A stretch of 43,218 nucleotides of DNA from Acidobacteriota bacterium (lineage in GTDB: Bacteria; Acidobacteriota; Terriglobia; Bryobacterales; Bryobacteraceae): contig JANXMS010000156.1 of assembly GCA_025354525.1 (NCBI GenBank), positions 1 to 43,218 of the forward strand, written 5' to 3'. Under the pieces are notes generated by a model. That model was not told the DNA's origin. It saw nothing but the letters and a program-made list of their open reading frames with translations, and made no database searches. The translations under genes were made by a program, and so were the position numbers. This document shows, piece by piece, positions 1-43,218 of this stretch. How positions within the stretch are numbered: position 1 is the first letter of the stretch; every line of letters starts with the position of its first letter.

Positions 1-1
1 G

Positions 2-1561
2 AAAGATGGCACCGGCTATCGCGACGCCTCTGCCGAATCCGGGCTCGCCTACGCCGGGGACGCGCGCGCCTTCGCCGCCACGGATATCGATGGGGACGGC
101 TGTCTCGATCTGATCGTCAAGAACCGCCTCGCCCCCCAGCTCCGCGTCTTCCAAAATCGAACCGGCCAGTCCCGGACGCGCATCGCCTTCCGACTGACGG
201 GCACCAAATCCAACCGCGACGCCATCGGAGCGCGCATCACTGTCGATGGCCAAACAAAGTGGCTCAGCGCCGGCTCCGGCTATCTCTCGCAACACACAAA
301 ATCCATGCACTTTGGCTTGAACCAAGTTGCTTTGGCGCGGTCCGTCGAAATCGCCTGGCCGAGTGGGTTCGTGCAGCGCTTGGCCGATCTCGCCGCCGGT
401 GCCCTCTACGAAATCGTCGAAGGGCAGCCGCCCGTCAAGCGGCCGTTCTCGACGGCGGCAGCGATCCCGGCCAAGGAAGCCGCGGCCGATAACACCCCCC
501 GGCTGCAGGACACTTGGCTCATCGATCCGGTGCCGCTGCCGGAGCCCCGCACCGGACCCGGGCTGTTCGTCCTAACGCAAGCGGAACCCGACCTGCTGGC
601 CGCCTACACCCTGTTTCGCCGCTATCTGTTTGAGTTTCGCGCTCCGCTCGAACTCCCGCTGGCCTTGCTCCTCAACGCGCAGGGTCACGCCGTCAAGGTT
701 TACGCTACCGTGCCGTCGGCTGACCAGGTGAAGGCGGACCTCGTTCGTCTTGCGGCCCCGCCCGGATTGCCGTACCCGGGCCGTGCCTTGGGCCGGCCTC
801 GCCGCGATTACTTCAAGCTGGGAGCGTCGCTTCTTTGGTGCGGCTACCCGGAGCAGGCGCTGCCCTACCTCGAAGCGGTTCTCGTCCAGCAGCCCGGCAA
901 CGTCCGCACCCTCGTCCTGGTCGCGCAGGTTCACCGCGAAGCCAATCGCCTCGACCGCGCCTCGAACCTACTCGACGACGCCCTTCGCTTCGACCCTCGC
1001 TCTGCTGAAGCGTGGAACGAACTGGGCGGAGTCGCCATGGCCCGGAACGACTACGCCTCCGCTCTGCAAAACTTTGAACAAGCCCTCGCCGCCAAGAGCG
1101 ATGTCGCCTACGTCCTGCTCAACGCCGCGCAAGCGGCCGACAAGCTGAAGCGCCTTCCCGAGGCCGAAGCCTATTACCGCCAAGCTTTAACCGCGGACGC
1201 GCAATCGCCCGAAGCAAATCAGGGCCTCGGTCTGGTGCTCGCTAAGCGCGGCAACCTGCCGGACGCGGAACGCTACCTGCGCGAGGCAGTTCGTTTGCGT
1301 CCAGCCTTCGCCGCGGCATGGAACAATCTAGGAGTTCTCTATTTGCAGCAGAACCTCCCGGCGAAGGCGGTTAGCGCGCTCGAGCAAGGCATCGCGGCCG
1401 TTCCCTCCGACGAAATGCTCTATCTCAATCTCGGTCGCGTGTACGTCCAAGCCAAGGAGTTCACTAAAGCTCAAGCCGTCATGCGGCGGCTGCTCAAAGT
1501 TCAACCCGAAAGTAAGGTCGCCCGTAAGGCGCTCGAGGATCTCGCCAATGCTCAACCGTAG
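2..1561 (+). CDS. ASPIC/UnbV repeat protein with C-terminal TPR array (5' truncated)
   Basis: The reading frame is open from base 2 to the TAG at 1559-1561, giving 519 residues of a protein whose start lies left of the window. The first residues hold an FG-GAP/VCBS-type calcium loop (TDIDGDGCLDLIV), followed at about residues 60-140 by an ASPIC/UnbV domain (SNRDAIGARI, then a WPSG segment). From about residue 280 to the end there are at least six tetratricopeptide repeats, with A/L/Y/P spacing such as AWNNLGVLYLQQNLPAKAV. Proteins of this kind are normally exported and are abundant in Acidobacteriota and Planctomycetes, where the beta-propeller and UnbV parts are thought to bind surface ligands and the TPR part to scaffold protein contacts. 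No enzymatic motif is seen. The end overlaps the next gene by 14 nt, so it heads an operon with the molybdopterin protein and a second TPR protein. The domain assignment is solid; the cellular role is not known. Confidence 0.85.
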   Translation, partial: KDGTGYRDASAESGLAYAGDARAFAATDIDGDGCLDLIVKNRLAPQLRVFQNRTGQSRTRIAFRLTGTKSNRDAIGARITVDGQTKWLSAGSGYLSQHTKSMHFGLNQVALARSVEIAWPSGFVQRLADLAAGALYEIVEGQPPVKRPFSTAAAIPAKEAAADNTPRLQDTWLIDPVPLPEPRTGPGLFVLTQAEPDLLAAYTLFRRYLFEFRAPLELPLALLLNAQGHAVKVYATVPSADQVKADLVRLAAPPGLPYPGRALGRPRRDYFKLGASLLWCGYPEQALPYLEAVLVQQPGNVRTLVLVAQVHREANRLDRASNLLDDALRFDPRSAEAWNELGGVAMARNDYASALQNFEQALAAKSDVAYVLLNAAQAADKLKRLPEAEAYYRQALTADAQSPEANQGLGLVLAKRGNLPDAERYLREAVRLRPAFAAAWNNLGVLYLQQNLPAKAVSALEQGIAAVPSDEMLYLNLGRVYVQAKEFTKAQAVMRRLLKVQPESKVARKALEDLANAQP

Positions 1562-2222
1562 AAACCTGCTCGCTTTCGCCGCCGCCTCGGCTTCCGGTCA
1601 GAAACCGAAGCTCCTGCTTCCTTCCGACGTGCCCGACGAGTTTCACCTGAAACTCATGTGGTACTCCCCGGTGGCCCCCATCGACCCGCGGACCTGGCGC
1701 CTGCAACTGAAGGGCCTCGTCGAAAAACCCCAACAAATTCCCCTCGCCCAACTGCGCGCCTTGCCCCAGCAAACCCAAAGCTCGCGCATGAAGTGCGTCC
1801 AGTGTTGGTCCGCCCGGGCGTCATGGTCTGGCTTCCGCTTTCAACAGCTTCTCGACCTAACCAAGCCGTCGAAAAAAGCCAAAGCCGTCCGCATCGATTG
1901 CGCCGACAAGTGGTATGAGTACTTTAATATCGAGGACTTACAACAGTCGAATGTGATGTTTGTGCTCGACCTCGCCGGTCAACCGCTGCCCGACCGCCAC
2001 GGGGCGCCGCTTCGGCTGCTGGACCCCTCCCGCTACGGCTACAAATCCGCGAAGTTGATCACCGCCATTACCTTCGTGGAGGTCGGCAAAGGCAGCATGG
2101 CCTGCGACATTGGCCCCTACTACTCGCCGGATGGGCGCATTCTTCCGGGCTACGATACCCCTCTTGATTTGGGCGGCAAGACCAAACGCAAAATCGCCGG
2201 CGGTGAGATCACCGAGTATTAA
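1548..2222 (+). CDS. molybdopterin-dependent oxidoreductase (sulfite oxidase/MsrP-like domain)
   Basis: This 224-residue protein consists almost entirely of one oxidoreductase molybdopterin-binding domain of the sulfite oxidase/MsrP (YedY) fold. The Mo-ligand cysteine is expected in MKCVQCWS (C83 or C86), in the position of the CVEAW-type motif of MsrP. A later segment (RHGAPLRLLDPSRYGYKSAK) matches the cofactor-cradling GxPLR...GYKS region of the family. The N-terminus MLNRRNLLAFAAASASG carries an RR pair and a short hydrophobic stretch and is probably a Tat signal, as expected for a Mo enzyme exported folded. It is shorter than MsrP and has no dimerisation domain or heme domain. The ATG lies inside the end of the upstream gene (14-nt overlap), and the stop is 2 nt before the next start, so translation is probably coupled. 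The substrate is unknown; protein methionine sulfoxide or sulfite chemistry is only a family-based guess. Confidence 0.82.
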   Translation: MLNRRNLLAFAAASASGQKPKLLLPSDVPDEFHLKLMWYSPVAPIDPRTWRLQLKGLVEKPQQIPLAQLRALPQQTQSSRMKCVQCWSARASWSGFRFQQLLDLTKPSKKAKAVRIDCADKWYEYFNIEDLQQSNVMFVLDLAGQPLPDRHGAPLRLLDPSRYGYKSAKLITAITFVEVGKGSMACDIGPYYSPDGRILPGYDTPLDLGGKTKRKIAGGEITEY

Positions 2223-2224
2223 CC

Positions 2225-3265
2225 ATGCGGGTCTTGCTCCTCGGATTCTTCGCGTTAGTTATGGGCTGGAGCCAATCTCTTTCGCCCCAAGGCTTCGCTG
2301 CCAATTTGGCGCTCGGGCAGCGGCTGCTCGAATCCGGCCAAGCCGCCCAGGCCATTCCCTACCTCGCCGCCGCCTACGCGCTCCAGCCCCGCGAGGTTCC
2401 CGCCCTTCACGATTTGGCTGTCGCCTATATCGAAGTCGGCCGCTTGCCGCAAGCGCGGAAACTGATCACCGAGTTGCAGCGGCAGGTGCCTTCGCCCAGC
2501 GTCGTTCACCTGGAAGCGCTCTGGCTCGCCGCGTCTGGGCAACTGCAAGCGGCCGCGGAAAAATTCCGGAGCGCTGCCGAAGCCGAACCGTCGGAGAAGC
2601 ATCTGTTCGACCTCGGCAACCACCTGCTCAATCACAACGCCTCGGAACCGGCGCTGACCATTTTCCGCTTTGCGCTCCAACGCTTCCCGCAGTCCTCCCG
2701 GCTCCATGTGGCGCAGGGCGTGGCCTATTATGCCCGTGGCGAATTCGACCAAGCCGTTCGCTCTCTCGTCGCCGGAGTCGATCTCGCCCCCCGCGATCTC
2801 CGACCGCTCGTGTTCCTCGGCTTAATGATCGACCTGACGCCGGAAAGCGCCGGGGCCGTCCAAAAGAAACTCCGTAGCTTCGCCGACCTCTATCCTAACC
2901 AGGCGCAAGCGCAATACCTGTGTGGGCTCAGCCTCGCCAAGGCCAACAACCCCGACGCCGAAGCCTATCTGCAACGGGCCACCGCCCTGGCCCCCCGCAT
3001 GGCGGAGCCGCATCTCGAACTTGGCAAAATCTACGCCGATAGCAACCGCCCGGCCCTGGCGATCCGCGCTCTCGAAACAGCCCTGCGCTGGTCGCCCGGC
3101 CTAGCCCAAGCCCACTATCGTCTCTCGCAGTTGTACCAACGCACTGGCCAAGCCGCGTTGGCGACCCAACACCTGCAAGCCTTCCGCAAGCTCAAGGCAG
3201 CGCAACCAAGCCCTTCTGCAACGCCGTCCGCGCCTGGCCCGGCAGGCCAGACCGGACACAACTAA
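2225..3265 (+). CDS. exported TPR-repeat protein
   Basis: This 346-residue protein begins with a signal peptide (MRVLLLGFFALVMGWSQ) and continues as a nearly uninterrupted tetratricopeptide array from about residue 25 to 330. Repeats are recognisable by blocks such as LGQRLLESGQAAQAIPYL and LELGKIYADSNRPALAIRAL. The C-terminal 20 residues are a low-complexity Pro/Ser/Ala tail. It starts 2 nt after the molybdopterin gene and is the third gene of the operon, so it may be a periplasmic scaffold for that enzyme or for the UnbV-TPR protein. The last 140 nt are also present 239 nt downstream as a non-functional copy. TPR identity is clear; the partner is unknown. Confidence 0.82.
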   Translation: MRVLLLGFFALVMGWSQSLSPQGFAANLALGQRLLESGQAAQAIPYLAAAYALQPREVPALHDLAVAYIEVGRLPQARKLITELQRQVPSPSVVHLEALWLAASGQLQAAAEKFRSAAEAEPSEKHLFDLGNHLLNHNASEPALTIFRFALQRFPQSSRLHVAQGVAYYARGEFDQAVRSLVAGVDLAPRDLRPLVFLGLMIDLTPESAGAVQKKLRSFADLYPNQAQAQYLCGLSLAKANNPDAEAYLQRATALAPRMAEPHLELGKIYADSNRPALAIRALETALRWSPGLAQAHYRLSQLYQRTGQAALATQHLQAFRKLKAAQPSPSATPSAPGPAGQTGHN

Positions 3266-3357
3266 CCAGCGCTTCGTGCGCTGGAATCGCTTCGCGCAGC
3301 GTCTCCAGCGGCCGCCTTTGCGGAAGTACTGCCCGCATCTTCTCCAAAGCCATCTCC
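3192..3357 (-). pseudogene. GntR/FCD regulator 3' fragment (duplicate copy)
   Basis: The minus strand here encodes ALEKMRA, then LETLREAIPAHEALVSCV and a TGA at 3194-3192. These match two separated parts of the intact regulator at 3431-4096, with the segment between them deleted. It has no start codon or DNA-binding domain of its own and is a by-product of the tandem duplication. Confidence 0.8.
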
Positions 3358-3358
3358 C

Positions 3359-3504
3359 GCCTTGCGCAGTTGTACCAACGCACTGCCCAAGCTGCCCTAG
3401 CGACCCAACACCTGCAAGCCTTCCGCCAGCTCAAGGCAGCGCAACCAAGTCCTTCTGCAACGCCGTCCGAGCCTCGCCCGGCAGGCCAGACCGGACACAA
3501 CTAA
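3359..3504 (+). pseudogene. TPR gene 3' fragment (duplicate copy)
   Basis: This is the second copy of the last part of the TPR gene (QLYQRT... to the terminal GQTGHN and TAA at 3502-3504). It has no start codon or upstream coding part. It overlaps the functional 3' end of the GntR gene on the other strand. Several substitutions relative to copy 1 show it has been diverging for some time. Confidence 0.75.
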
Positions 3505-4096
3505 CCAGCGCTTCGTGCGCTGGAATCGCTTCGCGCAGCGTCTCCAGCCGGTCGCCTTTGCGGAAGTACTGCATGATGAAAAACGCGAAGAGCGGGGCTA
3601 CCACCTGCTCTAGAGCCTGTTCCAAGTACTCATTGCCGGTCAAGCGCCAAAGCTCTCGGTGGAAGGCGATATCGAACTCATAAAACAGGACGCGGTCCAG
3701 TTGCTCCGCCGCCGCGCGCATCTTCTCCAAAGCCGTCTCCAGCTTCGCGGTCTCCACTTCCCCAGCGGCAAATCGACGGCTGGCAATCTCGACGGCCATA
3801 CTCTCGAGCGCCTCTCGTACCACCGACAGCTTCTGCGCCTCCTCCAGGCTCATTTGGGTCACGTAGGTCGCCCGGTTGGCCACCCGCTTGACAAAACCTT
3901 GGTACGCCAAGGCGATCAATGCCTCGCGCACGGCGTTCTGCCCCACGCCGTGCTCTCGGGCAATCGCTAGCTCCACTAACCGCTCTCCGGGCTTCAATTC
4001 GCCCCGAAGAATCGCCTGCTTCACAACCCGCGCAATTTGCTCGGTCAAGCTGCTGTGACGAATTTCGAGTGGGGTGATGGCCGATTCGGCAGACAT
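3431..4096 (-). CDS. GntR-family transcriptional regulator, FCD subfamily
   Basis: This 221-residue protein has an N-terminal winged helix at about residues 10-80. It includes AILRGELKPGERLVE and the recognition-helix region VGQNAVREALIAL, typical of GntR proteins. An all-helical FCD effector domain follows at about residues 85-215, with the usual AxxHRELW-type metal/ligand-site segment (DIAFHRELWRLTGNEYLEQ). FCD regulators bind small organic acids or sugar acids, often through a metal ion; the ligand here is unknown. The gene diverges from an Oar-like TonB receptor across 85 bp that contain a promoter and a 13-bp palindrome, so it probably controls the receptor and itself. Its 3' end lies inside the duplicated zone shared with the convergent TPR gene. 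Confidence 0.9.
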   Translation of the reverse strand: MSAESAITPLEIRHSSLTEQIARVVKQAILRGELKPGERLVELAIAREHGVGQNAVREALIALAYQGFVKRVANRATYVTQMSLEEAQKLSVVREALESMAVEIASRRFAAGEVETAKLETALEKMRAAAEQLDRVLFYEFDIAFHRELWRLTGNEYLEQALEQVVAPLFAFFIMQYFRKGDRLETLREAIPAHEALVSCVRSGLPGEARTALQKDLVALP

Positions 4097-4130
4097 AAGT
4101 GGGGAATTCCAGTATCGCGAATTTATGTGC

Positions 4131-4159
4131 TTGACATCACATTATCCATAATGGATGAT
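4131..4159 (+). promoter_or_regulatory. sigma70-like promoter of the TonB receptor gene
   Basis: A perfect -35 hexamer TTGACA (4131-4136) is followed after 17 bp by GATGAT (4154-4159), which matches TATAAT at four of six positions. An AGGAG ribosome-binding site lies at 4171-4175, 6 nt before the ATG at 4182. The -35 is convincing; the -10 is weak, which would suit a regulated promoter. Confidence 0.6.
4144..4156. promoter_or_regulatory. candidate GntR/FCD operator (13-bp palindrome)
   Basis: ATCCAT-A-ATGGAT is a perfect 6+1+6 inverted repeat lying between the -35 and -10 elements of the receptor promoter, in the space shared with the divergent GntR gene. Its size and position suit a dimeric GntR regulator acting as a repressor. 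Binding by the neighbouring regulator is inferred from position only. Confidence 0.5.
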
Positions 4160-4181
4160 ATACCCCAACTAGGAGTTTTCC

Positions 4182-7100
4182 ATGAAGAGCCTCTCGCTGT
4201 TCTCCCTCGCCCTTACCACCGCCTCCCTTTTGCTCGGTCAAGTCGATGCCGGTTCCGTCATGGGCCTCATTCGCGATACCAGTGGCGGCAGCATCGTCCA
4301 GGCCCGTGTTTCCTTGCTTAACGAGGGAACGGGCTTGCGCCAAACCACCAAAACTTCAGACGAAGGCCGTTATCTGTTCGCCCCCGTCCGGATCGGTACC
4401 TATACGGTAGAGGTTGAGTTCGAAGGCTTCCAAAAGAGCCGTCGGCAATCGATTCAGGTGAGCATCCAGCAGCAGAGCGTCATCGATTTCACGATGCGGC
4501 CCGGCGAGTTGACCACCACCATCGACGTCGCCGACAGCTTGCCCGTCCTCCAAACCCAAAGCGGTTCGGTAGGCGAAACTATTAGCGCCAAAGCGATCAA
4601 CGATCTCCCCCTCAGCGGCCGGAATTACAATTTCCTGGCCCGCCTTACGGCCGGCGTAACCCACCCCCAGCCCGAAGGCCGCGGTTTGAACGCGACCGGC
4701 TGGTTCACCGCCAACGGCACCCGTCCCGCTCAAAACAACTTCCTCCTCGACGGCATCGACAACAACTCCAACAACGTCGATTTCCTCAGCGGGGCCGCCT
4801 TCGTGCTGCGCCCCCCGGTCGACGCTATCGGCGAGTTTAAAATTCAAACCAACGCGTTCAGCGCAGAGTTCGGCCGCGCCGGTGGAGCGGTGTTGAATGC
4901 CTCGCTGAAGTCTGGCAGCAACAAGATCCGCGGCAGCCTTTGGGAGTTCCTCCGCAACGACAAACTCGACGCCACGGACTACTTTCTCAACCAACGGGGC
5001 GTGAAGAAAGGGGCCTATCGCCAAAACCAATTCGGCGGCGCTCTGGGCGGACCCATCAAGCGCAACAAAACATTTTTCTTCGCCGACTTTGAAGGCACCC
5101 GCATCCGGCAAGCCGTCCCGACCACTTCGAGCGTCCCCACCACCTTGCAACGCTCCAGCGGGTACACCAACTTCTCCGATCTCATCGCCTTTCAAAGTGG
5201 CGTCCGCCGCGACTCCACCGGCCGGGAGTTCGCCTCCGGCACCATCTTCGATCCGGCCTCCACGCGCCTCGTCAATGGGGCCAACGTCCGAGACCCATTT
5301 ACGAACAACGTCATCCCGGCCAGCCGCCTGAATCCGAACTCCATCAAGCTGCTGAATCTTTTCCCGTCGCCCACCAACGCGGGCATTTTCAACAACTACA
5401 ACGTCACCCGAGGCAACGTCGACGATACGAATTCATTCGACGTCCGCATCGACCACAATTTCAGCGAACGCGACCAGATCTTCGGCCGCTATAGCTTCGC
5501 CGACGTCACCCGTTTCAAGCCCGGCCCCTTCGAAGGTTTCGCCGACGGCGGGGGCTTCAACAACGGCGACGAAACGCTGCGCACCCAGGGCGGAGCCATC
5601 AGCTACACCCATACCTTCGCACCCACCCTCATCAACGAAGTCCGCGCCGGCTTCAACCGGGAGCACTCGGTTCGCGCCCAACCCTACGCGAACGATACGT
5701 CGAACATCCCATCGCAATTCGGCATCCTGGGAATTCAGCAAGCTACCGGCAACGGAGGCCTTCCCGGGATCTCCATCGGTGGTCTCTCCAACCTGGGCCC
5801 CTCGGACTGGATCATCTCCGAGCGGTTTTCAAACACCATCCAGCTTTCGAACAACCTCACCAAAATATACAAGAGCCACACCATGAAAGGCGGCTGGGAA
5901 GGCCAAATGATCGACTTCCCCTGGCTCGCGCCACCCACCTCCCGTGGCCGCTTCAACTACAATGGCATCTACACTTCCATCCCGAATGTGAATGACACTT
6001 CCACCGGCCGCGCCCAGTTTCTGCTCAACCCGGCCGACGCCGCTGGCACCGGCGGCGCGGGTGCCAGCTCCGTCTCGGCTTCCAACTTTGGCGGCGTCGC
6101 GAATCGGAAATACTACACCGGCTTGTACTTTCAGGACGATTGGAAGGTCAGCCGCAAACTGACCTTTAACATGGGAATTCGCTGGGATCTCTTCAGCCAA
6201 GTAGGAGAGAAGTACAGTGCCCAAGCCAACTTCAATCCGACTCCCACCAACCCGGAGTACATCATTCCCGCTAGCCGTAAAGACAAACCCGGTCTGTCTG
6301 ATTCCTTCCAGGCGCTACTGATTTCAAACGGCATCAAGCTCCGCTATAGCGATGAGTTCGGCTCCGGCTTGGGCAAGTCGCAGAAAAACAACTTTGCCCC
6401 ACGCTTCGGCTTCGCCTACTCCGCCACCAGCAAGCTCGTCGTGCGCGGCGGCTACGGCATCTACTACGGTGCCTTCGAAAACCGCGGCGGCTCGCCGAAT
6501 CTCGGCTATAACTATCCCTTCCAGTTCGATTTCAACTTCCAACCCGCCAACGCCTGGACCCCCGTAAAGTTTGCCGACAACAACATCGCCACGCTCGAAC
6601 GCGGTCTATCCAGCGTGCCGCTGGACCCCCGCTTAGTCAACGGGCGTTTCCTCAGTCTCCGCGGCATCGAGTTCAATTATAAGACGCCCTACACCCAGGG
6701 CTACAACTTCACCTTGCAATACGAAGCCATGAAAAACACGAGCATCGAAGTCGGCTACGTCGCCTCGCTGGGACGCCATATTGAGACCTTCACCGGATCG
6801 AATAACGTGTCGCAGATTCTCACGCCCAGCGCTAACCCGCAGCTCTTCATCCCCTACCCCGACTTCGCCCGTAACGCCTCCTACGCCAGCACCAACGGCC
6901 AGAGTCACTACCACTCCATGCAGAGTAAGTTCTCCCGCCGCTTCGACAACGGTCTGAACTTCCTGATGACTTATACCTTCGCCAAAACACTCACCAACGC
7001 CGGCGACTTACTCAACGGCGGCAACGTGGGCGGCTTCCGCGGTGTCGCGATTCCCGGAATGGGCATCAAAGCCGACATGGCCCTCGCGTCCTTCCATATC

Positions 7101-7667
7101 AACCACGCCTACACCTTCAACGGCAGCTACGAACTCCCCTTCGGAAAGGGCAGAAAGCTGCTCTCCAGCGCTCACGGCATCACCCAGGCGATTCTCGGTG
7201 GCTGGAGTGCCAACTGGATCGCTTCGCTCTACTCCGGACAACCCCAGACCATCGGCTGCCCCATCGGCACCACGGCCGGCGCGGGCTGTTTCGCCTTCCA
7301 AGTCCCCGGCCAGGATAAGTACTTCGGCAGGGCCGATGGCTGGTACAACCCCGCGGCTTTCCGCAATCCGCCAGTTGCCACCCAGAACGGCCAGACCGAC
7401 TTCTCACCCCTGGGTGGACAGCGGACCCAGGTCACTGGACCCGGCTACGCCAAGATGGATTTCTCCATGTTCAAAGACTTCCAAGTCAGCGAGCGGTTTC
7501 GTCTACAATTCCGCGTGGAGTCCTTCAACCTCACGAACACCCCAGCCTTTGCCAACCCGGCGTTCACCAACTTCATAGACACGCGTAACTTTGGCCGGGT
7601 CACCTCGACTCGGAACTCCCCCAACGACGCTCGCCAGGTGCAACTGGCCCTCAAAATGTACTTCTAA
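4182..7667 (+). CDS. Oar-like TonB-dependent outer-membrane receptor
   Basis: This 1161-residue protein starts with a signal peptide (MKSLSLFSLALTTASLLLG). A carboxypeptidase-regulatory-like Ig-fold domain at about residues 22-105 contains DTSGGSIVQARVSL and DEGRYLFAPVRIGTYTVEV. A TonB plug at about 120-250 contains LPLSGRNYNFLARLTAGV and LLDGIDNNSNN, and a long beta-barrel runs to a C-terminal aromatic residue (LKMYF). This is the Oar-type architecture expanded in Acidobacteriota, used for TonB-driven uptake of large or scarce substrates, often glycans. The start is set by AGGAG 6 nt upstream. The gene has its own promoter with a palindromic operator and diverges from the GntR/FCD regulator, suggesting substrate-inducible expression. 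The AlkP-superfamily gene follows after 84 nt. The substrate cannot be read from the sequence. Confidence 0.92.
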   Translation: MKSLSLFSLALTTASLLLGQVDAGSVMGLIRDTSGGSIVQARVSLLNEGTGLRQTTKTSDEGRYLFAPVRIGTYTVEVEFEGFQKSRRQSIQVSIQQQSVIDFTMRPGELTTTIDVADSLPVLQTQSGSVGETISAKAINDLPLSGRNYNFLARLTAGVTHPQPEGRGLNATGWFTANGTRPAQNNFLLDGIDNNSNNVDFLSGAAFVLRPPVDAIGEFKIQTNAFSAEFGRAGGAVLNASLKSGSNKIRGSLWEFLRNDKLDATDYFLNQRGVKKGAYRQNQFGGALGGPIKRNKTFFFADFEGTRIRQAVPTTSSVPTTLQRSSGYTNFSDLIAFQSGVRRDSTGREFASGTIFDPASTRLVNGANVRDPFTNNVIPASRLNPNSIKLLNLFPSPTNAGIFNNYNVTRGNVDDTNSFDVRIDHNFSERDQIFGRYSFADVTRFKPGPFEGFADGGGFNNGDETLRTQGGAISYTHTFAPTLINEVRAGFNREHSVRAQPYANDTSNIPSQFGILGIQQATGNGGLPGISIGGLSNLGPSDWIISERFSNTIQLSNNLTKIYKSHTMKGGWEGQMIDFPWLAPPTSRGRFNYNGIYTSIPNVNDTSTGRAQFLLNPADAAGTGGAGASSVSASNFGGVANRKYYTGLYFQDDWKVSRKLTFNMGIRWDLFSQVGEKYSAQANFNPTPTNPEYIIPASRKDKPGLSDSFQALLISNGIKLRYSDEFGSGLGKSQKNNFAPRFGFAYSATSKLVVRGGYGIYYGAFENRGGSPNLGYNYPFQFDFNFQPANAWTPVKFADNNIATLERGLSSVPLDPRLVNGRFLSLRGIEFNYKTPYTQGYNFTLQYEAMKNTSIEVGYVASLGRHIETFTGSNNVSQILTPSANPQLFIPYPDFARNASYASTNGQSHYHSMQSKFSRRFDNGLNFLMTYTFAKTLTNAGDLLNGGNVGGFRGVAIPGMGIKADMALASFHINHAYTFNGSYELPFGKGRKLLSSAHGITQAILGGWSANWIASLYSGQPQTIGCPIGTTAGAGCFAFQVPGQDKYFGRADGWYNPAAFRNPPVATQNGQTDFSPLGGQRTQVTGPGYAKMDFSMFKDFQVSERFRLQFRVESFNLTNTPAFANPAFTNFIDTRNFGRVTSTRNSPNDARQVQLALKMYF

Positions 7668-7751
7668 TCGCGCATCGGGCCTTCGACGCGCTGGCATCCT
7701 GCTCAACGAAGTGTTGCAATAGGAAGTCAGCGCGCCAGAGGTTCTTTTCCC

Positions 7752-8909
7752 ATGCTCACCCGCGACTTCCTTAAACTTGCCGGACTGTCCATTGCGCAGC
7801 GCATCATCCCTCCCGCTCTGCTGAACCTTTGGGCCCAGGCCGCCGATGCTCAGGCCAAGGGCCGAAAAGTAATTCTCGTCACCTTCGGCGGCGGCGTCCG
7901 CACCGAAGAGACCTTCTCCCCCGCCGGTCTGCGCAATATCCCCCGCCTCGCCGCGCTTCGCCCCGAAGGCTACTTCTATCAGAACTGCGTGAACGAAGGC
8001 GTCCTGTCTCATTTCAATTCCACCGGAAGCATCGTCACCGGCAATTGGCAACGAGTCGACGACTTCGGCTTCGAAGCCCCCGCTTCGGCCACCATCTTCG
8101 AGCAGTATCGCAAAGCCCGCAAGGCCGGCCCCCTGGACGCCTGGGTCATCGCGACGAACAAGAGCTTCGCCGCCATGGGTGCCAGCTCGCAACGGGGCTT
8201 CGGCCTCCCCCTCGGTGCCAATGTCGTCCTTCCGAAGCAGCTCCTGCTCGACGCCGTCAACGACATCGTGAGGAAGCCCCAGGCCTCCGATGTCGCCGAC
8301 CGCGACGCCGTCCATCGGCGCCTGGAAACCATCCTTCAGGAAGGCTATGAAGGCGTCGGCTGGACCATCTTCAAAGGTGGTCGACAAATGGACCAACACG
8401 TCCGCCAAACCCTCACGCGCGCCCTCGGATCGTTCATCAATGGCCCCGAAGCCCCCACCTCGGGCGATGAGTTGACGTTCTTTATCACCCGCGAGGTCAT
8501 GCGCGAATTCTCCCCTAGCTTACTCTTAGTCAACTTCTGGGACATGGACGTAGCCCATTGGGGCAGTTACTCTCTCTATCTCCAAGCCGTTACCCGCACC
8601 GACCGCCTTACCGGTATGCTCTGGGACGAGGTCAACGAAAACTCTAAGTACAAGGACAACACGACCGTCCTGATCCTTCCCGAACTCGGCCGCGACGGAG
8701 ACTCCAATACCGCCAACGGCTTTCTGAATCACCGCAGCGGAGATCCGTCCTGCCGAAACACTTGGCTACTTGCCCTCGGGGCCGGAGTCACCAAAGGGGC
8801 CACCGAAACGCCCATTCGGCACATTGATGTAGCCGCCACCGCTGCCGCCATGTTAAAGTTCAAACCGGAAGGGATGGTCGGCGTACCGGTCCGCGAAATC
8901 TTAGTCTAA
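7752..8909 (+). CDS. alkaline phosphatase superfamily (sulfatase/phosphodiesterase-like) protein
   Basis: This 385-residue protein has the layout of the alkaline phosphatase/sulfatase metal-hydrolase superfamily. A first metal-site strand VILVTFGGG lies near residue 40. A candidate nucleophile region STGSIVTGNW sits near residue 95, in the position of the Ser/Thr-containing TG motif. FWDMDVAHWGSY near 265 resembles the DxxxH metal motif, and LPELGRDGD...NHRSGD near 310-335 would supply the last ligands. The N-terminus MLTRDFLKLAGLS resembles a Tat signal but has only one arginine, so export is uncertain. It follows the TonB receptor and overlaps the next gene by 1 nt. Together they could import and cleave a phosphorylated or sulfated substrate. 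The superfamily is likely; the exact activity is not assigned. Confidence 0.7.
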   Translation: MLTRDFLKLAGLSIAQRIIPPALLNLWAQAADAQAKGRKVILVTFGGGVRTEETFSPAGLRNIPRLAALRPEGYFYQNCVNEGVLSHFNSTGSIVTGNWQRVDDFGFEAPASATIFEQYRKARKAGPLDAWVIATNKSFAAMGASSQRGFGLPLGANVVLPKQLLLDAVNDIVRKPQASDVADRDAVHRRLETILQEGYEGVGWTIFKGGRQMDQHVRQTLTRALGSFINGPEAPTSGDELTFFITREVMREFSPSLLLVNFWDMDVAHWGSYSLYLQAVTRTDRLTGMLWDEVNENSKYKDNTTVLILPELGRDGDSNTANGFLNHRSGDPSCRNTWLLALGAGVTKGATETPIRHIDVAATAAAMLKFKPEGMVGVPVREILV

Positions 8910-10093
8910 TGCCGCCGCCCCGCTTCGATTTCGACCACGTACCGGTCACCTTCACCGCTTACTTTGCCGAGCAGCTCCGCACCTGGAACTTACTCTTTCC
9001 CGCCGAACAGTCCTACTTCGAACGCCTCGGTGCGTATCTCGAAAAGGCTCCGCCCGCCCTCTTCGCTCCCCTCGCGGAACTCGAACCGCGCATGGGGGTG
9101 ACCCCCCGTTCCTGGCCCCCCGGCCGCTTCTCACTCGAACAAGTCGACTTCCTCAACCGCAACCCTCTCTACCCGGAATGGCGCCGCCTCATCTCCGCCA
9201 TCTTTAACGTCATCAACCCCGCCCTCGATGCCGCCGCCAAGGGCCGCACGCGCCTCGTCCTCGTCATCGCCCCCGCCGACCTCCCCGTCGGGCCTGACCG
9301 CATGTGGACCCGCCTCTCCGGCCGCCGCCTCGCCCTCAAACCGCCGGAGGATCAAGCGCACTATCTCCCTCTCCTCCTCACCGGCCGCCCCACGCCAAAC
9401 CTCGCCGACAGCCTCCCCGACCTCTGCTCCGCCGCCCGCGGCCCCCACTCGGCCTGGACCGTCGAAGCCACCGAATCGCTTCTCGCCTGCTCCCGCCAAG
9501 CCACCCGCCTCAGCTACGACCATCTCCTCCCTTACCGCCAACGCCTAATGGCCGAAGTCGGCAAGATCGCTGAAAAAGGCGAAGTCCGCGGCCCCCGTCA
9601 ACTCGGCGAAAAGCTCAAAACGCTGCAACCTCGCGACGCCGAGTACGCCGCCGACCCGCTCATGGCTGAGTTCATCCGCGCCACGCTCCTAGCCGGCAAC
9701 GGCACCCTACTCGTCAACAATACCTTTGTCGAATGGGCCAGCGTCCAAGCGATTCGTCGGGCCAAACCCTCCTGTATCGCCGTCGGCTTCGGCATTCGCA
9801 ATAAAGTGAAGCCCTTCAGTAGCCTGCTCATCTTCGCCGACCAGGACAAAGCCACCGCCATTCCAACCCAAGCCGACATGCTCGGCTCCTACGTCGATCT
9901 CGAGGTCTTCTATCAATACATTTGGCAGGAAGCGAATAAGTACGTCGAGTATCGTAGTAATACCACCTACCTGTTTGTCGCCGAAGGGATGGACGAGCTG
10001 ATGTTAGTCGCCCCGCCGGACTTTGCCGTCCCCCCCGGGCCCATAACCCTCGAAGCGGTCCACCACGCCTGCCGCGACTGGCTCGCCGTCTAA
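8909..10093 (+). CDS. hypothetical protein, translationally coupled to the AlkP-superfamily gene
   Basis: I do not recognise a family for this 394-residue protein. Its ATG shares one base with the upstream stop (TAATG), so the two are almost certainly co-translated. There is no signal peptide or clear membrane segment. The N-terminal 70 residues are rich in aromatic and charged residues. The middle contains a hydrophobic strand followed by a proline turn (TRLVLVIAPADLPVGP). The C-terminal half contains AIRRAKPSCIAVGFGIRN and a strand ending VAEGMDELMLVAPP. Codon use is like the neighbours, so this is a real gene. Its last 4 nt overlap the end of the convergent ThDP enzyme gene. A role with the phosphatase-like protein is inferred from coupling alone. 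Confidence 0.75.
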   Translation: MPPPRFDFDHVPVTFTAYFAEQLRTWNLLFPAEQSYFERLGAYLEKAPPALFAPLAELEPRMGVTPRSWPPGRFSLEQVDFLNRNPLYPEWRRLISAIFNVINPALDAAAKGRTRLVLVIAPADLPVGPDRMWTRLSGRRLALKPPEDQAHYLPLLLTGRPTPNLADSLPDLCSAARGPHSAWTVEATESLLACSRQATRLSYDHLLPYRQRLMAEVGKIAEKGEVRGPRQLGEKLKTLQPRDAEYAADPLMAEFIRATLLAGNGTLLVNNTFVEWASVQAIRRAKPSCIAVGFGIRNKVKPFSSLLIFADQDKATAIPTQADMLGSYVDLEVFYQYIWQEANKYVEYRSNTTYLFVAEGMDELMLVAPPDFAVPPGPITLEAVHHACRDWLAV

Positions 10094-11610
10094 ATCACCG
10101 CCTCAATCACCCGCGGCCCCCGCTCCCGCATTGCCGCCCCGAACTCCTGCACAAACTCGCCCGTCGTCTCGACGCGCACCGCCGCCACCCCCATCCCCCG
10201 CGCCACCTGCACAAAATCCAGCTCCGGTCGCCCGATGTCCACCATCGCCTCCGACTGCGCTCCAAACCCATTCGCCCCCGTACGCCGCATCTCGATATCC
10301 AGAATCCGATACCGCCGGTTCGCGAAAATCACCGTCACCACGTCCAACCCCTCGCGCGCCATCGTCCACCAACTCTGCGGCGTATACATCGCACTGCCGT
10401 CCCCCTCCAGCACCACCACTTTCCGATCCGGGCATGCCACCGCGGCCCCCACCCCCACCGGCATCCCCTGCCCAATTGACCCGCCGGTTACCGGCAAATA
10501 GTCAAACCACGCCGCCGCCGGCAACGCCGCCAAAATCGGCGGCCCGGATGACACCATCTCGTCCGACACAATCGCCCCCTCGGCCAACAACGCAGCCACC
10601 GCCTGCCCGATCGCCTCCAACGTCAACGGCCCGTCGCCCGGCACCGTCGCTGCCTCCGGTGCCGCCCAACTCGCCACCGGCAGCCCCAGCGACGCCACCA
10701 AAGCCTCCAGCGCCCCCGTCCCGTCCTCTTCGATTCCCGCCAACTCATGCACCCGGCAACCCGTCGGCACCAAGTAGCTCGCCTCGTCCGGATACCCGAA
10801 AAACGATACCGGAGCCTTCGCCTCCACTAACACCAAATCCGTCAACCCCGCCAACTGCGCCTGCGCCGGTCCCGGAAAATATTCCATTCGCCGCGGCTGA
10901 TAGCGACCGCGCCCCGCCTCCACCCGCGCCGCGTTCCGGTCAATCAACACCCGCCAACCTGCCGCCGCAAGACGCGCCGCCAGGGCCAGCCCCTTTCCTC
11001 GTGTCGTTCCTCCGCCCAGCAAGATTCCCCAACTCCCTGCCCCTCGGCCTAACTGCCCAACCGTCGGTACCCGAGGCCTTTCCACCTCCGCCATCGCCCC
11101 CACCGCCCCCGCCTCGGACCACGAATAATCCGCCGCCACAATCAAATGCGCGATCCGGCCCGGATACCGTCGCGCCACCGCCATCACCCGCACCGCCGTC
11201 TCTCCCATCGCCTCCGCCGACTCCAGCCGAAAAACCTGCTCGGACACCGTCCGCGCAAACGCCTCGATGTCGGAAGTTAGTGGCGCGTCATAAGCCAGAT
11301 GCCGCGTCGAATGCTCCCCCACCAAGCTCACAATCGGGCTCCGCGCCTTCCGCGCATTGTGAAAATTCGCTAAGCCATTCGCCAACCCGGGGCCTAAATG
11401 CAGCAGCGTCGCCGCCGGCTTGCCCAACATCCTGGCATACCCATCCGCCGCCCCCGAACAGACCCCCTCGAAGAGACACAGCACCCCCCGCATCTCCGGC
11501 ACCCGGTCGAGCGCCGCCACAAAATGCATCTCCGACGTTCCGGGGTTCATGAAGCACACCTCCACGCCCCCGGTTACGAGAGTCCGTAACAAACACTCCG
11601 CGCCCGTCAT
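10090..11610 (-). CDS. ThDP-dependent enzyme, acetolactate synthase/benzoylformate decarboxylase-like
   Basis: This 506-residue protein has the three-domain layout of the pyruvate oxidase/decarboxylase class of thiamine diphosphate enzymes. The N-terminal PYR domain carries NPGTSEMHFV and the catalytic glutamate E48 in LFEGVCSGAADGYARM. The C-terminal PP domain carries the ThDP/Mg motif starting at GDGSAMYTPQSWW and ending at an N about 25 residues later (FANRRY). The LHLGPGLANGLANFHNARKA segment is typical of a subgroup often annotated as acetolactate synthase large subunit but not tied to branched-chain synthesis. It lacks about 50-60 residues compared with IlvB, and no small subunit is nearby. 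It starts 4 nt after the Gfo/Idh/MocA gene and is probably co-transcribed with it. The true 2-oxo-acid substrate is not known. Confidence 0.85.
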   Translation of the reverse strand: MTGAECLLRTLVTGGVEVCFMNPGTSEMHFVAALDRVPEMRGVLCLFEGVCSGAADGYARMLGKPAATLLHLGPGLANGLANFHNARKARSPIVSLVGEHSTRHLAYDAPLTSDIEAFARTVSEQVFRLESAEAMGETAVRVMAVARRYPGRIAHLIVAADYSWSEAGAVGAMAEVERPRVPTVGQLGRGAGSWGILLGGGTTRGKGLALAARLAAAGWRVLIDRNAARVEAGRGRYQPRRMEYFPGPAQAQLAGLTDLVLVEAKAPVSFFGYPDEASYLVPTGCRVHELAGIEEDGTGALEALVASLGLPVASWAAPEAATVPGDGPLTLEAIGQAVAALLAEGAIVSDEMVSSGPPILAALPAAAWFDYLPVTGGSIGQGMPVGVGAAVACPDRKVVVLEGDGSAMYTPQSWWTMAREGLDVVTVIFANRRYRILDIEMRRTGANGFGAQSEAMVDIGRPELDFVQVARGMGVAAVRVETTGEFVQEFGAAMRERGPRVIEAVI

Positions 11611-11614
11611 CGAC

Positions 11615-12901
11615 TTACAGCTTCACCTTACCCGTCGCCGGGTCCCAAGCCGCCCGGGTCTTATTCCGATAAGCTAAGTTGCATAAGTGCGCCGCCGCGG
11701 CCGCGTAGTGCCCTTCCTCGGCGTTCTCCCGGCTCGGTTTGTTATTCCGGATAGAATCGATAAACCACCAGTTATGGCTCTGCCCTTTCTCCACCGGTAC
11801 GTCTTTCGCCTCCGGTCGCGGCTGCCGCGTCTCCTCCGTAAATTGCGCCAGATACTCGTCCCGCAGCTTCTTCGGGAAGTTAATGCTCCCGTACAATTGC
11901 GCCTTGCCGCCCTTGGCCTCCGGGGTCAAAGTAAGCCGGTTAAACTCCACTAACAGCGTCGCTTCATCCCCGTAGATATAGATCCCGCGCGGCGACTGGC
12001 CGTTCGCCTGATTTACATAAACATCCACTAAGAACCCTTCGGCGTATTCCACCAGCGAGTTCATAACATCCGGCACCGTCCGTCCGTCCTTCCACTTATA
12101 GATACCGCCCTGCGAAACCGCCGACACCGGTGCCTTCACGCCCATAATCTCGTGCATCTGCGTAAACTGGTGCACGAATAAGTCCGCCGCTACTCCGCCC
12201 GAGTAATCCCAAAACCGCCGCCATTGAAACACAATCTTCGGGTCAAACGCCCGCTTCTTCGTTCGCCCCTGCCATGTCGCCCAATCAATCGTCTTCTCTG
12301 ACGCATCCGAAGGCACCGGATACTGCCATGCCCCCTCGGCCGAATTCCGATGATTCGCCATCCGAATCATGTTCACCTTCCCCAACGCCCCGCTCGCCAC
12401 CAACTCCTTCGCCTTCGCCGTCAACGCCGACGTCTTCGCCTGGCTCCCCACCTGCAACACCTTCCCACTGCGCTTCGCCGCCGCCACAATCCGCGGCCCC
12501 TCCGCAATCGACCAAGTCAGCGGCTTTTCGACATAAACATGCTTTCCCGCCGACAGCGCATCCAGCACGATCTTCTCGTGCCAATGGTCGGGTGTCGCGA
12601 TCACCACGGCCTGCACGTCTTTGTTATCGAGCACCGTCCGATAGTCTTTCCCGGTCCAAATGTCTTCCCCCAACTGCTCCTTCGCCCTCTGGCGACACCC
12701 GTCGTAAAGGTCCGCTACTGCGATCCCCTTTGCGCCCGGCACCATCGCAAATTCGTCGATCAACTGCTTGCCCCGAACCCCGCTGCCGATATAGCCCAGG
12801 TTCACGGAATCAGTGCTCCCCTGCCCGAACAGAGTCGCCGCTGGAGAAAGCGAATAGACCACCGAAGCGGCCGAAAGGAAGGTACGTCGAGTTGTAGCCA
12901 T
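11615..12901 (-). CDS. Gfo/Idh/MocA-family oxidoreductase, Tat-exported
   Basis: This 428-residue protein begins with a Tat signal (TTRRTFLSAASVV). A Rossmann fold follows with the NAD(P)-binding loop GYIGSGVRGKQL at about residues 36-47. The family hallmark EKP appears in KHVYVEKPLTW near residue 130, and the C-terminal alpha/beta domain contains DLFVHQFTQMHEIMG. Such Tat-exported members are numerous in Acidobacteriota and Planctomycetes and are thought to act on sugars or sugar derivatives in the periplasm with tightly bound cofactor. It is the first gene of a minus-strand pair with the ThDP enzyme. It diverges from the HlyD-type adaptor gene across 38 nt. Confidence 0.92.
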   Translation of the reverse strand: MATTRRTFLSAASVVYSLSPAATLFGQGSTDSVNLGYIGSGVRGKQLIDEFAMVPGAKGIAVADLYDGCRQRAKEQLGEDIWTGKDYRTVLDNKDVQAVVIATPDHWHEKIVLDALSAGKHVYVEKPLTWSIAEGPRIVAAAKRSGKVLQVGSQAKTSALTAKAKELVASGALGKVNMIRMANHRNSAEGAWQYPVPSDASEKTIDWATWQGRTKKRAFDPKIVFQWRRFWDYSGGVAADLFVHQFTQMHEIMGVKAPVSAVSQGGIYKWKDGRTVPDVMNSLVEYAEGFLVDVYVNQANGQSPRGIYIYGDEATLLVEFNRLTLTPEAKGGKAQLYGSINFPKKLRDEYLAQFTEETRQPRPEAKDVPVEKGQSHNWWFIDSIRNNKPSRENAEEGHYAAAAAHLCNLAYRNKTRAAWDPATGKVKL

Positions 12902-12939
12902 GCCCTACTAGCCTAACGCTTGCTGTATCCTTTGGGTAC

Positions 12940-14055
12940 GTGACCGCCCGCCGCCTGCCGCTCCTTCTCGTTTTTATCGCCGCCGTCGCTGGCTGGTGGT
13001 GGTTTTCTCGCCGTCCCTCGGCCCCCCTCGCCGTCTACGGAGTCGTCGAATCCCGCCGCGTCGAAGTCGGCTCGAAGATCGGCGGACGAGTCACCGAAGT
13101 CCTGGCTGAAGAAGGCTCTGTCGTCGACCCCGAGGCCCCCCTCGTCCGCTTCGAATTTGCCGAACTCCGCGCCCGCCTGCGGCAATCCGAAGCGCGTCTC
13201 GCCGAAGCCGCCGCCCGCGTCGACCAACTCGCTCGCGGCCTCCGCCCCGAAGAGATCGCCCAATCCGAAGCCGCCGCCGCCCAATCCCGCGCCCTCCTCG
13301 CCGCCGCCAAATCCGGCCCCCGGCCTCAGGAAATCGCCCAGGCCCGCGCCGACCTTCGCGCCGCCGAAGCCGACCTCTCCAACGCCACCACCACCGCCAC
13401 TCGCCTCGCCACCCTCGCCCGATCCGGCGACATCTCCCGCCAAGCTCTCGACGATGCCACCGGCCGCCGAGATACTCTCCGCGCCCGCGCAGACGCCGCC
13501 CGCCAGCGCGTCGCTCTGCTCGAAGCTGGCACTCGCACCGAAGATCTCCAAGCCGCCCAACAGCGCACCGTCCAGTCCGAAAAGGTCGCTGCCGTCGCAA
13601 AACTCGGCACCCGCCCCGAAGAACTCGCCCAAGCCCGCGCCCGCGTCGAGCAAGCGCAAGCCGAAGTGGCCCAAATTTCGGTCCAACTCGCCGAAGTCGA
13701 AGTCCGGTCCCCCTGCCGTGCACGGATCGAAACTATCTCCGTGCGCCCCGGTGATCTCGTCCCCGCCGGGCGGCCCATCGTCACCCTCCTCGAAGAATCC
13801 CAAACCTGGGTCCGGGCTTACGTCCCCGCCACTCTCCTCGCCGCCTGGTCCCTCGGCACCAAGGTCGAAGTCATCCTCGACAACGCTGCACCCCTACTTG
13901 GCGTCGTCCAACAGATCGCTGCTCAAGCCGAGTTTCTCCCCCGCAACGTCCAAACCCGCGATGACCGTTCCCACCAAGTCTTCGCCGTCAAAATCCGCGT
14001 CCCCAACTCCTCCCTCCGCTCCGGTATGGCCGCCGAAGTTCGCCTCGCTCCATAG
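12940..14055 (+). CDS. HlyD-type membrane-fusion (adaptor) subunit of an ABC exporter
   Basis: This 371-residue protein starts with GTG and a single membrane anchor ([17 protein letters not shown]). The first half of a lipoyl/barrel-sandwich domain follows at about residues 30-70 ([18 protein letters not shown]). A very long alanine/arginine/glutamate-rich coiled-coil hairpin covers about 70-245, and then come the second half of the lipoyl domain and a beta-barrel ([20 protein letters not shown]). This is the YhiI/EmrA-like adaptor pattern that links an inner-membrane ABC-2 exporter to an outer-membrane channel. It is followed after 2 nt by the ATPase and then the permease. No TolC-like gene is present here. 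No clear Shine-Dalgarno precedes the GTG, but the anchor position supports this start. Confidence 0.9.
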
Positions 14056-14057
14056 CC

Positions 14058-14978
14058 ATGCCCGTCATCGAAACAAAAGACCTCACCATTCGCTTCGGCG
14101 ATTTCACCGCCGTCGACAAAGTCTCAATGTCCATCGAGCGCGGCGAAGTCTTCGGCCTCCTCGGCCCGAACGGCTCCGGCAAAACTACCATCATCAAAGC
14201 CCTCTGCGGCCTCGTCAAAATTGCCTCCGGCTCCGGCCGTCTCCTTGACCTCGACGTCCGCCAGCACGCCGCCGAAGTCCGCCAGCGCATCGGCTACATG
14301 TCCCAACGCTTCGGTCTCTACGAAGACCTAACGGTCCGCGAAAACATTGAATTTTATTCCGGTGTCTATGGCCTCTCCGCCGAGCGCCACGCCCGCCGTT
14401 TCGCCGACGTCGTCGCCCTCACGACCATCACCCCCTATCTCGACCGCCGCGCCGGCCAGCTTTCCGGCGGCTGGAAACAGCGCCTTGCGCTTGCCTGCGC
14501 GATCATCCACTCCCCAGAAGTCGTCTTCCTCGATGAACCCACTGCCGGCATTGACCCCGTCGCCCGGCGCGCCCTCTGGGATCTCGTCTTCCTCCTCTCC
14601 GGCCAAGGAGTCACCTTCCTCGTCACCACTCATTACATGGACGAAGCCGAACGCTGCGGTCGCGTCGGCTATCTCTATAATTCCAAGCTCATCGCCCTCG
14701 GTACCGTCGACGAATTGAAGCGGCTCCCTGCCGCCAATCCGCCCGGCACCGCCCGCTTCGAAATTAATTGTCCGAATGTCATGGAGGTTCTAGCTTCCGT
14801 CCGCCTCCTCCCCTACGTTCACGAAGCCACTATCTTCGGCCAGTCCATCCACGCCCTCGCCGACCTTTCGGCCGCTTCTGCCTTGGCTGCCGCCGTCAAC
14901 GTTACTCCCCGCCTCATCGAAGCCTCTCTCGAAGACGTTTTCGTCACCCTCACCAATCAAATCCGGAACGCCGCATGA
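14058..14978 (+). CDS. ABC transporter ATP-binding protein (ABC-2 exporter type)
   Basis: This 306-residue protein is a single nucleotide-binding domain of the CcmA/YhiH type. Walker A is GPNGSGKTT (residues 36-44), the Q-loop is in [15 protein letters not shown], the signature is [10 protein letters not shown], Walker B is [13 protein letters not shown], and the H-loop is in [15 protein letters not shown]-terminal extension of about 80 residues follows the domain, as in drug and lipid exporters of this class. It is the second gene of the adaptor-ATPase-permease operon, with a 2-nt gap upstream and a 4-nt ATGA overlap with the permease. All catalytic motifs are intact. Confidence 0.95.
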
Positions 14979-16081
14979 ACCGTTTTTCCGGCACTGTGCC
15001 CATGATGCGCAAGGAGTTCCTCCACCTCCGTCGAGACCAAGGCACCGTCATCTTCGCCCTGCTTATCCCCGTCGTCCAACTCATCATCTTCGGCTTTGCG
15101 CTGAACCTGAACGTCCGTCAAATTCCCACCGTCGTCTACGACCAAGCCCCCTCCCAACGCAGCCGCGAACTCATCGAACGCTTCCGCGCCGCCGACACGT
15201 TCGCCATCCGTGGCCATGTCACCTCCGACGAAGAACTCTACCGCGAGATCCGCCAAGGCCACGCCCAAGTCGCCCTCAAAATACCCGCCGACTTCGCCGA
15301 CCGTGTCCTCGAAGGTCGCGGCGCCACCGTCCAGCTTCTCGTCGACGGTTCCGACTCCACCGTTTCCGGTACCGCTCTCATGGTCTTCAGTTCACTCATT
15401 TTGCTCGAAAACCAGCGCCTTTCAAACTCAGGTAAGCCCATTCTCGAAGCCCGCCCGGCCGTTCTTTTTAACCCCGCCACGCGCTCTCCCAACTTCTTCG
15501 TCCCCGGCCTTGTAGCTGTTCTGGTCCAGATCATGGTGATCCTCCTGGTCGCCCTCTCGGTCGTTCGGGAACGCGAACGCGGCACCCTGGACCAACTCAC
15601 CGTCACCCCCGTCCAACCGCTCGGCGTCATGGTCGGCAAAATGATCCCCTATGTTGTCCTCGGCTTCCTCGAAATCTGCTGGGTCCTACTCATCATGCGC
15701 GTCGTCTTCGACGTCCCCATTAACGGCAGTCTGGCTACGCTGCTCCTCATCGCCATTCCGTTCCTCGTCGCCTCCTCCGGCATCGGCCTGCTCATTTCGA
15801 CCAAGGCCCAATCCCAGGCCGAAGCCTTTCAAATGTCGTTCGGCACCATGCTCCCGTCTATTTTCCTGTCCGGCTACATCTTCCCCATCAACAACATGCC
15901 AACCCAGTTTCAGTATCTGAGTAAGATCATCCCGACTACTTACTACATTGATGTTACTCGAGGAGTCATCCTCCGCGGAGCCAGCCTGTCCGAACTCTGG
16001 GTCAACGGCGCTGTGCTCACCCTCATGGCCGTCGTCACCGTCGCCCTCGCCGCCCGACAATTCCAACGACAGCTCAGTTAA
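14975..16081 (+). CDS. ABC-2 type transporter permease (YhhJ-like)
   Basis: The 368-residue permease starts at the ATG that overlaps the ATPase stop (ATGA). The frame is open further upstream, but those codons lie inside the ATPase gene. It has an N-terminal membrane segment ([19 protein letters not shown]), a periplasmic region of about 130 residues, and five more hydrophobic segments in the C-terminal half (for example [19 protein letters not shown]). Between two of them sits the conserved [15 protein letters not shown] loop of ABC-2 permeases. It completes a three-gene export pump; the cargo could be a drug, lipid or peptide. The last 8 nt overlap the end of the convergent immunity-lipoprotein gene. 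Confidence 0.93.
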
Positions 16082-16922
16082 CCGGCACCGGCTCTATCGA
16101 CGGCAGCATCGCCTCCCAAACGGCTTCCAGTGTACTCTGGCCCCCTGCCCCGGCCGTGCCGACAATGTCGATCTTCGGCTTGGTCCCCTCCCGCCCCACG
16201 CCCGCGAAATGCCATGTAAATCGCACCTGCGCTTCTTTTCCGGGAATTGCAATTGCAATCCAGATCTCCCGCCCCGCTAATCCGGCCACGGTCCGGGCTC
16301 TCTCGCGCAGTACGGTCAGACTTCCCCCTGCCAGTCGTGCAAATCCCCGCTCCTCGTCCACATCCATAAACGTCTTTGTGTCCGGCGAAGTTACGGTCTG
16401 CGTTGAGAACTCCACCCGAACACTGCTGGCGGCCCCCTTCCAAACCATTTGGACGGATTCACTTAACGAAGGCCCCTTCCGAATTGCGCCCGGTCCTATG
16501 CAAAATCCCGCCGCAGTGCCTTCGACATAGGCAGCCAACACGTCTCCGGAAAGCCTTTCCGCCACTGCCTCCTTCCCCTCCGGAGCATCGCGTACGACCG
16601 TCACCTCCGCCTCCCCCCTCACCTGCCTTGCCTCCAAAATCAGGTCCGACGCCTCGCGGTACCAAACCGCCTCAACTCCAGCCGCCATCGCTGGCCGAGA
16701 AACCACCTTCTCGCCCAACTCTGTCATCCGAGCCGCCCACGCCCCTAACGGTGCCGCCTCCACCCGCACCCCGTAAATCATCTGGCTCCGGCTCGCCGCC
16801 GACACCTCCATGGGCACACCTACCCGAAACCGCCCAATCGCTTCTTTCTTCAGTTCCACTTTATTAGCTCCCGCACATCCTGCCAGCCCTACCGCCAACA
16901 CAACCCAACAAACCAACTTCAT
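16074..16922 (-). CDS. Tli4-like immunity lipoprotein (putative T6SS)
   Basis: This 282-residue protein has a lipoprotein signal (MKLVCWVVLAVGLAGC, lipobox LAGC). The mature part matches my memory of the Tli4 immunity family layout. There is an N-terminal IGRFRVGVP strand followed by YGVRVE, a middle GFCIGPGAI segment, then RARTVAGLAGREIW. It ends with a strand RFTWHFAG and a terminal helix LEAVWEAMLPSIEP. Tli4 proteins sit in the periplasm and neutralise Tle4 phospholipases. The start codon overlaps the stop of the lipase gene by 4 nt (ATGA), exactly the arrangement expected for an effector-immunity pair. The family assignment is by pattern recognition and should be confirmed with a profile. 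Confidence 0.72.
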   Translation of the reverse strand: MKLVCWVVLAVGLAGCAGANKVELKKEAIGRFRVGVPMEVSAASRSQMIYGVRVEAAPLGAWAARMTELGEKVVSRPAMAAGVEAVWYREASDLILEARQVRGEAEVTVVRDAPEGKEAVAERLSGDVLAAYVEGTAAGFCIGPGAIRKGPSLSESVQMVWKGAASSVRVEFSTQTVTSPDTKTFMDVDEERGFARLAGGSLTVLRERARTVAGLAGREIWIAIAIPGKEAQVRFTWHFAGVGREGTKPKIDIVGTAGAGGQSTLEAVWEAMLPSIEPVPVN

Positions 16923-18439
16923 TTCGTCTTCCGCTGCTCGTGGTAGCGATGTTTCACCATCGCCGTCACTGCCTCAATCGCCCACGCCTGCACTTTCTTA
17001 TCTTCAAAAGCCGGCTGGTGTGCGGCCGCCAATCGTACATCTCCCGGGGGTGGCCGTTTTGGCGTTTCGAGCGCCGCTCCGGAACTCCAGGGCACCGTAC
17101 CATCGCCAATCTCGGCTGGATCCTGCAACACCGCCTGCCAATCCTTGCCCGCCCCATCCGTAAAGAATCCGCGGAATCCCTGGTTCGGGTACGGGTCGCT
17201 TCGGATCAAGTTGCTCTCCACTCGCATCTCGATCACCGAGACCGATTTGTGCCCAATCCCCGTCATCGTCAAGGTCTGGGGATGCTGCTTCGGTGCCTGG
17301 TCTTTGGGGCAGAGTTGGTCGTGCAGCGCCTCAGCCAGCTGCAGATTCTGTAAGTACCGATCCCAGGCTTTATCCAGGTCCGCGTTCATCGCATCAGCCG
17401 GGTCCCCACCCTCGGGAGTCGGCATCTCCGGATTCAATAACTCCGGATCAACCAGCCCCCAGTAAGTGTTTTGACTAGGGTTCTCTCGCTGCTTCGGATG
17501 GACGATCGCCTTGATTCTATAAATCTCCTCGTATGGATCTCCCTTCTCCGGAAGCTTTTTCACCGCCTCCCCGCCCACCGTTACGGTCAGCCATTCTGCC
17601 TCCTGGTTGGTGGTTTGATGCACCTTGTTGGGCATCAATTGCAACCCGCCCGGAATGTTCCCCAACACCGCGGTCACCTTCGGCCCATCATTGCCCAATG
17701 CCCGCTGCACCATCCCCAGTGAATTGAAACCCTCAAATCCCGCCTTCATCCGCCAATACGCCCCCGGTGCCCCGGTCACCGGCTGCACCCCATGGATGAT
17801 TCCCACGATCTTGCCCTGCGCCCCCGAAATTTCGCTCGCCGTCCGCGTCACCAAGCCCCCCATCGAATGCGAAATCAGAATCACTTTCTCGCATAGCCCC
17901 GTCACCTTCCGCGATTCTTCGATAATCGCATCAATCCGTCTTGCTAAGTAAGTTCCGGCGTTCTTTACATCGTCGGACCAGTTATAGCCGACCGCGAAGA
18001 CAGGCAACACAAAGTACTTATTCAGCGGTCCCCAGTCGTGCTCTCGCAACAGCGTTAGAAACTTATGGTAGTCCTCCATAATCCCCCGAAAGCCGTCTCC
18101 CGGCGGGCTATCCTCGTCTACTTCCAGATAGTCCGGATTGAACGATTGCGCCGGCGTTCCAACGAGCAATCGGCGTCGTCTCGCTCCGTTCGAGCGCGCG
18201 AAAATCAGGTTCGACAGCATCCAACCGGTGCCCGTACTCCACCGCAAATTGGGCAGTCCGTCGGCATCCTCCCCTTCCCCGTTCGTCCCCGGACGCCGCA
18301 AGTGCGTCCCCATGATACCGGGCACAAACACAATCGGAATCGCCTCCCGCCGCACCTCGATCTCGTGCTTCTCCGTCGTCTCCATCCCTGCCAAAAACTC
18401 ATCCACCTTGTTCCAGTCAACGGTATGCTTTTTCGCCAT
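16919..18439 (-). CDS. Tle4-like alpha/beta-hydrolase, putative T6SS lipase effector
   Basis: This 506-residue hydrolase opens with a lipase oxyanion strand IPIVFVPGIMGTHLRR (residues 34-49). The nucleophile elbow SHSMGG holds S192 in VILISHSMGGLV. GDGTVPW near 445 offers D446 and AAAHQPAFED offers H474, so a full Ser-Asp-His triad is visible. There is no signal peptide, as expected for an effector delivered by a contractile system rather than by Sec. The large insertion between strands and the coupling to a Tli4-like lipoprotein favour the Tle4 phospholipase family over a housekeeping lipase. It lies between two lipoprotein genes in a four-gene operon whose first gene encodes an OmpA-like/peptidoglycan-binding protein. 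The triad assignment is by motif. Confidence 0.75.
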   Translation of the reverse strand: MAKKHTVDWNKVDEFLAGMETTEKHEIEVRREAIPIVFVPGIMGTHLRRPGTNGEGEDADGLPNLRWSTGTGWMLSNLIFARSNGARRRRLLVGTPAQSFNPDYLEVDEDSPPGDGFRGIMEDYHKFLTLLREHDWGPLNKYFVLPVFAVGYNWSDDVKNAGTYLARRIDAIIEESRKVTGLCEKVILISHSMGGLVTRTASEISGAQGKIVGIIHGVQPVTGAPGAYWRMKAGFEGFNSLGMVQRALGNDGPKVTAVLGNIPGGLQLMPNKVHQTTNQEAEWLTVTVGGEAVKKLPEKGDPYEEIYRIKAIVHPKQRENPSQNTYWGLVDPELLNPEMPTPEGGDPADAMNADLDKAWDRYLQNLQLAEALHDQLCPKDQAPKQHPQTLTMTGIGHKSVSVIEMRVESNLIRSDPYPNQGFRGFFTDGAGKDWQAVLQDPAEIGDGTVPWSSGAALETPKRPPPGDVRLAAAHQPAFEDKKVQAWAIEAVTAMVKHRYHEQRKTK

Positions 18440-18443
18440 GGCG

Positions 18444-19124
18444 TTACGGTTTCACCCCTTCCCCGTTGATCTTCGCGAGCACCGCCGTCACCTCCGGCCC
18501 GGCACCGTTGATCTCCCACCACGCTCGCGCCGCCACCACCGTCGTAAACTCCGGGTACACCCGTTTCACCCACTTGCCTGCAAACGCCTTGCCGTCCACG
18601 GTCGCCGCCTCGTCCTCCAAAACTCCAAGTAACGCCAGAAACGTCGCGGCCGAATATTCCACCCGGATCTCAACCGGGTTCGACAACACTGTCTCTTTGT
18701 CGTCCGTCAAATCCTTCACTTGCAGCCGATTCATCCCCGGCACAAAATGCTCCGGCCAACGCTTCCCCGCGTCGTATTCAAACGCATGCTTGGCTCCATC
18801 TTCAAGAACGATCGTCTCGGCGTCCTCGATCGACCATCGAACTTTCCCCTCGCCGGCGTACCGCAATATTTTGCCGAACGCCACTTCTATCGCCCCGATT
18901 TTGAGCTGGACCTCCCACGTCCGCCGCGGGTCGGAAAACTCCATCCGCTTCCCAGACCGATTCGTGTAGCGCACCCCAATCGGAATCCCTCCGCCTAACG
19001 AAAACACTCGCGTTGGTGCCGCCAGTTCAATCGTTTTCTTCGTGGCCGCAGCCCCTTGCACTCCGTCACTCATCACGCAACCTCCCAGAATTAGCGGTAA
19101 CACTACGGCCCATGCCGGTCTCAC
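18444..19124 (-). CDS. hypothetical lipoprotein in the effector operon (candidate immunity protein)
   Basis: This 226-residue protein starts with GTG, overlapping the upstream stop by 4 nt (GTGA), and has a lipobox (VVLPLILGGC). The mature protein looks beta-rich and begins with an Ig-like segment (FSLGGGIPIGVRYTNRSGKR) of the kind seen in periplasmic binding modules. The C-terminal 60 residues contain a W/Y-rich helix (FTTVVAARAWWEING). I do not recognise the family. It sits directly after the gene for a zincin-ended protein, so a natural guess is that it protects against that putative peptidase. It could equally be a structural partner. Its stop is 4 nt before the lipase start. Confidence 0.7.
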   Translation of the reverse strand: MRPAWAVVLPLILGGCVMSDGVQGAAATKKTIELAAPTRVFSLGGGIPIGVRYTNRSGKRMEFSDPRRTWEVQLKIGAIEVAFGKILRYAGEGKVRWSIEDAETIVLEDGAKHAFEYDAGKRWPEHFVPGMNRLQVKDLTDDKETVLSNPVEIRVEYSAATFLALLGVLEDEAATVDGKAFAGKWVKRVYPEFTTVVAARAWWEINGAGPEVTAVLAKINGEGVKP

Positions 19125-21967
19125 AAAATGCCTCGCAAGATGTTCTTCTCTCCTGCCGTGAAGGCGCTCACGCTGCTCGTCGTATCCATCAATCCAGCAC
19201 CCGCGGTGTGATCCCCCGGGCCGAAACTATCTTTTTTAAACTGGTTCTTCGTCTCGTGCCCCGCCTCGTGCGTCACCACTACCTGCGTTCGCGCTGCCGT
19301 CATCCCAGCCGTCACATACGCGCGCTGTCCAGTCGATACCCCCTGGCCGCGAATCCACCGAGCGTCCGGATGGATGTTCCGGCCTTCCACCGCGATGCGC
19401 AACGCTGGAAATGCCGTCCATTCCGCTGTCGTCGCGTCCGCCCCGGACGCCGCCGAGTATTTCGGATGCTCAAACTCAATCGATACCAGCGAGTTCACCG
19501 GCACCGCGGCATCCGGTGCCCAACTAGCAAGACCCGCGTTATAGACGCCAATGATTCGATCCCGCCAAGCATTCGCCTTCGCTTGGACCGCCGCCAGCCC
19601 AGCTACCTGCGCTGGCCCCGCCGGTCCATTCGCCGCTGCCGTCTCCGCCGCCGTCGGCGTCTCCGCCGCTATCTTCACTTGATGAGTAGCCCAATTCACT
19701 TGCGCCTGCGTCGCATGGTCCCACAACCCGATATACTTCGCGGTAAACGCCGCTGCCACCGCTTTCACCACGCCCAACTCATATTCCACAAAACTGTCCG
19801 CCGTATAGAACGGCTGAATCAACCCGACCGTACCCTGCGTCGAAACATGCGTCTGCCCGGCCATCTCGAACGGCTCAAGCCGTACCTTGCGGAAGATCGT
19901 TGCCTCCGGAGACTCCTTACTCACTCCCGCCACCTCCGCCTTCACCTTGTACGTATTCCCACCGACGCCCGAAGGCAGGAAAAAGATCGTTGCCAACCCT
20001 TGTGCCCCCGCTGTCCCCGTCTTGGCCAGTGCGGTAGTTTTAAACCCATCCGGAGAAGTCGCCACCGAATTCGGATGCGCTGACCAGTATAGTGCCGCGG
20101 CGTTGCCCGTCTTCCCCAGCGTCTTCGGAGCGGCATAAACAAACGAAGCCACCGCGGTCGTATTTGACCCGCCAGGCGTAAACGAATACTTGGCCTCCAT
20201 CTCCACCGGTGTCAGCGCCCCGCCTCCAGCTTTCTTCTTCAGAAACACCTTAGTCGTCACCAACACTTTGTCGTCCGGATTGTTCAGCAGAATCCGGTTC
20301 CCCGGAGCGACCATCTCCAACTCGATCTTCTCGACCTCGACTTTCGTATCCTTGGAGTCCCTTAACCGCCCGTTGGCCCACTGGATCCTCACCGTAAACG
20401 GAGACCCTGCCGGATCGATAAACTTCCCATCGGATGCCTTTCCGTCCCATGCAATCGTCTTTCCGGCACCAGTGGCAAGCTCCGCCGCCGTCAAATCCCG
20501 CTCAAACACAATCTTATTCGGAGTCTTCTTGCTGACCACCGACAACGTCGCCCCCTCTCCCTCCAGGTCTTTGCAATCGTAGTTCACGGCTAACGACTCC
20601 ACGCCGGGAGCAAACACCGCATCCACGCTCTTCATAACTAGGCGAGGCTGCTTCGGCGGCTTCGGCTTCGGAGGAGACACCGGCACCGGTACCGGAAACG
20701 GCACCGGCAGCCCCAACAACTTGTCCACCTCATCGTAGAACTTCGGAAACCGAACCTCGCAGAGCCCACCTGGAATAGGTTCGATCCGCACGCAGCCCTT
20801 ATCGCCCAAAACCCCCGTCTTCGGCCCATTCGTCAACTTACTATCGAACGGCTCGCCCGGAAACAATTTCGCGTCCTGCTTCGGCCACCACGGCCGCGTC
20901 TCCAGATACAACTTTTCCGACAAACAAAACTCGATAAACTCAATCGTAACTTTCGGAGGAGGCGGCTTCACCCCTTCGCAAGGCGACTTGATCATCAGCC
21001 GGTGATAAAACCGACAGCCGAACGTATCGAGCGTATCCCCAAACTTTCTCCGCGCCGGCTGCGGGTTCCGCCTCTTGTCTCCGTCCGACCAGAATCGCGC
21101 CCGGCATCCAGCGGTGCCCTCGTTCGCCCGCGGACACGGCCACTTCGCCGAAGGCGGAGTTCCCGGTCGAAACAACAAAAGCAACACTCGCCGATTGACG
21201 CTATTCTCCCGGTCCCGTTGCGGATGATTCTCCGTCTTATTCAACTCCTGACTCTCTAACTGCGAGAACACCATCGTCGGGTTAAACTCGCTACAACCCT
21301 GATAGTCACCCTTCCCGCCCGCGTCCACGCCCTGCCCCAGAAAGTCGGTCTTCGCCAACTTCATCGGGCACAAGAAATCCATATACGCGGCGAATAACTT
21401 CTCCCGGGTCTTCGCCCCCGCCTCTCCGTCCACGGTTAGCCCACCGGCTTTGGTCTGAAACGCCTTCACCGCCGCCTTGGTCTTCGGCCCGTTCACCCCG
21501 TCCACTAACCCAGGGTCGTGCCCTACCGCTTGCAGCATGTGCTGAATCGAACGAGTCCCCCAACCCTCGGCGTTCCCACCCGCCTTATATAGCCCCTCCC
21601 AGCGCGCTACATCCCGGATCAGAACCGCATAAACCGACTCCGCCCGGTTCCCGCTTAGCTCTTTATTGAAGACGTCGTCACCCACCGGGTCCGCGTGCCC
21701 AAAAATCGTCAACGGAGCCTTCGGATGCTTCTGTATTAACGCCGCCAGCTCATCAAACTCTTTCTTCGTCGCCGGCAACAGAAACGACGATGCGAACGCA
21801 AATCGTACGTCCTCCAGCTTCCAACAACCCACCGGAACCAACTCCATCCGAATGGTGTTCTTGCCCTTCCCGGCCGTCGACGGAGAAGCCAAAACCGGCA
21901 GCAACTCCCTCACCGGGTGGTCCGCCGTCAGTCCACCGATTACCTCGACCTGATCTTCATTGGCCAT
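19121..21967 (-). CDS. modular OmpA-like/peptidoglycan-binding protein with C-terminal zincin motif
   Basis: From the ATG at 21967 this encodes 948 residues. In-frame TTG at 22006 would add 13 residues, but ATG followed by the recognisable VEVIGGLTADHPVRELLPVL is preferred. Residues 54-125 resemble an OmpA-like domain (VRFAFASSFLLP, then IFGHADPVGDDVFNKELSGNR). Residues 135-200 form a PG_binding_1 domain (IQHMLQAVGHDPGLVDGVNG, then AVKAFQTKAGGLTVDGEAG). Residues 205-420 are a cysteine-rich region and 420-440 a Pro/Lys/Val linker. The remainder has Ig-like strands and a C-terminal zincin motif, HEAGH (H900, E901, H904), with a possible third ligand H920 before a GLMD turn. There is no signal peptide. 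From memory, similar N-terminal regions occur next to VgrG genes. I infer a secreted modular effector with peptidase activity. Confidence 0.7.
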   Translation of the reverse strand: MANEDQVEVIGGLTADHPVRELLPVLASPSTAGKGKNTIRMELVPVGCWKLEDVRFAFASSFLLPATKKEFDELAALIQKHPKAPLTIFGHADPVGDDVFNKELSGNRAESVYAVLIRDVARWEGLYKAGGNAEGWGTRSIQHMLQAVGHDPGLVDGVNGPKTKAAVKAFQTKAGGLTVDGEAGAKTREKLFAAYMDFLCPMKLAKTDFLGQGVDAGGKGDYQGCSEFNPTMVFSQLESQELNKTENHPQRDRENSVNRRVLLLLFRPGTPPSAKWPCPRANEGTAGCRARFWSDGDKRRNPQPARRKFGDTLDTFGCRFYHRLMIKSPCEGVKPPPPKVTIEFIEFCLSEKLYLETRPWWPKQDAKLFPGEPFDSKLTNGPKTGVLGDKGCVRIEPIPGGLCEVRFPKFYDEVDKLLGLPVPFPVPVPVSPPKPKPPKQPRLVMKSVDAVFAPGVESLAVNYDCKDLEGEGATLSVVSKKTPNKIVFERDLTAAELATGAGKTIAWDGKASDGKFIDPAGSPFTVRIQWANGRLRDSKDTKVEVEKIELEMVAPGNRILLNNPDDKVLVTTKVFLKKKAGGGALTPVEMEAKYSFTPGGSNTTAVASFVYAAPKTLGKTGNAAALYWSAHPNSVATSPDGFKTTALAKTGTAGAQGLATIFFLPSGVGGNTYKVKAEVAGVSKESPEATIFRKVRLEPFEMAGQTHVSTQGTVGLIQPFYTADSFVEYELGVVKAVAAAFTAKYIGLWDHATQAQVNWATHQVKIAAETPTAAETAAANGPAGPAQVAGLAAVQAKANAWRDRIIGVYNAGLASWAPDAAVPVNSLVSIEFEHPKYSAASGADATTAEWTAFPALRIAVEGRNIHPDARWIRGQGVSTGQRAYVTAGMTAARTQVVVTHEAGHETKNQFKKDSFGPGDHTAGAGLMDTTSSVSAFTAGEKNILRGIL

Positions 21968-22044
21968 CAAGTTATGTACGCGGAATTCTGCCGCCCTTCC
22001 CCTCAACAGTCGCTCCGTACCCAGCCAGTATACTCAAGAAGTCC

Positions 22045-23856
22045 ATGCACCCACTCCTGTCTCCGAACTCCCTCATTGCCCTCCTCGCCGCCGCCGGCAT
22101 CACCGCCCACCTTGTCACCGGCTCTCCCTGGCCTCTCTGGACCGTCCTCACCCTCGGCGGTCTCCCCCTCCTCTGGGAACTCCTCAAGAAACTCTTCGCC
22201 CTTGATTTTGGCTCTGACTTACTCGCCGGCATGTCGATCATTACATCGATCTTACTCGAACAGTATCTCGTCGGCTCCATTGTCGTCCTCATGCTTTCGG
22301 GCGGCGCTGCCCTCGAGGACTATGCCATGCAGCGGGCCTCCGCCGTCCTGGCCGCCCTCGTCAAACGCATGCCCCGCGTCGCGCACCGCCGCTCCGGCCC
22401 CGATATCGTCGACATCCCGCTCGAACAAGTCGCCATCGGCGATGTCCTCGTCGTCCTCCCCCACGAAACCTGCCCCGTCGACGGTGCCGTACTGGATGGC
22501 CGAGGCACCATGGACGAATCCTTCCTCACCGGCGAGCCCTTCCGCATTGGCAAACTCCCCGGTGCCTCCGTAATCTCAGGTGCTATCAACGGCGATGCTG
22601 TCCTCGAAATCAAAGCGGCCAAACTCCCCATCGACTCTCGCTACGCCCAAATTATGAAGGTCATGCAACAGGCCGAAGAGTCCCGCCCCGCCATGCGCCG
22701 TCTCGCGGACCGCCTCGGCAGTTGGTACACCCCCCTAGCCCTCGCCGTCGCCGGGCTCGGCTGGTTCCTCAGCGGCGATTCCAGCCGCTTCCTCGCCGTC
22801 CTCGTCATCGCCACCCCCTGCCCCCTCCTCATCGCCATTCCGGTCGCCATCCTCGGTGCCATCTCGCTCGCCGCACGCCGCGCCATCATCATCAAGGATC
22901 CCGGCCTCCTCGAACGCATCGATACCTGCCGCACCTTCATCTTCGATAAAACCGGCACCCTCACCTACGGCCGTCCGAACCTCACCGAAATCATCACCGC
23001 CCCCGGTGTCGACCGCCGTCAAGCCCTCGCTTACGCCGCCAGCCTCGAACAGTTCTCGAAACACCCGCTGGCCGGTGCGGTCATCACCGCCGCCGAATCC
23101 GAAGGCGTCCCCCTCACCCCCGTCCTCGATGTCAGCGAAAAGCCCGGCCAAGGCCTGATTGGCCACATCGGCCCCCTCCTCATCGCCATCACCGGCCGCG
23201 CTAAAATCAATCTCCCCGACCTTCCCCCTACCGCCCCCGGCATGGAAGCCATCCTTCTCGTCGACGGCCGCTTCTTCGCCGCCCTCCGCTTTCAAGACGC
23301 TCCCCGAGCCGAAAGCCAACCCTTTATCAAACACCTCAAACCTCGCCACGGCGTCTCAAAAATCATGCTCCTCTCCGGCGACCGCGAAGCCGAAGTCCGC
23401 TACCTCGCCGCCCAAGTCGGCATCACGGAAGTGCTCTACAGCAAAAGCCCCGAAGAAAAGGTCGCCATCGTCCGCGCCGAAACCGCCCTCGCCCCCACCC
23501 TCTTCGTCGGCGACGGCATTAACGACGCCCCCGCCATGCAAGCCGCCACGGTCGGCATCGCCTTCGGCCAACACAGCGACGTCACCGCCGAAGCCGCCGG
23601 TGCCGTCGTCCTCGAAGCCTCGCTTCAGAAGGTCGACGAACTCATCCACATCGGCCAACGCCTCCGCCGCATCGCTCTCCAATGCGCCGTCGGCGGCATG
23701 GCCCTCAGCTTCCTCGGCATGCTCGCCGCCGCGGCCGGATACCTTCCGCCCCTCGCCGGGGCGATCGCGCAGGAGTTCATCGATCTGGTCGCCGTCTTGA
23801 ACGCTCTCCGGATGGCCCTGCCACCCGGAGAACTCAGCGACATCGACCACGCTTAA
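22045..23856 (+). CDS. P1B-type heavy-metal-translocating ATPase (TPCP motif)
   Basis: From the ATG at 22045 the protein has 603 residues; the frame is open further upstream, but those codons run antisense through the effector gene. It lacks any N-terminal metal-binding domain. Two hydrophobic segments at about 8-48 and two at 55-90 precede the actuator domain (TGEPF, residues 162-166). The intramembrane motif is TPCP (257-260) instead of CPC. The phosphorylated aspartate is D301 in FDKTGTLT, and the nucleotide domain shows SKHPLAG and GDGINDAPAM. A C-terminal membrane pair closes the protein. TPC-type P1B pumps form a minor subgroup whose metal is uncertain; nickel, zinc or others are possible. 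It stands alone, diverges from the effector operon and overlaps the convergent receptor by 4 nt. Confidence 0.88.
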   Translation: MHPLLSPNSLIALLAAAGITAHLVTGSPWPLWTVLTLGGLPLLWELLKKLFALDFGSDLLAGMSIITSILLEQYLVGSIVVLMLSGGAALEDYAMQRASAVLAALVKRMPRVAHRRSGPDIVDIPLEQVAIGDVLVVLPHETCPVDGAVLDGRGTMDESFLTGEPFRIGKLPGASVISGAINGDAVLEIKAAKLPIDSRYAQIMKVMQQAEESRPAMRRLADRLGSWYTPLALAVAGLGWFLSGDSSRFLAVLVIATPCPLLIAIPVAILGAISLAARRAIIIKDPGLLERIDTCRTFIFDKTGTLTYGRPNLTEIITAPGVDRRQALAYAASLEQFSKHPLAGAVITAAESEGVPLTPVLDVSEKPGQGLIGHIGPLLIAITGRAKINLPDLPPTAPGMEAILLVDGRFFAALRFQDAPRAESQPFIKHLKPRHGVSKIMLLSGDREAEVRYLAAQVGITEVLYSKSPEEKVAIVRAETALAPTLFVGDGINDAPAMQAATVGIAFGQHSDVTAEAAGAVVLEASLQKVDELIHIGQRLRRIALQCAVGGMALSFLGMLAAAAGYLPPLAGAIAQEFIDLVAVLNALRMALPPGELSDIDHA

Positions 23857-26800
23857 AACAACACCTTCATCACTATCACCACCATCCGCGTGCCATTGTT
23901 CTGCGCCGGGTTCAACTGGCCAAACCGCGGATCGGTCACGTTGTTGCTCGCCAGCGATCCAAAATAGGCGTAATTCAAGGCGTTCTGGAAGTCCGCTCGG
24001 ATCTGCCACTTCACCCTTTCAAAGAACTGGAATTCTTTGTACGCGGAAATCTCCCAGCTCTCCAAATGCCGACTCCGCACGTCGGGGAAACGCGTCGGGA
24101 AGTCCCTTAAAGTAAAAGGAGCCTGCGCCGACCGTGGAAAAAGCGTCGTGTCGAAGTACTTGTCAAAGAACGGATTGAAACTCGGCCGACCGGCCGTCAC
24201 CGCCAAACTGTCCCGTTGCGAGTCGCTCAGCTTCGCGCTTCGCGCCGCCAGCGGACCCGCGTTCGGAAAGTCAAACGGCACCCCGCTCCGCGTCATATAC
24301 TGCACGTTCAAACCCCACCCGCCGAGGACAGCCTGCGTCACTCCGTGCGCCCCGCTTAGGAACTTCCGGCCCTTCCCAAACGGCAACTCATAGGCCACCA
24401 AAGCCGAAAAGGTGTGCGGAATATCGAAGTTCAGCAGCCGCTGCTCCAACCCCGAACCCAACAGGTTAGTCACATTTACATCCTGCGCGTTCAACACCGA
24501 AACCCGCTCCAAAGTCTTCGACCACGTGTAGGACAGCGTCGAAGCCAACCCATTGGCGAACCGGCGCGACGCCCGCGTCTGCAGCGAATGGTAGCTCTGG
24601 CTTCCCACCGGCACATTCGTCAACGTCACTTGGCTGAAGTGCGGATACGGGTTCAACAACGCCGACCGCGGCACCGTGGCCCCGTTGATCGCCGACCCCG
24701 GCAACAATCCGGCGAGTGGATTGGGCACTTGGCCGTTGAAGAACGCGGGGCGCTCCCCCACCGGCAGCCGTGTCAAATCCGCGCCCGGGATGAAGTTCTG
24801 TGCCAGGTTCACCGGCAACTTCGACGTCAAATTCCCCGAGTAGCTCACATCGGTCAACCAAGTATTCCCAATAGTTCTCTGAAAACCGGCCGAAAACTGC
24901 TGCGAATAGGGCAGCGGACGGTCCAGATACTGAGCCGCAACTCCCAACCCCAAGTTCGTCGACAACCCTTGGCTCGACCCAATCGGCTGCAACAGGCCGG
25001 TCGGAAACAGCGCCTGCGGAAACGGATCGTTTAAGAAACTTGCCGGCGTCAGGTTGTTGTCCGTGCTCGGAATCACGGTCGTCGGTTGACTGAAACCGGT
25101 ATCCGCCCCCGCCGCGTTCTGCCCCATATAGCTCAATCCGTAGCCGCCGCGGAAGACCCACTTCGGCAAGAACTGCCACGCCAGACCAACTCGCGGCTGC
25201 CAGTTGTTCCGGTCCCGCGTGAACGCCTCCCGCGCCGCGCCGCTCGTCCCGGCGTAGAGCAAGCCGCCCTTCAGGGTCAACCCATTTACGCGGCTCTGCA
25301 ACGGGCTTGCCTGATCGGAAGCAAACCCTCGCACTTGCCGATTAAAACGCTCAACAATCGGGCTCTCATAGTCCCAGCGTAGACCAAAGTTCAACGTCAA
25401 CGTCTTCGTGATCTTCCAGTCATCTTGAAAGAAAAACGCAGCGTAGTCGTTCTGATAAGCTGGCCAAACGTTCTTTTCCACATTCCCGGAAGTAATCGCC
25501 CCCACCAGAAAAGTAGCCAGCTCATTCCCGCTCGTCGCGTCGGCCTGCTGTGCGTTCCGCTGCGTCCAGTTCCTGCCAAAGTTAAACGTCCCGCTCGACG
25601 CACCCGGGTTGTGCGTATTCGCGTTATATCGCCGCAGCTCCGCCCCCATCTTCCATGTTTGCCGTCCACGAATCACCGTCAAATTCGGCTGTATCGAATA
25701 CGTGTCCGTCGTTTCGTAGTTCGCCGTCCGCGTCGAACCCAGCGACGAAATATTGTTCCCCGTAAAGTTGAACCGCGGAAACTGGCGCACATCAAACTGG
25801 CTCACCAACCGTTCCGGCAGCCCCAACTCGGTCGGGTTAAAGTCTCGACCGAAGATGTTCCCCGAAAATCCCTCGTACCGCGCCAAACCGCCGCGCAGAT
25901 TGAACACCATCGAAGGGCTCAACGTATACGTCCAGTCCGCCCCCCAATTCCGCGAAATCCGCGTTGAAGGAGCTTCCGTCGATGGCTCCGCGGCGTTCGT
26001 TCCCCACTGCACCCGCGCGAAATTGTTCCACGGCGTCTGGCCATATCGGAAGCTCACGCGGCTTCGGTCCGAGGCCGACCAGTCCATTTTTCCCAGCCAC
26101 TGGTCGTAATCATTCCGCGAGCTATTCACAAACAGGTAATTATTTTGCCCGTCCGGACTCTCGCTTATCCGGTTCGGTGCCGGATAGAAGTCGATCGTCT
26201 TTGCCGCCACCGGGTTGATCCGGTTTCGAGGAATCACATTCCCCGCAAACGGCACGCGAGGCGAAGTCAGCGGATCGAAAATCGCAATCTGCTGATTTGC
26301 GTTCGTCACTAACTGCGAAAAATCGCCCGTCTTCTGCGCCGCCGTCGGCACGGTCCATATCTGCGTCTGCGGATTCCGTTCCCGTAGGCCCTCGAGTGAC
26401 AACATCCAAAACAGCTTATTCTTCCCGTTGAATATTTTTGGAATCAGCACCGGACCATCCACTCGGAATCCGAACGTGTTGTTCTTATAAGCTGGCTTTT
26501 TAACCCCAGCCGAATTCCGCGAGTAGCCATTCGCAACCAGTTTTTCGTTCTTGAAAAACTCGAACAACTCCCCGTGAAACTGGTTCGTTCCGCTCCGAAT
26601 GTTGATGGATGTCGTCCCGCCGCCCACCCGGCCATACTGCGCATCGTAGGTGTTCGTGATTACGTTCACCTCTTCAATGGCCTGCAGCGCCGGCGCAAAC
26701 GAAGCGCCCCTGTTACCACGGGTTGAAGTAAGGCCATCCAGCAATACTTCGTTCTCCCCGCTTCGTCCCCCGTTGATTGAAACGCTGTTCATATTCCCAA

Positions 26801-27311
26801 ACGCGTACAACTCAAAGTTGCCCCAGTAGTTGCTCGTTTTCGTTACTCCGGGTAGCGTGTATTGAAACTGAAATAAATTCCGTCCCGCCGTCGACATGTC
26901 CGCGATCAGCTTCTGGTCAATCGTTCCCGAACGTACCGCCGTCTCGGTCTGCAACAAGGGAGAAGCGGCCGTCACCGTTACCCGCTCCGTCAACGATCCC
27001 ACCTGCATTTGCACATTTAGATTTACGCGGTCCACCGCGCTCAACTGCAGCCCTTCCCGTTGCAGGGCCCGAAAGCCCTCTTTTTCAAACCGGATCACAT
27101 AGGCGCCTGGCGGTAGGAAGGGCGTAACATACCGCCCGGATTCATTCGTCACCGCGCCGTATTCCACCTTCCGGTCTACGCTCTGCGCCGTCACCCTCAC
27201 CCCGGGGATCGACGCTCCTGACGCGTCATTCACGTCTCCCGAGATCACCGCCCGAAACTCCTGAGCGTTAACAGCCGCCGTCAGCAATAGCATTCCAAGT
27301 AGAGCTCGCAT
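23853..27311 (-). CDS. Oar-like TonB-dependent outer-membrane receptor
   Basis: This 1152-residue protein has a short signal peptide (MRALLGMLLLTAAVNA). A carboxypeptidase-regulatory-like domain covers about residues 20-105 (DASGASIPGVRVTAQSVDRK, RYVTPFLPPGAYVI). The plug at about 115-230 contains AGRNLFQFQYTLPGV and LLDGLTSTRGNRG, and a long barrel ends in an aromatic residue (VMKVLF). The domain order is the same as in the receptor at 4182-7667, but the two differ through most of the barrel, so they are not a recent duplication. It has no regulator, hydrolase or SusD-like partner next to it and is the last gene before the strand-composition switch. The substrate is unknown. Confidence 0.92.
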   Translation of the reverse strand: MRALLGMLLLTAAVNAQEFRAVISGDVNDASGASIPGVRVTAQSVDRKVEYGAVTNESGRYVTPFLPPGAYVIRFEKEGFRALQREGLQLSAVDRVNLNVQMQVGSLTERVTVTAASPLLQTETAVRSGTIDQKLIADMSTAGRNLFQFQYTLPGVTKTSNYWGNFELYAFGNMNSVSINGGRSGENEVLLDGLTSTRGNRGASFAPALQAIEEVNVITNTYDAQYGRVGGGTTSINIRSGTNQFHGELFEFFKNEKLVANGYSRNSAGVKKPAYKNNTFGFRVDGPVLIPKIFNGKNKLFWMLSLEGLRERNPQTQIWTVPTAAQKTGDFSQLVTNANQQIAIFDPLTSPRVPFAGNVIPRNRINPVAAKTIDFYPAPNRISESPDGQNNYLFVNSSRNDYDQWLGKMDWSASDRSRVSFRYGQTPWNNFARVQWGTNAAEPSTEAPSTRISRNWGADWTYTLSPSMVFNLRGGLARYEGFSGNIFGRDFNPTELGLPERLVSQFDVRQFPRFNFTGNNISSLGSTRTANYETTDTYSIQPNLTVIRGRQTWKMGAELRRYNANTHNPGASSGTFNFGRNWTQRNAQQADATSGNELATFLVGAITSGNVEKNVWPAYQNDYAAFFFQDDWKITKTLTLNFGLRWDYESPIVERFNRQVRGFASDQASPLQSRVNGLTLKGGLLYAGTSGAAREAFTRDRNNWQPRVGLAWQFLPKWVFRGGYGLSYMGQNAAGADTGFSQPTTVIPSTDNNLTPASFLNDPFPQALFPTGLLQPIGSSQGLSTNLGLGVAAQYLDRPLPYSQQFSAGFQRTIGNTWLTDVSYSGNLTSKLPVNLAQNFIPGADLTRLPVGERPAFFNGQVPNPLAGLLPGSAINGATVPRSALLNPYPHFSQVTLTNVPVGSQSYHSLQTRASRRFANGLASTLSYTWSKTLERVSVLNAQDVNVTNLLGSGLEQRLLNFDIPHTFSALVAYELPFGKGRKFLSGAHGVTQAVLGGWGLNVQYMTRSGVPFDFPNAGPLAARSAKLSDSQRDSLAVTAGRPSFNPFFDKYFDTTLFPRSAQAPFTLRDFPTRFPDVRSRHLESWEISAYKEFQFFERVKWQIRADFQNALNYAYFGSLASNNVTDPRFGQLNPAQNNGTRMVVIVMKVLF

Positions 27312-28028
27312 TTGGAGACAATACCAGATGCAAGTTACGGCGTGTTGACACGTACAGTTTAGATTAGCCGTCTGTCGTACAGCCCTTCCCCGGCTCCTCC
27401 CACAAAGAAAAACCGTACTTGATTAGCGGGTTTCGGGATCATTCGCCTCCCGATTTGGGCCAGTTTCCTAGCGTTTTGGGGGTTTGTGCCGCAGAGAGCC
27501 CCTCACAATCATGCCACAGGAGTCGCGCGACGCTACGGAAACGATTGATTCTATTGAACCGGAGGCCGCTAATTAATTACGAAAAACCCATGCCAGTGCA
27601 CTGCAATCCTCCGCCTGCCACTCCAGACACACCTCTCCGGGCCCCCTGCTTTTGGTTCTTCGCACAAGGGCGCAAGCGGGTGGTAAGTCGCACTGTTAAA
27701 GCTGAAGATTGCAACGCCGATGGTTCGCGAACAGCTCAATTCGAGGGAGACGGAGGTTGTGGGGGGCACCCGGAGTTTCTGGGTGCATGCTTCCGTCCGC
27801 TGGGTCTGTAGGCCAAGCTTGAGGCTATCGAAGGGCGAACAGAGTAATCGCACGGAGGCCGATCAAACTCGAAGAACTATCGGAGGTTGCGGGCATGGGA
27901 GTTGGACGCGGCATCACCACTTTCGAAAGCTGACAGAAGCAGTTGCGGGTGCAGGTGGCGCGGACGCGGATGCTGATTGCCGGGCTGGATGCGGCCAGCC
28001 ACCGATTCGGAAGGTACGGGCGCTGCGG
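27312..28028. other. 717-bp gene-poor region spanning the strand-composition switch
   Basis: No convincing gene is seen here on either strand; the few open frames (for example 27419-27811 plus and 27569-27853 minus) have irregular composition and no recognisable motif. The heptamer CGTACAG occurs at 27351-27357 and again at 27376-27382, upstream of the receptor start, and may belong to its control region. The top strand changes from C-rich (27601-27660: 27 C, 10 G by hand count) to G-rich (27721-27780: 12 C, 24 G). No DnaA-box cluster was found. Confidence 0.6.
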
Positions 28029-28883
28029 TTAGCGGGCGGGGAGATGGATCAAATCCTCCGACTGAATCGTGGGGGCCCACATGGTTTCGATGTGCTCGAC
28101 GACCAGTTCCGTGCCGCGGGTGTGGCTGACGAAGGGGCGGGTGCGGGGATCGTACATCGCGTCGGTTAAGTCGCGGGCGAGCACCACTTCGAAGCCGAGG
28201 CGGGTCATCTGGCGGGTTCCGAAGCCTCGGTTCAAGATACAGATGTTGGTGTGGACACCCATCAGCACGATCTTATCGATCCCTTCCTGCTTACAGAAGT
28301 TGAATATCTCCTGGCCGCTCTCACTTACTCCGTCATAACCCACAATGTCGAGAGCTGGGTGCTCGCGAGTCCAGGGGTAGGGCGGGCCGGTCTCCTTCTT
28401 GATGATCGGATCGTCGCAGCCTCCAGCGGAGTCATCAATCGGGAATTCGCGCTCCTCCAAAGGGACGCGGGGACAACGATTGATGATGGGAAAGGGCGAG
28501 GCAACCGTGGGGGCGAGCTTCATTCGTTCGCGAAAGGGAGTGCCTTCGTAGAACTTCATCGTGTCGCTGGGGGCGTGGATGATCATCACGCCGAGGCCGC
28601 GGGCCGCACTGACCACCTGATTCATGCGAGGAGCCATCAACGCAACGCGCTGGGCCGAGAGGCCGCAGGTGTGCGCATCCCACATGTCGCAGATGATGAT
28701 GGCCGTGCAGGCGACGGGCCATTGCAGATTCTTTTCGGTGGGGCCGCCGCCCTTCGTTCGGCGGCGAGCCCGTAGGCTCAAGGTGCCGGGGACCTTGGGG
28801 CGATTGGGCAAGGTCGGGGCGGCCATGAGCAGCATGGCGGCGGGCAAAGATGCTAAGAATGACCGTCGGTCAGTGAGTTTCAA
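28029..28883 (-). CDS. isochorismatase-like cysteine hydrolase, Tat-exported
   Basis: This 284-residue protein belongs to the isochorismatase-like cysteine hydrolase superfamily. The catalytic aspartate lies in AIIICDMWDAH, and the catalytic cysteine lies in VLMGVHTNICILNRGFG. Members hydrolyse amides, ureides or vinyl ethers; which applies here cannot be read. I chose the TTG at 28883-28881 as start because GGGAGG lies about 8 nt upstream. It also gives a clean Tat leader (KLTDRRSFLASLPAAML). The TTG at 28892 is too close to that Shine-Dalgarno. The gene lies 33 nt downstream of a broken Lrp/AsnC regulator read in the same direction. Confidence 0.85.
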   Translation of the reverse strand: MKLTDRRSFLASLPAAMLLMAAPTLPNRPKVPGTLSLRARRRTKGGGPTEKNLQWPVACTAIIICDMWDAHTCGLSAQRVALMAPRMNQVVSAARGLGVMIIHAPSDTMKFYEGTPFRERMKLAPTVASPFPIINRCPRVPLEEREFPIDDSAGGCDDPIIKKETGPPYPWTREHPALDIVGYDGVSESGQEIFNFCKQEGIDKIVLMGVHTNICILNRGFGTRQMTRLGFEVVLARDLTDAMYDPRTRPFVSHTRGTELVVEHIETMWAPTIQSEDLIHLPAR

Positions 28884-28916
28884 AGCGGACAACCTCCCTC
28901 AATCCCAGCGAGTCTA

Positions 28917-29403
28917 TCAAGAAAGCACCGGGCGCTGAATTTTCCCCAAACGCGCCATATCCGGGGTGCTTCGTTCGACCGGCGAGGAAAGAATCAGCGA
29001 CGTCGAGATCAGGCCGAACGGGGGCAGCCGGTCGATCAGCTTTTGCAGATCGGCTACCGACGCAACACGCACTTTGAGAATGTAGGATTCGTCGCCGGTG
29101 CAGCGATGGCATTCGAGGACCACGGCGAGTTCCCCGGCGAGAGCCGTGAGCCGTTTTGCTTGCGCAAACTGCCGCTGGGTCGAATGCGGATGGAAGCCGC
29201 GATGGCGAGACCGATTCGGGACACCTTGATCTGGGCTGCATAGCCGGTGATGACGCCGGACTCTTCGAGACGCCTAGCTCGTTCCGCGGCGGGCGGGGTG
29301 GAGAGTTCAACCCGCCGACCGACCTCAGCGAAAGACCGCCGGGCATCGGGTTAAAGTTCGGCCAGGGTCCTCCAAGAAAGTAGGTCTAATTGCGCGTTAC
29401 TCA
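28917..29403 (-). pseudogene. Lrp/AsnC-family regulator, broken
   Basis: The minus strand encodes a recognisable Lrp/AsnC protein in pieces. From ATG at 29403 it reads MSNAQLDLLSWRTLAEL, hits an in-frame TAA, and continues in the same frame as DARRSFAEVGRRVELSTP and RRLEESGVITGYAAQ. This is the helix-turn-helix, and a Gln codon is the likely original at the stop. A frameshift near 29170-29190 then moves the rest to another frame (RLTALAGELAVVLECHRCTG...), the RAM effector domain, which ends at the TGA at 28917. Two independent lesions make this a pseudogene. It diverges from the tyrosine phenol-lyase gene, which an amino-acid-sensing Lrp protein could once have controlled. Confidence 0.85.
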
Positions 29404-29497
29404 TAAAGCGCTTTACGTATTCCAAACGATAACAGAATGAGGCTTCGACGATACGATTTGTATTTGCGCAGGCGGAGTTAAGGGCTATGCTTTACCC

Positions 29498-30883
29498 ATG
29501 CCTCTCGAACGCCGCAGTTGGGCCGAACCCTTTCGCATCAAGATGGTTGAATCCATCCGTCTGACGACGCGTGCCCAGCGCGAGCGCGCGATTGAAGAAG
29601 CCGGGTACAACACTTTCCTGCTTCGCTCCGCCGACGTCTATATCGATCTATTGACGGACTCCGGTACGTCCGCGATGAGCGACCGCCAGTGGTCGGCGAT
29701 GATGATGGGAGACGAGGCTTACGCGGGCAGCGCGAGCTTCTACCGGTTCGAAGAAGCGGTGCGTCGGACTTATGGGTACAAGCAAGTGATTCCGACCCAT
29801 CAGGGTCGGGGCGCGGAACATATCCTATCCCGCTGCCTGATCAAGGAAGGCGATGTTATTCCGGGGAATATGTATTTCACGACGACGCGACTACACCAGG
29901 AGTTGGCCGGGGGCCGGTTCACCGACGTCATCATTGATGAGGCGCACGACCCGGCTTCGCCGCACCCCTTCAAGGGCAATATCGACCTCGACAAACTCAA
30001 ACGAGTGTTGGTCGAAAATCCCAGGCGGGTACCCTACGTTTGCGTCGGAGCGACCGTTAACATGGCCGGCGGTCAACCGATCTCGCTCGAAAATCTACGC
30101 GCCGTCTACGCCCTGTGCCAGCGATACGGTGTGCTGGTGATGCTGGACGCGACGCGGATCGCCGAGAACGCGTACTTCATCCAGCAACGGGAGGCGGGAC
30201 AAGCGGGCCGTAAGATAGCCCAGATCGTACTGGAACTTTGCGGTTGCAGCGACGGATGCACGATGAGCGCGAAGAAGGATCCGCTGGCGAATATTGGCGG
30301 CTTTCTGGCGGTGAATTCTAAGGAATTGGCCGATGCGGCGTGTAATCTGCTGGTGGCGTACGAAGGGCTACAGACTTACGGGGGGATGGCCGGCCGTGAT
30401 ATGGAGGCGGTGGCTGTGGGGATTGATGAATCGGTGCAGGATGACCACATCCGGGCGCGGGTGGGGCAGGTGGAGTATTTGGGGGAAAAGCTGCGGGGAT
30501 GGGGCGTGCCGATTGTGATGCCGATTGGGGGACATGGCATATTTCTGGATGCCAGGGCGTTTCTGCCGCACGTGCCGCAGGAGCAGTATCCGGCGCAGGC
30601 GCTGGCGGCGGCGATCTATCTCGATTCGGGGGTCCGGTCGATGGAGCGCGGGGCTGTTTCGGCGGGCCGCGATCCGGTGACGGGCGAAGAGCGGATGCCG
30701 AAGCTGGAACTCGTCCGGTTGACGATTCCGCGGCGTGTTTACACGCAAGCCCATATGGATGTTACGGCGGAAAGCGTCTACTGCGTGTTCGAGGAGCGGA
30801 AACAGATTCAGGGCTTACGGATGACTTACGAGCCAAAGTTGTTGCGGTTCTTCCAGGCACGGTTTTCTGAGTGTTCAGTCTAA
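29498..30883 (+). CDS. tpl: tyrosine phenol-lyase (beta-tyrosinase)
   Basis: This 461-residue PLP enzyme aligns along its whole length with tyrosine phenol-lyase of Citrobacter (456 residues, recalled from memory). It shares NTFLLRSADVYIDLLTDSG, MMMGDEAYAGS, PTHQGRGAEH, NMYFTTTR and DATRIAENAYFI. The PLP lysine is K260 in MSAKKDP, equivalent to K257. Choice over tryptophanase rests on R384 in GVRSMERG, equivalent to the phenol-binding R381, and on the TTT segment holding T124; tryptophanases have different residues there. It cleaves L-tyrosine to phenol, pyruvate and ammonia in the cytosol, reversibly. The gene stands alone, divergent from an inactivated Lrp/AsnC regulator. Base composition shifts to very G-rich in its second half, like its downstream neighbours. 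Confidence 0.92.
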   Translation: MPLERRSWAEPFRIKMVESIRLTTRAQRERAIEEAGYNTFLLRSADVYIDLLTDSGTSAMSDRQWSAMMMGDEAYAGSASFYRFEEAVRRTYGYKQVIPTHQGRGAEHILSRCLIKEGDVIPGNMYFTTTRLHQELAGGRFTDVIIDEAHDPASPHPFKGNIDLDKLKRVLVENPRRVPYVCVGATVNMAGGQPISLENLRAVYALCQRYGVLVMLDATRIAENAYFIQQREAGQAGRKIAQIVLELCGCSDGCTMSAKKDPLANIGGFLAVNSKELADAACNLLVAYEGLQTYGGMAGRDMEAVAVGIDESVQDDHIRARVGQVEYLGEKLRGWGVPIVMPIGGHGIFLDARAFLPHVPQEQYPAQALAAAIYLDSGVRSMERGAVSAGRDPVTGEERMPKLELVRLTIPRRVYTQAHMDVTAESVYCVFEERKQIQGLRMTYEPKLLRFFQARFSECSV

Positions 30884-31034
30884 TCCTCGGATGGCCAAGT
30901 AACGGTCCACAGTTTTGAAAGAGCGCGTCGCGGAGCGAACTCGCAACTTACTACGACAGATCCGCGAGCCTCGCAAGCCGGCCCTCTGCCGGGATACGGT
31001 TCCGGCGGCTTGAGCCGCGCCCGAGACCTTCAGT

Positions 31035-31078
31035 CGCAACCTAACCCCGCCGCCTTGAAGCGGTGGGGTTAGGTTGCG
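31035..31078. repeat. long perfect-stem inverted repeat (19-bp arms)
   Basis: The left arm 31035-31053 and right arm 31060-31078 pair over 19 positions with one G-T mismatch, around a 6-nt loop. No T-run follows on either strand, so a classic intrinsic terminator is not indicated, though it lies about 150 nt after tpl and at the end of the convergent serine-hydrolase pseudogene. The CCCCGCCGC...GCGGTGGGG core resembles hairpins at the ends of IS200/IS605-type elements; this comparison is from memory. The preceding 150 nt hold a short unrecognised frame and no clear gene. Confidence 0.7.
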
Positions 31079-31963
31079 GTAATTTGAGAGAGGCGGAGAT
31101 CCCAGGCAACCGTATTGACGACGAGCCCGGCGGCGTAGGTGATCGTCTTACCGTTGCTCAGGGTTGCAGGGGTTTGCTCCTGCTTGACGACCTCGGGCCC
31201 GCCTACTTTGGCGTGGGTGACGTTTTCATTCCAGCGGAGCCAGTCGCCAACAGTGCTCAGCATGCCCCCTGCGTCAAAAACGTTTTCGACGGGCGTGGCC
31301 TGGGTTCAGCCTCCGGCCTTGGCTGAATTGGCAAGCGCTCGGTTCGGGACGATGGCGCGAATGTCGTCCCGCCATTGGGTTTGGGTCATCTCCAAAGGGC
31401 ACAAATATGGCCTTCTTCGTGAATTCTTGAAAGGTCGTCCCGTTGTTCAGCACGCGTTCGAGCAGGAGGGATGCGAGGTTGAATCCAGTTTTCGCGTAGC
31501 TGTAGGCGGTGCCGGAATCAAAATCGAGGGCACGCTGTTTGGCCGCAATGCGGAACAAATCCTGATTGTCGAGGACATAAGTCCATGCCGTGGTGCTGGA
31601 AAGCCGAGCGACGAGACGCCACTCGCGGAGGCCGCCGGTGTGCGAGAGGATGTGGCGAACGGTGAGCGGAGCACCGTAGTCAGGCAGTTCGGGCAGGTAT
31701 TTGCGGAGGGGGTCGTCGAGGGAGATTTTGTCTTGTTGGGCGAGGAGCAGCAGGACCGTGGCGGTGAACTCCTTGGCGACCGAGCCGCTCTCAAAAGCAG
31801 TGTCGGCGTGGATGGGTACGGCGCGTTCCAGGTGGGCCATGCCGTAGCCCGACCGTGAGGGCCACCTGGCCGTGCTGGGAGACGCCGACGGTGCTTGTTT
31901 CGATTTCGCGGGTTGGGCGCTGAGGCAGACGGCAACGGTGAGGGCGCAGAGGAGAGCTCGCGT
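31069..31963 (-). pseudogene. serine hydrolase (beta-lactamase/PBP-like), multiply broken
   Basis: Pieces of a class C beta-lactamase-type serine hydrolase run from about 31963 to the TAA at 31069. The likely signal peptide (RALLCALTVAVCLSAQ) would begin at an ACG in place of ATG. The frame then conflicts around 31850-31900, where the expected strand GVSQHGQVALTVG lies one frame away from YGMAHLERAV. The SxxK motif is in ESGSVAKEFTA, followed by LRKYLPELPDYG and RHILSHTGGLREW. A frameshift near 31395 moves the rest to MTQTQWRDDIRAIVPNRA, and a TGA near 31310 interrupts it before GGMLSTVGDWLRWNEN. With at least three lesions it is not functional. Confidence 0.88.
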
Positions 31964-32103
31964 TTATGATAGAAAAGTGTATCAAAGCGCGTTATTTTGA
32001 TGGGCTGGTCGGTCGCAACGCCTATTTGCCGATCCATGTCTCTACCTTCTGGAATGGAGTGTAAAAGTGACGGTTCTGAGAGTAAAGTAAAGATGAAGAC
32101 TGG

Positions 32104-32175
32104 GGGGCGCGGACCTTCGACATGGAGGACCCGCCGGGCAACACGATTTTTGAGATGGGACAGCAGAGGGGCTAG
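32104..32175 (+). pseudogene. possible VOC/glyoxalase-type C-terminal remnant
   Basis: The plus strand reads GARTFDMEDPPGNTIFEMG and stops at TAG 32173-32175. The EDPxGNxIFE pattern resembles the last strand of vicinal-oxygen-chelate (glyoxalase-fold) proteins. Upstream to about 31966 there are stop codons in every frame and no convincing continuation. It is a short scrap, so the family is tentative. Confidence 0.35.
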
Positions 32176-32190
32176 ACCGCTGGATTTCTT

Positions 32191-32859
32191 ATGACTTGGC
32201 AACGACTTTATGGTGGGCTTTTCGCGATGGCTGTTTTCATCCTTCCGGCAGCGGGGCAGATTTCGCGAGAGAAGATTGAGTGGCTCGACGTTTGGATTCC
32301 TGACACGAACGACCGGGGGTTGCCTCGGGTATTGCTGGTGGGAGATTCAATCATGCGGGGCTATGGCAAGCAGGTGGAGGCGGGCTTGCAGGGGAAGGCC
32401 TACGTCGCTCGCTTGGCGACTTCGAAGAGCCTGGGGGACCCGGCGTTGCTGGATCAGGTGGGGCTGGTGCTGGGAGAGCAGAAGTTCGACATCATTCATT
32501 TCAACAATGGGATGCATGGCGATGGATATAGCGAAGAGGCCTACGCGGCGGCGCTTCCGCCGATGCTGGCACGGCTGCGGCGCGATGCGCCGGGGGCGCG
32601 GATAATGTTATGTACGACGACCGACGTCGGGGAACGGAATAACTTAGACACAGTGCTGCCAAAGACGACGCGGGTGATGCGGCGGAACGACTTAGTCACT
32701 GCATTCGCTAAGCGAGAGAAGCTCCCGGTGAATGACTTATTCGCATTGATTCAGGACCACCCGGAGTATCATGGCGCGGACGGGGTTCACTGCAACGAGA
32801 AGGGGAGCGCGGCGCTGGCGGCGCAGGTGGTTAGCGCGATTTTGAAGCTGCTGCCTTGA
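32191..32859 (+). CDS. SGNH/GDSL-type hydrolase, exported
   Basis: This 222-residue protein has a signal peptide (LYGGLFAMAVFILPAAG) and an SGNH hydrolase domain. The nucleophile block is VLLVGDSIMRGYG, with the serine in GDS. Block III is FNNGMHGDG in place of the usual GxND, and the Asp-His pair is in ADGVHCNEKGSAALA near the end. The NNGxHG variant is common in a subgroup linked to carbohydrate esters in soil bacteria (family memory). It is probably periplasmic and may deacetylate a glycan; the substrate is not shown. Its last 29 nt overlap the end of the convergent FMN oxidase gene. Confidence 0.88.
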   Translation: MTWQRLYGGLFAMAVFILPAAGQISREKIEWLDVWIPDTNDRGLPRVLLVGDSIMRGYGKQVEAGLQGKAYVARLATSKSLGDPALLDQVGLVLGEQKFDIIHFNNGMHGDGYSEEAYAAALPPMLARLRRDAPGARIMLCTTTDVGERNNLDTVLPKTTRVMRRNDLVTAFAKREKLPVNDLFALIQDHPEYHGADGVHCNEKGSAALAAQVVSAILKLLP

Positions 32860-34921
32860 GCGGTGGGCGGAGCATGTCGGGCTGGAGTTGCCGCGGCGTC
32901 ACGGCTCCGATCATGATCATGTTACGGGCCAACTCCGACTGAAGCATCTCGATCACGGCTTGGACTCCTTCTGCTCCGTAAGCGGCCAAGCCCCAGAGAG
33001 GCGGACGGGTGACGACGACGGCGGAGGCTCCGAGGATGAGCGCCTTGAGAATGTCGGTACCGCGGCGAAAGCTGCCATCGACGAGGACGGGGATGCGTCG
33101 TTGGACGGTTGCGACGATGGCGGGAAGCAGGGCGATGGAAGACAGGGGCGACCCATAGGTGGAGAGGATGAGGCCGGAGACTCCGCGGGCGATGGCGGTT
33201 TCAGCGTCGGCAGGGCGGAGGAGACCCTTCAGGACGATGGGGACGGCGACGCGTCGGCGGAAGCGGGTTAGAGCGGGCCAGTCTATCGCCTGATTGACCG
33301 GTAGCGTAATGACTAGGGCTTGAGCTCCGCTCGTGGGGGGATCGAGTTCCTGGAGAGCCGATTGCAACCAGAAGGGGCCGGGAGAGGCTGCGAGGATTTT
33401 GTCGAGCGGGTAACTGGATTGGCTGCTGATGATTTGGATGGCTTTCGCGGCGGCGGAGCCCCGGGCCATGGCGAGTTCGCCTTCCGGGTGGAAGCGCTTC
33501 TGAAGGGCGGCGGGGCCGACTACGATAGGCGCGAACATACTTTCGCCGAATAAGTTGGTGGTTAGATCGAGCTTAGTCGTATCGACCATGAGGCGGGAGC
33601 GGAAGGTAAGTCGCTCTAGGTCGGTTCGATTGCTGCCGGCGATGGCGGCGAAGACGGCGGGAGGGAGTTTGCTCTGGGCCATGGCTTCAAACTCGAGGAT
33701 GTTGACGAGTTCGCGGACCGGAGTCAGCGAGGGGGGGCGGAGGACGGGAGGGGCGACGGTGGGTTGGGGGGAGCGGATGCGTACGATGGAGGGGTTGATG
33801 GAGGCGATGGTGGGGCAGCCAGCTTCTGCCATGGCGAACATGAGTTCCTGCTGGAGAAGGGTTAGAATTCCTTTCACCCCGGCGGCACCGTACGCGGCCA
33901 GACCCCAGCGGGGGACGCGGCCAAGGCAGACGGCACTGGCTCCGAGAGCAAGCGCCTTGAGGATATCGCTGCCTCGGCGGAAGCCTCCGTCGATGAGGAT
34001 GGGGATGCGGCCTTTGACGGCAGCGACGATTTCGGGGAGGACTTCGAGGGTGGAGGGGGAATAGTCCAGGGCACGGCCACCATGATTGGAGATGATGATG
34101 CCGTCGAGGCCGCGTTCAATGCAGGTGAGGGCGGATTCGGCGGTGAGGATACCTTTGGCGAGCAGCGGGACCTTGACGAGGGGACGGATTTGGTCGAAGT
34201 AACTCCAGATGTACCAGTTGCGGTTTTGGAGGACGCGATAGGGGTTGGGGACATTACTGGGTCGAGGGGGCCGGCTGTCGGTTAAATTGTGATCGTGGAA
34301 CGGGCGCTCGTAGTAGGCCGATTGTTGGTCGATGGTGACGACGATGGCTTGTGCTCCGTTAGTTTGGGCGGTGTCGAGATAGGCTCTGGTGTCGTCGACG
34401 CTTTGGCGGGGATAGAGTTGCCACCATAAATTGCCTTTAGCGGCGGCATTGATTTTATCAAGACCGTAAGTAGCGTTATTACTGACGATCATGGGCGTTT
34501 TGGCGGCTTGGGTGGCGCCGCGAAAGGTGGCGAGTTCGCCTTCAGGATGGAGTTGGGAGTGGGCGGCGGAGGGAGCGAGGAGGAGGGGGAAAGCTAGTTT
34601 TTGACCGAAGAGTTCAATGGTCGTGTCGACGGCGGATGGTTTGGGGGAGCGGGGGAGGAGTTGGACCCAGTCGAAGGCGTCGCGGTTCCGGCGAAGGGTG
34701 AACTCGCTTTCGGCTCCGTAGGCGGTGTAGTTGTAGGCGAGGCGGGAGAGGCGGGCGTGGGCGACGGGTTCAAAGTCAAAGGCGTTGCGGAGTTCATCGA
34801 GGCGAGGAACGCGGGTGTGATCGCGAAAGGGGTCTTGCTGGGGGTGGAGAAGGGGGGAGGCCGCCAGGAGGGCGGATAGGTTGCGGAGCGCCGCTCGGCG
34901 GCTGGGTGGATAGATGGCCAT
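32831..34921 (-). CDS. double-domain FMN-dependent 2-hydroxy-acid oxidase, second domain degenerate
   Basis: This 696-residue protein is about twice the usual 350-390 of the glycolate/lactate oxidase family and contains two consecutive copies of the domain. In copy 1 (about 40-370) the flavin and catalytic residues are present: Y65, Y170 (WQLY), D198 (VTIDQQ), K256 (LAKG), H280 and R283 (ISNHGGR), and the phosphate loop DGGFRRGSDI. In copy 2 (about 400-670) only K565 and the loop DGSFRRGTDI remain. The Tyr is A426, WQLY is replaced by WLQS, and SNHGGR has become STYGSP (587-592). So copy 2 is probably catalytically dead but may still bind flavin or ligand. The N-terminus SRRAALRNLSALLAAS suggests Tat export. 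It diverges from the Xre/RES module. Confidence 0.88.
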   Translation of the reverse strand: MAIYPPSRRAALRNLSALLAASPLLHPQQDPFRDHTRVPRLDELRNAFDFEPVAHARLSRLAYNYTAYGAESEFTLRRNRDAFDWVQLLPRSPKPSAVDTTIELFGQKLAFPLLLAPSAAHSQLHPEGELATFRGATQAAKTPMIVSNNATYGLDKINAAAKGNLWWQLYPRQSVDDTRAYLDTAQTNGAQAIVVTIDQQSAYYERPFHDHNLTDSRPPRPSNVPNPYRVLQNRNWYIWSYFDQIRPLVKVPLLAKGILTAESALTCIERGLDGIIISNHGGRALDYSPSTLEVLPEIVAAVKGRIPILIDGGFRRGSDILKALALGASAVCLGRVPRWGLAAYGAAGVKGILTLLQQELMFAMAEAGCPTIASINPSIVRIRSPQPTVAPPVLRPPSLTPVRELVNILEFEAMAQSKLPPAVFAAIAGSNRTDLERLTFRSRLMVDTTKLDLTTNLFGESMFAPIVVGPAALQKRFHPEGELAMARGSAAAKAIQIISSQSSYPLDKILAASPGPFWLQSALQELDPPTSGAQALVITLPVNQAIDWPALTRFRRRVAVPIVLKGLLRPADAETAIARGVSGLILSTYGSPLSSIALLPAIVATVQRRIPVLVDGSFRRGTDILKALILGASAVVVTRPPLWGLAAYGAEGVQAVIEMLQSELARNMIMIGAVTPRQLQPDMLRPPLKAAASKSR

Positions 34922-34979
34922 GGGGAGTCAGGAGACAGGGTATCATCTCGTAGGATCCTTGATGAGACGGCGGTTTCGC

Positions 34980-35008
34980 TTGCATTCCGCGGGAAGAACA
35001 TTTACGAT
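34980..35008 (+). promoter_or_regulatory. promoter of the Xre/RES toxin-antitoxin operon
   Basis: TTGCAT (34980-34985) and TACGAT (35003-35008) are spaced by 17 bp, a good sigma70-type arrangement. AGGAG at 35016-35020 sits 5 nt before the antitoxin ATG at 35026. The start of transcription would fall within about 10-15 nt of the ribosome-binding site. Confidence 0.55.
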
Positions 35009-35025
35009 AACTTTCAGGAGCAATC

Positions 35026-35424
35026 ATGAGCGCCAGTATGAAATCAGTTGCGCCGGTGGAGGGTACCCGCTCGTTGGCGGCGCGGGAGACGTTGACGTCG
35101 GGAGTGCTGCAGGTGGCGACGTTGTTACATGTTTCGCAGGCGGATTTGGCGCGGATTCTGGGACTCAGCGCGGCCTCTATCTCACGGATGGCTTCGGGCC
35201 GCTACTTATTGGATCCAGAGGCGAAAGAGTGGCAGTTTGCGGCGTTGTTTGTACGGCTATTTCGTTCGCTCGATTCGATTACGGGAGGAAACGATGAGCT
35301 GTCGCGGCAGTGGCTGCGGAGTTACAACTCAGCGCTATCTGCCGCTCCGGCGAGTCTGCTGGGTGAGATTACTGGTCTGGTGAACGTGGTGCAATACCTT
35401 GATGCCTCCCGTGCCATCGTGTAA
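35026..35424 (+). CDS. Xre/MbcA/ParS-type antitoxin
   Basis: This 132-residue protein has an N-terminal Xre-like helix-turn-helix (VSQADLARILGLSAASISRM) and a C-terminal toxin-binding region of the MbcA/ParS (DUF2384-like) type. The latter ends in SLLGEITGLVNVVQYLDA. Such antitoxins bind and block RES-domain toxins and repress their own promoter. The toxin gene starts inside its last 23 nt, the usual order for this family. Its own promoter and Shine-Dalgarno are visible upstream. The HTH and context make this assignment strong. Confidence 0.88.
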   Translation: MSASMKSVAPVEGTRSLAARETLTSGVLQVATLLHVSQADLARILGLSAASISRMASGRYLLDPEAKEWQFAALFVRLFRSLDSITGGNDELSRQWLRSYNSALSAAPASLLGEITGLVNVVQYLDASRAIV

Positions 35425-36118
35425 GGTGATTGCCGGGGCTAGGGGTGAACGGGCGTTCAAAGCTTGGCGCGCGGTGGAGGCGCAGCATGTGGTTTCGACG
35501 CTGCGGCTGACGGGGAGCGACCCGGTTCGGCAGGAGTTGCTGGAGCGGATTTTGGAGGAGAGCAAGCCGACGTTACCGGAGGGGGCTCGGCAGCTTCATT
35601 ACTTATTGGCGACTCCATTTCGGTACCCGCCATCGGGGCGCGGGTCGCGGTTTCGGGCTTGGCCAGATGCGGGGGTTTTGTATGCGGCGCGCGAGCGGCG
35701 GACGGCCTGCGCGGAGATGGGTTACTGGCGTTGGCGGTTTTTGCGGGATAGCGAGGGGATGACAACGATGCCGGCGGCGGCGCTGACCGTTTTTCAGTTG
35801 GGGGCGGGGGGCGAAGGGATTGACCTGACGCTGGAGCCGCTGCGGGCGTGGCGGAAGGCTTGGACGAATCCGGTGGGCTATGGGCCGACGCAGGAGTTGG
35901 GACGCGAGGCTAGGGCGTTAGCGATGGAGTGGATTGCTTACGAATCGGTGCGGGATCCGGAGGCGGGGCTTTGCTATGCGGTGCTGGATCCGAGGGCGCT
36001 TCGGCTGCGGCAGCCGTTAGCGCGGGAGACTTGGTATTTGACGGTGACGGGGAGCGGGGCGATTTGGCAGCGGGAGCGGCAGCGTTTCGTTTTTTCCTTC
36101 GGCGAAATCGCTTTTTGA
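35402..36118 (+). CDS. RES-domain NAD+-degrading toxin
   Basis: From the ATG at 35402 this is a 238-residue protein; a TTG one codon earlier is less likely. The RES domain covers about residues 60-215. It begins RYPPSGRGSRFRAW and continues GVLYAARERRTACAEMGYW, holding the conserved Arg, Tyr and Glu of the active site, and ends with YESVRDPEAGLCYAVLDP. RES toxins of the MbcT/ParT type break down or transfer ADP-ribose from NAD+, stopping growth. The gene overlaps the antitoxin by 23 nt. Length and motifs look intact, so the pair may be active, in contrast to the broken toxin-antitoxin remnants nearby. Confidence 0.88.
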   Translation: MPPVPSCKVIAGARGERAFKAWRAVEAQHVVSTLRLTGSDPVRQELLERILEESKPTLPEGARQLHYLLATPFRYPPSGRGSRFRAWPDAGVLYAARERRTACAEMGYWRWRFLRDSEGMTTMPAAALTVFQLGAGGEGIDLTLEPLRAWRKAWTNPVGYGPTQELGREARALAMEWIAYESVRDPEAGLCYAVLDPRALRLRQPLARETWYLTVTGSGAIWQRERQRFVFSFGEIAF

Positions 36119-36566
36119 TAACCTGGCGCTTCGTCTGAAGAAGTATGGGTGGAAGCTGCTGGGTGCTTTGGCGATGTGGTTTGTTGGTTAGGCGTTCAGT
36201 AAGTTCGGGCTGCACTTGATGTTACTCGCTTGGAGAAGGAGAAGGTTGACCACACGATTGTGGGTCGGTGGCGCTCAAGATTGGGCTGGCGGTGGTGTTG
36301 ACGAGGGTTCTGGGGATTGAGACGTCGCCGTTTGCGGCGTTCATTGCTGGGGCTGGGTTGGCGATTGGAGCGGCGTGGTTGGCGTTGTTGTCGAACTTTG
36401 CCGCAGGGGGGGGGTTGGTGGTGTTATGACCGTACCAGACGGGCGACCATGTGTCGGCGGCCGGGCCACGGTTGGTTGCCGCGATTGATCAGAATTTTCG
36501 AGTCAGTAAACGTTGCTTTGATCGGACCGAGCTGTATGGGAGGATGGGTTACGGTTACTTGGCCTG
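36119..36566 (+). pseudogene. MscS-type mechanosensitive channel, remnant
   Basis: Immediately after the RES gene the plus strand encodes NLALRLKKYGWKLLGALAM, ending in a TAG. In another frame comes LEKEKVDHTIVG, then LKIGLAVVLTRVLGIETS and AAFIAGAGLAIGAAW with LSNFAAGG, the pore-lining helix region of MscS. A TGA at 36427-36429 is followed in frame by PYQTGDHVSAAG, matching the beta-domain entry of MscS. Later scraps (VAAIDQNF, ELYGR) fit the same domain. At least two in-frame stops and two frameshifts are visible, and the C-terminal part is missing. Confidence 0.85.
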
Positions 36567-36630
36567 ATGCGGCGACGGCGGATCCCCGAAGCAGGAGCGC
36601 TTTAACCCAAGCGTTCGAGAAACACACACT

Positions 36631-36770
36631 CGCACGCCGGTTTCGGCCGTTTTCGAGAACGTGCAGCATATGACGATCGAAGAACTCACCGAGGAGTTCG
36701 GCGTCGCGCGCGAACAGGTTGAGGCCGTATTGCAATTTGCGAGGCAGCGGTTGCGGCTGACCGCTAAGCG
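36631..36770 (+). pseudogene. DUF433-type antitoxin fragment
   Basis: The plus strand reads RTPVSAVFENVQHMTIEELT and then EEFGVAREQVEAVLQFARQR, the C-terminal half of a DUF433 (VapB-like) antitoxin. The N-terminal half is not found upstream. The frame stays open to 37047, but what follows is unrelated repeat sequence. No toxin gene of the usual partner type lies next to it. A shortened protein from GTG 36661 is possible but unlikely to work. Confidence 0.7.
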
Positions 36771-36875
36771 CTCACGGCGGCGTCCAAGGGAGAACGCGCC
36801 GTATGGCTTTTTGGTCGTCGGACAGGTAGAACCAGTTAGTGCGGACGTAGGTCTGTTTGCCGGCGCGCATGGGCG

Positions 36876-37084
36876 TTTGGGCTTTAGGCGGCATCGCTGC
36901 GGAATTGGGAACAGGGGAGGACTGAATCCGATGGTGCGGCGCGGGTGTTGCTGGCCGGGACCACGGTTGGGCCTGAGCCAGGATGCGTTCGCCGCGATTT
37001 TGGGCTTTAGGCGGCATCGCTGCGGAATTGGGAACAGGGAGAACTGACCCCGATGGTGCGGCGCGGGTGTTGCTGGCCGGGACC
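36876..37084. repeat. 86-87-bp direct repeat, two copies
   Basis: Copy 1 is 36876-36962 and copy 2 is 36999-37084, nearly identical over their length with one single-base indel and a few substitutions. Both start TTTGGGCTTTAGGCGGCATC and end at CTGGCCGGGACC. They are separated by 36 bp and lie between the DUF433 fragment and the sulfatase gene. Neither carries a convincing gene or a clear hairpin. They may be copies of a dispersed repeat or debris of a mobile element. Confidence 0.8.
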
Positions 37085-37142
37085 GCAATACGCGCTGAAG
37101 AGGGCGAGTTAATCGCGGGTAACCTTGTGATATTGTTTGCGC

Positions 37143-38513
37143 ATGTACCGTAGAAGCTTTTTGGCCTCCGCACTGGGAGCCGTGGCCGCTCCGAAACGGC
37201 CCCTGAATGTGCTGTTTGTTGTTTCCGATGACCTGACGTCCACCGCGCTGGGGTGCTATGGGCATCCGTTGGTGCAATCGCCGCATGTCGACTCGCTCGC
37301 GCGGAATGGGGTTCGGTTTGATCGGGCGTATTGCCAATATGCCCTGTGCGCTCCTTCTCGGGCTAGTTTTCTTACCGGGATGCGTCCGGATTCTACCCGG
37401 GTTTTGACTAACGGGCCGGACTTTCGGGAGTTTCTTCCTAGCCATGTGACCATGCCGCAGTTGTTTAAGAACAATGGCTACCAGGCGATCCGGGAGGGCA
37501 AGATGTTCCATATGGGCGTGCCCGGGACCGTCGGCACCGATAAGTGGCAAGACGCCGTAAGCTGGACCCACAACGGGAGCCCACAGGGGAAGGAACAGAA
37601 CTCCAAGGGCGAAGGGAAGAATCTGACCCCGCACATCGGGCCGGGCGTGGGAATGCAGTATGTGAAAACTCCCGATGCGAGCGAACAGGCGGACTTCGAT
37701 GCGGCTAATCGGGCGATTGGCCATTTAGAAAAACATAGGAATGAGCCGTTCTTTTTGGGGTTGGGGTTTGTGCGGCCGCATGTTCCGTTCGTGGCACCGA
37801 GCGAGTATTTCGATAAGTATCCGCTGGCGAAGATCAGGCTGGCGGAGAGGCGGGCCAATGACTTGGATGATATTCCAGCCGTGGTGGCACGGACGCTGGG
37901 TAATACGGCTGGCAATATGAAGATGAACGAAGATCAGCAGATGGAGGCGCTGCGGGCTTACTATGCCGCGATCTCGTTTATGGATGCGCAGTTGGGGCGG
38001 GTGCTGGGGACACTGGATCGGTTGGGGCTGCGGGAGAACACGGTGATTGTGTTCCAGGGTGACCATGGATGGCACCTGGGCGAACATACGTTTTGGCAGA
38101 AACGCAGCTTGATGGAGGAGTCGGCGAAAGTGCCGTTGGTGATTTCTGCTCCGGGGCGGAAGGCGCGGGGACAGGGATGCCGGGCGCTGGTGGAGTTGGT
38201 AGATGTGTATCCGACGGTGGCGGGGCTGTGTGGGTTGGTGGCACCGGCTAATTTGGAGGGGAAGACGATGCAGCCGCTGCTGGATGACCCGAAACGGGCG
38301 CATAAGATCGTCGCTCGGACGCAGTTGACTACGCCGAAGGTGGATGGCCGGGCGGTAAGGACGGCGGATTTTCGATATATCCGATGGAAGGCGGAGGGGG
38401 AGACGGCGGAGGAGCTTTATGACCATCGGAAGGATGCGCGGGAGTTTACGAACTTAGTGAATGACAGGCGGTATGCGGCGGAGTTGGGGCGGCATCGGGC
38501 GATGGTTCCTTAA
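37143..38513 (+). CDS. sulfatase (iduronate-2-sulfatase-like), Tat-exported
   Basis: The ATG at 37143 gives 456 residues beginning MYRRSFLASALG, a Tat-like leader; an in-frame TTG two codons earlier is less likely. The metal-binding start of the sulfatase domain is LNVLFVVSDDLTSTALGCYG. The active-site motif is CAPSRASFLTG, in which the cysteine would be oxidised to formylglycine. Later metal ligands are in VFQGDHGWHLGEH, and the family's LPQLFKNNGY...GKMFHMG segment is present as PQLFKNNGYQAI and GKMFHMG. This pattern is closest to iduronate-2-sulfatase-like members, which remove sulfate from polysaccharides or sugars. No sulfatase-maturating enzyme is in the window. The stop overlaps the next start by 1 nt. 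Confidence 0.92.
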   Translation: MYRRSFLASALGAVAAPKRPLNVLFVVSDDLTSTALGCYGHPLVQSPHVDSLARNGVRFDRAYCQYALCAPSRASFLTGMRPDSTRVLTNGPDFREFLPSHVTMPQLFKNNGYQAIREGKMFHMGVPGTVGTDKWQDAVSWTHNGSPQGKEQNSKGEGKNLTPHIGPGVGMQYVKTPDASEQADFDAANRAIGHLEKHRNEPFFLGLGFVRPHVPFVAPSEYFDKYPLAKIRLAERRANDLDDIPAVVARTLGNTAGNMKMNEDQQMEALRAYYAAISFMDAQLGRVLGTLDRLGLRENTVIVFQGDHGWHLGEHTFWQKRSLMEESAKVPLVISAPGRKARGQGCRALVELVDVYPTVAGLCGLVAPANLEGKTMQPLLDDPKRAHKIVARTQLTTPKVDGRAVRTADFRYIRWKAEGETAEELYDHRKDAREFTNLVNDRRYAAELGRHRAMVP

Positions 38514-39826
38514 TGGATTGGGCATCGGAGCTGGGCGCGTGGGGGGCGGTTAGCGTCGCGGAGGAGGAGCGGGGCGCGCATTCAGGGGACGTGAGCGGAC
38601 ATGCGGCTTCCCTGCCCCAGGTGGTGGTCTGGCCGCGGGACGGGGCGGGGGTGGCGGGGATATTGGCGTGGGCGAATGAGAGGGGGGTGGCGGTGACTCC
38701 GTGGGGGGCGGGGACTTCGGTGGAGGGGAACCCAATTCCGGTGGCGGGGGGGATTTTGTTGAGCTTGGCGCGGATGGACAGGATATTGGAAGTCAGTTTG
38801 GAGGGGAAGTATGGAGTGGTCGAAGCTGGGGTGAAGTATCGGGAGTTGAACCGGGCGCTGGCGGGGACGGGGTTGCACTTTGCGGTGGAGGTGGGCGGGG
38901 ATGCAACCGTCGGGGGGATGATCGGGAACAACGCGGCGGGGCCGAAGGCGGTGAAGTATGGGGCGACGAAGGAGCATGTTTTGGGGTTGGAGGTGGTGCT
39001 GGCGGATGGGCGGCGGATGCGGACGGGGAGCAAGGCTTGGAAGCAGAGTTGTGGGTATAACTTGACTCAGTTGATGGTGGGGAGCGAGGGAACCTTGGGA
39101 GTTATTATTGAAGCTACGGTGCGGCTGACGGCGGTGCCGGAGTTTGTGGAGGTATTAGTGGCGGAGTTTGGGAGCGTCGAGGAGGCAGTGGGGTGCGTGG
39201 GGAGGATGCGGGGTTTGGACGCGGGGGCGCTGGAGTTTTTGGATGGGTCGTTTATGGGTTTTTTGGGGGAGGCGGAGCGGGATACGCTTTTTTGCGAGTT
39301 TCATCGGGAAGGGGATGGGGAGGCGGCGGAGCGAATTTGTTTGGGGGGCGGGGCGGTTTCGGTTCGGCGGGGGACGGAGGCCGCGGACAGGGAAAGGTTA
39401 TGGGGGGCTCGGCTACGGGCTTATACGGCGGCGGGGGAGGCGCATGCGGGGAGTAAGTTGTTGACGACGGATACGGCGGTGCCGCTGGGGACGTTTGGGG
39501 CGATGGTTGGTTACTTACGGGAGGAATTAGTAAATCGGGGGTTAGTGGGCTATTTGTTGGGGCATGTAGGAGATGGGAATTTGCATGTAATTTTGCCTTA
39601 CAAGGATCGGGCGGAGTGGGAGAAGGTGAAGGAGTTTAGTCGGGCGGCGGTGGGGCGGAGTTTGGAACTGGGGGGGACGGCGAGCGGGGAGCATGGGGTG
39701 GGGATGGGGAAACGGGAGCATCTGGAGGCTGAGCACGGGCGGGAGGCGGTGGAGGTTATGCGGATGATTAAGCGGGGGATGGATCCGAAGGGGATTTTGA
39801 ATCCGGGGAAGGTGTTGCCGGGGTGA
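38513..39826 (+). CDS. FAD-linked oxidase, GlcD/D-lactate dehydrogenase-like
   Basis: This 437-residue protein has the FAD-binding type 4 domain. The flavin-binding strand-loop is VTPWGAGTSVEGNPIPVAGG, followed by VEAGVKYRELNRAL, GGMIGNNAAGPKAVKYG and VGSEGTLGVI. The C-terminal FAD-oxidase domain contains LLGHVGDGNLHVILPY, with the His residues of the substrate site, and SGEHGVGMGK near the end. The match is to D-lactate/glycolate dehydrogenases that feed electrons to the membrane. No GlcE or GlcF partner follows. Its ATG overlaps the sulfatase stop (TAATG). It has no signal peptide, while the sulfatase is exported, so they act in different compartments. Codons are extremely G-rich. Confidence 0.9.
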   Translation: MDWASELGAWGAVSVAEEERGAHSGDVSGHAASLPQVVVWPRDGAGVAGILAWANERGVAVTPWGAGTSVEGNPIPVAGGILLSLARMDRILEVSLEGKYGVVEAGVKYRELNRALAGTGLHFAVEVGGDATVGGMIGNNAAGPKAVKYGATKEHVLGLEVVLADGRRMRTGSKAWKQSCGYNLTQLMVGSEGTLGVIIEATVRLTAVPEFVEVLVAEFGSVEEAVGCVGRMRGLDAGALEFLDGSFMGFLGEAERDTLFCEFHREGDGEAAERICLGGGAVSVRRGTEAADRERLWGARLRAYTAAGEAHAGSKLLTTDTAVPLGTFGAMVGYLREELVNRGLVGYLLGHVGDGNLHVILPYKDRAEWEKVKEFSRAAVGRSLELGGTASGEHGVGMGKREHLEAEHGREAVEVMRMIKRGMDPKGILNPGKVLPG

Positions 39827-39828
39827 TG

Positions 39829-39847
39829 GCCGCCATTGGTGGGCGGC
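39829..39847 (+). terminator. weak hairpin after the GlcD-like gene
   Basis: GCCGCC (39829-39834) and GGCGGC (39842-39847) form a 6-bp GC stem with a 7-nt loop, 2 nt after the TGA. There is no U-run, so termination is only suggested by position. Confidence 0.3.
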
Positions 39848-40024
39848 ATGAATGATAGTACAGAGTTGTATCTATATGGACGCAGGACGCGTCGACGCGG
39901 GTTTTCAAGAGCATGTGGTTTCTCCACTTTTCCCGCACAGAAAGCGGATCAGCGATGGAGGACTTTGCGCCGCGGCTCGGGCGACCGAGGATGGGAGAAT
40001 TGATGCCGACGATGGGAGGGGGGC

Positions 40025-40279
40025 GTGATCAAACAGCGGATGGCCCGTCCGAATGAGGGGAAATAAGGTGGGTACCGAGCGATCATCCTTTTCCGGCGAG
40101 GCGAGCGCTTGTTCTTTGTCTATGGCTTAGCTAAGAACGAGCAGGAGAACATCAATAAGAGCGACGAACGCGACTTCAAGGAATTGGCCAACCTTATTCT
40201 GGCGGCCTTCGAGAAGCCGTTAGGAAGTCGTATCGAAGACGGCAAATACATAGAGGTGATGTGCGACGCAAAGAATTAA
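40025..40279 (+). pseudogene. HigB/RelE-type toxin, broken
   Basis: From about 40025 the frame reads VIKQRMARPNEGK, meets a TAA at 40064-40066, and continues GGYRAIILFRRGERLFFVYG, then LAKNEQENINKSDERDFKEL, to the TAA at 40277-40279. This matches the HigB2-like RelE/ParE family whose members contain KSGGYR at the point where the stop now lies. Upstream, IDADDG appears in another frame, so a frameshift has separated the N-terminus as well. It is followed by a broken HigA-like antitoxin. Confidence 0.82.
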
Positions 40280-40295
40280 AGTCTATAAGAGCAAT

Positions 40296-40589
40296 GTGAA
40301 GGCGGCGGTTCATCAGACGGCTTCCGATGTATATGAGGCGGGGCTGATTGATCGGCAGACGATGCGGCGGTTTGACGAAGCGTGTTTGACCCCGATTCAT
40401 GCGTTTACCGGTGAGGACATTCGGGCGCTGCGTTAACGGGAGGAGGTTAGCCAAACGGTATTCGCGCACTACCTAAACGTTTCACACAATTCCGTCAGCC
40501 AGTGGGAGAGGGGACAAAATAAGCCGGCCGGGCCGTTAATGAAATTACTCTCGTTGGTGGAGCGGAAGGGGCTGGGGGCTATCGCCTGA
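40296..40589 (+). pseudogene. HigA-like Xre antitoxin, interrupted by a stop codon
   Basis: From a possible GTG at 40296 the frame reads AAVHQTASDVYEAGLID, then FDEACLTPIHAFTGEDIRAL, and stops at TAA 40434-40436. It continues in the same frame with a complete helix-turn-helix (EEVSQTVFAHYLNVSHNSVS, then QWERGQNKPAG) to TGA 40587-40589. One nonsense codon separates the N-terminal part from the DNA-binding domain. The order toxin then antitoxin is that of HigBA modules. Confidence 0.82.
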
Positions 40590-40634
40590 ATTTTGGATTT
40601 GCATGCGATACACTGTGAGGGCGAGGAGACCGGA

Positions 40635-41273
40635 ATGAGTGAGATTCGACCGAATCGGCGGGACGTTTTGGAGCGATGCATTGCGAGCGGATTGTTGCTG
40701 GGCGGGGTGACTGTGACGCAACGACAGCTGCTGGGATTCTGGGAGCAGGCCGAAGCCGCAGCCCATAAACCGACCTCGGCGGAGGTTTTGGGACCTTTCT
40801 TTCGGAAGGGTGCCCCTAATATGAAAACGCTGCGGGGGGCCGGAGATCTGGGCTTTCCTTTGCAGGTTGTCGGGAAAGTTTTGAATACCAAGGGCCTGTT
40901 GGTGGAGGGGGCTACCGTCGACTTCTGGCACGCCGACCATGCGGGCCGGTATGATACGAAAGGCTATAAGTATCGGACGAAAGTCACTCCGGACGGGACG
41001 GGGGAGTATGCGGTCGATACTATCCTGCCGGGACATTATGAAGATCGTCCGGCGCAGCATATCCACTACCTGATTGCGGCTCCGGGGCATAAGACTTTGG
41101 TTACTCAGGCTTACTTTGCGACGGACCCGTTTTTTGAGGGAGATCCCGCGAAGAACTGGAATAAGCGAGGTATTGCGCATAATCGGGAGCTGGTTTTGCC
41201 GGTGAAGTTATTCGAAGGGCCGGCGGCTCCGCGGGCGGAGATTCGATTCGATATCGTGTTGGAGAGAGCGTAA
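40635..41273 (+). CDS. intradiol ring-cleavage dioxygenase-like protein, Tat-exported
   Basis: I chose ATG 40635, preceded by GAGGAG about 8 nt upstream, giving 212 residues. An open extension further upstream has no ribosome-binding site. The N-terminus NRRDVLERCIASGLLLGG is a Tat leader. The rest is a compact intradiol dioxygenase beta-sandwich with the family's WxAD..GRYD segment. Candidate Fe(III) ligands are Y106 (GRYD), Y135 (PGHY), H142 and H144 (QHIHY). It lacks the N-terminal helical dimerisation domain of catechol 1,2-dioxygenases. Exported members in soil bacteria may act on aromatic or lignin-like compounds outside the cytoplasm. The WD40-type gene begins directly after its stop. 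Confidence 0.87.
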   Translation: MSEIRPNRRDVLERCIASGLLLGGVTVTQRQLLGFWEQAEAAAHKPTSAEVLGPFFRKGAPNMKTLRGAGDLGFPLQVVGKVLNTKGLLVEGATVDFWHADHAGRYDTKGYKYRTKVTPDGTGEYAVDTILPGHYEDRPAQHIHYLIAAPGHKTLVTQAYFATDPFFEGDPAKNWNKRGIAHNRELVLPVKLFEGPAAPRAEIRFDIVLERA

Positions 41274-42149
41274 GTGGCGGACCGGAGGTTAGTAGCCGAT
41301 GCGGTGCCGGGGACGGTGCTTTTTGCGGCGGACGGAAAGACACTTACGGCGATGTGCCGGGACAATACGATTCGGACCTGGGGGGTGGAGAGCGGGAAGT
41401 TGGAGAAGACGAAGAAGGTGGCGGCGGGGAGTTTGCTGCTGAGTGCGAGCCTATACGCGGAGCGGACCGAGCAGAAAACGATGCGGGTGTGGGACCTAAC
41501 GGCGGAGCGGCAGGCGCAGATTGTGAATGGCGTGGGGCTGAGCCGGGGAACGGTTTCGGGGGACGGTAAGTGGCTGGCCACGGCGAATACCGATGCGCGG
41601 AACGTGAAGATTTGGAGCATGGCTACGGGGGCCGAGCATAAGGCAATGGCGGACGGGATTGGCGGGACGGCGCGGCTGTTCTTTTCGCCGGACGGGGAGA
41701 CGCTGGTTAGTTCGAATTACGACAATGATATACGAGTTTGGCGGACGACTAGCGGGGAGTTAATCCGTAAGGTGGAGGATCTAACCGGGGCGATGTTTGC
41801 CGGGGAATTTACGGCGGATGGGAAGTGGCTGGTGATGGGTGGGCTGGATGAGACGGTGTATATTTGGGACGCGCGGACGCTTCAGTTAGTCAAGAGGTTA
41901 GGAGGGCAGGGGGAGGTGATTTCGGCATTGGCGATTTCGCCGGACGGGAAAACGCTGGTGACGGGTGGGTTCGATGTGTTGGCGGAGAAGAACCCGGTGA
42001 CGATTGTGTTTTGGGATTTGGCGGGTGGGGGGAGGATTGTGAGGAAAGTGCAGGCACCGCATCGGGTGGCGTCGTTGGCGTTTTCGCCGGATGGGAAGTG
42101 GGTGGCTATGACGGCGGGGGAGAAGGAGATTGGGTTGTGGAAGCTGTAG
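41274..42149 (+). CDS. WD40-repeat beta-propeller protein
   Basis: This 291-residue protein starts with GTG immediately after the dioxygenase stop (TAAGTG), so translation is coupled. It has about six WD40-type repeats with the SPDGKxL...WD pattern, for example FFSPDGETLVSSNYDNDIRV, EFTADGKWLVMGG, and ISPDGKTLVTGG. No signal peptide, catalytic domain or kinase is attached. Such small propellers usually mediate protein contacts. Coupling suggests a link to the dioxygenase, but the dioxygenase appears to be exported and this protein does not. Confidence 0.82.
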   Translation: MADRRLVADAVPGTVLFAADGKTLTAMCRDNTIRTWGVESGKLEKTKKVAAGSLLLSASLYAERTEQKTMRVWDLTAERQAQIVNGVGLSRGTVSGDGKWLATANTDARNVKIWSMATGAEHKAMADGIGGTARLFFSPDGETLVSSNYDNDIRVWRTTSGELIRKVEDLTGAMFAGEFTADGKWLVMGGLDETVYIWDARTLQLVKRLGGQGEVISALAISPDGKTLVTGGFDVLAEKNPVTIVFWDLAGGGRIVRKVQAPHRVASLAFSPDGKWVAMTAGEKEIGLWKL

Positions 42150-42162
42150 TCGGCCTTAGCGC

Positions 42163-42657
42163 GTGACACCTGCGGTTTATATCAACGCTTGGGGAAAGTT
42201 CCTGCCGGGGGAACCGTTTCCAAATGATGAGATGGAAGCGTATTTAGGGCTGATTCATGGAAAGCGGTCGCGGGCGCGGCAGCGGATTTTAGAGCAGAAC
42301 GGGATATTTACCCTGCATTATTTGATGGACCGTGAGGAGCGGTCGCTGTATAGCAATGCGGAGATGGCGGCGCGGGGGGGCGTGGATATTCCGCTGGAGC
42401 GGTAGTTTACGAATTTGTATACAAAGGGAAATGTGGGGTCGGCTTCGATTTACATTTAGTTAGGGGAGTTGTTTTCTTCGGGGCGGTTAAAGGCGAGGCA
42501 GCGGCTGCTTTTCATGATGCCGGAGAGTGGGGAGTTTACGTTTGCCCATATGATGTTGCGGGTGGTGGAGGGGGTTTCGACGCCGGTTGCGACGGCGATT
42601 GCGCTGACGGCGGACCCGTTGGCGCAGCGGCTGATTCGGGAGCTGGCGACAGTTTGA
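42163..42657 (+). pseudogene. beta-ketoacyl-ACP synthase III-like, internally deleted
   Basis: One frame from GTG 42163 holds the N-terminus (VYINAWGKFLPGEPFPNDEM, RQRILEQNGIFTLHYLMD, SNAEMAARG). It then jumps to a C-terminal part beginning GVDIPLER and TNLYTKGNVGSASIYI, with the conserved NxGNxGSAS region, and FSSGRLKARQRLLFMMPESG. TAG codons at 42403-42405 and near 42460 interrupt the frame. KAS III proteins have about 320-370 residues; only about 165 codons remain, and the middle with the catalytic cysteine is missing. It is clearly non-functional. Confidence 0.82.
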
Positions 42658-42721
42658 TTTGAGTTTGCGTATTCCAATGATGCCGATCAGTTCGGAGGCA
42701 AGCAACGCAGGGCTTTCTCAG

Positions 42722-42859
42722 TGTGAATTAGTGATCGACATCCGTCAAGACTTTTCGCGTGTTGGGCCGGTGGACTCCTCGACTTTTGGGGTGGTGGGAG
42801 CCCGGAGGGCGACCAACCATCCCAAAAAATCGCCCGGCCCCGCAGCCCCCCAGGCCTCG
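42722..42859. mobile_element. probable terminal region of the IS21-family element
   Basis: The sequence downstream of istB contains TGTGAATTAGTG at 42722 and GTGG/GGTGG repeats at 42765-42800. TG-initiated ends with repeated internal sites are usual for IS21-type elements. The partner end and target duplication lie outside the window, so the boundary is approximate. Confidence 0.4.
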
Positions 42860-43218
42860 CTATTCAGACCCTCCCAGTATTTTTCCCTCCGACCCCACCC
42901 CGCGTTCCCCTCTCAGCTTCCGGAGCGATTCTCCGTTCAGCTCAAGCCGGTGAGCCGCATGAACCAGCCGATCCAAAATGCTGTCAGCCACCGTCGCATC
43001 ACCGATCTGCCCATGCCACTTGGACACCGGCAATTGGCTGGTCAGCAGCGTCGCCTTGGTCTGGTAGCGTTCATCGCAGATCTTCAGAAAAGCCCGGCGC
43101 TCGGAGTCGCTCAGCGGTGCCATCGCCCAGTCGTCGACGATCAGCGCATCCACTTGACCCAGGATTCGAAGCTTCTTCGAGTAACTACCATCGGCACGCG
43201 CAAGTTCTAACTCCCGGA
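42860..43218 (-). CDS. istB: IS21-family helper ATPase IstB (truncated by window edge)
   Basis: The minus-strand frame is open from the right edge (RELELARADGSYSKKLRILG) through VDALIVDDWAMAPLSDSERR and SQLPVSKWHGQIGDATVADS, then ILDRLVHAAHRLELNGES, to TAG at 42860. These are the Walker B strand and C-terminal part of IstB, the AAA+ helper of IS21-type transposition. The Walker A part and the transposase istA would lie beyond the window. The element's end probably lies between about 42720 and 42800, where GGTGG-rich repeats occur, but I could not fix the terminal repeat. The element is C-rich on the top strand, unlike its G-rich surroundings, consistent with recent insertion. Confidence 0.9.
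   Translation of the reverse strand, partial: RELELARADGSYSKKLRILGQVDALIVDDWAMAPLSDSERRAFLKICDERYQTKATLLTSQLPVSKWHGQIGDATVADSILDRLVHAAHRLELNGESLRKLRGERGVGSEGKILGGSE

Follow-up and report, generated by a model that had tools for sequence, protein, structure and literature searches.

A predicted, fused FMN-dependent alpha-hydroxy-acid oxidase of a soil acidobacterium and the conserved, apparently inactive family of probable partners to which its second half belongs

The window, 43,218 nucleotides of contig JANXMS010000156.1 (assembly GCA_025354525.1) from an Acidobacteriota bacterium of the family Bryobacteraceae, carries a gene in which two FMN_dh (PF01070) domains are joined in one chain, the second of them stripped of most of the residues expected at the active site. 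The question raised by this locus is why the second half is kept, as a decaying duplicate or in some non-catalytic role (regulation, dimer-like pairing or ligand binding) within an exported oxidase, the latter having been the original prediction. The reading frame spanned 696 codons from ATG to stop with zero internal stops and was thus free of frameshifts, as had been claimed. In a Pfam search PF01070 matched the entire chain in three stretches (2.3e-163, 543.7 bits, curated cut-off 24.9), which upheld the assignment of both halves to domains of the glycolate/lactate-oxidase type. The whole fused chain missed the NCBIfam cut-offs for L-lactate oxidase (TIGR02708, 279.4 vs 645.5 bits), LldD (NF033901, 270.1 vs 550 bits) and MftD (TIGR03966, 303.7 vs 470.85 bits), as well as that for PRK11197 L-lactate dehydrogenase (309.4 vs 376 bits). 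Among solved structures, the best sequence matches were tandem lactate oxidase chains, followed by glycolate oxidases. The tandem L-lactate oxidases 7f20 and 7f22 resemble the window protein in having two FMN_dh copies per chain of 720–736 residues; their copies, however, are nearly identical in alignments and both have the active-site motifs, whereas half 2 of the window appears to be a distant dead paralogue, and the 7f20/7f22 chains look engineered. Half 1 and proteins like it are called A below, and half 2 and proteins like it are called B.

Table 1. Parts of the fusion gene and the basis on which each was assigned (positions in the window).
Feature	Position	Strand	Basis
A-B fusion gene, 696 aa, two FMN_dh (PF01070) halves	32831..34921	-	ORF and Pfam profile
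Twin-arginine-like signal (PSRRAALRNLSALLAASPLL), residues 1-28	34838..34921	-	Sequence; same kind of N-terminus in A genes of other genomes
Half 1 = A domain, residues 54-381, with all seven catalytic/substrate residues	33779..34762	-	Profile and alignment
Pro-rich linker, residues 384-402	33716..33772	-	In split relatives, stop codon of A and start of B lie here
Half 2 = B domain, residues 403-686	32864..33715	-	Catalytic residues lost; FMN-phosphate loop, arginines and Lys kept

Residues were compared in an alignment of 62 A, 62 B and 74 other FMN_dh proteins (39, 39 and 74 in a first pass, from which identical-core rows were dropped). Seven positions of half 1 were scored, Y65, Y170, D198, R206, K256, H280 and R283, which we take to be Y24, Y129, D157, R164, K230, H254 and R257 of glycolate oxidase (GOX); their roles are likewise assumed from that enzyme. 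By this seven-residue test half 1 is predicted to be catalytic (7/7, including the six residues reported as intact beforehand) and half 2 is not, K565 being the only one that it keeps (1/7). The equivalents proposed earlier for half 2 stood at A426 (for Y65), K565 (K256), Y589 (H280) and P592 (R283), and the residue given only as a non-Asp at D198 was P541; the counterpart of Y170, by contrast, was not S521 and should be A522, because Q-L-Y aligns with Q-S-A. The seventh residue, R206, was deleted in half 2. The phosphate loop DGSFRRG was present there as described (D615-G621).

An assembly artefact was ruled out by another species of the genus (G012), 84% identical and fused likewise in a 686-aa open frame. 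A search for other members of about 700 residues, as had been proposed, thus returned the same fusion in G012, and a further one on a second branch, in another genus (G153, 744-aa frame). In G006 a matching B half stayed open up to the contig end. When 101 genomes (own and relatives) were searched with half 2 and with the whole protein, most genomes that had a good half-2 match among those listed carried the halves as two neighbouring genes, an A gene of ~390 aa and a B gene of about 280–400 aa. Fifty-four such two-gene pairs were examined, 49 from the order and five on named contigs. All 54 were co-directional. In 37 the stop and start codons overlapped by 4 bp, with the ATG or GTG of B on the TGA of A ([AG]TGA), and 15 others had the same A-B order with offsets of -1 to +106 bp; the remaining two were in B-A order with an 8-bp overlap, on contigs labelled Alphaproteobacteria. 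These reverse-order pairs (L066 and L068) come from MAGs whose label was taken as given, and a third is L211 (G702). Stop-codon readthrough from A into B (many listed A matches carry '1 TGA') was rejected, because B is read in a different frame in 37/54 pairs, from a start codon of its own that overlaps the stop of A.

Since the 54 pairs were chosen as adjacent hits, their adjacency is no independent evidence, and the fair figure is that obtained from A genes. An A-only profile with a threshold of at least 500 bits, chosen after the scores were known, retrieved 55 genes in 53 of 257 genomes of the order, the next match scoring 470 bits. B adjoined 50 of these 55 A genes (48 among the pairs examined above, plus G239:C299 and G168) and was fused to three (G000, the window genome, G012 and G153). 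One further A was unlinked, with B elsewhere in the same genome (G068), and one was solo (G239:C36) in a genome holding another pair, cut by a contig end (G239:C299). B was therefore present in 53/53 strong-A genomes, although damaged in one (G168), where it adjoins A but has lost ~90 aa from its middle. The deletion in this gene (L216) is in frame and spans the Lys and the phosphate loop; real loss and assembly collapse are both possible. Because relatives keep both parts as neighbouring linked genes, the dead copy is suggested to be a needed partner rather than junk.

Few candidates were scored per genome (7–8 in the order searches, 5 in the class and phylum samples), so absences weigh less than presences. 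Six further genomes had A-like matches only, at 454–470 bits, and no B was found beside such genes in the three loci inspected (G040, G259 and G260). In G006, G011 and G061, B occurred without a full A, and contig ends cut the loci there. G277, labelled Vicinamibacterales and outside the 53-genome set, had both A and B, more than 1 Mb apart; its B (L191, G277:C1) and that of G068 (L192, G068:C14) adjoin no A although the genome has one. L192, in which the Asp, His and Arg are retained, resembles an early step of the loss. All 37 genomes with a match at 1e-100 in a class sample of 399 belonged to the order, while 5 of 396 matched in a phylum sample, and further families of this phylum supplied three more pairs (G615, G729 and, in B-A order, G702). 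Outside the order, the A-B pair is patchy.

Phylogenetic analysis was done on 95 rows, comprising 38 B, 38 labelled A (including the unpaired L058 and L071) and 19 of the 74 other proteins, after identical-core rows had been dropped. All 38 B fell on one side of a branch with an SH-aLRT of 99, and the 36 paired-type A formed one group, also supported at 99. Judged by this tree, B is an old family in its own right, and half 2 is a member of it. A topology placing A and B together was not rejected (p 0.775), nor was one joining B to a solo Bryobacterales group (p 0.762), and both constrained topologies scored above the quick free tree. On the sequences compared here, A and B are an old, conserved gene pair that became fused late, which would mean that B lost its active site while it was still a separate gene.

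Selection was estimated by pairwise Nei-Gojobori dN/dS, in which single values are rough, as several dS exceeded 1 and the G012-G006 comparison was almost without changes. Between the window and G012 the ratio was 0.111 for A and 0.193 for B. Among 21 B comparisons two were saturated, 18 lay at 0.066–0.273 and one, between the distant G000 and G153, reached 0.470, with 0.309 for A of the same two genomes. B exceeded A in 15 of the 18 comparisons in which both were finite, and it tolerates indels; by these ratios B is constrained, though less than A. The faster change of B and the internally deleted copy in G168 are what would be expected of a recent duplicate that is decaying while carried by its operon or fusion. 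We nevertheless regard such decay as very improbable: dN/dS was well below 1 (18 of 19 finite values within the range above), all B in the tree shared one side of a well-supported branch, and B was found in every strong-A genome of the order as well as in three genomes from other parts of the phylum. The original prediction had named neutral evolution of half 2 and a lack of fused relatives as the outcomes that would point to recent decay, and neither was observed; half 2 is under purifying selection. Distances among A and among B were correlated over 55 pairs (r = 0.72, with 0/1000 permutations as high; G011 and n065 were omitted, their A being truncated by a contig end), a correlation which, like the co-occurrence, is also expected from joint inheritance of the operon.

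In a concatenated tree of the same 55 pairs, the split pair G202 was the sister of the window plus G012 (99/95), with G153 outside (100/99). The fused state thus sat on two branches and needed two changes, and 0% of 200 bootstrap trees needed only one. Given that G202 shows the usual 4-bp overlap and that its B begins in a signal-like way, two fusions seem likelier than a single one that was later split again. The B start and signal were absent in both fusions, and their linkers differed; the GEPTGR stretch of B was still found in G153 and was absent from the window.

The loss seen in half 2 was a property of the whole B family. All seven residues (Tyr or Phe allowed at Y65) were found in 60/62 A (contig ends truncate the remaining two) and in 40 of the 74 other FMN_dh proteins, with six in 33 more. 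The count in B was 0 in one protein, 1 in 27, 2 in 10, 3 in 17 and 4 in 7, and never above 4. The Y65 equivalent was Tyr or Phe in 0/62 B, Asp remained at D198 in 1/62, Arg at R206 in 3/62 and Arg at R283 in 10/62. Loss was graded, with Tyr still found at Y170 (GOX Tyr129) in 28/62 and His at H280 (GOX His254) in 24/62. Deletions were also common: nine residues are missing after the first Tyr in 55/62 B, which have 7 there against 16 in A, and the stretch from beta4 to beta5, including loop 4, was shorter than 50 residues in 60/62 B, as against at least 57 in A except for the truncated G011. The B of G073, G078 and G068, which branch together outside other B (support 83; the rest 99), had His in place of the first Tyr and kept the nine-residue segment, as did the B of G188. 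The pattern in the first three fits a stepwise loss in B that probably started at the first Tyr.

The flavin side was much better preserved. In B the FMN-phosphate arginines R316 and R335 were kept in 62/62, G317 was Gly in 62/62, D311 was Asp in 61/62, the flavin-contact Lys at K256 was found in 60/62, and both Gln at Q168 (GOX Gln127) and the Thr/Ser155 equivalent in 58/62; all six scored flavin-side residues (K256, R316, R335, G317, D311 and Q168) occurred together in 57/62. Relaxed positions were S147, the GOX Ser106 equivalent (Ser in 30/62), and G334, which directly precedes the last phosphate Arg (Gly in 18/62). As far as the alignment tells, the substrate side is lost in B and much of the flavin side is kept. 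This pattern, with the arginines, Lys, Gln127 and Thr/Ser155 retained and the substrate site gone, is what would be seen if B were a flavin-loaded second redox centre, passing electrons from reduced A to an external acceptor in a two-flavin dehydrogenase. Yet among 22 pair loci the commonest additional gene family was present in just 6 (barring antisense ORFs on A and B themselves), so that no linked acceptor was seen; Ser106 and the phosphate-loop Gly are relaxed, and the retained residues may merely hold the fold or a structural FMN. We consider electron transfer through B unlikely; if it were true, several Acidobacteriota lineages would possess a periplasmic alpha-hydroxy-acid dehydrogenase of a two-subunit class not recognised so far. 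About as doubtful is a role for B as a ligand sensor, whose altered pocket would bind another small molecule and control A allosterically: in its favour, B has exchanged its substrate-side residues and shortened loop 4 and retains the barrel and phosphate site, but the replacements vary widely, with eleven residues at the Y65 equivalent across the 62 B, which is unlike one conserved ligand site. Less probable still would be catalysis of a different reaction by B through other residues, for which the kept FMN-phosphate site and Lys could serve, since no replacement residue was invariant across B at the active-site positions examined.

Structure prediction agreed with the claim that half 2 keeps the overall fold. 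Because split B proteins were aligned to half 1 when they shared an alignment with split A and fused proteins, B was given a model of its own, and that of the fusion was restricted to fused and A rows. The AlphaFold2 model of the B half, made with 25 B rows, had a pLDDT of 92.5 and a pTM of 0.91, and its best PDB matches were glycolate oxidase and HAO1, with TM scores of 0.85–0.88 normalised to the query, indicating a glycolate-oxidase-like fold. In the model the strands at 123-128 and 141-145 have no helix between them, and the second is followed by a short stretch, which indicates a missing or trimmed barrel helix and loop 4. The fusion model reached a pTM of 0.52 and a mean pLDDT of 76.6, and the relative placement of the halves was not fixed by it.

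The description of the oxidase as exported rests on the twin-arginine-like N-terminus, which carries SRRAALRNL in the window, together with a TatC gene scoring above its cut-off in the genome; by these sequence features the protein is a predicted Tat substrate. With A starts chosen upstream of the RR, an RR plus a hydrophobic stretch was found in 52/54 A, and the remaining two are truncated at contig ends. B starts were taken from the overlap or the nearest start codon, and 33/54 B likewise carried RR and a hydrophobic stretch. Neither feature was present in 14/54 B, each beside a signal-bearing A (G111, G194, G117, G118, G116, G119, G188, G262, G193, G109, G107, G120, G105 and G121; G279, whose start is doubtful, was left out of this count). 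In the Tat hitchhiker complexes HybOC and PaoABC, as outlined in an excerpt of PMC4273604, a signal-less partner is carried by the twin-arginine-bearing subunit. By analogy, a signal-less B may be exported as a passenger of A. The likeness to what that excerpt describes lies in the signal being on one subunit, as for the 14 B above; the pairs here differ in that most B (33/54) keep their own RR and hydrophobic stretch, and that co-export would be deduced from genes.

Alpha-hydroxy-acid oxidases such as glycolate oxidase, lactate oxidase and flavocytochrome b2 are usually described as oligomers of one catalytic chain. The window protein and its relatives resemble this PF01070 family, which also includes mandelate dehydrogenase, in the full catalytic set of half 1 and in the barrel and FMN-phosphate site shared by half 2; unlike members as usually described, they have a seemingly dead paralogue as a constant partner and a twin-arginine-like signal on A. 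That B has some selected partner role seems to us highly probable, and our preferred reading, with a probability of roughly 0.65, is a two-subunit exported alpha-hydroxy-acid oxidase or dehydrogenase in which B is a dead structural or regulatory partner. Likelihoods given here for the roles of B are judgements, and the roles overlap. The fusion gene would then be a single-chain version of a two-subunit, Tat-exported, FMN-dependent enzyme, with A as the catalytic subunit carrying out FMN-dependent oxidation of a 2-hydroxy acid in the periplasm. As an ancient paralogue, B would have kept the barrel and the FMN-phosphate site while losing the residues for substrate binding and proton abstraction, together with most of loop 4 and the nine-residue segment. 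Produced together, from overlapping genes or as one chain, A and B would most likely assemble in the cytoplasm into a unit that replaces the all-catalytic oligomer and leaves through the signal on A. From these patterns we infer a physical complex, flavin binding by B, co-export and an effect of B on A. The kept FMN-phosphate site may be compatible with a structural FMN or with an electron relay.

The nearest precedent is probably bacterial luciferase, whose LuxA and LuxB are encoded by adjacent genes and remain functional as LuxA-LuxB fusions. Its two homologous subunits are thought to stem from duplication, with the active site and an inserted mobile loop in alpha, according to the portion of PMC8508739 that treats them. 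Like LuxA/LuxB, A and B would be a homologous pair in which one member, here B, has neither active site nor mobile loop; they differ in belonging to another flavoprotein family and in the FMN-phosphate arginines that B keeps, and their complex is a predicted one. As LuxB does for LuxA, B most likely stabilises A and shapes the oligomer and the active-site lid. Pseudoenzyme partners are already known, and what appears to be new is a conserved one in this flavoenzyme family, in both fused and split form. No report on such a pair or family was found in the full-text open-licence literature; subscription papers were outside that scope, so absence from print is unproven. A conserved dead partner with much of its flavin site preserved offers a natural experiment on whether an inactive copy serves stability, lid control, export or relay, and as the pair occurs naturally both split and fused, its stoichiometry and interface could be probed with soluble proteins in laboratory strains. 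As B still matches PF01070, automatic annotation is likely to call it an oxidase and to miss the partnership.

Around the fusion gene, a convergent GDSL-like hydrolase gene (32191-32859, +) overlaps its 3' end by 29 bp with its own 3' end, and a RES-domain / Xre-MbcA-ParS antitoxin pair (35026-36118, +), probably a toxin-antitoxin module, lies divergently and directly upstream. A beta-lactamase-family (PF00144) ORF at 31277-31840 (-) covers only profile positions 36-177 of 329 and looks truncated or frameshifted. A larger operon around A and B was ruled out for the loci compared, the commonest neighbour being a sulfatase family found in 6/22 loci at differing positions. The window has its sulfatase gene at 37137-38513 (+), and sulfatase-family ORFs lie near the pair in five other loci (L061, L141, L144, L147 and L151).
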